Shown here piece after piece: positions 1 through 64,000 of a stretch of 64,000 bases of DNA (within the stretch, counting starts at the first letter, position 1; the number at the start of each line of letters is the position of its first letter). The DNA is from Planctomycetota bacterium (GTDB taxonomy: Bacteria; Planctomycetota; UBA1135; GCA-002686595). Below the pieces are notes generated by a model. The model did not search any database. It was given only the letters and a program-made list of their open reading frames with translations, and was not told the origin of the DNA. Made by a program: the position numbers and the translations under genes. The stretch covers positions 1 through 64,000 of the forward strand of contig JAIOPM010000040.1 of assembly GCA_021413885.1 (NCBI GenBank). Direction: 5' to 3'.

Positions 1-910
1 CCAAGCCGTACGCGGCCTGCGCGGTGCGCTGCAAGAGCCCGTGCTCGTTCCACGGCACGACCGCCGCGCTCTCGTTCTGCGCCCACGCCGCGACGCCGGC
101 CGCCGCGGCGGCGAGCACGAAGTACGGCCACTGCTCGAGGAGGATGCGCCAGAGTTTCGCGCTCGGATCCCGCGCGAGCCGCCGCAGCGGGAAGATCTCG
201 AGCGCGATCAAAACGACCGGGAACGTGATGCCCCACGCCTTCGACATCAGCGACAACGCGAAGAGCAACAGCGACAGCGCCTTCCACGCTCCGCCGGCGA
301 CGACGCGCGAACGCAGCCACGCCGCGAGCGACGCGAGCAGGAACATCCCCGACAACACGTCGCGCCGCTCGGTCGCCCACGCGACAGACTCGACGCGCAG
401 CGGATGGATCGCGTGGAAGAGCGCCGCGAGCAGCGCCGCGACTTCGATCGTGCGGTCCTCGAGCTCGCGCTCGAACGCGAGCGCGAGCAAACGCCGCAAC
501 ACGTAGAACAGGAACACCGCGCCGAGCGCGTGCAGCGCCAGGTTGGTCTGGTGCATCGCCTGCGGCACGCCGCTCTGTTCGAGCGCGGCCGCGACCGCCA
601 TCGGATTCGGCGAAGTCGCCGCGAGACCGCCGCTGCGCTCGAGGTCGAACGCGAGGCTGATCCACGAGAGCGGCTGCCAGTGTCCGAGCCACGACGTCGT
701 CCACATCCAGTGGAGGTGCGCGTCGTCGAGGCCCGCCCACTGCGTCTGGTAGAAGAAGTTGTAGTCGTCGTCGAGCGCCGCGAAGCCCTGCGACGTCGCC
801 GGCCAGAACGCCGCGACCGCGACGACGAAGACGAGAAGCGGCGCGAGCCGGCGAAGCGCCGATCGAGGCTCGCTCGCCGTGAGCGTCGGTTGGGACGGTG
901 ACTTCGTCAT
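1..910 (-). CDS. Polytopic membrane glycosyltransferase-like protein (GT-C/TMTC type), N-terminal part
   Basis: About 303 codons are visible; the 3' end runs off the left edge. The start is the ATG at 908-910. A hydrophobic helix at about residues 20-40 is followed by an acidic loop (ALDDDYNFFYQTQW, about residues 47-60), the place where GT-C enzymes carry catalytic acidic residues. The blocks HQTNLALHALGAVFLF and HPLRVESVAWATERRDVL follow, with further membrane segments. These blocks are typical of bacterial TMTC-like proteins, which join a multi-pass GT-C half to C-terminal tetratricopeptide repeats; any repeats here would be outside the window. The likely role is transfer of sugars from lipid-linked donors on the outer face of the cytoplasmic membrane. 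The substrate cannot be read from the sequence. A TATCCT hexamer lies 12 bases before the start. The family call is confident, the activity is inferred. Confidence 0.75.
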   Translation of the reverse strand, partial: MTKSPSQPTLTASEPRSALRRLAPLLVFVVAVAAFWPATSQGFAALDDDYNFFYQTQWAGLDDAHLHWMWTTSWLGHWQPLSWISLAFDLERSGGLAATSPNPMAVAAALEQSGVPQAMHQTNLALHALGAVFLFYVLRRLLALAFERELEDRTIEVAALLAALFHAIHPLRVESVAWATERRDVLSGMFLLASLAAWLRSRVVAGGAWKALSLLLFALSLMSKAWGITFPVVLIALEIFPLRRLARDPSAKLWRILLEQWPYFVLAAAAAGVAAWAQNESAAVVPWNEHGLLQRTAQAAYGL

Positions 911-989
911 CGGCAGCGCGCGAGGATAGCCGCGTGCGCCGCCGCTCGGAAGCGAACGAACGCGTCGACGGTCGAGGGCTCGCGAACGA

Positions 990-3818
990 CTACGGCGTGA
1001 ACGTGACCGAGAGACCGTTCGAGAAGTTGTAGCCGCCGCCGCACGGACCGGCCGGATCGCGGTACCACGCTTGGAAGTAACGCGTCGAACCCGCGGTGAT
1101 CCACGTCGGCGTGATCGACGCCGGTTGGACGACGAGGAAGCTCCCGCTCACGCCTGAGTTCTTGACCGGGAAGCGGAACTTCGGTTGGACGCAGATCAAG
1201 CCGTCGCCGAACGGCACGCTCGCGCCGCCGGCGAACTTGTTGGTGCCGAGGAAGATCAGGCCGCTCTTGTTGTGCGGCATCTGCGTCGCTTGGAGCTGCG
1301 CGTTGTCGAGCGAGACGCTGGTCCCGCCGAGGTTCGCGAGCAGCGCGCCGAGTGCGGCCGAGTTCGCGCAGCCGCCGCCCGTCGTCCCGGTGTTGCCGCA
1401 CGGACACGCCGCGCCGGTGCCGTCGCCGAAGCAGAACGGCGTGCCGGAGGACGGCTCGCATTCGTCGGGGATCTGGTTCGTGTTGACGTCGAGGCTGGTG
1501 CCGGCGGTGAGGTCGCACGCGTCGAGCACGCCGTTCGAGTTGCAGTCGTGAGTCGCGAGCTCGCACGCATCGGGCACGCCGTTGCCGTCGCAATCCGCCG
1601 CGCCGGCCTGAATGTCGCACACGTCGCCGATGCCGTTCTGATCGCAGTCGGACTGGCCGACGTTCGGGAGCGTGCCGCAGTTGTCGCAGACGTCGCCGAC
1701 GCCGTCGCCGTCGCCATCCGCTTGGTCGAGGTTCGAGACGCCCGGGCAATTGTCGGCGCAGTCGACCAACGAATCACCGTCTTGGTCCGCATCCGCGACG
1801 CCGCAACCGCACAGACCGGGCACGGTCTTGTTCGGATCACTCGCGCAACCATCGACGCAGTCGGGGACGCCGTCGCCGTCGCCGTCGGCTTCCGTTTGTC
1901 CGCAACCGCACGCGCCGGGCGAGAGCTTCGCCGGATCGCTCGGGCAGCCGTCGATGCAATCGGGCGTGCCGTCGCCGTCGCCGTCCGCATCGGGCACGCC
2001 GCAGCCGCAAGCATCGGGGCTCGTCTTCGTGCCGTCGGTCGGACAGCCGTCGCAGAGATCGCCCTGCGCGTCGCCGTCGCCGTTCGCTTGGTCGAGGTTC
2101 GAGACGAACGGGCAGTTGTCGACGCACGTCGCGATGCCGTCGCCGTCGTCGTCGGTGTCGGGTTGACCGCAACCGCAAGCTCCCGGAGCAGTCTTCGCGC
2201 CGTCGAGCGGGCAACCGTCGCACGCATCGCCGCGCGTATCGCCGTCGGAGTCCGCTTGATCGACGTTCGCAACGAACGGGCAGTTGTCGACGCACGTCGC
2301 GATGCCGTCGCCGTCGTCGTCGACGTCGATCACGCCGCAGCCGCAAGCTCCCGGCGCGATCTTGGTCGGGTCGGTGGGACAGCCGTCGATGCAATCGGGC
2401 GTGCCGTCGCCGTCGCCGTCGGTGTCGGCCACGCCGCAACCGCACACACCCGGATGAGTCTTGGCGGGATCGGTGGGACACGCGTCGATGCAATCGGCGG
2501 TGCCGTCACCGTCGCTATCGGTGTCCGCGACGCCGCAACCGCACGCGCCGGGCGAGGTCTTCGTTGGATCGCTTGGGCAGTCGTCGGCGCAGTTCGGCGT
2601 GCCGTCACCGTCGGAGTCCGTGTCGGCGACGCCGCAGCCGCACGCGCCGGGCGCGAGCTTGTTCGCGTCGTTCGGACAGCCGTCGTTGCAATCCGCGACT
2701 CCGTCGGCGTCGCTATCGGTGTCGGGCACGCCGCAACCGCACTGGCCGGGCTCGGTCTTGTTCGGATCGTCCGGGCAGAGGTCGTTGTTCGCGACCGTGA
2801 CCGTCAACGTGTCGAATGCCGGCGTCGGCCAGTTGTTCGCGGTCAGGCGCAGCACGTACGTGCCGGGCAACGGGAACGTGACCGTCGCATTGAGCGCCGT
2901 CGTGCTCGAGAACGCCGCGGTCGCGGGCCCGGAGTCCTGACTCCACTGGAACGTCTCGGGCAGGCTGTTGATCACCAGCGAGTGCGGCGACACGTCCGCG
3001 ATGTACGGCCCGATGTCCGTGTATGTGCCGGCGGTCATGTCGACCTCGGCGAGTCGGTGCCCGATCAGCGAACCGGCGCCGTCCAAGTAACCCTTGGACG
3101 CGTACATCTTGCCGTGCCAGTAGTGCAGCTCTTCGATCCGGTACGTCGGATCGATCGTCATCTGCTTGAAGAACGTCGCCGACCCGGTCGCCGGGTCGAT
3201 GCGGATCATCTTGTTCGATTGCTGATCGACGGCGTAGAGCCAACCGGTCGGATCCTCGTACGCGAGCGAGCGGATCAGCGGCCAACCGGCCAGGGACCCC
3301 GCGCTCGCGGTGACCGCGCCGGTCGTGCGGTTGAAGCGCAAGAGCTTCTTCTTGAAGAGATCGACGCCCCACAGCCGATTGCCGGTGACGTCGTACGCGA
3401 GGCAGTACACGTCGTTCCACGTGTTGGCGGGTCCGACCGGGAAGCACTCACCGGTCGTCGGATCGACGGTGTAGAGGTAGCGCAATCCGCTCTCGATCCC
3501 CCACACCTGGGTGCCGATCCACACGAGGTCGCTCGGCCAACCGAAGATCTGCGTCGGACTGTTGTGGTTGAAGAGCGGCCCGACCGACGACGCGATCCCG
3601 GTCGCGTCGCACTTCACGATCTTGTTCTCGGTGGTGAGGTTGCCGTCGGCGGTCCACCAATCGAGCGGCGAGACGTTGGTCACCGCGCCCGCCAACGTCG
3701 CCCCGGCGGGGAACGTGACGCTCTGATCGGCGCCGGCGTTCGGAACAGCCTGGGAGAACGATACGGCGGAGAGCAGGCAGGCCGTGCAAGCGGCCCGAAG
3801 AGCGTTCGTCATCATCAT
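990..3818 (-). CDS. Large secreted thrombospondin-type-3 (calcium-binding) repeat protein
   Basis: Secreted protein of about 942 residues. I take the first of three consecutive ATGs (3818) because it gives a clean signal peptide (MMMTNALRAACTACLLSA..SQA); an ATG at 3860 would add 14 residues before it. After the signal comes NAGADQSVTFPAGATLAG, the first strands of a PKD/REJ-like Ig fold, then a stretch of about 230 residues resembling a beta-propeller (repeated YxVDPxTG and WGVDLFKKKLLRFNRTTG), and then the remaining strands of the same fold (FQWSQDSGPATA..PGTYVLRLTANN). Residues of roughly 355-800 are Asp/Cys-rich type-3 repeats (CPxDPxKxxPGxCGCGVxDxDxDGDG). The C-terminus (CFGDGTGAACPCGNTG to the end) matches a domain common at the ends of planctomycete secreted proteins. 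The protein probably binds Ca2+ at the cell surface. No enzyme motif is seen. Confidence 0.85.
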   Translation of the reverse strand: MMMTNALRAACTACLLSAVSFSQAVPNAGADQSVTFPAGATLAGAVTNVSPLDWWTADGNLTTENKIVKCDATGIASSVGPLFNHNSPTQIFGWPSDLVWIGTQVWGIESGLRYLYTVDPTTGECFPVGPANTWNDVYCLAYDVTGNRLWGVDLFKKKLLRFNRTTGAVTASAGSLAGWPLIRSLAYEDPTGWLYAVDQQSNKMIRIDPATGSATFFKQMTIDPTYRIEELHYWHGKMYASKGYLDGAGSLIGHRLAEVDMTAGTYTDIGPYIADVSPHSLVINSLPETFQWSQDSGPATAAFSSTTALNATVTFPLPGTYVLRLTANNWPTPAFDTLTVTVANNDLCPDDPNKTEPGQCGCGVPDTDSDADGVADCNDGCPNDANKLAPGACGCGVADTDSDGDGTPNCADDCPSDPTKTSPGACGCGVADTDSDGDGTADCIDACPTDPAKTHPGVCGCGVADTDGDGDGTPDCIDGCPTDPTKIAPGACGCGVIDVDDDGDGIATCVDNCPFVANVDQADSDGDTRGDACDGCPLDGAKTAPGACGCGQPDTDDDGDGIATCVDNCPFVSNLDQANGDGDAQGDLCDGCPTDGTKTSPDACGCGVPDADGDGDGTPDCIDGCPSDPAKLSPGACGCGQTEADGDGDGVPDCVDGCASDPNKTVPGLCGCGVADADQDGDSLVDCADNCPGVSNLDQADGDGDGVGDVCDNCGTLPNVGQSDCDQNGIGDVCDIQAGAADCDGNGVPDACELATHDCNSNGVLDACDLTAGTSLDVNTNQIPDECEPSSGTPFCFGDGTGAACPCGNTGTTGGGCANSAALGALLANLGGTSVSLDNAQLQATQMPHNKSGLIFLGTNKFAGGASVPFGDGLICVQPKFRFPVKNSGVSGSFLVVQPASITPTWITAGSTRYFQAWYRDPAGPCGGGYNFSNGLSVTFTP
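1801..2740 (-). repeat. In-gene tandem repeat encoding thrombospondin-type-3 units (99-bp and 168-bp periods)
   Basis: The CGCG codon block recurs at 1801, 1900, 1999, 2167, 2335, 2434, 2533, 2632 and 2731. The spacing is 99 bases (33 residues) six times and 168 bases (56 residues) twice. The 168-base units add 69 bases coding for an extra DNCPF-type loop. Bases 2104-2154 and 2272-2322 are identical over 51 bases at a distance of exactly 168, pointing to a recent unit duplication. It lies wholly within the reading frame. Confidence 0.9.
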
Positions 3819-3891
3819 GGAGCGAGCGGTGGCCGACGGACTCTCTGGAAGTGGCGGCAAGAACGGGTGTTGGACTGGCGAGCCGGGAAAT

Positions 3892-3960
3892 CGGTTCCCT
3901 AATCGAGCCCCGGGGAACCGGGTTCACCCAAACTCCTCGCGGTCGGTGCGAATCCGACCG
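3892..3960. repeat. Two short inverted repeats in the divergent intergenic region
   Basis: The 237 bases between the repeat protein (minus) and the hydrolase gene (plus) hold two dyads. One pairs 3892-3899 (CGGTTCCC) with 3913-3920 (GGGAACCG) around a 13-base spacer. The other pairs 3940-3946 (CGGTCGG) with 3954-3960 (CCGACCG) around 7 bases. Neither is followed by a T tract, so they are more likely operators or mRNA leader stems than terminators. Function is not established. Confidence 0.4.
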
Positions 3961-3981
3961 GAAGCGAAGGTTACCCGACGG

Positions 3982-4011
3982 TTGAAGTCGCGGGCGCGCT
4001 CGCGGCACAAT
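3982..4011 (+). promoter_or_regulatory. Possible sigma-70-like promoter for the MBL-fold gene
   Basis: TTGAAG (3982-3987) and CACAAT (4006-4011) are separated by 18 bases and lie about 45 bases before the ATG at 4056. The -10 is imperfect. It is the best match in this divergent region. Confidence 0.35.
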
Positions 4012-4055
4012 CGCGCTAAGCCCTCTCCCTTCACACTCTTACTGCAAGGTCCGCC

Positions 4056-4952
4056 ATGCTCTCGGCCACGCCCCAACGTCTGATCTTCGCCGGCTTCACC
4101 AGCGTCTTCGCCGCCGGCGTCTGGTTCGCGGGTCCGGCGGGCACCGTTGAGCAAGCGCAAGAGGTCCAGGTCCACGCGGTCGCGGGCACCGTGTCGTGGC
4201 TCGAAGGCAGCGGCGGCAACGTCGGCGTCTGCGCTGGGCCGGACGGCGTGCTCGTGATCGACGACCAGATGAAGCCGATCGAGCCCAAGCTCGTCGCCGC
4301 GATCGAGTCGATCTCGAAGGCGCCGTGGCGCTTCGTCCTGAACACGCACTTCCACGGCGACCACACCGGCAACAACGCGACGTTCGGTCTGCGCGCTCCG
4401 ATCGTCGCGCAAGCGAACGTGCGCACGCGCCTGCTCGACGACAAGGGCAAGAACGGAGCGATGGCCGCGTCCGGTCTGCCGGTGGTGACGTTCGAGGACG
4501 GGCTCGAGCTCCATCTCAACGGCGAGGACATCCGCGTCAAGCACTACCCGCACGCGCACACCGACGGCGACAGCGTCGTCTTCTTCGCGAAGGCCAACGT
4601 CGTGCACATGGGCGATCTCTTCTTCGCCGAGCGCTTTCCGTTCGTCGACCTCGACGGCGGCGGCAGCGTGCGCGGTTTGATCGCGGCGGTCGACGAGATC
4701 CTGAAGACGTTGCCCGACGACGTGAAGATCATCGCGGGTCACGGGCCGCAGTCGACGAAGGTGGAGCTCGCGGCCTACCGCGACATGTTGGTCGACTCGG
4801 TCAAGTTGGTCGGCGACGCGCAACGCGCCGGCAAGACGCTCGCGCAGATGAAGCAGGACAAGGTGCTGTCGAAGTACTCGTCGCTCGCGTGGCAGTTCAT
4901 CAGCGAGGACACGTTCCTCGAGACGATCGCGCGCGAACTCGGCGTCAAGTAG
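4056..4952 (+). CDS. Exported MBL-fold metallo-hydrolase
   Basis: This 298-residue protein has an N-terminal hydrophobic segment (LIFAGFTSVFAAGVWFAG), probably a signal peptide or anchor. The metallo-beta-lactamase fold follows: the zinc motif HFHGDH at residues 98-103, a later His in PHAHTDGDS, the bridging Asp in HMGDLFFAERFPF and the last His in AGHGP. All expected ligands of a binuclear zinc site are present. The arrangement resembles the 'cyclase' or quinoprotein-relay-like subgroup of periplasmic MBL proteins rather than proven beta-lactamases, and the substrate is unknown. The gene stands alone, divergent from the repeat protein and convergent with the DUF1080 operon. No strong ribosome binding site is seen. 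Confidence 0.85.
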   Translation: MLSATPQRLIFAGFTSVFAAGVWFAGPAGTVEQAQEVQVHAVAGTVSWLEGSGGNVGVCAGPDGVLVIDDQMKPIEPKLVAAIESISKAPWRFVLNTHFHGDHTGNNATFGLRAPIVAQANVRTRLLDDKGKNGAMAASGLPVVTFEDGLELHLNGEDIRVKHYPHAHTDGDSVVFFAKANVVHMGDLFFAERFPFVDLDGGGSVRGLIAAVDEILKTLPDDVKIIAGHGPQSTKVELAAYRDMLVDSVKLVGDAQRAGKTLAQMKQDKVLSKYSSLAWQFISEDTFLETIARELGVK

Positions 4953-4981
4953 CGCGGCGTTCGAAGATCAGCACGCAACGC

Positions 4982-5012
4982 GCGACCCACGCAGCGCTGT
5001 AGCGCGGGTCGC
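4982..5012. terminator. GC-rich hairpin between convergent genes, possible bidirectional terminator
   Basis: GCGACCCACGC (4982-4992) pairs with GCGCGGGTCGC (5002-5012) with one G-U pair around a 9-base loop. It fills the gap right up to the stop codon of the minus-strand gene at 5013. There is no T run on either side, so intrinsic termination is uncertain. Confidence 0.35.
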
Positions 5013-7088
5013 TCATCGCGCGATCGGGCGCACCTTGACGTTCTTGAACCTGACGCGATCGCCGTGGTTCTGGAGTGCGATGCGTCCGGTCTTCGCGAGG
5101 CCGTAGTCGGGCATCGCGGCAAACTTGCTGGCGGCGACACGCGCGCGCCAGTCGTCGCTCCAGAGCTCGTACTCGCACTGCTTCTCGCCGTTCAACCAGT
5201 GCTCGACGTGGGCGCCGTCGACCAAGAGGTTCACGTGATTCCACGCACCGATCGGTCGCGTGTCGTCGAACTCCGGTGCGTTGAGCGCGTAGTTCGAGCC
5301 CGCCGACGTCAACGAGTTCTGTCCGTCAGGGTGTTCCTGGTTGTCGAGGATCTGCATCTCCGGCCCGGTGCGCCACACCGCGTCGAAGCCGTCGACGACG
5401 TGGAAGAGGATCCCGCTGTTGCCGCCCGACCCGATGCGCCAGTCGAGTTCGAGCTCGAAACTCGCGAACTCTTCCTCGGTGACGAGATCACCTCCGTCGC
5501 CGACGCGAACGAGCTCTCCGTTCTCCGCCGCCCAACCTTCGACAGGCCCGTCCTTGCCGTAGTTCCTCCAGCCCGCCGTGCTCACGCCGTCGAAGAGCAA
5601 TCGCCAGCCGCCGGCGTGCTCCGCTTCACTGAGCGCATTGCGAATGCCGGTCGGCATCGGACGCCGCTCGAAGCGTAGGAGCTCGGCGCCGACTTGCGTC
5701 CGTACACGCCGGATCGACAACGGGTTGAACCACAACGAATGATCGAAGTCTCCGAGCATGTAGGCCTTGCACTGCGCGCCGTCCGGGACGCCGGGCTCGT
5801 TCGCAAGGAACACACTGCGACGATCGTCCGCAACGGACACCCAATCGGGCCATCTCACGCCGTCGTTCTCGACGACCGCCCAGTACTCACGCTCCCACCC
5901 TTGATCGTTCGCGAGTGGTTCGGAGAGTTGGAGCTCGATCCCGTTCGCGAAGCTGCGCGTGCCCCGCACCGCACTGACGCCGGGAGTCGGGCGCACGATC
6001 GCGAGGTTCGACGCCGCGGCATCGAGGAACGCGAACTCGCCGCCGACGGTCGCGGCGCAGAACTTCGCGTCGGAGTCGATGCTCCCCGCGTATTGCAGGG
6101 TGACGTCGCAGCCCGACGGAGAACTCTGCACCGCCACGCGCGCGAGCTGACGATGCTCCCAAGCGATCAGATAGCCGGCCGACGCATCCGTCGATTCCGT
6201 GCGCGCCAGCACCGCCGAATCAGGCGTCGCTTGGAAGAGTTGCGAACTCCAGGTGCGCTCGGGAACGGTGCCGATCCAGTGGACGCGGTTCCCAGCTTCA
6301 TCGGCATCCGACAGGACGAGGAACGCGCCGTCGAATCCGGGAGCGACGCGCGCCTTCCGCGCGCCGCGCAGGTCGTGGATCGTCGTGCGTCCGTCGGTGA
6401 GGGAACCGACGACGGCGAGCGAGCTCCCGTCGGTGTCGAAGGTCGCCGCGAAAAGACCGCGATCGACGGCGAGATCGCGCGGCTTCGAGAACTCGCGGCC
6501 CGCGAGCTCGGCGACGACGCGGTAGTCGTCGGCAACGTCATCGCCGTCGCGGTCGACGAGTTCGGTCAGCTCGCCGCGTTGGAGCACGAAGATGCGGCCG
6601 CCGTCCGCCACGATCGCGCTCGGATGATCGAGGCCGGAAGCGAAGACTCGCGGCTCGGCGTGGACGATGCCCGCGGGCGCGACGAGCCAGACCGACGCGC
6701 GGGCTCCGCCGGATGCGACGAGCCAACGTCCGTTGGAGTACGGCGCGAAGCCGACGACGTCGTTCGGGAGACCCTCGAGCCGCTGATGTTCGATGGTCAA
6801 CGCGGGATCGAGCGACGGCGGCATCGTCGGCGGCTTGCGCGGCGTCAAGCGTCGTGGCGCGACGGGCGCGATCGGGACTTCGACCTTCGCGCGCTCGGCG
6901 TGCGTCGCGGGCTCGGGAACGTTCGGCTTCGTTTCGCCGACCGGAGCTTCGGCGCTCGGCGCGGCGGCGGAGGTCGGAGCTGCGACCGCGGCATCCGCGA
7001 CGGGCGACGCGTTCGACGCCTGCGGCGTTCCGCAACTCGCCGCGCAGACGACGATCGCTGCGAACGACAACACACCGCGCGTCTTCAT
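5013..7088 (-). CDS. Lipoprotein with beta-propeller and C-terminal DUF1080 (3-keto-disaccharide hydrolase-type) domain
   Basis: About 691 residues from the ATG at 7088, which overlaps the upstream stop as ATGA; the open frame upstream of it is Arg-rich and not coding. The N-terminus MKTRGVLSFAAIVVCAASC is a lipoprotein-type signal with Cys19, followed by an Ala/Pro-rich linker. Residues of roughly 90-430 look like a propeller of the kind found in planctomycete dehydrogenase-like proteins (LPNDVVGFAPYSNGRWLVASGG; ELVDRDGDDVADDYRVV). The last 200 residues, from GWRLLFDGVSTAGWRNYG to RIALQNHGDRVRFKNVKVRP, are a DUF1080 domain. Members of that family cleave glycosides oxidised at C3 to 3-keto sugars. 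With the oxidoreductase and isomerase genes of the same operon, this suggests a surface or periplasmic step on a keto-sugar substrate. The fold calls are good, the substrate is inferred. Confidence 0.85.
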   Translation of the reverse strand: MKTRGVLSFAAIVVCAASCGTPQASNASPVADAAVAAPTSAAAPSAEAPVGETKPNVPEPATHAERAKVEVPIAPVAPRRLTPRKPPTMPPSLDPALTIEHQRLEGLPNDVVGFAPYSNGRWLVASGGARASVWLVAPAGIVHAEPRVFASGLDHPSAIVADGGRIFVLQRGELTELVDRDGDDVADDYRVVAELAGREFSKPRDLAVDRGLFAATFDTDGSSLAVVGSLTDGRTTIHDLRGARKARVAPGFDGAFLVLSDADEAGNRVHWIGTVPERTWSSQLFQATPDSAVLARTESTDASAGYLIAWEHRQLARVAVQSSPSGCDVTLQYAGSIDSDAKFCAATVGGEFAFLDAAASNLAIVRPTPGVSAVRGTRSFANGIELQLSEPLANDQGWEREYWAVVENDGVRWPDWVSVADDRRSVFLANEPGVPDGAQCKAYMLGDFDHSLWFNPLSIRRVRTQVGAELLRFERRPMPTGIRNALSEAEHAGGWRLLFDGVSTAGWRNYGKDGPVEGWAAENGELVRVGDGGDLVTEEEFASFELELDWRIGSGGNSGILFHVVDGFDAVWRTGPEMQILDNQEHPDGQNSLTSAGSNYALNAPEFDDTRPIGAWNHVNLLVDGAHVEHWLNGEKQCEYELWSDDWRARVAASKFAAMPDYGLAKTGRIALQNHGDRVRFKNVKVRPIAR

Positions 7089-7801
7089 TTCGCTTCCTGC
7101 CCCGGCTCGAAGAAGAAGTGGATCTCGTGCGTGCCGTTGTCGGGCTCGATCAAGAGGCGCGCATACAACTCGCGCAACGTCTTGCCGCCGACTTCGATCT
7201 CGCGCTCGCCCTCGGGCAAGATGCGGTCGTAGTCGACGTAGCCGACGCAGCGCGCGCGGACGAGCAACGCGACGCGCACTCCCGGCGGAATGCCGGTCGC
7301 CTTGAAGCTGCGGCGCAAGCCGATCAAGCCGGGCACGAGCCACGGCGCGACGCTCGACGGATCGGCGTCGAAACTCTCGGGCGTCTCGAACTCCGGCGTC
7401 TCCTCGATCTGGATCCTCGCGCCGGATTCGGTGACGAGCTCGTACCGCAACGTCACCTGTCCGTTCTGCAGGCGATGACCTTTGAAACGCGCGTCGGCGA
7501 GCTTCGCGCTGCCGCCTTCCTCGATCCACCACACCGCGCCTTCCGGTCCGTCGGTGTAGCGCGCGGCGTCGATCTCGAAGCCGTGTTCACCGTCGCGCAC
7601 GTCGCCCGCGAACGCGGTGAGCATCGACGCATGCTCGAGGTCGTAGATCACGCCGAGGTCGCCGGCGAGGCGCGCGACGAGCACGCGCTCGTGTCCGTTC
7701 CACGCGCCGCGGAAGACCCACGGATCGCTCGGACGATCGCCCCCCCGATCGACGGGCACGAGCGCGGCGCAGAGCGCGAGGAGGACGACACCGGAGTTCA
7801 T
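7085..7801 (-). CDS. Small exported protein related to planctomycete dehydrogenase-associated domains
   Basis: A 238-residue protein with a signal peptide (MNSGVVLLALCAALVPVDRG). The body begins WVFRGAWNGHERVLVARLAG and continues YDLEHASMLTAFAGDV, a pattern I know from the beta-sandwich module that accompanies PVC-type propeller dehydrogenases, where it reads 'WVFRS.LDGKPR..VALH..LW.AYDA..C.LY.AW.G'. Here it is a separate gene translationally coupled to the DUF1080 lipoprotein by ATGA (7085-7088). No catalytic residues are obvious. It probably acts in the same envelope process as the downstream gene. The domain relation is from memory of the motif and has not been checked by alignment. Confidence 0.65.
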   Translation of the reverse strand: MNSGVVLLALCAALVPVDRGGDRPSDPWVFRGAWNGHERVLVARLAGDLGVIYDLEHASMLTAFAGDVRDGEHGFEIDAARYTDGPEGAVWWIEEGGSAKLADARFKGHRLQNGQVTLRYELVTESGARIQIEETPEFETPESFDADPSSVAPWLVPGLIGLRRSFKATGIPPGVRVALLVRARCVGYVDYDRILPEGEREIEVGGKTLRELYARLLIEPDNGTHEIHFFFEPGQEAK

Positions 7802-7871
7802 CGAATCGAGTCGGGCACGGAACGCGCCTCATCCTGCCAGGCGCGCGCGTCGTGCTCCAGGCCCGGAGCCG

Positions 7872-8663
7872 TCACCTGCGCGGCAACGGCGTCGCCGCAC
7901 CGGCGCATGGGCGCGCGACGAGCTCCGCGAGCCGATCCCACTTCGACGCGAGGTACGGATCGCCGGCGACGCGCGGGCGAAGTTCGTCGGGCGAGTACAT
8001 CAGGATCGCGAAGAGCTCCGCCTTGTCCTCCTCCACGCCGGAGGTCGCGTAGTCGTCGACGAAACCGACGGTGCCCGTCGCGAGCAGCGAAGTGGTCGGA
8101 TCGGACTGGCGAGTGACCCCGCCGCCGCCGTAGGTGAAGCCGGGAGGATTGAGCTTCGACCACGCCGCGTCGGCGTAGAGCTCGCCATCGTCGAAGCGAT
8201 CGAACGAGTGATAGAACTCGTGGTGCATCACGCGGCGCACGTATTCTTCGAGGTCCGGCCCGAACGCGACGTCGAAGTACATCGCGCCGCCGTCGAAGTC
8301 GGGGATCGCGGCGCGCGGTTGCACCTTCCAACGCAAGTTCGAACAGAGCCTCACCCGCGAGATGCGCGCGGTCTCGAACCAACAACGCGGATAGTCCGAC
8401 CATTCGTCGGCGAGCCATCGCACGTAACGCGCAGCGTCGTCGAGATCGGCGCCCTCGTGATGAATGTTGCCGCCGTCGCTCGCGTCCGCGAGGATTTCGA
8501 ACTCGACGCCGATGCGTCGAGCCAGTTGCTCGAGCGCGACTCGCGATGCGGGCTCGAGCGCGTCGAGTCCATGTTTCGCCGGTTCGCGGCGAACGCGCGT
8601 CGCGACGAGCACGCCGAACGTCGCGAGAGCCGCCGCGAGCGACGCCCACGCGAACCGTGTCAT
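7872..8663 (-). CDS. Membrane-anchored putative zinc metallopeptidase (HEXXH)
   Basis: 263 residues from the ATG at 8663; the open frame further upstream overlaps the isomerase gene and is rejected. One N-terminal membrane segment (FAWASLAAALATFGVLVA) serves as signal or anchor. The zincin motif HEFYH is at residues 148-152, followed about 60 residues later by GVEEDKAELFA, which could supply the third ligand. An acidic region (FDRFDDGELYADAAW) lies between. This matches small planctomycete 'putative zinc-binding metallopeptidase' proteins that are predicted outside the cytoplasm. It starts 7 bases after the upstream stop, so it is in the sugar operon. Why a protease would be there is unclear; it might process or turn over the exported partners. 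Confidence 0.7.
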   Translation of the reverse strand: MTRFAWASLAAALATFGVLVATRVRREPAKHGLDALEPASRVALEQLARRIGVEFEILADASDGGNIHHEGADLDDAARYVRWLADEWSDYPRCWFETARISRVRLCSNLRWKVQPRAAIPDFDGGAMYFDVAFGPDLEEYVRRVMHHEFYHSFDRFDDGELYADAAWSKLNPPGFTYGGGGVTRQSDPTTSLLATGTVGFVDDYATSGVEEDKAELFAILMYSPDELRPRVAGDPYLASKWDRLAELVARPCAGAATPLPRR

Positions 8664-8670
8664 CGTCGCG

Positions 8671-9723
8671 CTACGACCGCTTCTCCGCGAACGCCGCGTC
8701 GAACGCGAGGTTCGAGCGCGGGAAGTCGAGGCGCTTGGTGAACGCCGCAGCTTCGGTGGCACCGTGCTCGCGATCCATCATCGGATCCTCCCACTCGACG
8801 GTCAGCGGGCCGCGATAGCCGATGTGGTTGAGCACACGCACCAACGACTCGAAGTCGATGCGTCCATGCCCGGGCGAACGGAAATCCCAGAAGCGTCCGT
8901 CGGTGCCGAAGTCGGTGTGACCGCCGAAGACACCGATCGGAGTCGGACGCTCGGACCACCACACGTCCTTGACGTGCACGTTCCAGATGCGATCGGAGAA
9001 CTCGCGCAGGAAGCCCAAGTAGTCGACGCCTTGGTAGCCGAAGTGTGACGGATCGAAGTTGAAGCCGAAGCGCTTGTGGCCGCCGAGCGCCGCGAGCGCG
9101 CGCCTCGTCGACGCGACGTCGAACGCGATCTCGGTCGGGTGCACTTCGAGCGCGAAGCAGACGTCGACTTTGTCGAACGCGTCGAGGATCGGCTTCCACG
9201 CGCGCGCGAAGTTCGCGAAGCCTTGCTCGAGCTGCTTGGGCAACACCGGCGGGAAGCTGTAGAGCAAGTGCCAGATCGGACTGCCGGTGAAGCCGACGAC
9301 GACGGTGCGGCCGCTCTTCGCGAGTTGCTCGCGAACGCTCTTCGGCGCCGCATCGAAGAACTTCCGCGCGGCTTTGCCCGTATCGATCATCTCCTTCGCG
9401 GCGCGCTTCTGCACGCCCGCGGGATCGCCGTCGCCCCACACGCGCGGCGGGAGGATCGCCTTGTGACGCTCGTCGATCGGATCGGAGACCGCTTGGCCGA
9501 CGAGGTGATTGGAGATCGCGAAACAACCGAGGTCGTGCGCGGCGAGCAGCTCCCAGTGCTTCTTGCAGTAGTCCTTCTCGGCGAGCGCGCGCTGCACGTC
9601 GAAGTGATCGCCCCAGCACGCGAGCTCGAGCCCCTCGTAGCCGAACGACTTCGCCTTCTTGGCGAGCGTTTCGAGCGGCAGATCCGCCCACTGACCGGTG
9701 AACAACGCAACGGGACGCGGCAT
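8671..9723 (-). CDS. Sugar phosphate isomerase/epimerase-like TIM-barrel protein
   Basis: 350 residues from the ATG at 9723, chosen because a good ribosome binding site (AGAGGAAA) sits just before it. The protein is a xylose isomerase-like (AP endonuclease 2 family) barrel. Candidate metal ligands are Glu in [14 protein letters not shown], Asp/His in FNFDPSHFG, His in NVHVKDVWW and Glu in [12 protein letters not shown]. Family members isomerise or epimerise keto sugars, inositols and related compounds using a divalent metal. It has no signal peptide, so it is cytoplasmic. It follows the Gfo/Idh/MocA gene by 37 bases. The exact substrate cannot be read from sequence. Confidence 0.85.
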
Positions 9724-9760
9724 GGTGATTTCCTCTCGGAGAACTTCTGGGAGCCCGAGT

Positions 9761-10915
9761 CTAGCGCACGTCGGAGAGCTTGATCGCGCGACGTTCGCGC
9801 GCGGAGAGCAACGCAGCCTCGAGCACGCGCTGCGTCTGGTACGCGTCCTCGAAGTCGGGCAGCGGGAGTTCGGGCTCGTCGCCGGCGAGCACACGCAGGA
9901 TGTCCGCCGCCATATTGATGAAGCCGTGCTCGTAGCCGAGCACGTGCGCATCCGGCCACCAGTTCTTCGCGTACGGATGTCCGCCGCCGGCCGACGTGCA
10001 CATGATCCGCTGCCAACCGCGTGTTTCGAGCGGCTGCGTGCCGTCGCAGAACCACAGCACGTTCATGTCCTCGAACGAGAAACGCACCGAGCCCTTCTCG
10101 CCGTTCAGCTCGATGAAGTTGTCGTTCTGATGGCCGTGAGCGAGACGCGTCGCCTCGAAGCTCGCGGTCGCGCCGCCGGCGAAGCTCGCGAGGAAGAGCA
10201 CGCAGTCGTCGACGTCGCTCTTGCCCACCTTCTTCGTGCCGGGGATCACGCGCTCACGCACGAACGTGCGCTCGATCGCGCCGTGGATCTCGACGACTTC
10301 CTCGCCGACCAGGAAGCGCGCGAGGTCGACGAGGTGCGCGTTGAGGTCGCCGTGAGCGCCGGTTCCGGCGTGCTTCTTCTGGAAGCGCCAAAGGAGCGGC
10401 GTGTCGGCGCCGCCCCAACTCTGGAGGTAGTGCGCACGGACGTGATACACGCGACCGAGACGCCCTTCGCGCGCGAGCTTCCACGCGAGGCCGATCGCGG
10501 GGCAACGGCGGTAGTTGTACCAGACGAAAGTCTTCGACTTCTTGCGCGCCTTCTTCGCCGCGTCGCGCATCGCGCGCGCGTCGGCGAGCGAACCGGCGAG
10601 CGGTTTTTCGCACGCGACGTGCTTGCCCGCTTCGAGCATCGCGATCGCTTGCTCGGCGTGCACGTCGTTCGGCGTGCCGATGTCGACGAGGCCGATCGCA
10701 TCGTCGTTCGCGATCGAATGCCAGTCGGTGGTCCACTGCTTCCACCCCCAGTGCGCCGCGAACGCCGCGACTTCACCGGCGTCGCGCGCGGCGACCGTGC
10801 GGCGCTCGGCGACCAACCCGAGGTCGAAGAAGTGGTTGACCTGACTCCAAGCGTTCGAATGCGCTCGGCCCATGAACTTCTGGCCGATCAACGCGACCTG
10901 CACTGCACGCGACAT
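9761..10915 (-). CDS. Gfo/Idh/MocA family NAD(P)-dependent sugar oxidoreductase
   Basis: 384 residues from the ATG at 10915, preceded by AGGAGG. The N-terminal Rossmann strand-loop is [17 protein letters not shown] (Gly-rich loop with the first Gly pair altered to GQ). [20 protein letters not shown] and the catalytic-type CEKPLA follow, and the C-terminal substrate domain includes [18 protein letters not shown]. These enzymes oxidise or reduce sugars, often at C3, with NAD(P). First gene of a five-gene operon that continues through isomerase, zinc protease, small exported protein and DUF1080 lipoprotein. A TATCCT hexamer at 10943-10948 is a plausible -10. Cytoplasmic, as no Tat signal is seen, so the oxidised intermediate and the exported DUF1080 protein are in different compartments unless a transporter links them. 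Confidence 0.9.
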
Positions 10916-11085
10916 CCATCCTCCTCGCGAAAAAGTCGGCTCAGGATAGCGAGACGGCCGGTCGAGCACTCGTCCGTCAACGACGGCGGGAGATTCCTGC
11001 CCCGTCGTCGCCCGTTCTTTCGGAAGCGACCTTCGCCCCCGCCGAGCGACTCCGTCGACCTCGGTGCGGCGCACGAGGAGGCAAC

Positions 11086-12744
11086 ATGCAACGCAACATC
11101 CGAGCGAGTGTCGTGACGATCACCGGGGCTCTCGCCCTGACCGCGACGGCTTCGGCGCAATCGAAGATCTTCCACCTCCCCGGCGCCGCGAGCGGCGATG
11201 CGTTCGGCGCGACGTTGAGTCGTGCGGGCGACGTCGACGGCGACGGACACTGCGATCTCGCCATCGCGAGCACCAAGGGCGCGAGCGGCCTGGGCTACGT
11301 CACGGTGACGTCGGGCCTGATCGGCACGCCGATCCGCACGTCGACCGGCACGGTCGCGGGCGCCGACTTCGGCGCCGCGGTCGTCGGCCTCGGTGACATC
11401 GACGGCGACGGCAAGGGCGAGCTCGCGATCGGCGCGCCGCTCGCGAGCCCGAACGGCGTCGGCTCCGGCCGCGTCGAGATCTTCTCGGGCGCGAACGGCG
11501 TGCAGCTCTACGCGATCGACGGCGCGCTCGCGGGCGATCACTTCGGCTTCGCGCTCGCCGCGTTGAACGATGTCGACGGCGATGGTGTGTCCGACCTCGC
11601 GATCGGCGCGGTCGACGCGGATCCGAACGGCTCGAGCTCCGGCTCGGTGCGCGTCGCGAGTGGCAAGACCGGCGCGACGCTCTACACGGTCGACGGCGCG
11701 GCGGCGAACGAGCTCTTCGGCTACGTGATCGCGTCGCTCGGTGACCAGAACGCCGACGGCAAGGACGACTTCGTGGTCGGCGCGCCGTGCGCAAACGGCG
11801 TGCAAAAGCCCGGTTCGGCGCGGCTCGTGTCCGGCGCGAACGGAGCGACGCTCACGACGCTCGTCGGTTGGAAGAACCAGGACGGCTACGGCACCGCGGT
11901 CGCGAACGCGGGCGACGTCGACGGCGACGGACAGGACGACGTGATCGTCGGCGCGCCGCAGACGCAGGCGAAGTTGCGCGGCTACATCCAAGTGTGGAAG
12001 AAGGCCGGAACCCACTTGATGTGGGACATCGCCGGCGATTCCAACGGCGACGCGTTCGGCAGCTCGGTCGCGAGCGCGGGCGATCCCGACGGCAACGGCC
12101 GCGCGGATTTCGCCGCGGGCGCGCCGCAGGACGACGACAACGGAACGGATTGCGGCGCGGTGCGCGTGCTCTCCGGCATCAGCGGCCAAGCGATCTTCAC
12201 GAACTACGGCTCGGCCGCGAACGCGAAGCTCGGCGCGCGGCTCGACGGCGGCTTCGACGCCAACGGCGACGGCACGAGTGACTTGCTCGCCGGCACTCCG
12301 GGCGAAGGCGGCGCGGGCGCGGCGACGTTGATCTCGTCGCGCGTGTTGACGCTCTCGACCGACGTGCACACGTTGTCGCTCGGCGCGTCGGGCATGCAGA
12401 ACTTGACGCTCTCCGCGGATCCGTTCGTCTGCGCGGGCAAGAGCTACACGTTGCTCGGTTCGATGCACGGCATCACGCCGAGCACGACGTTCGGCGGCAT
12501 GACGTTGCCGCTCGCGCACGATCGCTACTTCCTCTACACGACACGCGTCACGAAGGGTCCGATGAAGAGCGCGCGCGGAGCGCTCGACGTCAACGGACTC
12601 GCGACCGCGGTCTTCGACTCGAAGTTCCTGCTGAAGAACCCGGCCTTCGTCGGCAAGACGTTCTTCCACGCCTTCGCGGTGACCAACGCGGGCGGTCAGG
12701 CGGTGCTGGTGTCCAACGCCGTGCCGCTGACCATCCTGCCCTGA
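11086..12744 (+). CDS. Secreted FG-GAP (integrin-alpha-like) beta-propeller protein
   Basis: 552 residues with a signal peptide (MQRNIRASVVTITGALALTATASAQ) and a strong ribosome binding site (GAGGAGG). Seven FG-GAP blades follow, each with a Ca2+-binding loop such as GDVDGDGHCDLAIAS, GDIDGDGKGELAIGAP, NDVDGDGVSDLAIGA and GDPDGNGRADFAAGAP. The last 130 residues (from STDVHTLSLGASG) form the kind of domain often seen at the end of planctomycete FG-GAP proteins. Such propellers bind other surface molecules; no enzymatic residues are visible. It is a monocistronic gene closed by a strong terminator. Confidence 0.9.
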   Translation: MQRNIRASVVTITGALALTATASAQSKIFHLPGAASGDAFGATLSRAGDVDGDGHCDLAIASTKGASGLGYVTVTSGLIGTPIRTSTGTVAGADFGAAVVGLGDIDGDGKGELAIGAPLASPNGVGSGRVEIFSGANGVQLYAIDGALAGDHFGFALAALNDVDGDGVSDLAIGAVDADPNGSSSGSVRVASGKTGATLYTVDGAAANELFGYVIASLGDQNADGKDDFVVGAPCANGVQKPGSARLVSGANGATLTTLVGWKNQDGYGTAVANAGDVDGDGQDDVIVGAPQTQAKLRGYIQVWKKAGTHLMWDIAGDSNGDAFGSSVASAGDPDGNGRADFAAGAPQDDDNGTDCGAVRVLSGISGQAIFTNYGSAANAKLGARLDGGFDANGDGTSDLLAGTPGEGGAGAATLISSRVLTLSTDVHTLSLGASGMQNLTLSADPFVCAGKSYTLLGSMHGITPSTTFGGMTLPLAHDRYFLYTTRVTKGPMKSARGALDVNGLATAVFDSKFLLKNPAFVGKTFFHAFAVTNAGGQAVLVSNAVPLTILP

Positions 12745-12781
12745 GCCTGTTAGTGGGGTGATGTGGGTGCCGCCTCGGAGT

Positions 12782-13486
<705 letters not shown>

Positions 13487-13497
13487 GCGCTCGAGCG

Positions 13498-14991
13498 TCA
13501 GTTCGAGTTCAGATCCGCGCGTTCGAAGACCAAGTAGTCCTGCTCCCAACTCGTGGGCAGCTTCTTCGGGTCGGGCGTGAGCACCGTGTTGCCCGCTTCG
13601 CTGAAGCGTTGCACCGGACGGTAGCGCGCGGCCAACTCGGTGTCCGACAGGAACCGACCGAGGCGATAGTCGTTGACGACCCAGATCACGTACTCCGGCG
13701 AGTGCGCGCGCAGCACGTCGAGCTGATGTCGAAAGCCGAGCGCGTCGGGCCACACCAGGCCTTCGCTGTCGAGGATGCGCGCGTTGCTGTAGAAGCCGAT
13801 CGCGCCGATGTCGGACGCGAGGATGCTGACGCCGCGCTCGGCGAGCCGCGCCTCGGTCGCCCACCGCGCGAGCGGTTGGTAGACGTTCGGCGTGACGCGG
13901 TCGCGGTGGCGGCTGCCGACCCACGCGCTCGAACCGATCGCGAGCACCGCGAGCGAAACCGTCGAAGCGAGCTTGAACGTCGAGGTTCGTGACCCGTCGC
14001 GCAGCGCGGCGAAGCGCTCGACCGCGGACTCGAAGCCGAGCCCGAGCGCGATGCACCACGACACCAACGCGACGTAGTAGTACCAACCCCACGTCTTCGT
14101 CCCGACCAACGCGTACGAGCCGACCATCGCCGCGCCCATGAAGAGCAACGCCCGCATGCGCGAAGCCGGCAGCAGTCCGCGCAGGAAACCGAGCGCCGCG
14201 AACGGCACCAGGATGCGCATCGGCAACGTCGGACCGAAACCCTGCGCGAGGATCTCCGGCACGCGCGTCAACTTGGTGACCCACGTCGAGTGCTTGCCCT
14301 TCGCGACGACGGACTGCGGGATCGGCTGGCCGTAGATCGCGAGCAACGTCAGCGTCGACACCACGCCGATCACCGCGACCGGCATCGCGAAACGCAACAG
14401 CGCGCGACGATCGCGATGCTGCACCCACGCGAGCGCGCCGACGAGGAACAACGACTCGGGCCGCACCAGGCAACACGCTCCCGCGAGGATCCCCGCGAGC
14501 ACCGGCCGACCGCCGTGCACGCACGCCGTCGCTCCGAGCGCGAGCGCGACCAGGAACGGCGGCTCCATCCCGCCGACGGTGATGCGCGCGATCTGCGGCA
14601 CCGCGGCGAACGCGCCGACCGCGACCACGGTCGCGACCGTACGTCGTCCGAGCAGGTGCGCGCACAAACACGCCGCGATCGCCTCGCAGAGCACGTTGAA
14701 GGCGATCGAACTCCCGACGATCGGCAAGCCGAACGCGGCGAACGCCGCGAGCACCAACGTGTAGAGCGGCGTCGTCGTTCCGAGCACCGGCTCCCACTCC
14801 GCGCCCGGGTTGTAGACCAGACCTTTTCCGTGCGCGAGGTTCTCGGCGTAGCGGTACGTGATGAACGCGTCGTCGTAGATCGGGAAGCTCTGCAACGCGA
14901 TCACACGGCAGACCACCAACGCCGCGACGAGGACGCCGATCGACGTCCATCCGAGCCGCGAGGTCGAGGCATGCGTCGCGGGGGAGCTCAT
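13498..14991 (-). CDS. Polytopic GT-C-type membrane glycosyltransferase, putative
   Basis: 497 residues with about ten hydrophobic segments. The first loop carries YDDAFITYRYAENLAHGKGL followed by VYNPGAEWEPVLGTTTPLYT, the acidic-pair signature of a large GT-C group that uses polyprenyl-phosphate sugars. A soluble C-terminal part (from about residue 385) includes ILASDIGAIGFYSNARILD, typical of the same group. The reaction would occur on the outer face of the cytoplasmic membrane; donor and acceptor are unknown. It precedes nnrE by 11 bases, so the two are cotranscribed although functionally unrelated. Start ATG 14991. Confidence 0.75.
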   Translation of the reverse strand: MSSPATHASTSRLGWTSIGVLVAALVVCRVIALQSFPIYDDAFITYRYAENLAHGKGLVYNPGAEWEPVLGTTTPLYTLVLAAFAAFGLPIVGSSIAFNVLCEAIAACLCAHLLGRRTVATVVAVGAFAAVPQIARITVGGMEPPFLVALALGATACVHGGRPVLAGILAGACCLVRPESLFLVGALAWVQHRDRRALLRFAMPVAVIGVVSTLTLLAIYGQPIPQSVVAKGKHSTWVTKLTRVPEILAQGFGPTLPMRILVPFAALGFLRGLLPASRMRALLFMGAAMVGSYALVGTKTWGWYYYVALVSWCIALGLGFESAVERFAALRDGSRTSTFKLASTVSLAVLAIGSSAWVGSRHRDRVTPNVYQPLARWATEARLAERGVSILASDIGAIGFYSNARILDSEGLVWPDALGFRHQLDVLRAHSPEYVIWVVNDYRLGRFLSDTELAARYRPVQRFSEAGNTVLTPDPKKLPTSWEQDYLVFERADLNSN

Positions 14992-15243
14992 CGAAGACAG
15001 CGCACACCGCGCGCCGGACGCACTACGGGCGTCGACGAAGCAGCGGATTCAAACGCGGGGATGCGTTCGGGGAAGATCGGGGGCAAGCGGGACATGGGGC
15101 CACGGCCTGGATCCTTTCGGCCGCGCGAGCGTTACTCATTTAAGGGGAAGACCGCTCGTGCGCGAAGATCCGAAGCGCCGAAAGCTCGTGGCCGCCCCCT
15201 CGGACCCGCCCCGCCCCGCGTCGGCGGGCCTCCAACGCCCCCG
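14992..15243. other. Intergenic region with an inverted repeat, no gene seen
   Basis: About 250 bases between the HtrA gene and the GT-C gene, both on the minus strand. CGCGCGAGCG (15122-15131) pairs with CGCTCGTGCG (15153-15162) with one mismatch around a comparatively AT-rich 21-base spacer (containing CATTTAAGG). Nearer the HtrA stop there is a C-rich imperfect stem around 15204-15230 without a T tract. The region could hold the promoter for the GT-C gene and the end of the HtrA transcript. I see no tRNA or small ORF here. Confidence 0.4.
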
Positions 15244-16392
15244 TCAACGACGCTGAGTTGCAACACCCTGCAGCTTGAGCTCGACCTTCTCGAGCTTGCC
15301 GGCGCGGCGCAGGGAGACGGTGACCTTCTCGCCGATCTCGTAGCCGTCGAGCGCGTCGCGCAGCTCCTCCATCGAGCGCACCTGGCGATCGCCGACGCCG
15401 ACGATCACGTCGTACACCGGATCGCCGTTGTCACGGACGCGCAGCGGCTGGATCCCGGCGCGAGCGGCGGCGCTGCCTTCCTCGACCTCGGCGACGATCA
15501 GGCCGCCGGTGCGCAGATAGCGCGAGTTGCGTTCGTCGATCGTCACGCCGAGGCCCGGACGCTCGACGTCCTTGCCGCCGATCAGCGAAGGCACGATCCG
15601 GTTGACGGTGTCGACCGGCACCGCGAAGCCGACGCCGGAGCTCGCGCCCGTCGGACTCAGGATCGCGGTGTTCATGCCAATCAAACGTCCGGCCGAATCG
15701 AGCAGCGGTCCGCCCGAGTTGCCCGGGTTGATCGCGGCATCGGTCTGGATGACGTTGCGGATGCGGCGATCGCTCTTCGAGCGGATCTCGCGGTTCAAGC
15801 CGCTGATGATGCCGGTCGTCAACGTCTGATCGAGCCCGAACGGGTGACCGATCGCGTAGACCTTCTGGCCGACCTGTAGATCCGACGAGCGACCGATCGC
15901 GAGCGGCACGAACTTCTCCGTCGGCGCCGCCACCTTCAACACCGCGATGTCGCTGTCGGGATCCGCGCCGATCACGTCGGCGTCGAACGTGTCGCCGCCC
16001 GCGAACGTCACCTTGAACTTCGAGCCGTTGGCCACGACGTGGAAGTTGGTGATGACGTGGCCCGCGTCGTCCCAGATGAAACCCGAGCCGGTGCCTTGCG
16101 GAACTTCCGTGAGATCCGCGCTCCAGTAGCCGGTGCGGTAGAGCCCGATGTTCGTGACGTTGACCGTCGCCGGCGACGCGGCGCGGAAGAGCTCGACCGT
16201 GCGCCGTTCGTCGGGCTCGAGGTCGTTGCGTTCCGCGACCGCGCGCGGTTCGGCGCTCGACGGCGCGCACGCCGCGTCGCCGCGCGACGAGAAGTGCCAC
16301 ACCAACACCGCGGCGGTCGCCGCGAGCAGGAAGAGGGACGTCGCGGCGCGGCCGGCGCGCTGCAGCGAGCTCGTCGAATGGATCGTTTTCAT
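15244..16392 (-). CDS. HtrA/Deg-type periplasmic serine protease with PDZ domain
   Basis: 382 residues. An N-terminal hydrophobic segment (TSLFLLAATAAVLVWHF) serves as signal or anchor. The trypsin-like domain has the full triad: His in VITNFHVVANG, Asp in PDSDIAVLKV and Ser in NPGNSGGPLLD. One PDZ domain follows (GLIVAEVEEGSAAARAGIQP; DVIVGVGDRQVRSMEELRDAL). One PDZ rather than two places it nearer DegS or single-PDZ HhoA types. It degrades or senses misfolded envelope proteins. Its start overlaps the stop of the upstream lipoprotein gene by 4 bases, so the two are translationally coupled. Confidence 0.95.
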   Translation of the reverse strand: MKTIHSTSSLQRAGRAATSLFLLAATAAVLVWHFSSRGDAACAPSSAEPRAVAERNDLEPDERRTVELFRAASPATVNVTNIGLYRTGYWSADLTEVPQGTGSGFIWDDAGHVITNFHVVANGSKFKVTFAGGDTFDADVIGADPDSDIAVLKVAAPTEKFVPLAIGRSSDLQVGQKVYAIGHPFGLDQTLTTGIISGLNREIRSKSDRRIRNVIQTDAAINPGNSGGPLLDSAGRLIGMNTAILSPTGASSGVGFAVPVDTVNRIVPSLIGGKDVERPGLGVTIDERNSRYLRTGGLIVAEVEEGSAAARAGIQPLRVRDNGDPVYDVIVGVGDRQVRSMEELRDALDGYEIGEKVTVSLRRAGKLEKVELKLQGVATQRR

Positions 16393-16844
16393 CGTCGTTG
16401 TTCCGGTTCGGGTTTCGCCGACGGAGAGGTCGGCGCCGGTGCTCCACTACGAGCCTGATCGTTCGCGCGTTGGAGCTCTTCCGCCGCCCTTTCGAAGCCC
16501 GAGCGCACTTCGTCCCACGCGTCGGCGCTCACTTCGCCGAGCGTGCGCAGCTTCTCGCGCGCCAACGCCTTGCGACCTTCGAGGTCGGCGAGCGACCGCT
16601 CCCACTGCGCGCGGGCCTCGCCCGACGCGGTCGCGGCCTTCGCGCGCAGCGCCTTGGATTCTTCTTCCAACTTCGCGAGGCCCGACTCGAACCCGGCGCG
16701 CAGGCGTTCGCGTTCGACGGTGACGCGCTCGCGCGCCTCGGCCTGTTGCTCGGGTGAACACGCCGTGAGTCCGAGGACGATCACGGCGGCGAGCACGACG
16801 CTCGAAGGAACGGACACGCGCAAAGCTCGGAACCAAGTTCCCAT
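16389..16844 (-). CDS. Small coiled-coil lipoprotein
   Basis: 151 residues with a lipoprotein signal (VVLAAVIVLGLTACSPEQ; lipobox LTAC) and a mature part that is almost wholly charged heptad-like helix (ARERVTVERERLRAGFESG; ALAREKLRTLGEVSADAWDE). The WDEVRSGFERAAEELQRA segment recalls the cyanobacterial sll1863-type stress proteins, but I would not assign it on that alone. It is coupled by ATGA to the HtrA protease, so it may be an envelope-stress partner or adaptor. A TAGAAT hexamer at 16854-16859 is only 9 bases before the ATG, so the mRNA leader is probably very short. Confidence 0.7.
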   Translation of the reverse strand: MGTWFRALRVSVPSSVVLAAVIVLGLTACSPEQQAEARERVTVERERLRAGFESGLAKLEEESKALRAKAATASGEARAQWERSLADLEGRKALAREKLRTLGEVSADAWDEVRSGFERAAEELQRANDQARSGAPAPTSPSAKPEPEQRR

Positions 16845-16906
16845 GTTGCTCGGATTCTAGTCGTCGCTCGCGGCCTTCCCAGTCGGACGAGGGTGATAGA
16901 ATTCGG

Positions 16907-17065
16907 ATGAGGCGACCGTTTTTCGCCGCCGACTCACGCCCGGTGACTCGCGCAACGGGGCCTCCGGAAAGAGGCTTGTTTCGTCCGCACACCATGCCGA
17001 ACTCCCCCGCCGTTCCGCAGAGCCGCCGCGACGCCGTCGCCGCCTCGGAAGGCGTGCGTCGATGA
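16907..17065 (+). CDS. Possible 52-codon leader ORF ahead of trpG
   Basis: An ATG at 16907 opens a frame that ends with TGA at 17063-17065, overlapping the trpG ATG (17062) as ATGA, the same coupling used by true gene pairs in this window. The peptide starts MRRPFFAADSRPV and has no Trp codons, so it is not a classical trp attenuator peptide. Codons in its second half are G/C-ending like real genes; the first half is weaker. A short hairpin (16960-16964 with 16971-16975) followed by TTGTTT lies inside it. It could equally be noise. Confidence 0.25.
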   Translation: MRRPFFAADSRPVTRATGPPERGLFRPHTMPNSPAVPQSRRDAVAASEGVRR

Positions 17066-17649
17066 TCTTCCTGCTCGACAACTACGACTCGTTCACGTGG
17101 AACCTCGTGCAAGCGTTCGCACGGCTCGGCGCGGACGTCGAGGTCGAGCGCAACGACACCGCGTCGGTCGACGCGCTGCTCGCGCGCGAGTTCACGGCGG
17201 TCGTCTTGTCGCCGGGTCCCGGTCGTCCGCGCGACGCGGGCGTGCAGCCCGAGTTGCTCGCGCGCCTTCCCGACGACGTGCCGTTGCTCGGCGTGTGCCT
17301 CGGACACCAAGGCCTGATCGAACACTACGGCGGCGAGCTCGAGGTCGATCCGCGGCCCGCCCACGGCCGGAGTTCTCCGATTCGCCACGACGGCGCCGAA
17401 CTCTTCGCCGACCTCCCGAATCCGTTCGCCGCCGGGCGCTACCACTCACTGCGCGCGAACGCGGCGCGGCTGCCGAGCGAGCTCGTGCCGTGCGCGTGGA
17501 CCGACGACGGCCTCGTGATGGGCGTGCGCCACGTCGCGTTGCCGCGCTTCGGCGTGCAGTTCCATCCCGAGTCGATCCTCACGCCCGACGGCGAGCGCTT
17601 GCTCGCTCGCTTCCTCGCGCGCGCCGGCGAACGGTTGGTGACGCGATGA
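17062..17649 (+). CDS. trpG: Anthranilate synthase glutamine amidotransferase subunit (TrpG/PabA type)
   Basis: 195 residues, a complete class I glutamine amidotransferase. LLDNYDSFTWNLVQAF and LSPGPGRPRDAG are family blocks; the nucleophile Cys is in LLGVCLGHQG, and the His-Glu of the triad is in GVQFHPESILT. It supplies ammonia from glutamine to the TrpE (anthranilate) or PabB (4-amino-4-deoxychorismate) partner, and members of this family may serve both. Because trpD follows with an ATGA overlap, tryptophan synthesis is the likely main role. trpE is not in the window. GGAAGG about 11 bases upstream is a possible ribosome binding site. Confidence 0.9.
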   Translation: MIFLLDNYDSFTWNLVQAFARLGADVEVERNDTASVDALLAREFTAVVLSPGPGRPRDAGVQPELLARLPDDVPLLGVCLGHQGLIEHYGGELEVDPRPAHGRSSPIRHDGAELFADLPNPFAAGRYHSLRANAARLPSELVPCAWTDDGLVMGVRHVALPRFGVQFHPESILTPDGERLLARFLARAGERLVTR

Positions 17650-18668
17650 TCGTGCGCGACACGCTGCGGCGCGCGTTGCGCGGACAGACCTTCACGGGCG
17701 AGGAGACGCGCGAGCTCTTCGTCTCGATCGCGCACGGCGACTTCGAGCCGCTGGAACTCTCCGCCTTGCTCGCCGCGCTTGCGGCCCGCGGCGAAACGGC
17801 CGACGAGATCGCGGGAGCCGCGCACGGACTGCGCGAGACGATGTTGCCGTTCGAGCACCCGTTCCCCGACGCGATCGACACCTGCGGCACCGGCGGCGAC
17901 GGCCTCTACACGTTCAACCTCTCGACCGCGGCGGCGATCGTCGCGGCCGCGGCCGGCGCGCGCGTCGTCAAGCACGGCAACTGCGCCGCGGCGTCGGTCT
18001 GCGCGAGCGCCGACTTGCTCGCGGCCGCCGGTCTGCCGCTCGACCTGACTCCCGCCGCGGCGGCGCGCGTGCTCGAGGAAGTCGGCATCACGTTCCTCTA
18101 CGCGCCGCGTTATCACCCGGCGCTCGCGGCGGCGGCAAGCGTTCGCCGCGGCCTCGGCGCGCGCACGTTGCTCGATCTCGCGGCGCCGCTCGCGAATCCG
18201 GGGCGCGTGCGGCGCCAAGTGCTCGGCGTCGGCGGACACGAGCGCACCGAACGCGTCGCGGAAGCGTTGAACCTGCTCGGCGTCGAGCGCGCGTACGTGC
18301 TCCACGGCGCGGGCGGCGCGGACGAGCTGACGCTCGCCGGCCTGAACCCGATCGTCGCGCTCGGCCTCGCGCCGACGGCGCGCTTCGACGCACGCGAGCT
18401 CGCGTTCGCCCCCGCGTCGCTCGGCGCGTTGGCCGGCGGCGACCCGGCGCGCAACCTCGCGCTGCTCGAACGTCTGCTCGCCGGCGAGAACGGACCGATC
18501 TACAACGCGGTCGTGCTCAACGCGTCGGCGGCCCTGGTCGTCGCGGGCCTCGCCACCGGGCCGGCGGAAGGCGCCGAGCTCGCCCGCGCCGCCCTGCGTC
18601 GCGGCGCCGCGCGCCGGACGTTCGTGCGTTGGATCGAGACCGCGAACCGCCTGCGCGGCGCGGCTTGA
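17646..18668 (+). CDS. trpD: Anthranilate phosphoribosyltransferase
   Basis: 340 residues from the ATG at 17646. The N-terminal helical domain is followed by the PRPP site DTCGTGGDGLYTFNLST and KHGNCAAASVCASADLL, and later GGADELTLAGLN and YNAVVLNASAAL. It joins anthranilate to PRPP, the second step of tryptophan synthesis. The anthranilate-side motif differs from the common KHGNR..S..GSAD: Cys replaces Arg after KHGN and Ala replaces Gly before SAD. Length and all other blocks are normal, so it is probably active. It is coupled to trpG. Confidence 0.9.
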   Translation: MIVRDTLRRALRGQTFTGEETRELFVSIAHGDFEPLELSALLAALAARGETADEIAGAAHGLRETMLPFEHPFPDAIDTCGTGGDGLYTFNLSTAAAIVAAAAGARVVKHGNCAAASVCASADLLAAAGLPLDLTPAAAARVLEEVGITFLYAPRYHPALAAAASVRRGLGARTLLDLAAPLANPGRVRRQVLGVGGHERTERVAEALNLLGVERAYVLHGAGGADELTLAGLNPIVALGLAPTARFDARELAFAPASLGALAGGDPARNLALLERLLAGENGPIYNAVVLNASAALVVAGLATGPAEGAELARAALRRGAARRTFVRWIETANRLRGAA

Positions 18669-18715
18669 GCGCGCCCCTACGGAACGTGCTCATCCCGGAA
18701 AGCGCGGTCGTCCGA

Positions 18716-18721
18716 TAGGAT
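18716..18721 (+). promoter_or_regulatory. -10 element with leaderless spacing
   Basis: TAGGAT ends 7 bases before the ATG at 18729, placing the expected transcript start on the start codon. No ribosome binding site is present. Confidence 0.45.
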
Positions 18722-18728
18722 CTGCGCC

Positions 18729-19052
18729 ATGCTGGCTTCGATCTCCCTCTACCTCAACAGCGAGCCCGTCAAGTACACGCTGCTCGTGTTGACGATCCCG
18801 TTCTGGTGGCCGTTCGCCAGGGCGGCGTGGGAAGAGCTCAACGAGTCGCTCGCGGACGAAGGCGGATTGTTCGGCGAGGAACCGGACGCCGAGGAACTCG
18901 CGAAGCTGCGCCTCGACATGTCGCGCGAAACGCCGATGGTCAGCGATCCGTGGGAGCAGCCGGCGTTCGGCGCGCGCGGCGCGGCGCAGGCGGCGCGCGA
19001 GCTCGAGAGCGACCTCAACCGCGCGCGGCGCGGCGGCTTCCGCAACCGTTGA
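18729..19052 (+). CDS. Small membrane protein of unknown function
   Basis: 107 residues. One membrane segment near the N-terminus (KYTLLVLTIPFWWPFARAAW) is followed by a charged tail (SLADEGGLFGEEPDAEELAK; ARELESDLNRARRGGF). I do not recognise the family. It sits between trpD and the PLP-enzyme pair on the same strand, with its own -10-like element (TAGGAT), so it is probably separately transcribed. Codon use is like its neighbours, supporting a real gene. Confidence 0.55.
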   Translation: MLASISLYLNSEPVKYTLLVLTIPFWWPFARAAWEELNESLADEGGLFGEEPDAEELAKLRLDMSRETPMVSDPWEQPAFGARGAAQAARELESDLNRARRGGFRNR

Positions 19053-19125
19053 AGTCGGCGCGTTCGCGCTCCGCGCGATTTGCGGTCGAACGAGAGCGAC
19101 GGCAAGATCGACGCGGAGGTTCCGC

Positions 19126-20427
19126 ATGCAAGATCGCCGCAGGTTCCTGGGCTCCCTCGTCTATCCCGCGGCGCTCGCCGTCGCGCCGGCCTGCTTCACG
19201 TCGCTCGGCAGCGAGCGCGTGCGCAAGAGCTTCGCCGACGCGCACGCGCTCGACCCCGAGGACGTCGCGCGCGACGAGTCGCGTTGGTTCGAGGTGCAGC
19301 AAGCGTTCACGTGCGATCGCAGCGCGGTCAACCTGAACAACGGCGGCGTGTGTCCCGCGCCTGCGGTCGTGCAGGAAGCGATGAAGCGCAACCTCGACTT
19401 CTCGAACGGCTTGCCCGCGCATCGGTTGTGGCAAGTGCTCGAGCCGCAGAAGGAGTCGGTGCGCGCCGGCCTGGCGCGTCTCTTCGGTTGCGACGGCGAG
19501 GAAGTCGCGATCACGCGCAATGCGTCGGAGAGTCTGCAGATCTGTCAGCTCGGGATCGATCTCCAGCGCGGCGATGAAGTGCTGACCACCGATCAGGACT
19601 ACCCGCGCATGCTGACGACGTTCGAGCAGCGCGCGCGCCGCGAAGGCATCGTGCTGAAGAAGTTCAAGCTGCCGGTGCCGTGCGAGGACCTCGGCGCGAT
19701 CGTGCGGCTCTACGAGGAGAACCTCACTCCGCGCACGAAGATGATCCTGATGTGTCAGATCGTGAACATCAGCGGTCAGAAGATGCCGGTGAAGGAAGTC
19801 GTGGTACTCGCGCGCAAGCGTTCGATCCCGGTCGTCGTCGACGGAGCCCACGGCTTCGCGAACGTCGACGCGAAGCATGCCGAGCTCGACTGCGACTACT
19901 ACGGAACGAGCTTGCACAAGTGGCTCTTCGCGCCGCACGGCACCGGGATGCTCTACGTGCGCCGCGACAAGGTCCGCGGTCTGTGGCCGTTGATGGCGGC
20001 GACCGAGAAGCAGGACGACGACGTCCGCAAGTTCGAGGAGATCGGCACGCATCCCGCGGCGAACTTCCTCGCGATCGGCGAGGCGCTCGCGTTCCACCAC
20101 GGCATCGGCGCGGCGAACAAGGAAGCGCGGTTGCGTTATTTGCGCGAGTACTGGGCGAAGCGTTTGCTCGCCAACGACCGCGTGCGCCTGAACACGAGTT
20201 TGAAGAAGGAGTTCTCCGGCACGTCGGGCAACGTGCGCGTCGAAGGGCTCGACACCAAGGCGCTCGCGTCGTGGCTGTGGGAACAGCACAAGATCCTGAC
20301 CGTCGCGATCGTGCACGAAGACTTCAACGGCTTGCGCGTCACGCCGTCGGTGCACAACACGCTGGAGGAGCTCGATCGCTTCTGCGAAGCGATCGAGACG
20401 GCGATGGAGAAGGGCATCAAGGCGTGA
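19126..20427 (+). CDS. Tat-exported class V aminotransferase-fold PLP enzyme
   Basis: 433 residues with GGAGG 8 bases before the ATG. The N-terminus MQDRRRFLGSLVYPAALAVA is a Tat-type signal (RRRFLG plus hydrophobic stretch), so a folded, cofactor-loaded enzyme would be exported. The body matches the isopenicillin-N-epimerase/cysteine-desulfurase-like group: NLNNGGVCPAP, TRNASESLQI, the PLP Asp in VVVDGAHGFANVD and the Schiff-base Lys265 in TSLHKWLFAPHGTG. The reaction could be transamination, racemisation/epimerisation, beta-elimination or C-S cleavage; sequence alone does not decide. The following gene overlaps as GTGA and encodes a lipoprotein RidA, which removes the reactive enamines PLP enzymes release. 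That pairing argues for an eliminating or deaminating reaction in the periplasm. Confidence 0.85.
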   Translation: MQDRRRFLGSLVYPAALAVAPACFTSLGSERVRKSFADAHALDPEDVARDESRWFEVQQAFTCDRSAVNLNNGGVCPAPAVVQEAMKRNLDFSNGLPAHRLWQVLEPQKESVRAGLARLFGCDGEEVAITRNASESLQICQLGIDLQRGDEVLTTDQDYPRMLTTFEQRARREGIVLKKFKLPVPCEDLGAIVRLYEENLTPRTKMILMCQIVNISGQKMPVKEVVVLARKRSIPVVVDGAHGFANVDAKHAELDCDYYGTSLHKWLFAPHGTGMLYVRRDKVRGLWPLMAATEKQDDDVRKFEEIGTHPAANFLAIGEALAFHHGIGAANKEARLRYLREYWAKRLLANDRVRLNTSLKKEFSGTSGNVRVEGLDTKALASWLWEQHKILTVAIVHEDFNGLRVTPSVHNTLEELDRFCEAIETAMEKGIKA

Positions 20428-20861
20428 GGGCCCTTGCTCTCGCGCTGTGCCTCGTCGCCGGTTGCGCGACGCACGCCCGCGTCGCGGTGGAATCGCCCGC
20501 CGCGCCGCGTCCGATCGGACCGTACTCGCAAGCGATCCGCGTCGGCGACCAGATCTGGTGCGCGGGCCAACTCGGCGTCGATCCGGCGAGCGGCGAGCTC
20601 GTCCTGGGCGGCATCGTCGCCGAAACGCGCCGCGCGTTCGAGAACGTCGAAGCCGTACTCGCCGCCGCCGGCGCGACGCGCGACGACATCGTCGCGGTCA
20701 ACGCGTACCTGACCGACCTCGCCGAGTTCGCCGACTTCAACGCCGAGTTCGCGAAGCACGTCTCGACTCCGCCGCCGGCGCGCGCGACGGTGCAGGTCGC
20801 GAAGCTCCCGAAGAACGCGCGCGTCGAACTCCAGGTCGTCGCCGTGCGAGCCAAACGCTAG
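20424..20861 (+). CDS. Lipoprotein RidA-family enamine/imine deaminase
   Basis: 145 residues from a GTG at 20424 that overlaps the upstream stop (GTGA). The N-terminus MRALALALCLVAGC is a lipoprotein signal with lipobox LVAGC (Cys14). The rest is a complete RidA/YjgF trimer subunit: RPIGPYSQAIRVGDQIWCAG, ENVEAVLAAAGATRDDIVAV and PARATVQVAKLPKNARVELQ. Arg120 and Glu135 sit at the positions of the catalytic Arg105 and Glu120 of Escherichia coli RidA. Known RidA proteins hydrolyse 2-aminoacrylate and related enamines/imines and are normally cytosolic and without a signal peptide. Here it should be tethered outside the cytoplasmic membrane next to the exported PLP enzyme. Its stop overlaps the convergent DUF2752 gene as CTAG. 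Confidence 0.88.
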   Translation: MRALALALCLVAGCATHARVAVESPAAPRPIGPYSQAIRVGDQIWCAGQLGVDPASGELVLGGIVAETRRAFENVEAVLAAAGATRDDIVAVNAYLTDLAEFADFNAEFAKHVSTPPPARATVQVAKLPKNARVELQVVAVRAKR

Positions 20862-21286
20862 AGCCGCGGCGCGATCAAGCTCCACGCGCGCGCGACGCCG
20901 AACGCGGCGAGTGCGACAGCGTAGGCGATCGCGAAGCCGCCGATCCAACGCGGCGTCGCGAAGCGCGCGACGCCGGGGATCAGGCGCACGAGCACCGGCC
21001 AAGCCGCCACCACGATCGTGAACGCATACAGCGGGAAGCTGAGCGGATGGTACGCCCACGCCGCGCTCCACGAACCGTGGCCGAGCGAGCAGAACGCGCG
21101 CGTCATCCCGCAGCCCGCGCACGGCACGCCGGTCCACGCGTAGAAGACGCACGTCGAGATCCCGGGCAGCGATTGCGGCGTAAGCCAGAAGCTGAGTACC
21201 AGCACCGCGAGCGCGCCGAGCGAGAGCCAGACCATCGGCTTCGCGGCGAGCTTCGGCGTGGTCGGGACTTCGACGGGTTCGTGCAT
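20858..21286 (-). CDS. DUF2752 membrane protein
   Basis: 142 residues with four hydrophobic segments. It contains the DUF2752 signature GVPCAGCGMTRAFCSLGHG followed by AAWAYHPLSFPLY; the Cys-x2-Cys-Gly-x-Thr-Arg motif faces one side of the membrane and may bind metal or take part in thiol chemistry. The function of the family is not established. The gene is convergent with the RidA gene and shares the CTAG stop overlap. Start ATG 21286. Confidence 0.8.
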   Translation of the reverse strand: MHEPVEVPTTPKLAAKPMVWLSLGALAVLVLSFWLTPQSLPGISTCVFYAWTGVPCAGCGMTRAFCSLGHGSWSAAWAYHPLSFPLYAFTIVVAAWPVLVRLIPGVARFATPRWIGGFAIAYAVALAAFGVARAWSLIAPRL

Positions 21287-21399
21287 GGGGAGGACGAGCG
21301 CTCGCTCGCGAGCCTAGAGCGTATTCGTCGGACCTCGAGGACTCCACGGCGCGCGCCGCGCGAGATTTCGCGAGCGTTCCTCTCTCGCGTCGCGCCGCG

Positions 21400-21405
21400 T
21401 AGCAT
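21400..21405 (+). promoter_or_regulatory. -10 element with leaderless spacing
   Basis: TAGCAT ends 7 bases before the GTG start at 21413. No ribosome binding site is present. Confidence 0.4.
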
Positions 21406-21412
21406 CGGCAGC

Positions 21413-22504
21413 GTGCTCCCCTTCCGCGTCGGCCTCGACGTCTGGCCCGCCCTGCGCCATGCGCCGGGGATCGGGCGGTACACACGGGAACTGGTGCGCG
21501 CGTTGGCGCCGCTCGACGAGCGGCCGGAGCTCGCGCTCTTCGAGGTCGGACCCGGGCGCGCGACGCTCGCGGAGTCGACATGGAACGTCGACGGGCGGCC
21601 GGGGATCCGGCGCGTGCGAGCGAACGTGTCGCGACGTTGGCTCGACGTCACCGGAGCCTTCGGTCTCGGCGCGGAGCGTTGGTGCGGAGGCGTCGGCCTC
21701 TTCCAACGCGCGTTCGTCGCCTCGCCGCGCGTCGGTCGCGTGCCGCAGATCGTGCCGGTGTTCGAGCTGCCGGAGCGCGGGAGTCGCGCGGAGTTCGAGC
21801 TCGCGCGGACGCTGTCGCGCGTCGCGCACGCGTTGGTCGCGAGCGATTGGGCCGCGGCCGCGCTCGTCGAGCGATTCGCGCTCGAGCCCGAACGCATCCA
21901 TCGCGTGCCCGTCGGCTGCGATCATTGGCGCCGCGATCTCGGTCGCGACCTCGAGCCCGTCGATCCGCCGCGCGTGCTCGTCCTCGGCGCGGTCGCGAAG
22001 CGCCGCAATCCGCTCGCGCTCGTTGCCGCGCTCGAACGGCTCGCAAAGAACGGCCGCGAACTCGAGCTCGTCTTCTGCGGTCGGCGCGGCGACGCCGCGG
22101 AAGAACTCGATCGAGCGCGCGCCGCGTCGAAGCTCGGCGCGCGGTTGAAGTGGATCGACGAGCCGGTCGAGCGCGACCTGCCCGAGCTCGTCGCCGGCGC
22201 ATCGGTGCTCTTCCATTCGAACGTCGAGGAGTGCACGGCGGTGACGCCGCTCGAGGCGCTGAGTCTCGGCGTCGCGGTCGTCGCCGCGAGGCTCGACACG
22301 TTCCGCGAAGCGCTCGGGGAGCACGCGACCTACGTCGCGCCGCGCGCCGAGCCCGACGAACTCGCGCGCGCCCTCGAGCAGGAGCTCGCGCGCTCGCACG
22401 ACCCCGCCGAACGTCGGCGCCGCCGCGACCACGCCGCGCCGTTCACCTGGGACGCGAACGCGCGCGCGACGGTGCGTGTGTGGCGGACGCTCCTCGCCCG
22501 CTAG
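21413..22504 (+). CDS. GT4-family glycosyltransferase
   Basis: 363 residues from a GTG at 21413, chosen because the family N-terminus [20 protein letters not shown] starts right after it; the frame upstream is non-coding. GT-B fold: the acceptor side includes [13 protein letters not shown], and the donor side has [20 protein letters not shown] and the C-terminal [19 protein letters not shown], the usual nucleotide-sugar binding block of GT4 retaining enzymes. Cytoplasmic, probably in exopolysaccharide, lipopolysaccharide or glycolipid synthesis. It stands alone, followed by the VOC gene after 37 bases. Confidence 0.88.
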
Positions 22505-22541
22505 CGCCGACGCGCTCGAAGCGGCAGAATCGGCGCCAGAG

Positions 22542-22967
22542 ATGACGTCCCCGCAACTCCCCCGCTTCCACCTCGCCTTCCCGATCCGCGACGTCGAATC
22601 GACGCGCCGCTTCTACGTGGAGCTGCTCGGCTGCGCCGTTGGCCGCAGCGCCGAACGTTGGATCGATTTCGATCTGCACGGCCACCAGATCTCCGCCCAC
22701 GTCGTCGACACGAAGACGAACGAGGGCTTCAACCCGGTCGACGGCGATCGCGTTCCTGTCCCGCACTTCGGCCTGATCCTGGAGTGGAGCGCATGGCACA
22801 CGCTCGCCGACCGTCTCCGCTCCCACCGCGTGCAGTTCGAGATCGAACCGCACATCCGCTTCGCCGGCGAGATCGGCGAGCAGGCCACGATGTTCCTGCG
22901 CGACCCGAGCGGCAACGCCCTGGAGTTCAAGTCCTTCCGCGATGACGCGAGTGTGTTTGCGCACTGA
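22542..22967 (+). CDS. VOC-family (glyoxalase/dioxygenase-like) protein
   Basis: 141 residues from the ATG at 22542. Two beta-alpha-beta-beta-beta modules: [20 protein letters not shown] and [18 protein letters not shown], with [14 protein letters not shown] at the end. His in FHLAF, His in VPHFGL and Glu in ALEFK are the expected metal ligands of vicinal-oxygen-chelate enzymes. It resembles small planctomycete and proteobacterial VOC proteins annotated as glyoxalases without a proven substrate. It ends 17 bases before the stop of the convergent giant repeat protein. Confidence 0.85.
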
Positions 22968-22984
22968 GCGAGCGCGCGCGGCGA

Positions 22985-25900
22985 TCAGTTCGTGACCGTC
23001 GCGACGAATTTGGTTCGGGTGCCGGGGGGCACGACGAGAGTTCCGGTCGCCGAACGTCCGTCGTCGCACGCAACCGTCCACGTGTAGTCGCCGTTGGGTA
23101 GACCGTCGAGCGTCACGAGACCCGAGGTTTCGCTGGACGGATTCGTCGACGGCACCCTGTGCTCGGCGATCCACTGGTCGCTCGTTTCGCCGAACTCGGT
23201 CGAAGCGAGCGTCACCCGCGCGCCCGCGACCGCCTCGCCGAGTGCGCCACGGATTTCGAAGTCGACGCCGCCGAGCCGACGCACGTCGAGGTCCGCGGCG
23301 AGCCGCGCTCCGTCCGACACCGTGTATTGCCGCGCTACCCGCCAGAATCCCTGGCCGTCGACGACCACGTCGTACGCGCCCGGACCGATGTCGTCCCAAA
23401 CTCCGATGCCGCTCGCGTTCGACACGGCGGGATCGAGCCACAGATCGCTCGACGATTCACGCGCGGACACCAAGACACCGGCGAGCGCTTCGCCGCGGTC
23501 GTGGACGCGGAGCTCGAGCCGTGACGCGGCGGGCAACACGATCTCTTGCTCGATCGAATCATCGACTGCGACTCTCAACCCGAAACGCGGCGACGGTCCG
23601 ACGGCGCACACCAAGAGTTCGCCGCAGTCCGGCCAAGCGATGCTGAGGCGCCCTTCGTCGTCCGTCGCGTGGTGCATGAAAGCCGGCGGGCCTTCCGCCA
23701 CGCACGCACAGAGCACGCTCCCGCGCGCACGCGGCGATCCGTCGGATGCGAGCACGCGCAGCGTCTTCGAGCGACACGCGACGTCGAGTTCGAGCGTTTG
23801 CTCACGTTTACCCTTCGGCTCGAAGCGCGAGCGATGGAGCTCGCGATCGCCCGCTTGAACGACCACGGAGAACGGGCCGCGTGGAAGGCCGACGAAATGC
23901 GCGCGTCCGGCTTCGTCCAGGTACATCCAACGCGCGACGAAGACTCCATGATCGTCGCAGCACAGCCCGACCTGTAGATCCGTCGCGCCGTCGCATGCGG
24001 CGCCGATTCGGGCGCGCACGTCGACGTCGAGCTCGTTCGCCACCGTGTGCGCGACGTCCGCGGGAACAGCACGCTCGACCTGATGCACGAAATACGCGGT
24101 GCTTCCGTCCGGGTAGTCGACGCCGAATTCGATGTCGCCGCGCGCGCATCCGGGAACTTCGAGGCGCCCGTCAGCCGGGAACGAAGTGAGTGGAAAGTCC
24201 ACGGTCCGCGACGCGGAGAGCGCGAACGCGGTGAAGTCGCGAGGTTCTTCGCTCACCAGTTGGAACGACAACGGCACCGTTCGTTCGAGCGGCACGAGTC
24301 CGATGTCCGCCTCGTCGCCGACCTCGGCCGACACGTTCGGTTGCGCCCAGTGATAGCCCGGAGCTTGGACCCAGATCGTGTTCTGTCCGGGCCGCAGACC
24401 GTCCAACTCGAACGCGCCGTCGGCGTCGACCAGGACGGGCGCGGACTGCGCACTCAGAATGCGATAGCCCCAACAGTTCCACGTCTGCGCGCTCGCTCCG
24501 ACCAGGGGAGCGCGTGTCTCGGCGTCGATCACGCGACCGCGACCGCGCAACGACGGAGCCAACTCGAGGGTTCCGAGATCGGCGACACCGTCTTGGAACG
24601 CGATCGCGACGATCTCGCTCCGCGGATGAGTTTTCGACGCGGCGTACGCGAGCAGCGAACGCACCTCGACGGCCTCGACGGCGAAGCGACCGTCATCGCG
24701 ACCCTCGAAGAACTCGTAGCGCGTCTCGTCCGCGTTGGCGGGCGGCCAGAAGACGAGCTGAAAAGCCTTCACCGGCTCGGCACCGCTGACCACACGCCCC
24801 TCGATGCGGCCGCCACGCTTCAACTCGAGATCGACGTGCCGCGCCTCGCGCGCGTCGAGCAGGACGGGACCCGAAAGCAACGGCACGAACCCCGTGCGCC
24901 GCACTCGAAAGTTCAACGCGCCCTCGGCGGGTGCAGCCAACGTCGCGCGACCGTCGGCGTTGGTCAGCATCGGCTGCGCGAAGACATCGTTCGCACTCAA
25001 CGGACCGGCCCAGAAGACTCCGACTGCGGCGCCGGCGATCGGCCCGCCCTTGTCGTCGGTCACGCGAACCTCGACCGGACTCGGCACGCGACCTTCGAAG
25101 CGCACGAAGACCTGCTCGTCGATGCTCGGTGTCGAGCGCAGCACGTATTCGGAAAGCACGCGCGTCGACAACAGGTTGAAACCGTACTGCTGCGCGGGAA
25201 GCAGCGGGCATCTTGCCGGCCCGAACGAACCGTCGGAGCGCACGGGCAACTTTGCGACGCACGACCGAGCGTTGACGTCCGCCGGTCCCACCCAAATCTC
25301 CGCACCGTCGACGAGCGCGGTCCCCATCGGCAACTCGATGACGCCACTGAGCTCGAACGAATCCGCCAGCGTGAGCGTGATGTCGCCCGTGACCGGTGCC
25401 TCCCGGACCGCCGTCGCACGCGAACCAGAACTCGCGACGAGCACATCGTCGTCGCCGGTCGCAAAGACCTCGGTCCAACCGTCCGCCCGACTCTGCACCA
25501 CGCGATGGAAAACCAGCCGTGCAGCCAGGTCGAGCGTGGACATGGAGTGCCGGACACGACGCGCGACGTTTCCGAAGACGTCGACCCTGGCGCTCACAGG
25601 CTCGCCGTCCGCGCGCTCGACGACCCGCACGCGTGCCGGCTGACGAACGAGTCGAATCTCGCCCACACTCGATACCTCCGCCGCCGATCGCAAACCGACG
25701 ATGTGCGCGCGGAACCCGGGCGCCGTCACGGCAAGTCCGCACGGCCGATCAGACTCGTGAACGGAGTCGACTGTGATCTCCACCGCGCCGGCACTGTCGG
25801 TCGCCCAACGCGATGTCGAGAGGTCGACCTCGTCCCAGTTCGACGTCACCCACGAAGAGTTCAGGTCGGTGTCGGTGACCGGAGTGACCGTGACCTCCGC

Positions 25901-26167
25901 ACCCACGACAGGCCGACCGTCGTCTCCCACGACACGCAGTCTCGCGACGACCCGTGAGGCCAGGTCCAAGCGAACCGAGGAAATCTCGGCATCCGCGAGA
26001 CTCCGCGAAGTAGAGTCACCAGGAGTTGCCTGCTGGATCGCGGTGGTCGCTTCTGAGGTCGCGGAATGGGGCGCGGGCGTCCCGGACGCAGGCTCCGTTC
26101 GCCGACACCAAAGCAAGGCCAGGAGCGCGAGCCCTGCCACGACACCAACGATCGCGGTCGCACGCAT
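22985..26167 (-). CDS. Giant membrane-anchored multi-domain protein with carboxypeptidase-regulatory-like (Ig-like) repeats
   Basis: 1060 residues from the ATG at 26167. The N-terminus MRATAIVGVVAGLALLALLW is a membrane anchor; Trp directly before Cys makes lipidation unlikely. The rest is extracytoplasmic and contains at least seven prealbumin-like beta-sandwich modules, each starting as RLRVVGDDGRPVVGAEVTV, VRVTDDKGGPIAGAAVGV, RGRGRVIDAETRAPLVGASA, LRVHDRGEALAGVLVSA or VDFEIRGALGEAVAGARVTL. These are carboxypeptidase-regulatory-like or SdrB-like folds used as spacers or ligand-binding arms. No catalytic domain was found. It is the last and largest gene of an operon with the sigma-like, TPR and small-peptide genes. 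Codons here look less G/C-biased than in neighbouring operons, which may indicate transfer or relaxed selection. Confidence 0.75.
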   Translation of the reverse strand: MRATAIVGVVAGLALLALLWCRRTEPASGTPAPHSATSEATTAIQQATPGDSTSRSLADAEISSVRLDLASRVVARLRVVGDDGRPVVGAEVTVTPVTDTDLNSSWVTSNWDEVDLSTSRWATDSAGAVEITVDSVHESDRPCGLAVTAPGFRAHIVGLRSAAEVSSVGEIRLVRQPARVRVVERADGEPVSARVDVFGNVARRVRHSMSTLDLAARLVFHRVVQSRADGWTEVFATGDDDVLVASSGSRATAVREAPVTGDITLTLADSFELSGVIELPMGTALVDGAEIWVGPADVNARSCVAKLPVRSDGSFGPARCPLLPAQQYGFNLLSTRVLSEYVLRSTPSIDEQVFVRFEGRVPSPVEVRVTDDKGGPIAGAAVGVFWAGPLSANDVFAQPMLTNADGRATLAAPAEGALNFRVRRTGFVPLLSGPVLLDAREARHVDLELKRGGRIEGRVVSGAEPVKAFQLVFWPPANADETRYEFFEGRDDGRFAVEAVEVRSLLAYAASKTHPRSEIVAIAFQDGVADLGTLELAPSLRGRGRVIDAETRAPLVGASAQTWNCWGYRILSAQSAPVLVDADGAFELDGLRPGQNTIWVQAPGYHWAQPNVSAEVGDEADIGLVPLERTVPLSFQLVSEEPRDFTAFALSASRTVDFPLTSFPADGRLEVPGCARGDIEFGVDYPDGSTAYFVHQVERAVPADVAHTVANELDVDVRARIGAACDGATDLQVGLCCDDHGVFVARWMYLDEAGRAHFVGLPRGPFSVVVQAGDRELHRSRFEPKGKREQTLELDVACRSKTLRVLASDGSPRARGSVLCACVAEGPPAFMHHATDDEGRLSIAWPDCGELLVCAVGPSPRFGLRVAVDDSIEQEIVLPAASRLELRVHDRGEALAGVLVSARESSSDLWLDPAVSNASGIGVWDDIGPGAYDVVVDGQGFWRVARQYTVSDGARLAADLDVRRLGGVDFEIRGALGEAVAGARVTLASTEFGETSDQWIAEHRVPSTNPSSETSGLVTLDGLPNGDYTWTVACDDGRSATGTLVVPPGTRTKFVATVTN

Positions 26168-26183
26168 GGAGCTGTGCGGAGAT

Positions 26184-26354
26184 CTAGGGCACGTGCATCG
26201 GGATCGTGGCCACACCGGGAAGGCCAGTGTGCGTACCGCCGCCACTCCCGCTGCCGTTGCCAACTCGCTTCAAGGGATGCGCGGTCGCAAGCATCGCGAG
26301 CAACACGACGGCAAACACGATCGAGAGACGAGCCTTTCGGTTACCCGAGCGCAT
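26184..26354 (-). CDS. Small exported or membrane peptide (56 residues)
   Basis: From the ATG at 26354, which overlaps the end of the TPR gene by 14 bases. The N-terminus is basic (MRSGNRKARLS) followed by a hydrophobic helix (IVFAVVLLAMLATAHP) and a Gly/Ser-rich tail (VGNGSGSGGGTHTGLPGVAT). This is either a secreted peptide cut after the helix or a single-pass protein. I do not recognise it. Its place between the TPR gene and the giant surface protein, 16 bases from the latter, suggests they act together, perhaps as a small surface component or a signal peptide-like ligand. Confidence 0.5.
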   Translation of the reverse strand: MRSGNRKARLSIVFAVVLLAMLATAHPLKRVGNGSGSGGGTHTGLPGVATIPMHVP

Positions 26355-27279
26355 CGAACAGCCTCCTAGTTCTCGGTTCCTCCGAATCGACTTGGCGCTT
26401 CGCCCAGGCGAGCGACTCCGAGCGCACGCGAGCTCCATCGTCACCGTTGGCCTTCAACAGGTCAATCTGTTGATCGAGGAGACAATCGACACCCGCGTCC
26501 CGCAAGCCTCGGATCGCGGCGACCGCCCTCGTGAGGGTGCCGGCGTCTTCGAGTTCCACTCCGAGGCAAATGAGGTTGAAGCTGGATACGGCGACGTCCG
26601 TCTGCCGATCGCCGAGCTCTTCCGCCGTCGAAAGCCCGCCCATGTAGGCATCCCGAGCCTCCTCGAGTCTCCCTAACGCGATCGCCGTCGCGCCGAGCAC
26701 ATCGAAGGCGTGCTTGCGGTAGAGCGGCAGTCGCTCTTGGGTCAAGCGGTGCGCGAGGTCTGCCGCCGCGAGCAAGTCGCCGCATGCGAGATGATGGGCG
26801 CTCACCCAGAACTGCACGCGAGGCGAGGCCTCGAGACGAAATGCGAGCCCGAGAAAATCCGCGCGCAGCAACGCACCGATCTCCGAACGCGCACCGACCG
26901 GCAACGCGAGGTTGGGCCCGTGCATGCTGATCACGCTCGAGAGGCCCTCGCGTACCGCCACCGCCGACTCCCAGCGTGTGAGCCATTCGGCGCGCGGAAC
27001 TCGCGGGCCGGCCCAGATGAAGTTCCGATCGGCGTCCGCTAACAACGACTCACGAGCGGCGGCGACACACAGCTCCACGAACTCCGACCGAAGAACTCCG
27101 ACGATGTGACGCTCGACAGGCAACAGCCCCGTGGTCCCTGCAGTCCATAGCGCGCGCAGTTCGTGTGCGCCGCCGACCAGCTGCCGCGTGTGACGATCGC
27201 GCGCCGGCACGGAGCGCGACTGAATCACGTCATCCATGACGGCCTCGACGATCGGATCGAGATTCGATGTCCCGCTCAT
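26341..27279 (-). CDS. TPR-like helical repeat protein of unknown function
   Basis: 312 residues from the ATG at 27279, which overlaps the upstream stop as ATGA. The protein is all-helical and without a signal peptide. Its second half carries tetratricopeptide-like pairs: LLAAADLAHRLTQERLPLY, VLGATAIALGRLEEARDAYM and STAEELGDRQTDVAVSSFNL. The first half (ELCVAAARESLLADADRNF) is not recognised. Together with the sigma-like protein encoded just upstream, this could be a cytoplasmic regulator or scaffold of the system, but that is inference from position only. Confidence 0.6.
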   Translation of the reverse strand: MSGTSNLDPIVEAVMDDVIQSRSVPARDRHTRQLVGGAHELRALWTAGTTGLLPVERHIVGVLRSEFVELCVAAARESLLADADRNFIWAGPRVPRAEWLTRWESAVAVREGLSSVISMHGPNLALPVGARSEIGALLRADFLGLAFRLEASPRVQFWVSAHHLACGDLLAAADLAHRLTQERLPLYRKHAFDVLGATAIALGRLEEARDAYMGGLSTAEELGDRQTDVAVSSFNLICLGVELEDAGTLTRAVAAIRGLRDAGVDCLLDQQIDLLKANGDDGARVRSESLAWAKRQVDSEEPRTRRLFDALG

Positions 27280-27920
27280 GATTTGCCACCGCCTTCCACG
27301 TCCCCTGACAGCCGATCGAATCCGCGCGTGAGCGCGATCACCGCTTGCTTGAACTGCGCGGTCACTTGGTCGACGCTCCCGTAGCCGAGCGAGGCACATT
27401 CCTCGACGTTCCGACGCTCGATCGCCAGGGCGTAGAACGCGCGACGCGGAGCAAACGTAAGCGAGTTCAGAAGCGCACACGCCGTTCGCGCAAGTGTCGC
27501 GTCGAGCTGCAGTGCTTTCGCGACCTCGACGTAGTAGTCGTGATCATCCGACAGTTCGATCGGCATCGAGGAACGCTCCTCCTCGTACTGCTCTTTCACT
27601 AGCTCGTCGACCGACGACGTGATTCGTTCGTCGATCCAACGGTCGAGCGCGCCGTTGATCGGACCTCGCGCCGCCTCGAACGCAAGTCGAGCCGTTGCGC
27701 GCAGCGTCGCTCGCGGCAAGTTCAGAAGTCGCGCGTCTCGCGCGCACGCGCTTCGCACCCGCGACTCCACGCCGAGTGGATCTCCTTCCAGGAGGCGCCC
27801 GAGAATCTCGACGGAAGAACCGTCACGCAAGAGTGCGCGTAGCGGATCACCGTCATCGTTCTGTGGACGTCCGGCTTTGGACTCGGGCAAGAGAATCCTC
27901 CGACGCGGCGAATGATGCAT
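27276..27920 (-). CDS. Divergent sigma-70-like (ECF-type) factor, putative
   Basis: 214 residues from the ATG at 27920; a GTG at 27977 would add 19 residues, and neither has a clear ribosome binding site. The C-terminal 70 residues (YYVEVAKALQLDATLARTAC, then APRRAFYALAIERRNVEECA and GYGSVDQVTAQFKQAVIALT) look like a sigma region 4 helix-turn-helix: 'R.aF.l..ieg.s.eE.A..l..s...V'. The N-terminal half is only weakly like region 2, with WIDERITSSVDELVKEQ at the place of the usual helix. It could be an ECF-like sigma factor or an anti-sigma-independent regulator using the same fold. It heads an overlapping operon with TPR, small peptide and giant repeat-protein genes and probably regulates it. 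Confidence 0.5.
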   Translation of the reverse strand: MHHSPRRRILLPESKAGRPQNDDGDPLRALLRDGSSVEILGRLLEGDPLGVESRVRSACARDARLLNLPRATLRATARLAFEAARGPINGALDRWIDERITSSVDELVKEQYEEERSSMPIELSDDHDYYVEVAKALQLDATLARTACALLNSLTFAPRRAFYALAIERRNVEECASLGYGSVDQVTAQFKQAVIALTRGFDRLSGDVEGGGKS

Positions 27921-28001
27921 CGGGATTTCGAACCGCGCAAGACGATCGCACTCGTCTCGAAGTGACGAGCGCGGCACGCGGCGAGCCCAACCCGGCGTGA
28001 C

Positions 28002-28877
28002 TCAGCCGTACGGGTTCGGCGCGTACGTGCCGAACGCCAGCCAGGCGGCGGCGGCGATCGGGGCGAGGGCAAGCAACGCGGCGATCAGGAAGCGTGGGAA
28101 CGCACCCAAGCGCTCGAACGGGCGCGTCGCGACCACGCTCGGCGCGAGGAAGCCGAGCGCGACCAGGGCCCAGAGCGACGGCTCGTACTTCGGTGCTCCG
28201 AACAGCGCGGCGCACAACGCGATCGCGACCAACAGTCCGAAGGCGAAGACGGCGAGCCCGGTGCGCAGGCTCGGCTCCGAGCGGAAGAGCAACGAGCCGA
28301 CGACGAAGATCGCGACCAGCAACGCAGCGACGCCGCTCGACTGCGCGAGCGTCGCGTAGCCGGCGAAGAGCGACAACGCAGCGGCTCCGGCGAAGGCTGC
28401 CATCGGTGCGCACTCGGCGATCGGGCTCGGCACGCGAGCGAAGGCGCGAGAGACGAGCTCGCACGCGAGCGCGGTGCCCGTCGCGATCGCGAACGCGAGC
28501 CAGTAACCCGAACTCGACGGCGACAGATCGTCGAGGCGCTTGCCGAAGAGCTGCGCGAAGCCGACCGCGAGCACCGCGACGCGCAAGAGATGCCGCGCGA
28601 CCTCGCCGCGGATCGCGGCAGCCTCGACGGCGGCGACGAAGCCCCACGCGAGCGCGAACCAACCCAGCCATTCGACGCGGCCGGTCGGCACGAGCTTCGA
28701 CTGGCCCCACGCGAACGTCGAGACCGCGATCGACGCGCCGAGCACGGCGAGCAGCGAGAAAACGACGAGCGGCGCGGACCAGGTTTTCCCCGGACCGCGC
28801 CGCACTAACCAGAACCAGCCGAGCAGCAGCGCGACCGGGAGGCCGCACGCGAACGCGATCTGGAGCGGCGAGAACAC
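28002..28877 (-). CDS. Polytopic membrane protein of unknown function
   Basis: 291 residues with about nine hydrophobic segments and few charged residues, for example LQIAFACGLPVALLLGWFWL, AFAIATGTALACELVSRAFA and AFGLLVAIALCAALFGAP. No conserved catalytic motif is apparent. It starts 3 bases after the YceI stop, so it belongs to the peroxiredoxin-YceI transcript. It could be a transport or redox-related membrane partner, but nothing in the sequence proves that. Confidence 0.6.
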   Translation of the reverse strand: MFSPLQIAFACGLPVALLLGWFWLVRRGPGKTWSAPLVVFSLLAVLGASIAVSTFAWGQSKLVPTGRVEWLGWFALAWGFVAAVEAAAIRGEVARHLLRVAVLAVGFAQLFGKRLDDLSPSSSGYWLAFAIATGTALACELVSRAFARVPSPIAECAPMAAFAGAAALSLFAGYATLAQSSGVAALLVAIFVVGSLLFRSEPSLRTGLAVFAFGLLVAIALCAALFGAPKYEPSLWALVALGFLAPSVVATRPFERLGAFPRFLIAALLALAPIAAAAWLAFGTYAPNPYG

Positions 28878-28880
28878 GCG

Positions 28881-29489
28881 CTACTTCTGGAGATCGCCTT
28901 CGAGGCTGACCGTGACGCGCACGTCGTTGGCGATGCCCGTCTCGCTGACCATCGTGTTCATGCCGAAGTCTTCGCGCTTCAGCGTGAAGGTCGTCTCGAA
29001 GCCCGCCTTGTTGCCCATCTGTCCGCGGTCGCCCGCGCCGACGAACTCGACGTCGGCCGTGAGCGACTTGGTGACGCCGTGCAACGTGAGGTCGCCGGTG
29101 ACGGAGAGCTTGCCGTCCTTCGCCTTCTTCACGGACTTGCTCTTGAAGGTCAGCTTCGGATGCTCGGCCGCGTTGAAGAAGTCGGGGCTCTTCAAGTGCG
29201 TGTCGCGCGCTTCGTTGTTGGTGTCGACGCTGGCGACTTCGACTTCGACGTTGATCGTCGAGGCCTCGGGCGCCTTCTCGTCGTACACGAACGAGCCGCT
29301 GACTTCGTTGAAGCGACCATACGTGTAGCTGACGCCCAAGTGCTTGATGCGGAACAGCACCGTCGAGTGCACCGGGTCGATCTGGTACGTCGCGCCGGCG
29401 ACCGGGAGCGTGATCGCTTCGGTCTTCGACGAGGCGAGGAACAACGGAGCGACGAGCGCGCCGACGAACAGGAACGAGAGGATCTTCAT
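28881..29489 (-). CDS. YceI-family periplasmic lipid-binding-like protein
   Basis: 202 residues from the ATG at 29489; the open frame upstream overlaps the peroxiredoxin gene and is rejected. Signal peptide (MKILSFLFVGALVAPLFLAS). The lipocalin-like YceI fold is clear: TYQIDPVHSTVLFRIKHLGV, YGRFNEVSGSFVYDEK, SPDFFNAAEHPKLTFKSKSV and GDLTLHGVTKSLTADVEF. Family members bind isoprenoids such as polyprenyl chains or quinones in the periplasm, and many are stress-induced. It is transcribed after the peroxiredoxin gene (50-base gap) and before a membrane protein. A role in protecting or carrying an isoprenoid during oxidative stress fits the context. Confidence 0.93.
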   Translation of the reverse strand: MKILSFLFVGALVAPLFLASSKTEAITLPVAGATYQIDPVHSTVLFRIKHLGVSYTYGRFNEVSGSFVYDEKAPEASTINVEVEVASVDTNNEARDTHLKSPDFFNAAEHPKLTFKSKSVKKAKDGKLSVTGDLTLHGVTKSLTADVEFVGAGDRGQMGNKAGFETTFTLKREDFGMNTMVSETGIANDVRVTVSLEGDLQK

Positions 29490-29539
29490 GGCTGTGTGAG
29501 AGTCGTTGGGTTCGAGTGCGGAAGGGTGCGAAGACGCGC

Positions 29540-29995
29540 TCAACCGAGCTTCTTCAGCGCGGCGACGACGGCGCCCATGTCGCGGGCTTCGCCGGTCTTC
29601 TCTTGGACTTGGACGAACGCGACCTTGCCGTTCTTGTCGACGATCACGGTCGCGCGGTGGCTGATGAACGGGACCGCGGGATGTTGCAGGTCGTACTTCT
29701 TGGTGACGTCGAGCATCGGATCCGCGAGCAGGTCGTGCTTGATCCCGCGCTCCTTCGCCCACGCGCGGTGCGACCACATCGAATCGCGGCTGATGCCGAC
29801 CACGACCGCGTTCGGCGCGGAGAACGTGTGATCGTTGGAGACGGAGCAATTCTCCTTCTCGCACGTCGGGCTCCAATCGAGCGGGTACCACATCAGCACG
29901 ACGTTCTTGCCGCTCTGAGCGGAGAGCTTCCACTCCTTGTCGTCCTGGGTCTTGAGCGTGAAATCCGGCGCGGTGTCGCCGACGTGGATGGCCAT
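29540..29995 (-). CDS. Peroxiredoxin (BCP/AhpE-like)
   Basis: 151 residues with a good ribosome binding site (GAGGAG) before the ATG at 29995. Thioredoxin fold with PDFTLKTQDDKEWKLSAQSG and the peroxidatic Cys in WYPLDWSPTCEKENC (P-x3-S-x2-C). A second Cys five residues later is placed like the resolving Cys of some bacterioferritin-comigratory proteins. It reduces H2O2 and organic peroxides using thioredoxin or similar donors. No signal peptide, so cytoplasmic. It is first in an operon with yceI and a membrane-protein gene. A TAGAGT hexamer near 30058 may be its -10. Confidence 0.92.
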   Translation of the reverse strand: MAIHVGDTAPDFTLKTQDDKEWKLSAQSGKNVVLMWYPLDWSPTCEKENCSVSNDHTFSAPNAVVVGISRDSMWSHRAWAKERGIKHDLLADPMLDVTKKYDLQHPAVPFISHRATVIVDKNGKVAFVQVQEKTGEARDMGAVVAALKKLG

Positions 29996-30094
29996 GGGAT
30001 TCTCCTCGTGGGTGGATCGGGAAGGGCGCGCGAACCTGCGCGCGCCGCGGGGCGAATACTCTAGCGCGCGGAAGATCGGCTTCCAGGGCTCGGA

Positions 30095-30424
30095 TCAAGT
30101 CAGACGATCGAGCTTCGCCGCGATGACGAAGTCGTTCTCCGTCAGCCCGCCGACGACGTGCGTCCACAGTTCGACGGCGACGCGGCCCCAACCGAGTTCG
30201 ATTTCGGGATGGTGGTCTTCGCGCTCGGCAACCAGGCCGATGCGAACCGTGAACGCCATCGCGCTCGCGAAGTCCGGGAACTTCCACTCGCGGCGCAGAC
30301 GGCGCGCGTCGACGACGAGCCATGCGGTCGCGAGCTCGCGGCGGAGTTCTTCGATTCGTTCCGCCGTGAGCGCGGGATCGCCGCGACGAACCGGGACGCA
30401 ACGGCGATCGGACAACGTGCTCAT
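30095..30424 (-). CDS. 4a-hydroxytetrahydrobiopterin dehydratase (pterin-4a-carbinolamine dehydratase)
   Basis: 109 residues from the ATG at 30424, overlapping the lipoprotein stop as ATGA. Near-complete PCD fold with RRLRREWKFPDFASAMAFTV, AEREDHHPEIELGWGRVAVE and THVVGGLTENDFVIAAKLD. The catalytic His pair and the following Pro-Glu in DHHPE are intact. It dehydrates the hydroxypterin made by aromatic amino acid hydroxylases and recycles the cofactor; some homologues act on molybdopterin or folate-type pterins instead. No hydroxylase gene is nearby; the partners in the operon are a lipoprotein and an aldo-keto reductase. Confidence 0.9.
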   Translation of the reverse strand: MSTLSDRRCVPVRRGDPALTAERIEELRRELATAWLVVDARRLRREWKFPDFASAMAFTVRIGLVAEREDHHPEIELGWGRVAVELWTHVVGGLTENDFVIAAKLDRLT

Positions 30425-31026
30425 TCGTGATCGATGTGGAAGCGAGCGGAGAAACCGAAGATCCACTCCTCGCGGCCGCCGCCTTCGCCGGTCAGGAAGA
30501 GGATGAACGGCCCCATGCGGCCGCAACGTTCGTAGCGCCAATCGATCCCGCCGCCGACGTACCAGCCCCAACTCTGATCGTCGTTGATTTCGGGCACCTC
30601 GAAACGCTCCTCGCGGAAGTAGATCCCGCCGCGACTGTAGATCGAGATCGGCGCGCCGCTGAAATCGAGCGTCGAACGCAGACCGCCGAGCGCGCGCAAG
30701 ATCTCCGCGTTCGGCGTGCGATGGTCCTCGAAGAGCAAGGGATCGAGGTCGAGATCGTTCTGGCTGACGAACAGGCCGAGCTCGAAACCCGTGTCGACCG
30801 CGCCTTGCAGGAAGTCGATGCCGCCGGCGATCCCGAGCGTGCCGCCGACGTCGAGCGCATCGTCGGCCGTGGCCCCGGTGTTCGCGAACTTCAGGCTCGT
30901 GTCGTTCGCGTCCGACACGGCGGCGGAGAGTTCCAGCCACTCGCGCGGCGTCTCGCGCCGGAACGCCGGATCGTCGAACGCGCAGCTCGCGAGGCCACAC
31001 GCCGCGAACGGGAGCAGCGCGCGCAT
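30421..31026 (-). CDS. Outer-membrane-type lipoprotein of unknown function
   Basis: 201 residues from the ATG at 31026; a GTG at 31035 that overlaps the upstream stop is the alternative. Short lipoprotein signal MRALLPFAACGLASC with lipobox LASC. The mature part has alternating Gly and aromatic residues (GIAGGIDFLQGAVDTGFELG; SIYSRGGIYFREERF; GWYVGGGIDWRYERCG) and ends in Phe-rich strands, like a small outer-membrane beta-barrel or porin-like protein. I do not recognise a family. Middle gene of a three-gene operon between the aldo-keto reductase and the pterin dehydratase genes. Confidence 0.6.
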   Translation of the reverse strand: MRALLPFAACGLASCAFDDPAFRRETPREWLELSAAVSDANDTSLKFANTGATADDALDVGGTLGIAGGIDFLQGAVDTGFELGLFVSQNDLDLDPLLFEDHRTPNAEILRALGGLRSTLDFSGAPISIYSRGGIYFREERFEVPEINDDQSWGWYVGGGIDWRYERCGRMGPFILFLTGEGGGREEWIFGFSARFHIDHE

Positions 31027-31031
31027 CGACG

Positions 31032-31970
31032 TCACGCGCAGAGCGCTTCGATCGACTTGCGCACGTCGTCGCTCAAGCGATCACGCACCGCCGCCGCGCC
31101 GAGGTTCTCCTCGAGTTGCTTCTCGTTCGACGCGCCGAGGATCACGCTGCTGACGTTCGGGTTCTTCAAGCACCACGCGATCGCGAGCTGCGCCGTCGTG
31201 CACTCGAGTTCGCGCGCGACGACGGCGAGCTTCTTCGTCTTCGCGACCTTGTCGGGCGTCAAGTATTCGCGCAGCCACTCGACGCGATCGAGGCGCGAGC
31301 CCTTCGGAATGCCCTGGTCGTACTTGCCCGAGAGAATGCCCGACGCGAGCGGACTCCACGTCGTCGTGCCCATTCGATAGCGTTCGTAGAGCGGCGCGAA
31401 CTCGCGCTCGATTTTGTCGCGGTTGAAGAGGTTGTACTCGGGCTGCTCCATCGTCGGCGGCGCGGCGCCGAGCTCCTTCGCCGCGCGGTGCGCGCCCTCG
31501 ATCTGCTCGGCCGACCACTCCGAGGTGCCCCAGTAGAAAGCGCTGCCCGATCGCAGCAGGAAATCCATCGCGCGCACCGTCTCTTCGATCGGCGTGTCGT
31601 CGTCGGGGCGATGGCAATACAGCAAGTCGACGTAGTCGAGGTCGAGGCGCTCGAGCGCCGCGTACGTGCCTTCGACCAAGTGCTTGTAGTTGAGCCCCTT
31701 GTCGTTCGGCCCCTTGCCGCCCCAATAGATCTTCGTCGAGACGACGACGTCGCTGCGTTTGAAGTCCTTCAGCGCGGCGCCCATCAGACGCTCCGCCTCG
31801 CCGCCGCCGTACGCTTCGGCGTTGTCGAAGAAGTTGACGCCGCGGTCGAACGCGAGCCGCATCGTGCGCTTGGTCGCGGCGAGGTCGAGCTGCGGTCCGA
31901 ACGTGATCCACGCTCCGAACGAGAGCTCCGAAACCTTCAAGCCCGCGCGTCCGAGTCGGTTGTACTTCAT
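31032..31970 (-). CDS. Aldo/keto reductase (K+ channel beta-subunit-like type)
   Basis: 312 residues from the ATG at 31970 (GAGGAG about 12 bases upstream). A TIM-barrel aldo-keto reductase with the catalytic tetrad: Asp and Tyr in VNFFDNAEAYGGGEAE, Lys in VVVSTKIYWGG and His in VDLLYCHRPDDDTP. The NADPH-binding C-terminal part is SPLASGILSGKYDQGIP and AIAWCLKNPNVSSVILGASN. It is most like the Kv-beta/YghZ group, which reduces aldehydes such as methylglyoxal or ketones. It is divergent from thiD with 105 bases between and first of a three-gene operon. Confidence 0.93.
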   Translation of the reverse strand: MKYNRLGRAGLKVSELSFGAWITFGPQLDLAATKRTMRLAFDRGVNFFDNAEAYGGGEAERLMGAALKDFKRSDVVVSTKIYWGGKGPNDKGLNYKHLVEGTYAALERLDLDYVDLLYCHRPDDDTPIEETVRAMDFLLRSGSAFYWGTSEWSAEQIEGAHRAAKELGAAPPTMEQPEYNLFNRDKIEREFAPLYERYRMGTTTWSPLASGILSGKYDQGIPKGSRLDRVEWLREYLTPDKVAKTKKLAVVARELECTTAQLAIAWCLKNPNVSSVILGASNEKQLEENLGAAAVRDRLSDDVRKSIEALCA

Positions 31971-32063
31971 GGGCGTTCGCACTCCTCGATCGTCGACGAG
32001 CATCGCGCCGCGCGAGTACCAGCGCAAGTCGAGCCGCCGATGGCGCGCCGGTCGCCGCGGTCC

Positions 32064-32069
32064 TATCCT
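32064..32069 (+). promoter_or_regulatory. -10 element with leaderless spacing
   Basis: TATCCT ends 6 bases before the thiD ATG at 32076. No ribosome binding site and no room for a TPP riboswitch. Confidence 0.45.
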
Positions 32070-32075
32070 CCGCGC

Positions 32076-32909
32076 ATGGCTCAGTCCGTGCGCGTTCCGA
32101 TCGCTCTCACGATCGCCGGTTCCGATTCCTCCGGCGGCGCGGGGATCCAAGCGGATCTCAAGACCTTCTCGGCGCTCGGCGTCTACGGAGCGTCGGTGAT
32201 CACGGCGTTGACTGCCCAGAACACGGTAGCGGTGAGCGCGATCCACGATCCGCCGGTCGAGTTCGTCGCGGCGCAGCTCGACAGCGTCTTCGAAGACCTC
32301 GAGATCGACGCGGTCAAGCTGGGGATGCTCTCGCGCGCGGCGGTGATCGAGTGCGTCGGCGCGAAACTCGATCAGTGGAAGGCGAAGAACGTCGTCCTCG
32401 ATCCGGTGATGATCTCGAAGAGCGGCGCGCGTTTGCTCGACCCCAGAGCGGTCGAAGCGTTGAAGAGCGTGCTCTTCCCGCGTGCGCTCGTCGTCACGCC
32501 GAACCTGCCGGAAGCCGCGGCGCTGATCGGGATCCCGGAGATCGAAGTCCACGCGCAACCGGAGAGCGCGTGCCGCGCGTTGATCGAGCTCGGCGCGCGC
32601 GCGGTCGTGCTGAAAGGCGGCCACGCCGGCGGGCGCTTCAGCGAAGACCTCTTCCACGACGGCAAGAACTGGATGCGTCTGCCCGCGCAACGCATCGCGA
32701 CCGAGAACACGCACGGCACCGGTTGCAGCCTCTCGTCCGCGATCGCGGCGCACCTCGCGCGCGGCGCGCCGCTCGAACGCGCGGTCGCGTTGGCGAAGGA
32801 TTGGTTGACCGAAGCGATCACGGGCGCGCGCGAGTGGAAGATCGGAAAGGGCCACGGCCCGGTCCACCACTTCCACGCGATCTGGCCGGCGGGCGGCGTG
32901 AAGAGTTGA
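32076..32909 (+). CDS. thiD: Hydroxymethylpyrimidine/phosphomethylpyrimidine kinase
   Basis: 277 residues. A ribokinase-fold Thi[21 protein letters not shown] at the start binds HMP and phosphate, followed by [43 protein letters not shown] and the catalytic anion-hole [20 protein letters not shown]. It phosphorylates HMP to HMP-P and HMP-PP in thiamine biosynthesis. The gene stands alone; no other thiamine gene is in the window, and there is no TPP riboswitch, so regulation is probably not by thiamine at this site. Confidence 0.95.
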
Positions 32910-32913
32910 GCGA

Positions 32914-33675
32914 CTAGGGAGCGATGTCGCCGCGCGACGGCGGCGTACAGCAGCTCTTCGCCGCGGGCTCGCAGCAAATCGAGACGCCGGAGAACTTGCC
33001 GACGAACGTGTCGTTCGCGTCGTGGCGGGTCCACGGCGAGCCGAACGACGCGTCGTGGAACGCGAACGTCTCGCTCTTGCCGACGACGCGTTCATCGAGC
33101 TTCGCGAGCGGTTCGTACCAGACGTTCTGCGGCATGCTGCAGCACGCACGGTCCGCGTCGAGCGAGCCATCGAGCTCGGCGACGCCGTCGACGCGCACCG
33201 AGTAGTGCTCGCCCTCGACATCGACCTTCAGGTCGGCGCCGCGGATCTCGCGCACTTCCCCGAGCGCGCCCTGTGCGTGACGCTCGAGAACGGCGCGCAG
33301 CGACTCGCGCTCGTGCTCGTCGAGGTTCGATGGGACGTAGACGATCGACGAGCGTTCGCCCGCGAGCTTCAGGTTGTCGTCGGCGCGCACGACCGCGACC
33401 GCGTCGAGGCCCGAGAGTTCGAGTCCGTCGGCGACGCCGGAATCGAAGTGCCACGCGAGCAACGCCTCGCGTCCGGCGGTGACGAGCTCGCCATTGTAAT
33501 GACACGCGCCGGCGAAGAGGCTCGCGGTGCGGGCTTCGACGTACTCGCCGGCGGCGGGCGCGAAGCGCGCGTTCGCACGCTGGGAGAGCGGACAGTGTCC
33601 GTGGAAGTGCAGAACGGCGGCGACGCCGGCCGCGACGCCGATGCCGATCGAGAGACTCACGAGGTGACGCAGCAT
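32914..33675 (-). CDS. Membrane-anchored DUF1326-like protein
   Basis: 253 residues, with GGAGG before the ATG at 33675 and a TAGCAT -10-like hexamer at 33717-33722. N-terminal membrane segment (LVSLSIGIGVAAGVAAVLHF). The body begins GEYVEARTASLFAGACHYNG and ELVTAGREALLAWHFDSGVA, as in DUF1326 proteins. It is Cys-rich at the end (DADRACCSMPQNVWYEP, SICCEPAAKSCC). The function of the family is unknown; the paired Cys suggest metal binding or redox. It lies 4 bases from the convergent thiD stop and downstream of the molybdenum hydroxylase operon but with its own promoter. Confidence 0.75.
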   Translation of the reverse strand: MLRHLVSLSIGIGVAAGVAAVLHFHGHCPLSQRANARFAPAAGEYVEARTASLFAGACHYNGELVTAGREALLAWHFDSGVADGLELSGLDAVAVVRADDNLKLAGERSSIVYVPSNLDEHERESLRAVLERHAQGALGEVREIRGADLKVDVEGEHYSVRVDGVAELDGSLDADRACCSMPQNVWYEPLAKLDERVVGKSETFAFHDASFGSPWTRHDANDTFVGKFSGVSICCEPAAKSCCTPPSRGDIAP

Positions 33676-33723
33676 GTTCGAAGCCTCCGGTTGCGAAGCG
33701 ATTGGGACGCTTCGGATGCTAAC

Positions 33724-33990
33724 TCAAGCGCTGGGCTTCGGCGCCGAGTCCTCGAAGTAGGGCTCGAAGCACGCTCGCCCGCGCACGCAGAAGTCGGGAT
33801 TCGCCATCTCGCCGTCGTGGCCTTGGGGCTCGCAGCTGATGGCGCACCAACTGTGGTTCGAGGAGTCGAGCAAGTCGCGCGCGACCTGCGGCGGGCCGGT
33901 GCGGAAGTACCAACGCTTCGAGCGCAGGTGCTTGCAGAAGGGGCTCGAGAGCACTTCGGGTTCGCCGGGATTCGCGTCGCGAGTTTCCAT
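33724..33990 (-). CDS. Small Cys-rich protein of the molybdenum hydroxylase operon
   Basis: 88 residues from the ATG at 33990, 8 bases after the FAD-subunit stop, so cotranscribed. Five Cys: FCKHLRSKRWYFR (Cys19), WCAISCEP (Cys49, 53), PDFCVRGRACFEPY (Cys68, 74). Together with His residues they could bind a metal or an iron-sulfur cluster. No signal peptide. I recall similar small planctomycete proteins but know no name or function. Position suggests a maturation or accessory role for the oxidoreductase. Confidence 0.6.
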   Translation of the reverse strand: METRDANPGEPEVLSSPFCKHLRSKRWYFRTGPPQVARDLLDSSNHSWCAISCEPQGHDGEMANPDFCVRGRACFEPYFEDSAPKPSA

Positions 33991-33998
33991 CGTGCGCC

Positions 33999-34997
33999 TC
34001 ACGCCTTCGAGATCGATTCGAGCGCCTTGACGACGAGCCCCTTCACCAACGGCACCTTGTACGCGTTGTGCGCGAGCAGCTCGGCGCCCGCGACCGCGCG
34101 GTTGCCCGCGGCGGTCCACGTCTCGAGCCCGTTGCGTCCGACCAACGCCTCGGCCGCCTTCGGCACGTTCCACGGTTTCGGCGCGACGCCGCCGAGCACG
34201 AGCCGCGCTTCCTTCACGGTCTGCGAGCCCGCGCCTTCGAAGCGCACCGCGACCGCGACGGCCGCGAGCGCGAAGTCGTAGGACCCGCGCTCCTTGAACT
34301 TGAGGTAGGTGCTGGTCCAACCCCGCTTCGCCGGAACGCGCACGTGCGTGAGGATCTCGCCGGGCGCGAGCACCGTCTCGCGCGTCACGTCGCCCTCGGA
34401 CGGCAGCGTGAAGAACTTGTCGAGCGCCATCTTACGTTCGCCCTTCGCGCTCGCGAGCGTCACCTCGGCGTCGAACGCGACCAACGCGGTCGCAAGATCG
34501 CTCGGGTGGACGATGTACGACGGCCCGCCGCCGAGGATCGCGTTGTACTTGTTGAGGCCGGCGTACGAGTAGCACTCGGTGCCGCCCTTCTTCAGACACG
34601 GCGCGTGCTCGTTGCGGTAGTACCAACAACGCGGACGTTGGTTGAGGTTGCCGCCGACCGTGCCTTGACTGCGGATCTGCGCGCTGCCGACCGAGCGCGC
34701 GGCTTCGGCGAGCGCGGTGAAGAAGTGTTGGACCTCGGCGTGTTCGGCGAGCGCGGCGACCGTCACGAGGCAACCGATCGTCAACGATCCGTCGGGCAAG
34801 ACCTCGATGCGATCGAGGCCGGGCAGACGCTTGAGGTCGACGAGCTTCGAGGGCTCGACCAAGTGCTCCTTCATCTCGGTGACCAAGTCCTGGCCGCCGG
34901 CGATCAACTTGACGCGGTCGCGTTTCGCGGCGTCGAGCTCCAATTCCCCGAACGCCTGCGCGAGCGTCGACGGCCGAGCGAGTTCGAAGGTTTTCAT
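33999..34997 (-). CDS. Molybdenum hydroxylase FAD subunit (XdhB/CoxM/PaoB type)
   Basis: 332 residues from the ATG at 34997. FAD-binding domain of the CO dehydrogenase type: VKLIAGGQDLVTEMKEHL, IRSQGTVGGNLNQRP and SYIVHPSDLATALVAFDAEV. After GGNLNQRP there is an insertion with three Cys (RCWYYR, APCLKKGG, TECYSY), reminiscent of the extra [4Fe-4S]-binding loop in the FAD subunit of E. coli PaoABC; the fourth ligand is not obvious. The C-terminal domain (LKFKERGSYDFALAAVAVAV) closes the fold. It passes electrons from the Mo subunit via the 2Fe-2S subunit to an external acceptor. Starts 2 bases after the Mo-subunit stop. Confidence 0.9.
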   Translation of the reverse strand: MKTFELARPSTLAQAFGELELDAAKRDRVKLIAGGQDLVTEMKEHLVEPSKLVDLKRLPGLDRIEVLPDGSLTIGCLVTVAALAEHAEVQHFFTALAEAARSVGSAQIRSQGTVGGNLNQRPRCWYYRNEHAPCLKKGGTECYSYAGLNKYNAILGGGPSYIVHPSDLATALVAFDAEVTLASAKGERKMALDKFFTLPSEGDVTRETVLAPGEILTHVRVPAKRGWTSTYLKFKERGSYDFALAAVAVAVRFEGAGSQTVKEARLVLGGVAPKPWNVPKAAEALVGRNGLETWTAAGNRAVAGAELLAHNAYKVPLVKGLVVKALESISKA

Positions 34998-34999
34998 GG

Positions 35000-37159
35000 T
35001 CAATCCTTCTTCAGGGGCTTCAGGGGCTTCAGGGCGGCGAGGCCCATCAGCAGTTTGTCGGGCGTGAGCGGCATCGTCCGCAGCCGTACGCCGCACGCGT
35101 TGTGGATCGCGTTCGCAATCGCCGCGTGGCCGGGCACGATCGTCGCCTCGGCGATGCCGATCACGCCGCGCGTGTCCTCGTCGTCGATGATCGCGACCAT
35201 CTCGGGCATCTCCTTCGACGCCGCGAGCTTGTAGTCCTCGAAGTTCGCGTTCATCGCGATCCCGAGGTCGGGTTCGATCACGCGCTCCTCGAAGAGCGCG
35301 TAACTCAACGCCTGCACCATGCCGCCGTTGATCTGGCTGCGCACCGCGGTGCGGTTGAGCGGTAGACCGCAGTCCTGCATGCAGACCATCTTCAGCACCT
35401 TGATCTCGCCGGTGCGCGTGTCGACTTCGACGCGCGCGGCCTGCGCGCCGTGGATGACGTTGGAGGAGAGACCTTCCTTCCATTCGCCGGTCGCCGAGAC
35501 ACCGGTCGGCCCGAGCGTCGCGCACGCGTCGCGCCACGAGAGACGGCGCTTGCTCTTCGCGTCGAGCACGCCTTCCGTGTCGAACGAGAGGTCGTTCGCG
35601 TCGCTCTTCAACGTCTTCGCGAGCGCCGCGGCGAACGCGCGCCGCGCGTTGAACGCCGCGTCCTTGACCGCGGGCGCGAGCGAGCCCGTGGTCGTCGAAC
35701 CGCCCGACGCGTTCGCGGCGCCGTAGCTGGTGCGGCCGACGCGCGCGGTGACGCCGGCGAGCGGGAGCCCGAGTTCCTCCGCGACGATCGCCGCGACGTA
35801 CGTGCGCACGCCGGTGCCGAGGTCCTGGCTGCCGACGCTCGCGCGCACGGAGCCGTCGGAGGAAATCTCGACGGTCACCTTGCACGCCGGCCCGCCGCCG
35901 GCGCCCCAGTCGGAAAGGCCGAAGCCGATGCCGACCTTGCGCGTCGCGTCGGACAGATCGGGCGCATTCTTGTGCGCGTGCTCGAACCAACCGATCTCGC
36001 GCGCGACGCGGTCGAGTTGGCGGCGGTGCACGTCGCTCTCGGCGTTGCGCTTGCGGATCTCGAGCAGATCGATGCCCAGCGCGTACGCGAGCTCGTCGAC
36101 GATCGACTCCATGCCGAACGCCGCCTGCGGATGGCCGGGCGCGCGCATCGCGCGGTTGCTGTCTAGGTTCGTGTAGACCGAACGCGTCGAACTGTGCGAC
36201 GTCTCGACCTCGTAGTGGAACGGGAAGCCGCCGTGGGAGCCCCCGCCCAGTCCGCCGAGCTTGTCGACCGACGCTTCGAGCGCCAGCAACTTGCCGTCCT
36301 TCGAACCGCCGAGCTTCAGCGTCTGCACGCAGCCCGAGCGGTTGCCCGCGATCAGGAACTCGTCGCGGCGCGACAACATCAAGTGGATCGGCGCCTGGAG
36401 CTCGCGCGCGAGCTCGCACGCGACGCGGCCTTCGACGCCGGCTTCGAACTTCGCGCCGAAGCCGCCGCCCATGTACTCGTTGACGACTTCGACTTGCTTG
36501 ACCTTGAGCGGTCCCTTGAACTCGTTCGCGCTGCCGTAGGTCGCTTGCGTCGAGTGGAAGACCGTGCCTGAATCCGCGGTCGGCACGTCGACTACGACGC
36601 CGTGGGTCTCGAGGCACGCGTGGTGTTGGATCGGCACTTCGTACGTCGCTTCGACGACGCGCTCGCAGCGCTTGAACGCCTCGGCGACTTGGGCGCCGTC
36701 GCCGTCCTCGTTCACCTTCGACGTGTTCCCGTTGCGCCCGACCTTCGGCGCGTTCGCCGCGAGCGACTGCGCGTGCGTCACGGCGAACGGCAGCGGCGTG
36801 ATCTCGAGCTTGATCGCACGCAACGCGTCGTCGGCGGCTTCGCGCGTCTTAGCCGCGACCACCGCGACCGGTTGGCCGAGGAAACGGATCTCGCCCTCGC
36901 GCACGACGCGCACCTCGACGACGCCGGGCAACGCCTTCGCCGCCGTCACGTCGACTTTCACCTCGGCGTGCGCGATCGGGCAACCGAGGAACTTCGCGAA
37001 GAGCATCCCGGGCAAACGCACGTCGTGCGTGTAGCGCGCGCGGCCGGTCACCTTGTCGACGGCGTCGACGCGGACGAACTCGTGGTTCAGGAGCCGCATG
37101 GACTCGCGCGGCCCCCACTTCGGGCTTTCGTCTTCGCGGCGCGGATCGAGAGCGCTCAT
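35000..37159 (-). CDS. Molybdenum hydroxylase large (molybdopterin-binding) subunit
   Basis: 719 residues with GGGAGG before the ATG at 37159, which overlaps the 2Fe-2S subunit stop as ATGA. Xanthine dehydrogenase-family Mo subunit: VDAVDKVTGRARYTHDVRLP, NEYMGGGFGAKFEAGVEG, SNRAMRAPGHPQAAFGMESI, ASVGSQDLGTGVRTY and, near the end, GVIGIAEATIVPGHAAIANA with the catalytic Glu. It hydroxylates an aldehyde or N-heterocycle using water. Together with the Tat-bearing small subunit it should work in the periplasm, as PaoABC-type aldehyde oxidoreductases do. The substrate is not deducible. Confidence 0.92.
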   Translation of the reverse strand: MSALDPRREDESPKWGPRESMRLLNHEFVRVDAVDKVTGRARYTHDVRLPGMLFAKFLGCPIAHAEVKVDVTAAKALPGVVEVRVVREGEIRFLGQPVAVVAAKTREAADDALRAIKLEITPLPFAVTHAQSLAANAPKVGRNGNTSKVNEDGDGAQVAEAFKRCERVVEATYEVPIQHHACLETHGVVVDVPTADSGTVFHSTQATYGSANEFKGPLKVKQVEVVNEYMGGGFGAKFEAGVEGRVACELARELQAPIHLMLSRRDEFLIAGNRSGCVQTLKLGGSKDGKLLALEASVDKLGGLGGGSHGGFPFHYEVETSHSSTRSVYTNLDSNRAMRAPGHPQAAFGMESIVDELAYALGIDLLEIRKRNAESDVHRRQLDRVAREIGWFEHAHKNAPDLSDATRKVGIGFGLSDWGAGGGPACKVTVEISSDGSVRASVGSQDLGTGVRTYVAAIVAEELGLPLAGVTARVGRTSYGAANASGGSTTTGSLAPAVKDAAFNARRAFAAALAKTLKSDANDLSFDTEGVLDAKSKRRLSWRDACATLGPTGVSATGEWKEGLSSNVIHGAQAARVEVDTRTGEIKVLKMVCMQDCGLPLNRTAVRSQINGGMVQALSYALFEERVIEPDLGIAMNANFEDYKLAASKEMPEMVAIIDDEDTRGVIGIAEATIVPGHAAIANAIHNACGVRLRTMPLTPDKLLMGLAALKPLKPLKKD

Positions 37160-37791
37160 CGCTTGCCTCCCGCGAGGACGCGTTGCGCGGCGACCGCGGC
37201 CTCGAAGATGTGCGGGTACGTTCCGCAGCGGCACACGTTGCCCGCGCACGACTCCTTGATCTCGTCGAGAGTCGCGGTCGGTTTCGTGTCGAGGCAGGCG
37301 CTGATCGACATCAGGAAACCGGGAGTGCAGAAGCCGCACATCAGCGCGTCGTGCTCGCAGAACGCGGTCTGCAACGGATGGAGCACGTCGCCCTGCGCGA
37401 GGCCCTCGATCGTCTTGAGCTTCTTGCCGACGCAGTCGACCGCGAGCAGCAAGCACGCGTACGCCGGCTTGCCGTCGACGTGCACGGTGCACGCGCCGCA
37501 CGAGCCCATGTCGCACACGAGCTTCGCGCCGGAGAGCGGCGGCTCGAGTCGATCGCGCAACGCGGACAGCAACGTCGTGCGCGGCTCGACCTTCACCTTG
37601 CGGGCGGCGCCGTTGAGCGTGAGCTCGATCTCGACCTCGCCGGTCAGACGTTCGACGCCGTCGCCGAAGAGACCGGAGTTCGTCGCCGCGAGGGCGCTCT
37701 CGCCCAACGCTCCGCCGGCCGCGAGTCCGCCCGCCGACTTCAGGAACACGCGGCGCGAGAGATCGACGCCGCTACGTTCGGGATCCGCCAT
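37156..37791 (-). CDS. Molybdenum hydroxylase 2Fe-2S subunit with Tat signal
   Basis: 211 residues. The N-terminus DLSRRVFLKSAGGLAAGGA is a classical Tat signal (SRRVFLK). Two [2Fe-2S] sites follow: plant-type CDMGSCGACTVHVDGKPAYAC, and alpha-helical LMCGFCTPGFLMS with CAGNVCRCGTYPHIFEA. In such operons the small subunit carries the only export signal and the folded complex is exported with it. First gene of the operon; a TAGAAT hexamer (37825-37830) is a plausible -10. Confidence 0.93.
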   Translation of the reverse strand: MADPERSGVDLSRRVFLKSAGGLAAGGALGESALAATNSGLFGDGVERLTGEVEIELTLNGAARKVKVEPRTTLLSALRDRLEPPLSGAKLVCDMGSCGACTVHVDGKPAYACLLLAVDCVGKKLKTIEGLAQGDVLHPLQTAFCEHDALMCGFCTPGFLMSISACLDTKPTATLDEIKESCAGNVCRCGTYPHIFEAAVAAQRVLAGGKR

Positions 37792-37900
37792 GTCTTGCCT
37801 TTCGGTTCCGCGAGAGCCGCGCGGATTCTAGAGGCGTCGGACGTTGCGACCAAGGCTCCTGTGCGATGTCGCGTGGACGAGCGGTAGCCCTTGTGCAAAC

Positions 37901-39853
37901 ATGACTCGACCGACCGTGAGTTCCGCTCTCTTGGCCCTGTCGTTCGTGTGCCCCGTGGTCCTCGCCGCGGCGCAGGAACCGATCGATCGCGCGCGACTGC
38001 TCGCCGAACGCTCCGATCGCGACGCGGTCGCGCGGTTCGACGAGCCCAGCTTCCGCACGCGGCTCTTCTCGAGCTTCGACCGCCGCGCCGCCGCGCGCGA
38101 CCACGACTGGTTCGCGGATGCCGACCGCGGACAGGCATTGCGCGAAGTGCGCCGCGACGGCGGGCGCGAATGGGTCCTGGTCGACGCGCGCGGGCCGGGA
38201 GCGTTGGTCCACGGCTTCGCGACGCCGCTCGCCGGTCGCTTGCGCGTCTACCTCGACGGCGCGAGTGTGCCGACGCTCGACCTCGATGCGCGCGCGTTCT
38301 TCGGCGTCGACGCGGCGCTCGCGTGCGGCGTGACGCGCGAGCCGATCCCCTATGCCAGCCGCTGCGTGTTGACGACCGACGCTCTCGACGGGCTCGAATA
38401 CGCCTTCGAAGTCCGCGAGTACGCGCCGGGCACCGCAGTGCGCTCGCTCGCCGCGTCCGAGTTCGGCGTGCCGGCGCCCGAGGCACCGATCGCGCACGAG
38501 ACCGAGCCCGTGTCGCGCCGTTTCGAGGGCCTGTTGTCGCCTTCCAATCCGGGCGCGCCGATCGGCGAGCTCGAACTTTCCCTCGGAGCGGAGTTCGCGC
38601 CGGGCGGACAAGTGATCCGCGAACTCGAGCTCTCGGTCGAGCCGCTCGATCCGAAGAGCAACCGCGACGACGTATTGCGTCGCCTCGTGTTGACGCTCGA
38701 GTTCGACGGCGAGCGCACGGTCGACGTGCCGGTCGGCGACTTCTTCGGTTGCGCGGCGGGACGCGTCGAACATGCGAGCGGTCGCGTCGAAGTCGACGGC
38801 GAGCGCATGGTCGCGCGCTGGCCGATGCCGTATCGCGAACACGCGCGGCTGACGTTGCGCCAGAGCGGCAAGGAGCGCGTCGCGGTCCGCGGTCAAGTCA
38901 CGCTCGCGCCGTTCGACGTCGACGCGCGCACGCTGGTCTTCGGTGCGCATTGGACCGCGCTCGCCGCGGCGCCGACGTTGCCGGCGCGCGATTGGCGCGT
39001 GCTCGCGCTCGAAGGCCGCGGCAAACTCGTCGGTGAAGTCCTCGCGCTGGGCATGCCGCTGCGCACGTCGGCGACGCGCGGCGACGAAAAACTCTGGATC
39101 GACGGCGAGGGGTTTCCGTCGCACTTCGCGACCGGCGTCGAAGCGTCGTTCGGCGCGTGCGCAACGGACGGCGCGGGCTTCGTGCGCCGCGACGCGGCCG
39201 ACGGTTCCGGTTGGAGCGTCTTCGCGCGAGAGCGCGAACTCGACGCGGTGCCGTTCACGAAGAGCCTCGTCGTCGAGCGCGAGATCCTGTGCGACGCGCC
39301 GACCGAACTCGACCTCGCGTGCACGACCTTCTACTACGCCGCGCCCGGAGCGAAGGTCGAAGGTCCGACGCCGGACGCGCTCGCGGCGGCGGGAGCTCCG
39401 GAACTCGTCGTCCACGACCTCGCGATCAGCGGCGCGCTCGAAGGCGAGACCTTCACGCCCGCGGCCCGCGCCGACGGCGTCGAGGTCGCGAACGCGGAGC
39501 GTGATCGCGGACGTTGGTCGAACGGATCCGAAGCGGTGATCGGCGGCCTCGCGCCGGGTCGCTTCGTCGAGTTCGATCTGCCGGTGACGACGGCGGGCGC
39601 GCGTGAGGTGATCGCGTATCTCGCTCCGCGGCCGAACGGCGCGAACGTCGCCTTCGCGGTCGGCGGCGCGGCCTCGAAGACGGTCTTCGACGCGCGGGCG
39701 AGCGAGCTCCAAGCGCCGCGGCCGATCTCGCTCGGCGTGTTCGAACTCGCCCCGCCTTCCGTGCGTCTGCGCCTCGAGGCGCTCGGCGCTCCCGATGCGA
39801 CGCCGCGCGAAGTCGGCCTCGACTGCGTCGTGCTCGCGGTTCCGCAGAGCTAG
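37901..39853 (+). CDS. Secreted DUF2961-type protein, two similar halves
   Basis: 650 residues from the ATG at 37901, giving a signal peptide (VSSALLALSFVCPVVLAAAQ). The first half matches DUF2961: SSFDRRAAARDHDWFADADR, VDARGPGALVHGFATPLAG, LRVYLDGASVPTLDLDARAF. Similar elements recur later (LEFDGERTVDVPVGDFFGCA, VARWPMPYREHARLTL, LWIDGEGFPSHFATG), so the jelly-roll-like fold appears to be duplicated. Some DUF2961 proteins are known or suspected glycoside hydrolases acting on fructans and arabinans. It is followed after 10 bases by an SGNH hydrolase gene, which suggests joint work on an acylated polysaccharide outside the cell. Confidence 0.7.
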   Translation: MTRPTVSSALLALSFVCPVVLAAAQEPIDRARLLAERSDRDAVARFDEPSFRTRLFSSFDRRAAARDHDWFADADRGQALREVRRDGGREWVLVDARGPGALVHGFATPLAGRLRVYLDGASVPTLDLDARAFFGVDAALACGVTREPIPYASRCVLTTDALDGLEYAFEVREYAPGTAVRSLAASEFGVPAPEAPIAHETEPVSRRFEGLLSPSNPGAPIGELELSLGAEFAPGGQVIRELELSVEPLDPKSNRDDVLRRLVLTLEFDGERTVDVPVGDFFGCAAGRVEHASGRVEVDGERMVARWPMPYREHARLTLRQSGKERVAVRGQVTLAPFDVDARTLVFGAHWTALAAAPTLPARDWRVLALEGRGKLVGEVLALGMPLRTSATRGDEKLWIDGEGFPSHFATGVEASFGACATDGAGFVRRDAADGSGWSVFARERELDAVPFTKSLVVEREILCDAPTELDLACTTFYYAAPGAKVEGPTPDALAAAGAPELVVHDLAISGALEGETFTPAARADGVEVANAERDRGRWSNGSEAVIGGLAPGRFVEFDLPVTTAGAREVIAYLAPRPNGANVAFAVGGAASKTVFDARASELQAPRPISLGVFELAPPSVRLRLEALGAPDATPREVGLDCVVLAVPQS

Positions 39854-39863
39854 GTCGACGCGC

Positions 39864-40976
39864 ATGACTCAGCTCAAGCAGAAGCTCTTCGTCGCTCTCG
39901 GCAGCCTCGTCGTCTTCTTCGGCGCGGCGGAGATCGTGCTGCGCCTGGTCGACTACCAATTGCCGCCGCTCGTCCTGCCGCTGATCATCTGGAATCCAGA
40001 GGAGGACAAACGTCTCGCCGACGGCGAAGCGCTCCACGAACCCGCCGCGCGACAACTCTGGCGTCCGCGCGCGGACGCGAACGTGCCGTGGGGCGCGGCG
40101 GACGACGAGCGCATCAACCCGTTCGGTTACCGCGGGCCGGTGCTCGCGAAGGCGAAGACGCCCGGCGTGCTGCGGATCGCGACCTTCGGCGACTCGTCGA
40201 CGTTCGGCATGGGCGTGCGGTGGTCGGAGACGTACTCGGCGCGGTTGGTCGAGGAGCTCGCGAGCCGCGGGGTGCCGGCGGAAGTGATCGATGCCGGCGT
40301 GATCGGGTTCACGATCGAGCAGGGGTTCGAGCGTTATCAGGAACTCGTCCGCGAGCTGCACCCCGACGTCGTCACGCTCGCGTTCGGCGCGTGCAACGAA
40401 CACTTCCCGACCCGCGACCTCGAGGACCGCGAGAAGATCGCCGAGACCGCCCGCCGCGCCGCCGAACGCCGTCCGGTGATCGATTGGGTGCGCGAGAACG
40501 TGCGCGTCGTCTACCCGTTCGTCGAGCTCCAGGAGTGGCGACGCGGCGTCGATCGGAAGAAGCTGTACGCGGAGCTCGGCAAGAAGCGCAGCGAGATCCG
40601 CAAGGGCGAGAAAGGCATGGGCGCGGTCGATTGGCCTGGGATGCGGCGCGTGTCGGTCGCGCGTTTCGAGGAAGACCTGACGAAGTTCGTCGAGACGGTG
40701 CGCGCCGACGGCGCGAAGACCGTGGTGCTGATCTCGATGACGCGCAGCCCGCAGGTGGTCGCCGACGAACCGGTGTTGCTCGAGTACAACGCGGTGGTCG
40801 AGCGCGTCGGCGCGAAACTCGGCGCGCCGGTCTTCGACGCGCGCGCGCGCGTCGCGGCCGAGCTCGCCGGAGGCGCGAAGTGGGAGCAGCTCTTCGTCGA
40901 CTTCTACCACCCGTCGCCGAAGGGCCACGCGCTGTTCGCGCGCGAGCTCGCCGACTTGATCGCCCCGCCGCGTTGA
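39864..40976 (+). CDS. Membrane-anchored SGNH/GDSL-family hydrolase
   Basis: 370 residues from the ATG at 39864. An N-terminal membrane helix (KLFVALGSLVVFFGAAEIVL) anchors it. SGNH blocks: the catalytic Ser in RIATFGDSSTFGMGVRW, Gly in DAGVIGFTIEQG, Asn in LAFGACNEHFPTRD and the Asp-His pair in FVDFYHPSPKGHALFA. Such enzymes are esterases or acetyltransferases acting on polysaccharides or lipids in the envelope. The GYRGP motif upstream is common in alginate- and cellulose-modifying SGNH proteins. Second gene of the DUF2961 transcript. Confidence 0.88.
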   Translation: MTQLKQKLFVALGSLVVFFGAAEIVLRLVDYQLPPLVLPLIIWNPEEDKRLADGEALHEPAARQLWRPRADANVPWGAADDERINPFGYRGPVLAKAKTPGVLRIATFGDSSTFGMGVRWSETYSARLVEELASRGVPAEVIDAGVIGFTIEQGFERYQELVRELHPDVVTLAFGACNEHFPTRDLEDREKIAETARRAAERRPVIDWVRENVRVVYPFVELQEWRRGVDRKKLYAELGKKRSEIRKGEKGMGAVDWPGMRRVSVARFEEDLTKFVETVRADGAKTVVLISMTRSPQVVADEPVLLEYNAVVERVGAKLGAPVFDARARVAAELAGGAKWEQLFVDFYHPSPKGHALFARELADLIAPPR

Positions 40977-40979
40977 AGC

Positions 40980-42899
40980 TCAGGCCGTCGCGCCGAGCAT
41001 CAGCTTCGCGATCAGCTTCGAGAACTTGGTCGGATCGGGCAGCGGCGAACCCTCGGCGAGCAACGCTTGGCCGTGCAGCAGCTCGGTGAACTCGAGTATG
41101 CGCGGCGACTGCGGGTCGTCGCGGTGGAGTTCGATCAACCGACACACTACGGGATGCTCGGGGTTGAGCTCGAGAGCGCGCTTGCGCTCGGGCGCCTCGC
41201 GGCCGGTCTCCTTCAGGAAACGCGCCATGTGGCGACCGACCGAGTGCGGTTCGTCGACCAACACCGCCGGGCTCTCGGTGGTGCGCGCGCCGAAGCGCAC
41301 GCGCGCGACGGCGCCCGAGAGTTTGCCCTCGACGGCTTCGATCAGCGTGCGGTGCTCGCGTTCGAGCCCTTCGATCTCCGACTTGCGCGCGTCGTCGACG
41401 AAGTCGAGCTCGCCGCGATCGAGCGGCGAGAGCGGCTTGCCCTGGAACTCGCGCAGGCGCTCGACGACCCATTCGTCGATCGGGTCGGTGCAGAGCAACA
41501 CTTCGTAACCCTTCGCGACCGCGGCCTCGAGGTGCGGCGAACGCGCGAGCTTCTCGCGGTCCTCGCCGACCAAGACGTAGACCGCCTTCTGGTTCGCCTG
41601 CATGCGCGCGACGTATTCGACGAGCGTCGTCGGCCCGTCGCCGTGCGTCGTCTGGAAGATCAGCAACGACGCGAGCGTCTCGCGCTCCTCCGCTTCGCCG
41701 ACGATGCCTTCCTTCAGGACCGCGCCGAAGTTCCGGAAGAAGCGCAAGTAGTCCGCGCGCCGCGTCTCGGCGAGCGCGCCGAGCGCCGCGAGCACCTTCT
41801 TCGTCAGGTGCTTCTTGATCTGCGCGAGGCCGCGGTTCTTCTGCAGGATCTCGCGCGACACGTTGAGCGGGAGGTCGGAGCTGTCGACGACGCCGCGGAT
41901 GAAACGCAGCCACGTTGGAACCAACTCCTCGCAGTCCCCCATCACGAACACGCGGCGGACGTAGAGCGACACCTGCGCCTTCTTCGAACTCGGGTCGAAG
42001 AGATCGAACGGTCGCTCTGACGGCACGAAGACGAGCGCGGTGTACTCGCTGCCGCCTTCGGCCTTGAAGTGGATCGTCTCCAACGGATCGGAGTACTCGT
42101 GCGTGACGTGGCGGTAGAAGTCGGCGTACTCCTGCGCGGAGATCTCCTCCTTCGGTCGCGACCACAACGGCCGCAGCGAATTCAGCCGCGCGACCTCGAG
42201 GCCGTCGGGTGCGGTCGACTTCACGAGATCGCCGCGCTCCTTGAAGTGCGCGGCCGCCATCTCGATCGGGTACGCGACGAAATCGGAGTAGCGGCGGATC
42301 AACGCCGCGAGCTCCGCGGGCTCGGCGAAGTCCTGGTCGTCGTCGACCGCGGGCTTGAGAGCGAGCGAGACGCGCGTGCCGCGCGGCAGATCGTTCGCTT
42401 CCTCGAGCGTGAACTCGCCGTCGCCCTTCGAGCTCCAACGCCAACCGGCGGTCTCGCCGGCGCGGCGCGTCTCGACGACGACTTGCTCGGCGACCATGAA
42501 GCTCGAGTAGAAGCCGACGCCGAACTGGCCGATCAACTCCGGCGCGTCGGTCGCTTGGCGCGCGCGCAGGGAGTCGAGGAACTTGCGCGTGCCGGAACTC
42601 GCGATCGTGCCGAGGTTCGCGACGAGCTCGTCGCGGTTCATCCCGATGCCGTCGTCGCGGATCGAAACCGTGCGCGTGCTCGCGTCGACTTCGAGGCGGA
42701 TCGCGAGGCGCTCGCCGCCGTCCTGCAACAGTTCGGGCCGCGTCAACGCTTCGAAGCGCAGTTTGTCGAGCGCGTCGCTGGCGTTGGAGACGAGCTCGCG
42801 CAAGAAGATCTCGCGGTGGCTGTAGAGCGAGTGGATCATCAGGCCGAGAAGCTCTTTGACTTCGGCCTGGAAGCGGAGGGTTTCTGTTTTCGGCGTCAT
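40980..42899 (-). CDS. htpG: HSP90-family chaperone HtpG
   Basis: 639 residues, usual length. N-terminal ATPase: [63 protein letters not shown]. The middle domain has [20 protein letters not shown] and [20 protein letters not shown]-terminal dimerisation domain follows. It folds client proteins in the cytoplasm using ATP. It is monocistronic, convergent with the SGNH gene (3-base gap). No CIRCE element is seen upstream. Confidence 0.97.
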
Positions 42900-43052
42900 G
42901 GGATCGATCGGCGCGCCGGACGGAAAAGCCTTCGCGGCGCGCGCGGGCGGAACAAGTTAGCGAGCAGCGCCATCTCCTACGAGGGGCGCGGGAGCGCGTC
43001 GGCGCCCGACCGACGGCATGCGGACGGGCTAGAATCACTCGTGGGGAAACCA

Positions 43053-44405
43053 ATGACCGTGCGCTCGATCGCTTCAGCGACGACCGCGGCAGCCGCGTTC
43101 GTCGGCGCCGCGTTGCTCGTCCGTCCGCCCTCGGCGCAGGCTTTCGACGTCACCGGCGACGCGCTCGACGTCTTCCACCGCACGGTCCGCGTCTTCGACA
43201 ACTTCCACGCGGCGACCGCGAACGCGAACTCGCACTTCGACACCGCGTTCCCGGGCTACAACGGCGCCGAACTCGCGATCTGGAAGGCGGCGATCGAATG
43301 GTCGTCCGAGCGGCACGGCAGCGGCAGCGGTGATCCGCAGCAACCGCTCGACCTCGGTTCCGGCGGCGCCAACTTCGACTACGTGTGGCTCGGGCTCGCG
43401 ACCGGCGTCGGCTCGATCGACGACAACACGTGCTCGGAACTCCCCGGCAGCGGCGCGGGCGTGATCGCGTTCACCGAGACGCCGACCAGCGACGGTTGGC
43501 GCATTCGCTTCTACGGCAACCAGAACTGGTACGACGATCCGAACAAGACGCAGTTCTTCAACAGCCTCGACCTGCAGGGTGTCGCGACGCACGAGCTCGG
43601 TCACGCGCTCGGCCTCAACCACTCTTCGACCCCGACCGCGACGATGTCCGCGTCGATCTCCGGCAGCGGCCTGCCGTGGCGCTCGATCGAGAGCGACGAC
43701 GTCGCCGGGGTGCAGTCGATCTACGGCGCGAAGTCCGCGGCGAAACCGCACATCCAGACGTACACCTTCCCGTCGGCCGGGATGGTGCGCGTGCTCGGCG
43801 CGGGCTTCGCGGCGCAACAGAACGAGCTCTGGTTCACGCCGAGCGTCGTCGGCTCCTCGACGCCGGTGATCGTGTCGGGCCTGGTGTCGACCGCGGGCGG
43901 CACCGAGATCCTCGCGCCGTTGCCCGCCGGCATCGGCGGCGGCGACGTGCTCGTCAAAGTTCCGGGCAGCGCGCACGACACGCTCTCGTCGCCATGTCCG
44001 TTCGACCTCGCCGGTCCGCCGTGCGAGACGCCGAAGACGTACGGCGTCGCGAAGCTCACGTCGACGGGCTCCAACGCGGAGATCGGTTGGTTCGGCGAAG
44101 CGAGCGTCACGACCGCGGACCTCGAGTTGACCCTGAGCGGTCCGCCGGGCGGCTCGCCCGCGGTGTTGTTCTGGGGCACGTCGAAGCAACAGGCGACGTT
44201 CCGCGGCGGACTGCTGTCGGTCGGCGCGCCGCTGCGCCGCCACGCGACGACGCAACTCGACTTCTTCCAGTTCGCGTCGGCGCTCGTGACGGTCACGCCG
44301 AGCATGGTCGGCACCACTCGCTACTACCAATGGTGGTACGCGGACGCCGCGGACCCGGCCGGGTGCGGCACGTCGGACGCGCTCGAGCTGTTCTTCTGCC
44401 CGTGA
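43053..44405 (+). CDS. Secreted matrixin-like zinc metalloprotease with TIG-like and planctomycete C-terminal domains
   Basis: 450 residues from the ATG at 43053, with TAGAAT 17 bases upstream. Signal peptide (IASATTAAAAFVGAALLVRP..AQA). The catalytic domain has the metzincin motif HELGHALGLNH and a Met-turn in PTATMSASISGSG, followed by VAGVQSIYGAK, as in M10 matrixins. Next an IPT/TIG-like segment (AGMVRVLGAGFAAQQNELWF). The last 130 residues resemble the C-terminal domain of the TSP3 repeat protein at 990-1450 (shared ends: TRYYQWWYADAADPAG and TRYFQAWYRDPAGPCG). Secreted protease, likely surface-attached. Confidence 0.88.
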   Translation: MTVRSIASATTAAAAFVGAALLVRPPSAQAFDVTGDALDVFHRTVRVFDNFHAATANANSHFDTAFPGYNGAELAIWKAAIEWSSERHGSGSGDPQQPLDLGSGGANFDYVWLGLATGVGSIDDNTCSELPGSGAGVIAFTETPTSDGWRIRFYGNQNWYDDPNKTQFFNSLDLQGVATHELGHALGLNHSSTPTATMSASISGSGLPWRSIESDDVAGVQSIYGAKSAAKPHIQTYTFPSAGMVRVLGAGFAAQQNELWFTPSVVGSSTPVIVSGLVSTAGGTEILAPLPAGIGGGDVLVKVPGSAHDTLSSPCPFDLAGPPCETPKTYGVAKLTSTGSNAEIGWFGEASVTTADLELTLSGPPGGSPAVLFWGTSKQQATFRGGLLSVGAPLRRHATTQLDFFQFASALVTVTPSMVGTTRYYQWWYADAADPAGCGTSDALELFFCP

Positions 44406-44435
44406 CGCGCGCCGCGCGACTCGGACGAGCGAGCG

Positions 44436-45770
44436 CTAGTTCTTCTTCTCGCCCGGAGTCCCGTCGGCCGGCGGCGGCGGCGCGTCCGCGTTCACGAGGT
44501 CGACCTTGAACGTGCCCTCGAGCCGCGTGACTTCGTGCAACGTCGACGCCTTGTCGTCGGCGCCGACCGCCTGCTTCGACACGCGCATCGTGACCGTCTC
44601 GATCCCTTCCAAGCCGTAGTGACGCGCGCGTTTCGCCTCGAGGTCCCACACGATCTCGCCGTTCGCCTTGCAGTCCACCTCGACCGTGCACGCGGTCAAC
44701 TGCCGCGGTTCGGTCGCTTCGGCCGGAGGTTTGATCGAGTCGAAGGCGGACATGCGGTCGGCGCTCGAACGCACCTCGAGGTGCAACGCGATCACGCCGC
44801 ACTCGAGGCCCTCGACCGTGCGCCGGCCGCGGTACGTCGCGGTGATCTGGCCCGTCGGAGCGCGGAGCAACGCCGCGAACTCGCCGCCCGCGCCGACCCG
44901 GTGCGTGCGCGCGAACGGATCTTGGTTCCGCGGTTCGAAGAAGCGGTTACCGCCCGGCGAGAGGAAGGCGACGACGCGCTCGATCGGGATCTCCCACGTC
45001 TGTTCCGCTTCGACGGCATGTCCGGGCAACGCCGAGACGAGATCGAGGTCGAAGTCGATGTCGCGCAGGAACTCCTCGGGGCCGTCGAGCTTCTCCCAGA
45101 GGCGGCCGTAGCTCTGCTCGCTCGGAACCCACGTGAAGCGGACGTCGTGGCCGATCAGCGCCGACGTGCAAGTGTCGGTTTGCTTCATCGTGCGCGGCCT
45201 CGGCCCCGTCGGGGAAGGCAGCGCGAGGTCGGCGGTGCCGCCCGAGGCGAGATCGTCGTAGCGCCGCACGAGACCGAGCACGCGTCCGTCCGCGACGGCG
45301 TCGATGCGCTCGGTCCACGCCAGTTGCTCCCACGTCGCGAGCTGGCCGGAGAGCGAATCGTCGATACCGACGCCTTGGTCGATCGACTTGTGGATGTTCG
45401 CGAGGTCGAGGTAGTGACGAACCTCGAGCGTCTTCCGGAACATCGCGCCGCTCGCCGGGCACCACTCGAGCAAGTCGCCGGCGGTCGAAGCCTTCGCCGT
45501 GTCGACCGCGACCGCGCGAGGTTCTTCCTTCGGCGCGGCTTCCGATCTTGCCACTTCGACGGGCGCCACCGGTCGCGCGGCGACGACGGGCTTCTCGCTC
45601 TCGGCCGGCGCGACCGTCGGTTCCGCGGCGACGACCGTCGGTTCGGTCGCGGACGCTGCGGCGATCTCGGTCGGAGGCGCTGCCTTGCGCGCGGCGGACG
45701 GATGCGCGGCGCACGCCGCGAGCAGGACGAAGGCGACACCGGAGAACGCGGACGGAATGCGGAGGTCCAT
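44436..45770 (-). CDS. Lipoprotein of unknown function
   Basis: 444 residues from the ATG at 45770. Lipoprotein signal ending FVLLAACAAHP (lipobox LAAC), then an Ala/Pro/Glu-rich linker of about 70 residues. The main part (GDLLEWCPASGAMFRKTLEV onward) is predicted mixed alpha/beta with a repeated sense of amphipathic strands, including GQITATYRGRRTVEGLECGV. I do not recognise a family; similar large planctomycete lipoproteins are annotated as hypothetical. It lies 44 bases downstream of the MORN_2 gene on the same strand. Confidence 0.6.
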   Translation of the reverse strand: MDLRIPSAFSGVAFVLLAACAAHPSAARKAAPPTEIAAASATEPTVVAAEPTVAPAESEKPVVAARPVAPVEVARSEAAPKEEPRAVAVDTAKASTAGDLLEWCPASGAMFRKTLEVRHYLDLANIHKSIDQGVGIDDSLSGQLATWEQLAWTERIDAVADGRVLGLVRRYDDLASGGTADLALPSPTGPRPRTMKQTDTCTSALIGHDVRFTWVPSEQSYGRLWEKLDGPEEFLRDIDFDLDLVSALPGHAVEAEQTWEIPIERVVAFLSPGGNRFFEPRNQDPFARTHRVGAGGEFAALLRAPTGQITATYRGRRTVEGLECGVIALHLEVRSSADRMSAFDSIKPPAEATEPRQLTACTVEVDCKANGEIVWDLEAKRARHYGLEGIETVTMRVSKQAVGADDKASTLHEVTRLEGTFKVDLVNADAPPPPADGTPGEKKN

Positions 45771-45814
45771 GGAAGCGTGAGCCTGGGGTCGGGGATCGGT
45801 CGGGACCGTCCGAG

Positions 45815-46861
45815 TCAGTTCTTCTTGCGGTTGTTCAAGTACTCGCCGGTGCGCTCTTCGTCGGGCGTTCCGTCCTCGTTCCAGAAGGACCAGTGCCCGT
45901 TGATGAGACCTTCGATGTACTGGCCCTCCGCCGCGAGCTGACCGTTGCGATGCCACGCGCGGTAGAAGCCGTTGTCCTTGCCTTCGAACAGCGTACGTTC
46001 GCGTTCCTTCTGACCGTTGTCGTAGAAGGAAACCCACGCGCCGTCCATCTTGCCGGCGACGTAGACGCCGCGCGCCATCACCTGTCCGTTGCGGTGCCAA
46101 CGAGTCCACGGCCCGGCCTCGAGGTCGAACCGCCATTCGCCCTCGAACTCCTTCTCGCCGTTGTCGTACCAGCGCGTCCAGATACCGTTCTTGCCGCCCG
46201 GTCCGTAGGCGCCCTCGGACTCCTTCGCGCCGTTCGGGTGCCACGACGTCCACGGGCCGACGCGCGCGCCGACGACGAAGCGACCTTCCTGCGCCTTGCG
46301 TCCGTTCGGGTGCCAGTAGGTCCAGACGCCGTCGGAACGATCCGCGGCGAAGCGCCCTTCGCTCGCCTTCTGTTCGTTGTCGTGGTACGCGGTCCACGTG
46401 CCGATGCGCTTGCCGGCCTTGAACTCGCCCTCGGTGGCCCGCACGCCGTTCGGTCGCCAGTACGTCCAACGTCCCTCTTCGAGGCCGTCCCTGAACTCGC
46501 CTTCGCCCGCCTTCACATTGCCGGGGAAGAAGTCGTTCCAGACGCCGGAGCGCTTGCCGCCTTCGTAGACGCCTTCGTTGCGCTTCGCACCGTCCTCGTA
46601 GTACTCGGTCCAGCGCCCGACCCGTTGGTAGTTCTCGTACGTCCCTTCGGCGCGCTTGGCGTCGCTCGTCGGGTAGTAGAGGGTCCACGTTCCGCTGCGG
46701 CGGCCGTTGACGACCGGACCCGTCGCGGCGCGACGACCCGTCGGGTGGACGGTCGTGTGCGTTCCGGCGGGCGCAGTGTTGGCTCGGGGGGCTTCCTGAT
46801 CGATGGATTCGCCGGCGCCGAGCGCCGACAGAGCGAGGAGCGAGAGGACGACGACGTGCAT
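45815..46861 (-). CDS. Secreted MORN_2-type repeat protein
   Basis: 348 residues with a short signal peptide (MHVVVLSLLALSALGAG). Twelve repeats of 23-24 residues fill the rest, each with a W-x-x-[WYF] core followed by NGxxxxEGxF: for instance SGTWTLYYPTSDAKRAEGTY, EEGRWTYWRPNGVRATEGEF and VGPWTSWHPNGAKESEGAYG. These are MORN_2/YwqK-like repeats that form a long beta-hairpin sheet; in bacteria they occur in toxin-antitoxin-related and surface proteins. A binding or structural role is likely. No effector domain is attached. TATCGT ends 6 bases before the ATG. Confidence 0.85.
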   Translation of the reverse strand: MHVVVLSLLALSALGAGESIDQEAPRANTAPAGTHTTVHPTGRRAATGPVVNGRRSGTWTLYYPTSDAKRAEGTYENYQRVGRWTEYYEDGAKRNEGVYEGGKRSGVWNDFFPGNVKAGEGEFRDGLEEGRWTYWRPNGVRATEGEFKAGKRIGTWTAYHDNEQKASEGRFAADRSDGVWTYWHPNGRKAQEGRFVVGARVGPWTSWHPNGAKESEGAYGPGGKNGIWTRWYDNGEKEFEGEWRFDLEAGPWTRWHRNGQVMARGVYVAGKMDGAWVSFYDNGQKERERTLFEGKDNGFYRAWHRNGQLAAEGQYIEGLINGHWSFWNEDGTPDEERTGEYLNNRKKN

Positions 46862-46867
46862 GGCGTG

Positions 46868-46873
46868 ACGATA
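46868..46873 (-). promoter_or_regulatory. -10 element with leaderless spacing
   Basis: Read on the minus strand, TATCGT (46873 to 46868) is followed by 6 bases and then the ATG at 46861. No ribosome binding site is present. Confidence 0.4.
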
Positions 46874-47021
46874 TCAGAGGGTGCGGAGGCGGCCAAGGAC
46901 GAGGGAGCGGCCGCCACCTACGCGCGAAGCGGCGGAGCGTGAGCCGGCGTTCCACGGATGCGTCGCGCGCCGTGCGACGTGCGCGCCGCGCCCGGAAGAA
47001 AGCGCAGGCTCTCGCGTTCGC

Positions 47022-47498
47022 TCACGCATCCTGGTCGAGGACGAAGTCGAGCTCGAAGAACTCGTAGCGCGCGTGGTGCATCCCGAGGCGTTCGTAGACC
47101 GCGCGCGCGCCGCGGTTCTCGCGCTCGACGTACAGGCGCACGCCGCACACGTCGTGACGCCGACGCGCCGCTTCGACGACGTGGCGATGCAGCGCCGTGT
47201 ACACGCCGGAGCGCCGCGCGTCGGGCACGACGTAGACGCTCTGCAACCACCAGAACCAGCCGTTGCGCCAGTCGCTCCATTCGGTGGTGACCAACAAGCC
47301 GCCGACCACGGCGCCCGCGCGCTCGGCGACGAAATAGCGACCGCGCTGCGAGTCTGCGAGCACCGCGGCGACGCCGTCCGCGACGCGCGTCGCGTCGAGC
47401 GCGCGGCCTTCGGTCTCCTCCGCCAACGCGAGGTTGAAGGCGACGAGGTCGGGCTCGTCCGACTCCGTTGCGGGCCGGACCGTCACGTTCGAGTTCAT
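47022..47498 (-). CDS. GNAT-family N-acetyltransferase
   Basis: 158 residues from the ATG at 47498. Acetyl-CoA-binding core: WWLQSVYVVPDARRSGVYTA with the R-x-x-G-x-x-T/A loop, and GVRLYVERENRGARAVYERL GMHHARY-type helix and strand at the end. It acetylates an amine such as a small molecule or protein N-terminus; the substrate is unknown. The gene is divergent from the ECF sigma gene. The 309 bases between them contain the inverted-repeat element. Confidence 0.88.
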   Translation of the reverse strand: MNSNVTVRPATESDEPDLVAFNLALAEETEGRALDATRVADGVAAVLADSQRGRYFVAERAGAVVGGLLVTTEWSDWRNGWFWWLQSVYVVPDARRSGVYTALHRHVVEAARRRHDVCGVRLYVERENRGARAVYERLGMHHARYEFFELDFVLDQDA

Positions 47499-47600
47499 CG
47501 TCGAGTTCTCCGTCGCGCGTACGCGGGCGCGCGAGCTTTGGAGCCTGTGAAGGAATCTACGCTGGCTTCGACCGGCTGCGAACGCGCCGCGCGTCGTCAG

Positions 47601-47649
47601 AGGGATCCTCTTCGAAACGACGCGCTGCGTCGTTTCGAAGAGGATCCCT
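47601..47649. repeat. Perfect 23-bp hairpin with GCT loop
   Basis: 47601-47623 and 47627-47649 are exact reverse complements, with only GCT between. The stem contains GGATCCTCTTCGAAACGACG. No T tract follows on either strand, so it is not a standard terminator. Confidence 0.9.
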
Positions 47650-47651
47650 TC

Positions 47652-47673
47652 CGCGACTTCCGGAGAAGTCGCG
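47652..47673. repeat. 9-bp hairpin with CGGA loop
   Basis: CGCGACTTC (47652-47660) pairs perfectly with GAAGTCGCG (47665-47673). It directly follows the 23-bp hairpin and is unpaired in the long inverted repeat. Confidence 0.85.
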
Positions 47674-47807
47674 TCGTCGTTCTTCTTAGCTCCACGCGTT
47701 CTCGCTCGGTCTCGGGCCAACGCGGAGATTCCTTCACCGGCTCTCAGTGCTCGGCACGCGGCCCGAGAGCATACAATCCGCGCCGCTCACGGAGGGCCGA
47801 GCTTCCC

Positions 47808-48440
47808 ATGGCCGATGACATCACACAGTCCGTCGATCTCGTGCGACTCGCGCAAGGCGGAGATCGCGGCGCGCTCGATCGTTTGTTCTCCCGTTACTAC
47901 GACCGCGTGCGACGCATCGTGCGCGTGCGACTCGGAGTCGAGCTGCGCTCGGTGCTCGAGTCCGGCGACATCCTGCAGGAGACGTTCGGAGCCGCGGTCG
48001 TCGCGTTCGATCGCTTCGAGATGCGCGACGAAGCGAGTCTGATCCGTTGGCTCGCGACGATCGCCGAGCGGCAGATCACCGCCGCGGCCGATCATCACGG
48101 CGCGCAGAAGCGCGACCGACGCCGCGACGTGCCGCTCGTGCCGACAGCACCGACCGGCTCGAACGGATCCAACACTCCGATGGCGTTCGACCTCGCCGCG
48201 AGCGGCCCGCAGCCGTTCGAGAAAGCCGCGTCGACCGAGGACGTCGCGCTGGTCGACGACGCGATTCGCGAGCTCTCGGAGGAGTACCGCGAACTGATCC
48301 TGTGGCACGACTTCGCCGGCGCCGAATGGGATGTCGTCGCGCGCGAAACCGGCCGGCCGAGCGCCGCGGCCGCGCGGATGATGCACGCTCGGGCGATCGT
48401 CGAACTCGGCAAGCTCGTCCGCAAACGCGGACTCGGTTGA
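47808..48440 (+). CDS. ECF-subfamily RNA polymerase sigma factor
   Basis: 210 residues from the ATG at 47808, with GGAGG about 12 bases upstream and a TACAAT -10-like hexamer at 47772-47777. Region 2: LVRLAQGGDRGALDRLFSRY, VLESGDILQETFGAAVVAFD, RDEASLIRWLATIAERQI. Region 4: ELSEEYRELILWHDFAGAEW, DVVARETGRPSAAAARMMHA. This is the planctomycete-style ECF factor often paired with protein kinases or anti-sigma factors, but none is adjacent here. Between regions 2 and 4 is a long linker (about residues 100-145). It is divergent from the GNAT gene. Confidence 0.93.
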   Translation: MADDITQSVDLVRLAQGGDRGALDRLFSRYYDRVRRIVRVRLGVELRSVLESGDILQETFGAAVVAFDRFEMRDEASLIRWLATIAERQITAAADHHGAQKRDRRRDVPLVPTAPTGSNGSNTPMAFDLAASGPQPFEKAASTEDVALVDDAIRELSEEYRELILWHDFAGAEWDVVARETGRPSAAAARMMHARAIVELGKLVRKRGLG

Positions 48441-48465
48441 GGACGACGGCGAGGAAGATGCGCGC

Positions 48466-48945
48466 TCAGCGAACGCTGGGCGCTTCGCCGCGCGAGAGCG
48501 CGTCCCACGCGTCCTTCGACGTAGGCGACGCGATCAGGGCATTGCGCACCGACTCGTTGGACAGCACCCGCGCGACGTCCGCCAACGTGCGGATGTGCAG
48601 GAGCTTCTGCGCCTTCGGGATCACGAGCAGCACGACCAACCGAGCAGGCTGACCGTCGATGCTCTCGAACGCGAGCCCGCCGGGGCGCGAGACGATCCCC
48701 ATGCACGCGGTCACCTTCTGCACGTCGTCGACCGCGGCGTGCGGGATCGCGATGCCGCGTTCCATCCCGGTCGACATCGAGCGCTCGCGAGCCAGGACCT
48801 GTTCGAGCACGCGCTCGGACGCCGCCGCCGGGATCACCTGGCGCGACACGAGGTGCGCGACCAGCCGCCCGATCGCATCCCACTTGTCGCGCGGGTCGAA
48901 CGCCACGAGCAAGTCCTCGGCGGCGAAGAGGCGGTGCAGCTCCAT
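48466..48945 (-). CDS. PTS EIIA type-2 domain protein (PtsN-like)
   Basis: 159 residues from the ATG at 48945. EIIA fold with LHRLFAAEDLLVAFDPRDKW, ERVLEQVLARERSMSTGMER and the phosphorylatable His in GIAIPHAAVDDVQK; the rest reads LAFESIDGQPARLVVLLVIP. It receives phosphate from HPr or NPr. As a stand-alone protein without EIIB/EIIC genes it is likely regulatory, as PtsN is. Monocistronic; TATCCT lies 10 bases before the start. Convergent with the ECF sigma gene. Confidence 0.9.
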   Translation of the reverse strand: MELHRLFAAEDLLVAFDPRDKWDAIGRLVAHLVSRQVIPAAASERVLEQVLARERSMSTGMERGIAIPHAAVDDVQKVTACMGIVSRPGGLAFESIDGQPARLVVLLVIPKAQKLLHIRTLADVARVLSNESVRNALIASPTSKDAWDALSRGEAPSVR

Positions 48946-49110
48946 GGGCGGACGAAGGATAGCGACGGTCGCACCGATTCGAGCGCGGGATTCCACCGCC
49001 GAGCTTCCGGGCAGCTTCGGGCGCTGCGCGGGAAGAACGCTCGGTGCCCATCGTCCGCGCGCTCCATCGTGGAACTCCGTTGCCGAGTGCGAGAGAGCTT
49101 CGAGAGCTGT

Positions 49111-49139
49111 TTGACTCACGGTCCGAGCCCCTCTAGAGT
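49111..49139 (+). promoter_or_regulatory. Sigma-70-type promoter of the type II secretion operon
   Basis: TTGACT (49111-49116), 17-base spacer, TAGAGT (49134-49139). It is 78 bases before the gspD ATG and the best consensus match I saw in the window. Confidence 0.6.
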
Positions 49140-49217
49140 GCGCCGCGCGCGTTCTCCTCGCGCTAAGCCTCGTCTTTCCAACGGGATAGATCACCCTAAC
49201 CGGACCACCCGTCGCCC

Positions 49218-51557
49218 ATGACCGTCGCCCTTGCGCTGCTCGCGTTGCTCCAGACCCGTGGAGGCGCACCTCAGAACCCGCCGCCGCAGAATCCGCCGCT
49301 CAACGTCGCGAGTCCCCAAGGAAATGCGGGGAACGCGGCCAACGCTGGAGGGCAAGGCGGAGGACAGATGCCCGCGGTCCAAGACGATGGGCTCTCGCTG
49401 ACGATCATCGTCGACGAGCAGTCGGACCCGATCAACCTGCTCTGGCTGACGAAGATGTGTCAGCAGAACACCGCCTACAACTTCGTGTACACGAAGGAAG
49501 TGGCGACGGCCCTCGAGCAGCAGGAAGTGAAGATGCTCGGGCCGAAGAGGATCCCGAAGACGGACTTCTTCAACTTCTATCAGAACATGATGTTCATCAA
49601 CAAGTTCACCTGCACGCGCGTCGGACGCGACGCGACCGCGGTGTACTTGATCCAGTCCCAGCAGGGACAGCGCGGCGCGGCCGCGGCGAACGAACTGCGC
49701 TCCGAACCGATCTACGTCGACTCCGACGACGTCGAGCGCTACGCGGGACAAGTCGCGACGCAAGTGATCACGGTGCTGCACCTGCCGCACACGCAAGTGC
49801 GCTCGCTGCAGAACTCGTTGCGCGCGCTCGGCGGCGAGACCGCGCAGAACGTCGTGTCGGTCGGCGAATCGAACAGCGTGATCCTCACCGGTTCGGGCTC
49901 GCAGGTCGCGATGTACGCACGCGTGCTCAAGCTCGTCGACGACGAGACCGCGAAGGAAGCCAACGTCGCGCCGGGCTTCGAGATCATCCCGCTCGAGTTC
50001 GCGTCGGGCTCCGACGTGTCCGAGTTGCTCAGCGACCTGCTCGAAGCGGCGAAGCGCGCGACGCAAGCCCAACGCGCCCAAGGCGGCGCCCAAGGCGCGA
50101 CCGCGCAGATCGCGGGCACCGGCCAAGAGAGCAAGATCATCGTCGACAAGCGCACCAACTCCTTGATCGTGATGGCCATGCCGGAAGACATGACGCGCAT
50201 CAAGGAACTCGTCGCGCGCCTCGACGTCGAAGTGCTCGAGCCCGAACGCACGTACCACATCTACGCGCTCGAGAACGTGAAGGCCGAGGACCTCGCGAAG
50301 GTGCTCAAGGACTTCATCCAGGACAGCTCGCGCGTCACCCCCACCGGCGCCGGTGGTCGCGGCGGCGGAGGCGAAGGCGGCTCGAACCCCGGTCGGTCGA
50401 GCGGCGAGAACGAAGTCGTCGTGGTCCCCGATCCGGCGACCAACAGTCTGTTGATCGCCTCGGGCAAGACGCGCTACGAAGAAGTGCGCGACATGATCCA
50501 CAAGCTCGATCGACGCCAGGATCAGGTGTTGATCGAGACGGCGCTGGTCGAGCTCTCCGGCACCAACTTCCGCGACCTCGGTGTCGAGCTCGGCCTCGCG
50601 GACGTGCCCAACGCCAACCAGATCGGCGGCTTCGGCCTGACGTCGTTCGGCCTGTCGACGGTCGCGGACACCAACGGCGACGGCGTGCCCGAGCGCGTTC
50701 CGATCCAAGGCAACGGCATCACCGCCGGCATCCTCGACGGCGACAACTTCTCGCTGCCGGTGTTGATCCGCGCGATCGAGACGCTCGACGACTCGAACGT
50801 CCTCAACGTGCCGAGCGTGCTGGTCAACAACAACGGCGCGGCCAAGGTCACGTCGATCGACGAAGTACCGACGACGACCGTGACGTTGGGCGGCGGCGCG
50901 AACGGTCAGTCGCAGACCAACTTCAAGGACTTCCAGAAGGCGGGCATCACGATGCAGATCTCGCCTTCGATCAGCGCGTCGGGCTACCTGCGCCTGAAGG
51001 TGTACCTCGAGATCTCGAGCTTCTCCGGCTCGTTCAAGGCCGGCGACCCGATCCCGCCGCCGCGCGTCACGCGCACGATCGACACCAACGTCAACGTGCC
51101 GAACGGCGACACGATGGTGATCGGCGGCATCATCACCGACACCAAGAACACCTCGCGGTCGCAGATGCCGTGGCTCGGCGACATCCCGATCCTCGGCGCG
51201 CTGTTCAGCCGCGATTCGTCGACGACGCGGCGCACGACGCTCTACTTCTTCGTGACGCCGCACATCCTGCGCGACAAGGACTTCGCCGACCTCGCCGAGA
51301 TCTCGTACAAGAAGAAGCTCGAGGCTTCCGAGCGCATCGGCGCCGAGCGCATCCAAGTCGTCGACCCGAGCTTCCGCAAGTCGACCGGCGGCTTGGACCT
51401 CGGCGGCTTCGACGTGCCGCTCTACCGCAGCCCCGCGCGCGGCGAAGTCGAGCCGGACGCCGTCGGCCTCGATCCGAACAAGCGCGCGGAGATGCTGAAG
51501 TCCGCCGACCAGCCGCCGACCGACACGCCGTCGGCCGACGAAAAGAAGAACCCCTAG
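49218..51557 (+). CDS. gspD: Type II secretion system secretin GspD
   Basis: 779 residues. The ATG at 49218 is the only plausible start (in-frame stop at 49197). The signal peptide is short and lacks basic residues (MTVALALLALLQTRGG), which is odd. A Gly/Asn/Pro-rich linker is followed by N0 (LTIIVDEQSDPINLLWLTK), N1 to N3 modules (VLHLPHTQVRSLQNSLRALG; IIPLEFASGSDVSELLSDLL; HIYALENVKAEDLAKVLKDF) and the secretin barrel domain (QVLIETALVELSGTNFRDLG; VLNVPSVLVNNNGAAKV; TDTKNTSRSQMPWLGDIPIL). It forms the outer-membrane channel of the type II machine. First gene of the gsp operon. Confidence 0.95.
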   Translation: MTVALALLALLQTRGGAPQNPPPQNPPLNVASPQGNAGNAANAGGQGGGQMPAVQDDGLSLTIIVDEQSDPINLLWLTKMCQQNTAYNFVYTKEVATALEQQEVKMLGPKRIPKTDFFNFYQNMMFINKFTCTRVGRDATAVYLIQSQQGQRGAAAANELRSEPIYVDSDDVERYAGQVATQVITVLHLPHTQVRSLQNSLRALGGETAQNVVSVGESNSVILTGSGSQVAMYARVLKLVDDETAKEANVAPGFEIIPLEFASGSDVSELLSDLLEAAKRATQAQRAQGGAQGATAQIAGTGQESKIIVDKRTNSLIVMAMPEDMTRIKELVARLDVEVLEPERTYHIYALENVKAEDLAKVLKDFIQDSSRVTPTGAGGRGGGGEGGSNPGRSSGENEVVVVPDPATNSLLIASGKTRYEEVRDMIHKLDRRQDQVLIETALVELSGTNFRDLGVELGLADVPNANQIGGFGLTSFGLSTVADTNGDGVPERVPIQGNGITAGILDGDNFSLPVLIRAIETLDDSNVLNVPSVLVNNNGAAKVTSIDEVPTTTVTLGGGANGQSQTNFKDFQKAGITMQISPSISASGYLRLKVYLEISSFSGSFKAGDPIPPPRVTRTIDTNVNVPNGDTMVIGGIITDTKNTSRSQMPWLGDIPILGALFSRDSSTTRRTTLYFFVTPHILRDKDFADLAEISYKKKLEASERIGAERIQVVDPSFRKSTGGLDLGGFDVPLYRSPARGEVEPDAVGLDPNKRAEMLKSADQPPTDTPSADEKKNP

Positions 51558-51585
51558 ACCGCCTGCGAGCGAAGACCGAAGAGCC

Positions 51586-53289
51586 GTGAGCAGTCTCGCC
51601 GACATGTTGGTGGACGCGGGTCTCTCCCGCGAACGTCTGGACGAATGCCGCAAGATCGCGGCGGACACGGGCGAGTCGCTCGACCGCGTGATCTTGCAGC
51701 GCGAGTACCTCGCCGAGCCCGCGCTGCTGCGTGTGTATGCGCAACACCTGGGCTTCGAGTACCGCGAGAAGCTCGAGGACGTCGACGTCCCCGGCGACTT
51801 CGTCAATCGCGTGCCCGTCCAGTTCTCGCGCAACTACAACCTGATCGCCGTCGAGGCGATCAACGGTCTGGTCAAGGTCGCGACGTGCTCGCCGCTCGAC
51901 CCACATCCGATGGACGACCTGTCCGCGATGTGGGGCGGCGACATCGAGCCGGTCCTCGCGCCGAAGAACGAGATCACGAGTTTGATCGCGCGCGCCTACC
52001 GCCACAAGGCGGACGGCGTCGACGAAGCGTTGGCGGGCGTCGCGGAGGACGGCGACATCGCCGGGCTCGCGAACGAGATCGAAGAGGGCGAGGACGTCCT
52101 CGACGTCGCCAACAAGGCGCCGATCATCAAGCTCGTCAACACGATCTTGTTCCAGGCGTTGAAGCTGCGCGCGTCGGACGTGCACTTCCATCCGTACGCC
52201 GAGCGCCTGCAAGTGCGCTTCCGGATCGACGGCATCCTCTACGACATGGACTCGATCCCGCGCAAAGCGCAGGAAGCCATCGTCAGCCGCGTGAAGGTCA
52301 TGGGCAAGATGGACATCGCCGAGCGACGTCTCCCCCAAGACGGTCGCGCGACCATCAAGATCGGCGACGGCGAAGTCGACGTGCGCATCAGTTCGGTGCC
52401 GACGACGACGGGCGAGCGCATCGTCATGCGCTTGCTCGACAAGACGGCGCGGCTCTACACGATCGGCGAGATCGGACTCTCCGACGCGAACCAGCGCATG
52501 CTGCGCGACTACATCGGTTGGAGCCACGGCATCATCCTGGTGACCGGCCCGACCGGCTCGGGCAAGACGACGACGCTCTACGCAGCGTTGACCGAGGTCG
52601 ACACGCGCGAGAAGAACGTGCTGACGATCGAGGACCCGGTCGAGTACTCGCTCGCCGGCATCAGCCAGGTGCAGGTCAACGTCAAGAAGGGCCTGACCTT
52701 CGCGAACGGACTGCGCGCGTTCCTGCGCCAGGACCCGGACGTGATGATGGTCGGGGAGATCCGCGACCTCGAGACCGCCGAGGTTGCGATCCGCGCCGCG
52801 CTCACCGGTCACTTGGTGTTCTCGACCGTCCACACGAACGACGCGCCGTCTACGGTGACGCGTCTCGTCGACCAAGGCGTCGAGGCGTACCTGGTGGCGA
52901 GCTCGATCATCCTGGTCGTCGCACAACGTCTCGTGCGCACGATCTGCAAGCACTGCCGCACGCTGGAGCCGGTCACGCCCGAGTGGGCGGCCAAGCTGAA
53001 GAAGCTCGGCCTCACGCCCGAGGACCTCCAAGGTGAAGTGTCCTTCGGTCGCGGTTGCGACCAATGCTTCAACTCGGGCTACGCCGGCCGCACGGCGATC
53101 TACGAGTTCATGCCGATCGACGAAGTGATGCGCACGCAAGTGATGGAAGGCGTCACCGCATCGCAGATGAAGCGCGGTGCGATCGATCGCGGCTTGATCA
53201 CCCTGCGCGCCGACGGCGTCGACAAGATCCGCGCGCGTCAAACGACGCCCGACGAGGTCCTGCGCGTCACGCAGCTCGATCTGGCCTAG
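51586..53289 (+). CDS. gspE: Type II secretion ATPase GspE
   Basis: 567 residues from a GTG at 51586. N-terminal GspE-N domain (LADMLVDAGLSRERLDECRK). The ATPase core has SDVHFHPYAERLQVRFRIDG, Walker A GPTGSGKTTTLYAAL (about residues 321-335), an Asp box ENVLTIEDPVEYS-like segment, Walker B DPDVMMVGEIRDLETAE and a zinc-binding CxxC pair (ICKHCR, GCDQCFNSGYAGR). It powers pseudopilus assembly at the inner membrane. It follows gspD by 28 bases. Confidence 0.97.
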   Translation: MSSLADMLVDAGLSRERLDECRKIAADTGESLDRVILQREYLAEPALLRVYAQHLGFEYREKLEDVDVPGDFVNRVPVQFSRNYNLIAVEAINGLVKVATCSPLDPHPMDDLSAMWGGDIEPVLAPKNEITSLIARAYRHKADGVDEALAGVAEDGDIAGLANEIEEGEDVLDVANKAPIIKLVNTILFQALKLRASDVHFHPYAERLQVRFRIDGILYDMDSIPRKAQEAIVSRVKVMGKMDIAERRLPQDGRATIKIGDGEVDVRISSVPTTTGERIVMRLLDKTARLYTIGEIGLSDANQRMLRDYIGWSHGIILVTGPTGSGKTTTLYAALTEVDTREKNVLTIEDPVEYSLAGISQVQVNVKKGLTFANGLRAFLRQDPDVMMVGEIRDLETAEVAIRAALTGHLVFSTVHTNDAPSTVTRLVDQGVEAYLVASSIILVVAQRLVRTICKHCRTLEPVTPEWAAKLKKLGLTPEDLQGEVSFGRGCDQCFNSGYAGRTAIYEFMPIDEVMRTQVMEGVTASQMKRGAIDRGLITLRADGVDKIRARQTTPDEVLRVTQLDLA

Positions 53290-53301
53290 CGTCCCGAGCT
53301 C

Positions 53302-54561
53302 ATGCCGATCTTCCAGTACAAGGCCTACGTCCACGGCGGCGGTACGACGACCGGCGTAATCGACGCGGACACCGCGCGGGAAGCGCGCACGCGTCTGCGC
53401 CGCGACAACGTCCTGGTCAGCGAGATCCACGAGCTCAAGGGCGGCCGGCGCGTGAAGAACGCGGACGGCAAGAGCACCGGCTTCGTCGACAAGCTGAAGT
53501 CGCTGCGCAGCGTCGACACCACGCCGACCAGCGGCAACATCGATGTCGTGTCGGCGGCGACGCGGCAGATGGGCACGATGCTGGGCGCCGGCATTCCTTT
53601 GACCGAGTGCTTGCGCGCGCTGATCGAACAAGCCGAGACGCGCAAGTCGGAGACGGTCTTCCGCGAGCTGCGCGAACGCGTCAGCCAAGGTCTGTCGCTC
53701 GCCGACGCGCTCGCCGAGCACCCGGGTTGGTTCAGCGAGCTCTACGTCAACATGGTCCGCGCCGGCCAAGCGACCGGCAACCTCGACGTCGTCTTCACGC
53801 GCCTCGCCGATTACATGTCGGCCCAACGCAAGCTGCGCCGTCGCGTCGTCGCCGCGCTCACCTACCCGGCGATCATGATGGGCATCGGCACGATCGTCGT
53901 GTCGATCCTGATGGCGTTCGTCGTGCCCAAGATCACCAGCATGTTGATCGACCAGGGCAAGACGCTGCCGACGCCGACGCGGATCCTCGTGTTGATCTCC
54001 GACGTCTTCAAGAACTACTGGTGGCTCGGACTGCTCGCGATCGCCGCGGTGTCGTTCATCGTCGAGCGCGTCTACCACCGCTCCGCGAACGGGCGTCTCT
54101 TCTTCGACCGGTGGATGCTGCGCATCCCCGTGGTCGGTGACCTGCTGCGCAAGCAAGCGATCGCGCGCTTCACGCACACGCTCTCGACCTTGCTCGCCAG
54201 CGGCGTGCCGGTCGTCGACAGCCTCGAGATCACGCGCAACGTCGTCGGCAACCGCGTGCTCGCGGACGCGACCGAATTCGTGCGCACCAAGATCCTCGAG
54301 GGCACCGACATCGCGACGCCGCTCAAGGCGACCAACGTCTTCCCCCCCACCGTCGGCTACATGATCGCGGTCGGCGAACAGTCGGGCGAGGTCGAGCAGA
54401 TGCTCCAACGCATCGGCATCGCGTACGACGAGGAGATCCAGGTCACGACCGAGCGCCTCACCAGCGTCCTGGAACCGATCATGATCGTTTGCCTCGCCGC
54501 CGTGGTGGGCTACATCGTCATCTCGATCGTCCTGCCGATCCTCAAGGTCGGCCAGATCTGA
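53302..54561 (+). CDS. gspF: Type II secretion inner-membrane protein GspF
   Basis: 419 residues. It starts FQYKAYVHGGGTTTGVIDAD and carries two T2SSF domains (TRQMGTMLGAGIPLTECLRA around residue 90 and FTHTLSTLLASGVPVVDSLE around residue 290) separated by membrane segments (IMMGIGTIVVSILMAFVVPK; WWLGLLAIAAVSFIVERVY), with a last one (IVCLAAVVGYIVISIVLPIL). It is the inner-membrane platform that couples GspE to pseudopilin polymerisation. Confidence 0.96.
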   Translation: MPIFQYKAYVHGGGTTTGVIDADTAREARTRLRRDNVLVSEIHELKGGRRVKNADGKSTGFVDKLKSLRSVDTTPTSGNIDVVSAATRQMGTMLGAGIPLTECLRALIEQAETRKSETVFRELRERVSQGLSLADALAEHPGWFSELYVNMVRAGQATGNLDVVFTRLADYMSAQRKLRRRVVAALTYPAIMMGIGTIVVSILMAFVVPKITSMLIDQGKTLPTPTRILVLISDVFKNYWWLGLLAIAAVSFIVERVYHRSANGRLFFDRWMLRIPVVGDLLRKQAIARFTHTLSTLLASGVPVVDSLEITRNVVGNRVLADATEFVRTKILEGTDIATPLKATNVFPPTVGYMIAVGEQSGEVEQMLQRIGIAYDEEIQVTTERLTSVLEPIMIVCLAAVVGYIVISIVLPILKVGQI

Positions 54562-54634
54562 TCCGCGCCGTTCACGCCCGTTCGTGGAAGAAGCGAGCGG
54601 CGCGCCCGTCCAAGCCAGACACCGAGGACCTCCT

Positions 54635-55063
54635 ATGAAGAACCTGACGACTCCGCGCCGCTCCTCGAAGGGCGGCTTCTCGCTCGCCGAGCTGATGGTC
54701 GTGATCGTGATCCTGGGCCTGCTCGCGACGTTGGTCGTGCCGAACGTCGTCGGCTACCTGTTCAAGGCCAGCGCCGAAATCGCGAAGACCGACATTGTCA
54801 GCCTCGAGAACGCGATCAAGCAGTACCAGATCAACAACGGCGGCAAGATCCCCGATTCGCTCAACGTGCTGATCGAGCCCGACGCGAACGGCAACCGCTA
54901 CCTCGACCAGAAGACGCTGCCGAAGGATCCCTGGAAGAACGAGTACCAGTACGAGACCAACGGCAGCGAGTACCGGATCTACAGCTACGGCAAGGACGGC
55001 ATGCCGGGCGGCGAAGGTCAGGACGCGGACATCGACAACGAAATGGTCAAGGAGCGCAAGTAG
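54635..55063 (+). CDS. gspG: Major pseudopilin GspG
   Basis: 142 residues from the ATG at 54635 with GAGGA upstream; an ATG at 54584 is rejected because it only adds a non-pilin leader. Prepilin cleavage motif GGFSLAELMVVIVILGLLAT (cut after Gly, Glu at +5). The C-terminal part has the Ca2+-binding loop of GspG (LPKDPWKNEYQYETNGSEYR; SYGKDGMPGGEGQDADI). It forms the body of the pseudopilus. A hairpin follows the gene. Confidence 0.95.
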   Translation: MKNLTTPRRSSKGGFSLAELMVVIVILGLLATLVVPNVVGYLFKASAEIAKTDIVSLENAIKQYQINNGGKIPDSLNVLIEPDANGNRYLDQKTLPKDPWKNEYQYETNGSEYRIYSYGKDGMPGGEGQDADIDNEMVKERK

Positions 55064-55073
55064 CGCGAGCGCA

Positions 55074-55091
55074 CGCGTAGACTCCTACGCG
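55074..55091 (+). other. Hairpin between gspG and gspH
   Basis: CGCGTAG (55074-55080) pairs with CTACGCG (55085-55091) around ACTC. It is 10 bases past the gspG stop, with no T tract. It may stabilise the upstream gspG message or attenuate transcription. TAGACT (55078-55083) inside it could also be read as a -10. Confidence 0.45.
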
Positions 55092-55117
55092 GAGCGCCCA
55101 CACGAATCGTCGATGCC

Positions 55118-55711
55118 ATGTCTTCCGCCGACCGCCTACGACGAACGAAGCACCGCGCGCGGCGTGGATTCACGCTGGTCGAGCTGCTGGGCGTGGTGGT
55201 GATCCTCGGCCTGATCTCGTCGATCGCGTTCGTGTCGTACCAGTCGATGATCCCGGCGTCGGTGCTCAACTCGGCGGTGCGCGAGCTCGCGTCGACGTTG
55301 CAGGAGACGCGCTCGGAAGCGATCGCGCGCAGCCAACCGTTCTGGATCGAGTACTACTTCGAAGACACCGACGCGCACCCGAAGGGCTACCGCGTCGTCA
55401 CGCCGTTCGTCGCGTCGACGACCGGCGGGATCGCGGTGCGACCCGAGGACCGCGCGGCGCAACCGTTCATGCCTCTCCCTGAAGGCGTCGAGTTCCGCGA
55501 GATCACGCTGAACGGCAACACGGTGACGCGCGGGCAAGTGGTCGTGCGCTTCGACCCGCTCGGCGCCGCAACCGATCACACGATCGTGCTCGAGCACAAG
55601 CCCTACGAAGCGGTCTACACGATCGAAGTCCAGGCGCTGACCGGCCTGATCGCCTTCCACGACGGCGTCTTCCGCCGCGAGCCGGCGAAGGAAGCCGACT
55701 TCGGGAGCTGA
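55118..55711 (+). CDS. gspH: Minor pseudopilin GspH-like
   Basis: 197 residues. Prepilin motif RRGFTLVELLGVVVILGLIS, then a globular domain with VRELASTLQETRSEAIARSQ, typical of GspH/FimT. It is a minor pseudopilin that caps or initiates the pseudopilus. The assignment as H rather than another minor pilin rests on this segment and gene order. Confidence 0.85.
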   Translation: MSSADRLRRTKHRARRGFTLVELLGVVVILGLISSIAFVSYQSMIPASVLNSAVRELASTLQETRSEAIARSQPFWIEYYFEDTDAHPKGYRVVTPFVASTTGGIAVRPEDRAAQPFMPLPEGVEFREITLNGNTVTRGQVVVRFDPLGAATDHTIVLEHKPYEAVYTIEVQALTGLIAFHDGVFRREPAKEADFGS

Positions 55712-55713
55712 CC

Positions 55714-56271
55714 GTGGTCGTTCGATCCCGTCGCTCGGGCTTCACGCTCGCGGAAGTCGCGGTCACGATCGCGATCGTCGGACTGATCCTCGTATTCGTG
55801 CTGCAAGGCATCAACGAGGCGAAGCTGCTCGCCGCCCACACGCGCAACACGCGCCTCGCGCGCGAACTCGCGCTCGGCACGCTCGCCGGGATCGAGAGCG
55901 GACTCTTCCTCGACGAGATCACCGACGACCGCCTCCAGGGCAACTACGCCGACGACGGCTACGCCGACTTCACGTTCGAGGCGGTGCTCGGCGAGAAGAA
56001 CTTCCGCGAGTCGCGCGATCAAGCCGGCTTCGACAACTGGAACACGCAGGAAGAACTCGACAAGCGCGAGAAGGCGGACGAAGAGGGCACCGAGCAACCG
56101 TACGAGCGCGTGCAGGTCAAGGTCGTTTTCCCGCGCATCGGCGAGGACAAGGACAACAATCAATTGGTCCTCGAGAAGTGGGTTCCGTGGAAGCAGATCC
56201 ACCCCGACGAGGAGAAGAGTTCGAGCTCGACGTCGACGGCGAACGCTCCGACCACCGGAGGCGCGCAGTGA
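55714..56271 (+). CDS. gspI: Minor pseudopilin GspI-like
   Basis: 185 residues from a GTG at 55714, 2 bases after the gspH stop. Prepilin motif RSGFTLAEVAVTIAIVGLIL, then a globular domain containing ARELALGTLAGIESGLFLDE, like GspI/PilV. The C-terminal tail is Ser/Thr-rich and low-complexity. A minor pseudopilin of the tip complex by position and size. Confidence 0.75.
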   Translation: MVVRSRRSGFTLAEVAVTIAIVGLILVFVLQGINEAKLLAAHTRNTRLARELALGTLAGIESGLFLDEITDDRLQGNYADDGYADFTFEAVLGEKNFRESRDQAGFDNWNTQEELDKREKADEEGTEQPYERVQVKVVFPRIGEDKDNNQLVLEKWVPWKQIHPDEEKSSSSTSTANAPTTGGAQ

Positions 56272-57128
56272 TCGTCGAACGCAACGTTGCGCGGCGCGAC
56301 CGCCGCGGCTTCACGTTGGTCGAAGTCCTGGTCGTGCTGCTCATCATGGCGGGCATGATGGTCGCGATGCTCCAGATCCTGAACGCGGCGCGCACCAGCC
56401 GCGACACGGTCCACAACATCCAGGAGACGCAGCTCGCCGGCCCCGCGATCCTCGACCTCGTCGAGCGCGACCTGCGCGCGATCTTCGTGTACGGCCGTCC
56501 GAAGGAAGAGCTGCTGCGCGTCAAGAACCGCGTCGTCTACGGCCTCGACGCGGACTCGCTCGACTTCATCTGCACGACGCCGACGCTGACGCCGGTGTTG
56601 ATCGGAGCCCAGGACCGCTACGTGCGAGCCGACTACAACGAGGTCGGCTACTGCCTGCGCCCGAACCCGGCGGACGACAACTTCCTCGAGCTCTACCGGC
56701 GCGAATCGATGGGCGTCGACGAGGAACCGTTCGAGGGCGGCGCCTACACGTTCCTGCACGATCGCGTGAAGCACTTCGACGTCAAGCTCTTCGACGAGGA
56801 CGGCCCCGACGCCGAGCCGATCGAGACGTGGAACACGGTCAAGGGCGACGAACACTCGGGCCTGCCGAAGCGCATCGAGATCACGCTGACACTCGAGCTC
56901 GCGCCGCGCATCATGCGCGAGCAGATCGAGATCGCGCCGATCGACAAACGCTCGGTGACCTACAAGCGCACCGTACGCTTCCCGAACTACCTGCTCGACG
57001 CGGTCAAGGCCGAGGTGCGTCCGAAGATCCCGGTGATCAATCCGCCGGCGAGCGAGGACGCCGCGAACGCGAACGACCAACAACCGACGGCGCCGACCGA
57101 CGGCGCGGCGCAGGTCAGCGGAGGCTAG
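56268..57128 (+). CDS. gspJ: Minor pseudopilin GspJ-like
   Basis: 286 residues from a GTG at 56268 that overlaps the upstream stop (GTGA), with GGAGG before it. Prepilin motif RRGFTLVEVLVVLLIMAGMM; next QETQLAGPAILDLVERDLRA, typical of GspJ. Long globular domain and an Ala/Pro-rich tail. Last gsp gene here; gspC, K, L and M are absent from the window. Its stop overlaps the convergent serS stop as CTAG. Confidence 0.8.
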   Translation: MIVERNVARRDRRGFTLVEVLVVLLIMAGMMVAMLQILNAARTSRDTVHNIQETQLAGPAILDLVERDLRAIFVYGRPKEELLRVKNRVVYGLDADSLDFICTTPTLTPVLIGAQDRYVRADYNEVGYCLRPNPADDNFLELYRRESMGVDEEPFEGGAYTFLHDRVKHFDVKLFDEDGPDAEPIETWNTVKGDEHSGLPKRIEITLTLELAPRIMREQIEIAPIDKRSVTYKRTVRFPNYLLDAVKAEVRPKIPVINPPASEDAANANDQQPTAPTDGAAQVSGG

Positions 57129-58402
57129 AGCTTCCGGCCGAGCGTTTCACGCCCGCCGAGATACGAGCGCAACGGCGCGGGCACGAAGACGGTGCCGTCG
57201 GGCCGCTGGTGGTTCTCGAGGATCGCGATCAGCATCCGCGCGCTCGCCGCGACCGTGTTGTTCAACGTGTGGCAGTGGCGCACCTTACCCTCGGCGTCGC
57301 GGTAGCGCAGGTCGAGCCGCCGCGATTGGTACTCGTGGAAGCGCGACGCCGAATGCGTCTCGCCGTAACCGCCGCGCGACGGCATCCACGTCTCGATGTC
57401 GAACTTCTGGATCTGCGGCGCGCCCAGGTCGCCGCCGCACACGTTGACGATGCGGTACGGGAGCTCGAGCGACTGCAACACCGCCTCGGCGTTCGCGACG
57501 ATCGCGTGATGGTGCTCGAGCGAACGCGCCGGATCGGCGACGTCGATCACCACCTGCTCGACCTTCTGGAACTGGTGAACGCGGTAGAGGCCGCGCGTGT
57601 CCTTGCCCGCGGCGCCGGCTTCGCGGCGGTAGCACGACGACAGCGCGACGTACTTCTTCGGCAGGTCCTCGAGTTTGAGGATCTCGCCCATGTGCAGCGC
57701 CGTCACCGGCACTTCGGCGGTGCCGACGAGACAGAGATCGTCGCGCTCGTCGCAGCGGTACGCCTGCTCTTCGCCGCCGGGGAAATAGCCGGTTCCGACC
57801 ATCACCTCGCTGCGCACCAACGTCGGCACCGAGAGCGGCACGAAACCGCGCGCGACCATCAGGTCGAGCGCGTAACGCATCACCGCCGTCTCGAGCTGCG
57901 ACAGATCACCGAAGAGGAAGTAATTGCGCGAGCCCGAGATGCGCCCCGCGCGCTCGACGTCGAGCCAACCTTGCGCTTCGCACAGCGACACGTGATCGCG
58001 CGGCGTCGCGGCGGCAGGCTTCGGATCGCCCCACCGCTTGACCTCGACGTTCTCGCCGTCGTCCTTGCCCTCGGGCACTTCGTCGGCGGGCACGTTCGGG
58101 ATCCGCAGCAGCCGCGCGCGCACGTCGAGGTCGAGCTTCTGGAGCAGCTCCTCCTTCTCCTTCATGCCCTGCTTGATCGCGGTCAGCTCGGCGACCAACG
58201 TCGCGCGCTTCTCCGCGGGCGCTTTCGCGACGTCCTTGCCGAGCGCGTTCTGCTGCGCGCGCAGACCGTCGACTTCCTGGACGAGCGCGCGGTGTTCGGC
58301 GTCGACGACGAGCAAGCCGTCGACGTCGCAGACGATGCGCTTCTTCTTCGCGCCGGCCTTCACGGCCTCGGGGTTCTGACGAATGAACTTCAGGTCGAGC
58401 AC
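57125..58402 (-). CDS. serS: Seryl-tRNA synthetase
   Basis: 425 residues, the normal length. N-terminal coiled-coil arm (EVDGLRAQQNALGKDVAKAP to MKEKEELLQKLDLDVRARLL) that binds tRNA-Ser, then the class II core: motif 2 LSSCYRREAGAAGKDTRGLY and RVHQFQKVEQVVI, motif 3 HTLNNTVAASARMLIAILEN. It charges tRNA-Ser (and the tRNA-Sec substrate if present) with serine. Start ATG 58402. Convergent with the gsp operon. Confidence 0.98.
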   Translation of the reverse strand: MLDLKFIRQNPEAVKAGAKKKRIVCDVDGLLVVDAEHRALVQEVDGLRAQQNALGKDVAKAPAEKRATLVAELTAIKQGMKEKEELLQKLDLDVRARLLRIPNVPADEVPEGKDDGENVEVKRWGDPKPAAATPRDHVSLCEAQGWLDVERAGRISGSRNYFLFGDLSQLETAVMRYALDLMVARGFVPLSVPTLVRSEVMVGTGYFPGGEEQAYRCDERDDLCLVGTAEVPVTALHMGEILKLEDLPKKYVALSSCYRREAGAAGKDTRGLYRVHQFQKVEQVVIDVADPARSLEHHHAIVANAEAVLQSLELPYRIVNVCGGDLGAPQIQKFDIETWMPSRGGYGETHSASRFHEYQSRRLDLRYRDAEGKVRHCHTLNNTVAASARMLIAILENHQRPDGTVFVPAPLRSYLGGRETLGRKL

Positions 58403-58451
58403 GTTGGTTCTCGTGTGCGTGGGACTTGGGTCGAAGCGCGCGAACGCCGCG

Positions 58452-60563
58452 TCACTCGCCCTTCCACGGCGAATCGATCGCGCCGAGGAACTTGTGCTTC
58501 TTCTCGAAGAGGTGGACTTCGATCTTCTCCACCTTCTCCTTCGTCGGGATCAGGAGGTCGAGCGGCTTCCAGCTCCACTCGAACACGTGCTGCGAGTTCG
58601 GATCCTGCAGGTGCTCCATCTTCTCGGCCTTCGAGCCCTTCTTCACGCCGGCCTTGCGCCACTCGACTTCCGGCGCGGAGACGCAGTTCCACATGCGCTC
58701 GTACCGTTCACCGTCCTTGCCGAGGATCGCGACGCTCTCGCCGGTGACCTTGACGTTGTCGCCGAGGTTCTCGAAGTGGAAGTCGAACTGGAACGGCTCG
58801 CCGAGCTTGATGACGGTTTCCTTGCCGCCGTCGACGCCCCACGTCCGCGGCTCGGACCTCGGCAGGATCAGACACTTCATCGTCTGCTGCTTCGAGCCCT
58901 TGCGCAGCTCGCCGTAGTAGAGCGTCCACTCGCCGACCGGCACCGCGACGCCCTTCTTCCCGTCGGCCGCGAGGTCGAGGTACGTGTTCTCGTAACGCCC
59001 CGCGCCCTTGAGCACGAGCCACGTCGGCCACACCGGGCCCTTGAAGTCGAGCTTGACCGTGCCGGTCACGACGTCGGCCGGCGTGACGGTCAACTCGGTG
59101 CCGTACTTCGCGTTCGTGAACTTGTGCCACTTGCCCGCGAGGTTCTGGAACTCGCTCCACGGCCGTGCGCGCTTCTCCGCGCCGACGACCAAGCAATCCA
59201 TCTCGGGCTGGAACGTGCCCGCCGTCAGTCCGCCGTAGCCCCACGTCTGCGGCCAATTGCCGTACACCGCGTTCTGATCGTCGTCGATCACGCGCAGGTC
59301 GAGGTCGCCGAACTTGCCGACCATGCTCGCCGCACCTGCGGTGTAGAGGCGGAGCGACGCGTCGACCGGCCCGAGGTGCACTTGCAAACCTTGGTAGGTG
59401 TCCTTCTCGATGCCGATCGTGAAGAGGAACGCCCACTCGCGCTTCGTCTCGCCGGTGCCGACGGTCAGCGGAACGATCTGACGGTTGCCGGTGATCGAGA
59501 CCTGCTTCTCGAACTTGCCGTCGAGGTCCTGATCGATCTCGAACGTCGCGGCGGTCACGCGGCGGAACTTCGGACTGGGCACGACCATGTCGAGCCCGAC
59601 CTCGCTGCCGTTCTTGCCGAACCCGAGCGGACGCCAGAGCTGGTAGATGTCGTCGACGTGGAAGTGCGGGCGCTCGTACGCGTCGAGCTTCTCGACCGCT
59701 TGAAACGTCATCGCGATCGTGGTCGCGCTCGCCGGCGCGGCCGCGGGCTCCTGTCCGCCGCCTTTGTCGCCGCCGCCCTTCTCACCTCCGCCGTCGCCGC
59801 CGGCCTTCGGCGGCGGAGCCTTGTCGCCGCCGGCCGGCGCGCCGCCCTTCGGCTTCGAGTCGTCGGCGGCCTTCGGCCCGAGCTGCGCCAGACGCGTCTT
59901 CACTTGCTCGAAGCCGGCGCCGGTGAACTCGACGTAGAGGTAGTGCCGTCGCGCTTCCTCGTAGTCCTTCGCGGCGCGCACGAGGTCGGCGTCGGACTTG
60001 GTCTTGTCGCGGTGCAGATCGTCGAGCGCGTTCGCGGCGAGCCCGTACGCGCGCGCCGCATGGTAGTGATCGCCGAGCTCGTCGAAGCTCTTGCCGAGCG
60101 CTTCGCACCGCTCGCCGAGATCGTTCCACGTGCCGTGGTCGCGCGGGCCGTTCAAGTTCGCGTCGAACGCCTTCTGCGCGTCGTCGAGTCCGGTCTTCGC
60201 GAGCCGCCAATCCTTCCACGTGCGCTCGCCGAGTTGCGAGTAGTACCCGAACAGCTTGTTGACGAAGTTCGCCTTCGCGTAGTTCGCCTGCCACGCGGCG
60301 TCGAGCGCGCCGATCTGCTTCTTCTGTTCCGGCGTCAGAGCGCGGAAGCCGTAGCACAGCTCGACCGCGTGTTGCTCGGCCTCGGCTGGGTACGTCTTGA
60401 CGAGCTTCGCGAGCCCGTCGGCGTCGCCCACTTTGAGCTCGGCGACCTTCGCGCGGAACTCCTCGAGCTTCGACTGCGCGTCCGCGCGCGGCGCGGCGAC
60501 GAAGAACAGCGCGAGCAGGGCGGCCTGGACGACCAACGAACGCACGAACCGCTTGGACTGCAT
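58452..60563 (-). CDS. Large exported protein of unknown function
   Basis: 703 residues from the ATG at 60563. Signal peptide (VRSLVVQAALLALFFVAAPR..AQS). The first 230 residues are helical (SKLEEFRAKVAELKVGDADG; GERTWKDWRLAKTGLDDAQK; FDELGDHYHAARAYGLAANA), TPR-like in feel. A Gly/Lys/Pro-rich linker (about residues 250-290) separates them from a C-terminal half with repeated beta elements (VVPLTVGTG; TGTVKLDFKGPVWPTWLVLK; VPVGEWTLYYGELRKGSKQQ). I do not recognise the family. It is 49 bases upstream of serS on the same strand and separate from the rhomboid operon. It is probably periplasmic or surface-exposed. Confidence 0.6.
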   Translation of the reverse strand: MQSKRFVRSLVVQAALLALFFVAAPRADAQSKLEEFRAKVAELKVGDADGLAKLVKTYPAEAEQHAVELCYGFRALTPEQKKQIGALDAAWQANYAKANFVNKLFGYYSQLGERTWKDWRLAKTGLDDAQKAFDANLNGPRDHGTWNDLGERCEALGKSFDELGDHYHAARAYGLAANALDDLHRDKTKSDADLVRAAKDYEEARRHYLYVEFTGAGFEQVKTRLAQLGPKAADDSKPKGGAPAGGDKAPPPKAGGDGGGEKGGGDKGGGQEPAAAPASATTIAMTFQAVEKLDAYERPHFHVDDIYQLWRPLGFGKNGSEVGLDMVVPSPKFRRVTAATFEIDQDLDGKFEKQVSITGNRQIVPLTVGTGETKREWAFLFTIGIEKDTYQGLQVHLGPVDASLRLYTAGAASMVGKFGDLDLRVIDDDQNAVYGNWPQTWGYGGLTAGTFQPEMDCLVVGAEKRARPWSEFQNLAGKWHKFTNAKYGTELTVTPADVVTGTVKLDFKGPVWPTWLVLKGAGRYENTYLDLAADGKKGVAVPVGEWTLYYGELRKGSKQQTMKCLILPRSEPRTWGVDGGKETVIKLGEPFQFDFHFENLGDNVKVTGESVAILGKDGERYERMWNCVSAPEVEWRKAGVKKGSKAEKMEHLQDPNSQHVFEWSWKPLDLLIPTKEKVEKIEVHLFEKKHKFLGAIDSPWKGE

Positions 60564-60717
60564 GGCGGGCGGAGAACGGAGGGTTCGGGGAGAGCCGGGA
60601 CGACGGGCGCGACCTGTGTAGGCCGCGAAACGAGCCCGCATCGAGCGACGCAGTCTAACGGCCTTGCGCCCCGGCGGACAGTCGCGCGTCGTAGTCGGAA
60701 CGGCAGCCCGTCGGGGC

Positions 60718-61554
60718 TCAGCGCTTGCTCGACATCCGCCGCAGGAAGTCGCGGTCGCGCTCTTCGAGCGAGGGCATGCCCTTGTCGTGGATCTGCTGCA
60801 GCAATCGATCGAGGCGTTCCTCGTCGGTCTGCCGCTGCTCGACGACCTTGCGTTCCTTGTGCTGCTCCCACTTCGCCGCCGGATCGGCCCAGATCCAGCC
60901 GAACTTCAGCGCCGCGAAACCCCACGCCGCGCCGCCGAGGTGGACGAGCACCGCCTTGTTGCCCCCGGTCTGCGTCAGGAGCGCGAAGAGGTCGAGCCCG
61001 ACCATGATCAGCGCGAGCACCTTCAACGTCAGCGGGAAGACGATGAAGATCACGCGCGCGTTCGGGTTGAGCACCGCGGCCGCGACGACGACCGCGAGCA
61101 CGCCGCCCGACGCGCCGACGACCGGCACGTCCCAGTTCCACGTCAGCGCGGCGCCGAGGTGGAGCAAACCGCCGATCACCAACGCGGCGCCGTAGAGGAC
61201 GAGGAAACGCCGCGAGCCGATCGCGCTCTCCAGCATCGTGCCGAAGAAGTAGAGCCCGAGCATGTTGAACAGGATGTGCCCGGCGTCGCGCAAGCTGTGC
61301 ACGAAGCCGTAGGTCACCAGTTGCCAGTACGGCGCGAGCGGGAAGCTCTCGCGCCAACTCGCGGGCTCGAGCGCGAGGAACGAATGAACCTTCAGCTCGG
61401 CGGTCGGCGCCGAGAGGCTCATCACGAGCAACGCGAGGAAGAGACCGACGTTCGCCCACAGGATCCAACGCACCATCGGAGTCAGGCGCGGCCAACCGAG
61501 CGACGACGCGCTCGACTCGCGGAACTCCGGCGGATCCTCGTAGGTCCGCGTCAT
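60718..61554 (-). CDS. Rhomboid-family intramembrane serine protease
   Basis: 278 residues from the ATG at 61554, overlapping the folD stop as ATGA. Six or more membrane segments. The rhomboid motifs are present: HILFNMLGLYFFGTMLES, the nucleophile Ser in VVGASGGVLAVVVAAAVL and the catalytic His in VLVHLGGAAWGFAALKFGW. The C-terminal charged tail (QTDEERLDRLLQQIHDKGMP) is typical of planctomycete and bacteroidete rhomboids. It cleaves other membrane proteins within the bilayer. Substrates are unknown. Confidence 0.92.
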   Translation of the reverse strand: MTRTYEDPPEFRESSASSLGWPRLTPMVRWILWANVGLFLALLVMSLSAPTAELKVHSFLALEPASWRESFPLAPYWQLVTYGFVHSLRDAGHILFNMLGLYFFGTMLESAIGSRRFLVLYGAALVIGGLLHLGAALTWNWDVPVVGASGGVLAVVVAAAVLNPNARVIFIVFPLTLKVLALIMVGLDLFALLTQTGGNKAVLVHLGGAAWGFAALKFGWIWADPAAKWEQHKERKVVEQRQTDEERLDRLLQQIHDKGMPSLEERDRDFLRRMSSKR

Positions 61555-62417
61555 CCGCGGGCTCCGGCTCCGGCGCGTCGCGTCGCGGCGAGAACGGTGT
61601 TGTCGAGCAACATCGCGATCGTCATCGGCCCGACGCCGCCCGGCACTGGAGTGACCGCACCGGCGCGCTCCAGGACCTCGGCGAAAGCGACGTCGCCGAC
61701 CAAACGGCCGTCGGGCAAACGATTGATGCCGACGTCGATCACGGTCGCGCCTGGCCGCACCCAATCGGCGCGCACGAACTCCGGTTTGCCGACCGCAGCG
61801 AAGACGAGTTCGGCCTCGCGCGTCACCGCCGCGAGGTCGGCCGTGCGCGAGTGACACACGGTGACCGTCGCGTCGCGCGCGAGCAGCATCAACGCGAGCG
61901 GCTTGCCGACCAGCATCGAACGTCCGATCACCACCGCCCGCCGACCGGCGATCGCTAGCCCTGAACGATCACAGATCTCGATGCAGCCGCGCGGCGTGCA
62001 CGGGAAGAGACCGGGCTCTCCGAGCGCGAGCCGTGCGACGTTCTCGGGATGCAGGCCGTCGACGTCCTTCGCCGGATCGATCGCGCGCACGATTGCGTTC
62101 GCGTCGATGTGCTTCGGCAACGGGAGCTGCACGAGAATGCCGTGCACGCTCGCGTCGTCGTTGAGCTCGCGCACCACCGCGAGCAGCTCGACCTCGGACA
62201 AATCCGCGGCCTTGCGCACCGTGCGCACGGTGAAGCCCGCCTCGAGCGCGGCCTTGTCCTTGTTCTTGACGTAGACGTGGCTCGCGGGATCGTCGCCGAC
62301 GAGCACGACGGCGAGCCCCGGCCGCGTGCCGCGTGCCGTCAGTTCCGCCGCGCGTCGCGCCACTTCCTCGCGCACGCTCTTCGCGATCGCCTTGCCGTCG
62401 AGAATCCTCGCGCTCAT
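61551..62417 (-). CDS. folD: Bifunctional methylenetetrahydrofolate dehydrogenase/cyclohydrolase FolD
   Basis: 288 residues from the ATG at 62417. Tetrahydrofolate-binding half: VVLVGDDPASHVYVKNKDKA (catalytic Lys and Tyr region) and GILVQLPLPKHIDANAIVRA; P-D-x-D in IDPAKDVDGLHPENVA. NADP half: RRAVVIGRSMLVGKPLALML and PVPGGVGPMTIAMLL. It interconverts methylene-, methenyl- and formyl-tetrahydrofolate. Coupled to the downstream rhomboid gene, 82 bases after the polyprenyl synthase gene. Confidence 0.97.
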   Translation of the reverse strand: MSARILDGKAIAKSVREEVARRAAELTARGTRPGLAVVLVGDDPASHVYVKNKDKAALEAGFTVRTVRKAADLSEVELLAVVRELNDDASVHGILVQLPLPKHIDANAIVRAIDPAKDVDGLHPENVARLALGEPGLFPCTPRGCIEICDRSGLAIAGRRAVVIGRSMLVGKPLALMLLARDATVTVCHSRTADLAAVTREAELVFAAVGKPEFVRADWVRPGATVIDVGINRLPDGRLVGDVAFAEVLERAGAVTPVPGGVGPMTIAMLLDNTVLAATRRAGAGARG

Positions 62418-62499
62418 CGTTCGTCGTCTCCTTGGGTGATCGCCTTCACTGATTCGAGCCGGCGATTCGAGCGAGCGCAGCGAGTTCGCGCGCAACTCG

Positions 62500-63486
62500 T
62501 CAGAACTTGCGCACGAGCACGAACGAACCGAGCCGCTCGAGCGCTTCGCGCGCCGGGCCTTCGTCGAGCGTGCGCACGCGCGCCAACGCGCGGGCGACGA
62601 GCTCTTCGGCCCGCCGCGTCGCGTACGCGACGCCTTCGCTGATCGAACATTCTTCGCGCAGACGCCGAGCACGATCCTCGAGACCCGGCAGCGTGTACAC
62701 GTCGCGGATCCGCGCGCGCAGACGATCGTCGCCGTGGCGGTACGTGTGCAACACCGGCAACGTCACCTTGCCGTCCTCGGCGTCGGTGCCGGCGGTCTTG
62801 CCAAGTTCCTCGTCGGTCGCGGTCAGGTCGAGGCAGTCGTCGACGATCTGGAACGCGAGCCCGACCTCCCAACCGAACGCGTGCATCAGCGTGCCGAGTT
62901 CGTCGTTGCCGCCGGGATAACGCGCGCCGAGCTCGCACGCCGCCGCGTAGAGGTTCGCGGTCTTCGCGCCGGCGATCCACTCGTAGCGGTCCTCGCTCAT
63001 GTCGAAGTCGTAGCGACTGGTCGACTGCTCGATCTCGCCGACGCAGATCTTGCGCGTCGTTTCGGCCAGCAAGCGCGAGCACAAGCGCGACGACAACACG
63101 GTCGACAGCGCGAACGCGCGCGCGTAGAGGAAGTCGCCGAGCAACACCGCAGTCTGGTTGTCCCAGCGCTGGTTGACGCACGCGACGCGGCGGCGCACCT
63201 GCGAACCGTCGAGGATGTCGTCGTGGACCAACGTCGCGAGGTGGATCATCTCGACGATCGCGGCGACCGTCGGATGTTCGTCCGTCGAGTTCTTGGTCGC
63301 TTCGCCGGCGAGCAGCACGAGGGCGGCGCGCAACTGCTTGCCCTGGAAGCGCCCGACGTGATCGGTCATGTCGCGCACCGCGGGCGAGTTCTCGGTCATC
63401 TGGCCCGCGAGCACTTCGCGCATGCGCGCCATGCCGGGCTCGATCGGCGCGAGCAACCGCGCGAGTTCCATTTGCTTCCAGCTCAT
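62500..63486 (-). CDS. Trans-polyprenyl diphosphate synthase (octaprenyl-type)
   Basis: 328 residues from the ATG at 63486, which overlaps the mobA stop as ATGA. All-helical isoprenyl synthase with the first Asp-rich motif LVHDDILDGSQVRRR (DDxxD), the second QIVDDCLDLT, and GKTAGTDAEDGKVTLPVLHT. The substrate-binding GKRLRP motif is present as GKQLRAALVLL, with Gln for Arg. It lengthens isoprenoid diphosphates, probably for the quinone side chain. Chain length cannot be fixed without modelling. Confidence 0.93.
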   Translation of the reverse strand: MSWKQMELARLLAPIEPGMARMREVLAGQMTENSPAVRDMTDHVGRFQGKQLRAALVLLAGEATKNSTDEHPTVAAIVEMIHLATLVHDDILDGSQVRRRVACVNQRWDNQTAVLLGDFLYARAFALSTVLSSRLCSRLLAETTRKICVGEIEQSTSRYDFDMSEDRYEWIAGAKTANLYAAACELGARYPGGNDELGTLMHAFGWEVGLAFQIVDDCLDLTATDEELGKTAGTDAEDGKVTLPVLHTYRHGDDRLRARIRDVYTLPGLEDRARRLREECSISEGVAYATRRAEELVARALARVRTLDEGPAREALERLGSFVLVRKF

Positions 63487-64000
63487 GCGCTGCGTCGATC
63501 GTTACGGGCGTTGTGGGTACGCGCGCGTTCCTGCGCCAGTTCCTGCGGCGTGTTGAGGTTGAGTGCTTGGCGCTCGGCATCGACGGCGAGCGCGAGCTCC
63601 GCCGTCGTGAACGTCTTCACCTGGAGTTGTCGCAGTCCGTCGCGCCCGCTCCAAAACGAATTCATGCGACGCTCGCCGCGTTCGAGCGCGTCGCGCACCG
63701 CGCCGAGGCACGCGGTCGAGTAGACGGCGCACAGCGGCTCCGCTCCGCCCGCAGTCTGGAACACCGCGCCGTCGAGGCCGGCGTGTTGCGCTCGGTCGCG
63801 CAACGCGTCGAGCACTTCGCTGCCGGCGTGCGGCATGTCGCACGCGAGCACCGCGACCCAGCGCGTGCGCGCGGCCGCGAGTCCCGCGGCGAGTCCGGCG
63901 AGCGGACCCGCGTCGGCGCTCTCGTCGAGCACGCATTCGAGCTCGAGCTCGGGGAAACGCTTCGCTTCGCCGCTCGCGAGCAGCACGCGCTTCGCGACCG
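63483..64000 (-). CDS. mobA: Molybdenum cofactor guanylyltransferase, 3' part
   Basis: The N-terminus, including the Gly-rich GTP loop, is off the right edge; about 172 codons are visible. RVLLASGEAKRFPELELECV, AGPLAGLAAGLAAARTRWVA, VLACDMPHAGSEVLDALRDR (the CDMP metal motif) and GGAEPLCAVYSTACLGAVRD follow the MobA pattern. The end (ALNLNTPQELAQERAR) has the usual N-x-N-T-P-x-E motif. It attaches GMP to molybdopterin to make MGD. The molybdenum hydroxylase in this window generally uses a dinucleotide form of the cofactor, so the two could be linked. Confidence 0.88.
   Translation of the reverse strand, partial: VAKRVLLASGEAKRFPELELECVLDESADAGPLAGLAAGLAAARTRWVAVLACDMPHAGSEVLDALRDRAQHAGLDGAVFQTAGGAEPLCAVYSTACLGAVRDALERGERRMNSFWSGRDGLRQLQVKTFTTAELALAVDAERQALNLNTPQELAQERARTHNARNDRRSA

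Follow-up and report, generated by a model that had tools for sequence, protein, structure and literature searches.

An exported PvdN-related PLP enzyme and a lipoprotein RidA as a possible extracytoplasmic pair in Planctomycetota and other phyla

Introduction

RidA is regarded as a guard that works inside cells (or organelles). 2-Aminoacrylate inactivates PLP enzymes through a covalent adduct with PLP, and enamines of this kind are hydrolysed more rapidly by RidA than by water (PMC9127364). The RidA residue equivalent to Arg105/107 binds carboxylate, and in other bacteria the RidA genes cluster with PLP enzymes that form 2-aminoacrylate (PMC4433059). The members of the RidA/YjgF/UK114 family of enamine/imine deaminases (TIGR00004; PMC4433059) that are described in the literature found are cytosolic, plastidial or mitochondrial. 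The yeast mitochondrial Mmf1p (PMC5829821) and the plant plastid RidA are compartment-targeted, but they serve eukaryotic organelles, and their genes are not coupled to that of an exported PLP enzyme. No exported, periplasmic or lipoprotein RidA of bacteria was found in the literature searched, which lay mostly outside subscription journals and preprints.

Exported PLP enzymes are known from Pseudomonas. PvdN (5i90, 5hh9), which acts in pyoverdine maturation on a siderophore side chain, is exported folded by the Tat pathway and must bind PLP in the cytoplasm for export (PMC6206403). The periplasmic transaminase A, PtaA, is a second such enzyme, which likewise leaves through Tat carrying its cofactor. 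No RidA partner of either enzyme is described in the review PMC6206403.

The window analysed here is the whole 64,000-nucleotide stretch of planctomycetotal DNA. A preliminary description of it proposed a Tat-exported PLP enzyme coupled to a lipoprotein RidA and stated that no system of this kind had been described. Since PvdN and PtaA are exported (PMC6206403), that statement is too wide as worded. The comparisons below point to an undescribed extracytoplasmic version of a chemistry so far known inside cells. The enzyme of the window resembles PvdN in its class V fold, Tat signal and Schiff-base motif, and resembles PtaA as a Tat-type PLP enzyme, whereas PtaA is a transaminase. The RidA of the window resembles the described family in its retained Arg and Glu and in its clustering with a PLP enzyme gene, and differs from it in carrying a lipoprotein signal.

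The gene pair

The two open reading frames were recovered as first described, with the start of the RidA gene overlapping the stop of the PLP enzyme gene by 4 nt (GTGA), and the positions given for Lys265 of the enzyme and for Arg120, Glu135 and the lipobox Cys14 of RidA are correct (Table 1). In the window, the pair is preceded by trpG/trpD-like genes and followed by a gene on the opposite strand; no adjoining pyoverdine-type genes were noticed in the inspected flanks. An all-against-all comparison of the open reading frames of ~100 loci, which separated real genes from shadow frames incompletely, yielded no third conserved member of the unit, the matches being chiefly shadow frames of the PLP gene and scattered genes in 5–9 loci.

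Table 1 Positions of the features of the gene pair in the window
Feature	Position	Strand	Basis
Class V (fold type I) PLP enzyme, PvdN-related, 433 aa, ATG start	19126..20427	+	Aminotran_5; PvdN as best match; AlphaFold2 model
Tat signal MQDRRRFLGSLVYPAALAVAPAC	19126..19194	+	Twin Arg codons 19135-19140; R4/R5 invariant in 26/26; low-pLDDT segment 9-25
Schiff-base Lys265 (SLHKW)	19918..19920	+	Invariant in alignment; aligns with HKW motif of PvdN
Shine-Dalgarno-like GGAGAAGG	20406..20413	+	10 nt before the RidA GTG; sequence
RidA-family protein with lipoprotein signal, 145 aa, GTG start	20424..20861	+	TIGR00004, PF01042
Lipoprotein signal peptide VRALALALCLVAGC	20424..20465	+	Lipobox Cys14, codon 20463-20465
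RidA Arg120	20781..20783	+	Equivalent of E. coli TdcF Arg105 / human Arg107; kept in RidA alignment
RidA Glu135	20826..20828	+	Equivalent of the RidA-family C-terminal Glu; kept in RidA alignment

The putatively exported PLP enzyme

The first protein matches Pfam Aminotran_5 with an E-value of 1.5e-36, and its Lys265 is invariant in the orthologues, in agreement with its initial assignment as a class V PLP enzyme with an intact Schiff-base lysine. PvdN is the closest solved relative both in sequence and in fold. It is the best sequence match in the PDB (8.7e-43, about 29% identity) and the top NCBIfam match (NF051467), in which the score of 177.8 bits stays far below the cut-off of 650. The AlphaFold2 model of the enzyme has a pLDDT of 90.3, and its top fold match in the PDB is the PvdN structure 5i90 (TM 0.80, compared with about 0.75 for the SufS and C-DES folds).

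After PvdN, the solved structure closest in sequence is that of the L-cysteine/cystine lyase C-DES, and the models or structures of SufS and EgtE also rank behind PvdN. Another reading would make the enzyme an exported protein of the cysteine desulfurase type or a C-S lyase of the ergothioneine type, with RidA guarding against a side reaction. SufS/CsdA, C-DES and EgtE share its fold and are known as cytosolic. The persulfide Cys of the desulfurases (SufS/CsdA/IscS) is absent from the enzyme, the Cys residues of which are located at positions 23, 63, 76, 122, 140, 186, 210, 256 and 420, leaving none between 257 and 419 and none in the stretch before Arg404 in which the desulfurases have it. 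The scores are also far under the cut-offs of the SufS profile and of EgtE (76.8 bits vs. 400 for the latter). This reading is thus quite improbable, although the 2-aminoacrylate that a C-S lyase would set free is compatible with the reading that we favour below.

Arg404 is invariant in the alignment of 26 orthologues and presumably aligns with the carboxylate-binding Arg of the PLP enzyme superfamily, which suggests an amino-acid-like substrate.

The N-terminus of the enzyme (MQDRRRFLG...) has a twin-arginine n-region followed by a hydrophobic h-region. Alignment of 26 orthologues from the same order (42–81% identity to the window protein) showed that R4 and R5 are invariant, although the remaining signal varies. 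Of 80 further loci named in a scan of GTDB genomes, 72 also carry RR in their N-terminal stretch, the remainder being truncated, masked or RK/KR. Judged by record titles, the orthologues belong to Planctomycetota, Gemmatimonadota, Rhodothermota, Balneolota, Marinimicrobia, Acidobacteriota, Ignavibacteria, Verrucomicrobia and others. TatC is encoded in the source genome. By these sequence criteria the Tat signal is real, as had been proposed.

In 10 of the 26 orthologues (the window protein, within 19126-19194, and L005, L006, L007, L009, L011, L016, L017, L027 and L029), a Cys in a lipobox-like setting stands behind the RR pair. In the window enzyme it is Cys23 of an APAC motif, which is conserved in its own genus. 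Some of the orthologues, possibly including that of the window, may be Tat lipoproteins.

The predicted lipoprotein RidA

The second protein belongs to Pfam Ribonuc_L-PSP (PF01042, E 2.4e-35), scores 138.4 bits with TIGR00004 (Rid family detoxifying hydrolase), over the cut-off of 106.25, and retains the catalytic-type Arg and Glu. Its signal has an Arg/Lys n-region, an h-region and a lipobox Cys at the end of ...CLVAGC, and is positive by a simple lipoprotein rule that rings falsely in 0.42% of 40,000 random upstream stretches. LspA is encoded in the source genome. The RidAs linked to the enzyme gene elsewhere have signals of their own that differ in sequence and are of the same type, for example VSPATLALWAATLLAGC (G003), MKLALALVLCLGAC (G056), MRLLILLTVLGIIGC (Marinimicrobia, L132) and MKKHILIYPVLLFLIYSC (Rhodohalobacter, L144). 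The signals at the 14 linked loci all end in Cys, that of G015 being weak (LVGALAC) and the RidA of L113 being cut by the contig end. The lipoprotein signal that had been noticed on RidA is, as far as sequence can tell, real: a Shine-Dalgarno motif precedes GTG 20424, and signals of the same type are found on linked RidAs in four phyla.

An alternative start at the in-frame GTG 20487 would give a normal cytosolic RidA N-terminus (MESPAAPRPIGPYSQ...), making the lipoprotein signal an accident of the gene overlap and leaving the PLP enzyme alone exported. An internal ATG also occurs in some unlinked lipoprotein-type RidAs (L039, L041, L042 and L054). However, no Shine-Dalgarno motif was seen before GTG 20487 and no coupled stop precedes it, whereas both precede GTG 20424. 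Several linked RidAs (L076, L132 and L144) have no internal start before the core, and the hydrophobic stretch and terminal Cys are kept in the linked RidAs of other lineages despite their differing sequences. The low false-ring rate of the rule also stands against a cytosolic location, as does the separate cytosolic RidA (L001) already encoded in the genome, one of two further Rid genes without signals (the other is the distant Rid L003). A cytosolic location of the window RidA is therefore very improbable.

The gene of L001 (G000:C27) is located between coaD-like and ychF-like genes.

Recurrence of the linked pair

A RidA gene adjoins the PLP gene in 14 loci of at least four phyla (Planctomycetota, Marinimicrobia, Balneolota and Rhodothermota) in downstream, upstream and divergent arrangements. 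The search for the pair in other Planctomycetota, which the preliminary description had advised, found it in G001, G003, G015 and G056. In the source genome, G001, G003 and G015, that is in all four downstream cases of this phylum, RidA lies downstream with the 4-nt overlap, and in G056 it lies upstream of the PLP gene. In all four Marinimicrobia loci (L129, L132, L133 and L161), RidA lies downstream and its start overlaps the stop of the PLP gene by 1 nt. Three Balneolota-type loci (L140, L144 and L142, the last from a MAG titled Flavobacteriaceae) have RidA downstream at −8 to +42 nt, and in two Rhodothermota (L111 and L113) the genes are divergently transcribed. One locus, L144, belongs to a named strain, Rhodohalobacter sulfatireducens WB101. 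Missing signals and an unconserved pair had been named beforehand as observations that would speak against the proposal; both were looked at, and the signals are present and the pair is conserved.

RidA is non-adjacent in most genomes that carry the PLP enzyme, and the surrounding genes of the window look unrelated to the pair, as expected if the two genes were neighbours by chance and their adjacency had no functional meaning. With ~3 RidA-family genes per genome, chance adjacency is estimated at about 0.1% per locus, compared with the 14 of about 105 loci observed. The several arrangements and phyla, and a co-occurrence that also holds when the genes are unlinked, are further against chance, which is largely refuted as an explanation and extremely improbable.

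In G049 (L077 / L015, G049:C92), a distant signal-less Rid with 28% identity lies directly upstream of the Tat-PLP gene, so that the neighbour there belongs to another Rid subfamily.

Co-occurrence and origin of the lipoprotein-type RidA

Co-occurrence was analysed with the N-termini of nearly all RidA-family genes in 61 relatives, among the matches listed, after four genomes with only a 38–41% relative of the PLP enzyme were set aside. A lipoprotein RidA was called in 19 of the 28 enzyme carriers, compared with 3 of the 29 genomes that lack the enzyme (odds ratio 18, Fisher p 9e-6). With the five linked genomes left out the counts are 14/23 vs. 3/29 (p 2e-4), within one family they are 15/20 vs. 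2/14 (p 0.001), and stratification by genome-size class gives a pooled odds ratio of 25. By the rule, about a third of the enzyme carriers in the order are without a lipoprotein RidA. Among 19 carrier genomes of other phyla, inspected by eye with no control set, one or more RidAs with a signal of the lipoprotein or Sec-like kind were seen in about 15.

On a RecA tree of 47 genomes, drawn without seven genomes in which the RecA motif was unmatched and others without a RecA locus, the enzyme and lipoprotein-RidA traits change 13 and 15 times, respectively. Phylogenetically independent pairs agree in 5.0 and disagree in 0.2 cases on average (median p 0.06), an underpowered test with only 8 pairs.

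A tree of 54 RidAs showed that the lipoprotein RidAs do not form one clade. Those of the own genus, Balneolota, Marinimicrobia and Rhodothermota and at least two unlinked lipoprotein groups stand apart, several of them between cytosolic RidAs. The deep forks are weak and the exact number of gains is not fixed by the tree; a single origin misfits the best tree. The placement of lipoprotein RidAs in several separate lineages indicates that export of RidA was probably gained repeatedly.

A possible reaction outside the cytoplasm

A functional pairing of the PLP enzyme and RidA outside the cytoplasm is very likely. For the chemistry, we favour, with somewhat better than even confidence, a two-gene unit in which the exported enzyme releases an enamine or imine that is hydrolysed by the membrane RidA; the hydrolytic role of RidA itself is given the same modest preference.

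In this scheme the PLP enzyme, by analogy with PvdN, would bind PLP and fold in the cytoplasm and leave through the Tat pathway to which its signal directs it. RidA would be secreted and lipidated at Cys14, as its own signal predicts, and its trimer should then be held at the membrane. The enzyme family and the invariant Arg404 suggest that the alpha-amino and alpha-carboxylate groups of the substrate are free, and a beta-elimination or another deaminating reaction would be the most likely, releasing an enamine or imine such as 2-aminoacrylate. The membrane RidA would hydrolyse this product to a 2-keto acid and ammonia, thus finishing the reaction, and would spare the PLP of the enzyme, presumably irreplaceable after export. 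Presumably neither a pyridoxal kinase nor a PLP pool is at hand outside, so the loss of the cofactor should be permanent. Against this proposal, 2-aminoacrylate also hydrolyses without RidA, with a half-life under 3 min (PMC9127364).

Both proteins may instead be exported in one pathway without such a transfer. The imine on which RidA acts would then come from a different extracytoplasmic enzyme, such as an amine oxidase or dehydrogenase, or RidA would bind a ligand non-catalytically; the PLP enzyme, as a transaminase or a tailoring enzyme of the PvdN type, would set no enamine free. The reaction reported for PvdN, the nearest solved relative, is a decarboxylation in which the amino group is retained (PMC6206403); moreover, three genomes that lack the enzyme have exported RidAs, and in some genomes there are several of them. 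However, the adjacency with overlapping stop and start in two phyla, together with the co-occurrence, favours a direct link, and we regard this alternative as unlikely, though less so than those discussed above.

A broader form of the enamine-releasing scheme can be offered only tentatively, namely that independently lipidated RidAs serve widely as guards that protect the PLP of an exported class V lyase or deaminase and complete the deamination at the membrane. If so, the pair would be the first bacterial Rid system to work outside the cytoplasm, and the repeated evolution of RidA export alongside the enzyme would be explained. If periplasmic enamine chemistry needs a RidA of its own, metabolite-damage control reaches beyond the cytoplasm, and the handful of Pseudomonas PLP enzymes known to be exported would belong to a far larger class. 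The question of how such an enzyme retains a presumably irreplaceable cofactor would then become testable in a two-protein assay, and the linked pair of R. sulfatireducens WB101 makes such a study practical.

Other exported RidA-family proteins

Unlinked RidA-family proteins with lipoprotein or Sec signals are common in the inspected genomes of Planctomycetota, Gemmatimonadota, Marinimicrobia and Ignavibacteria, and several form divergent clades of their own (L090, L099, L102, L210, L218, L222, L225, L233, L237, L254, L317, L323, L324, L334 and others). Three consecutive RidA domains occur in one reading frame in L097 (G049:C81, about 3952-5043) and in L352 (Longimicrobiales, G065). The frame of L097 begins with a Sec-type signal peptide and, since RidA is a homotrimer, looks like a secreted single-chain pseudo-trimer. 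In Rhodohalobacter G073 (contig C50, about 74382), the RidA-family gene L346 has a Tat-like N-terminus, TTRKSAIKSMFSGILAAGAGLFGISQAKA, and another Rid match is located 2 kb away.
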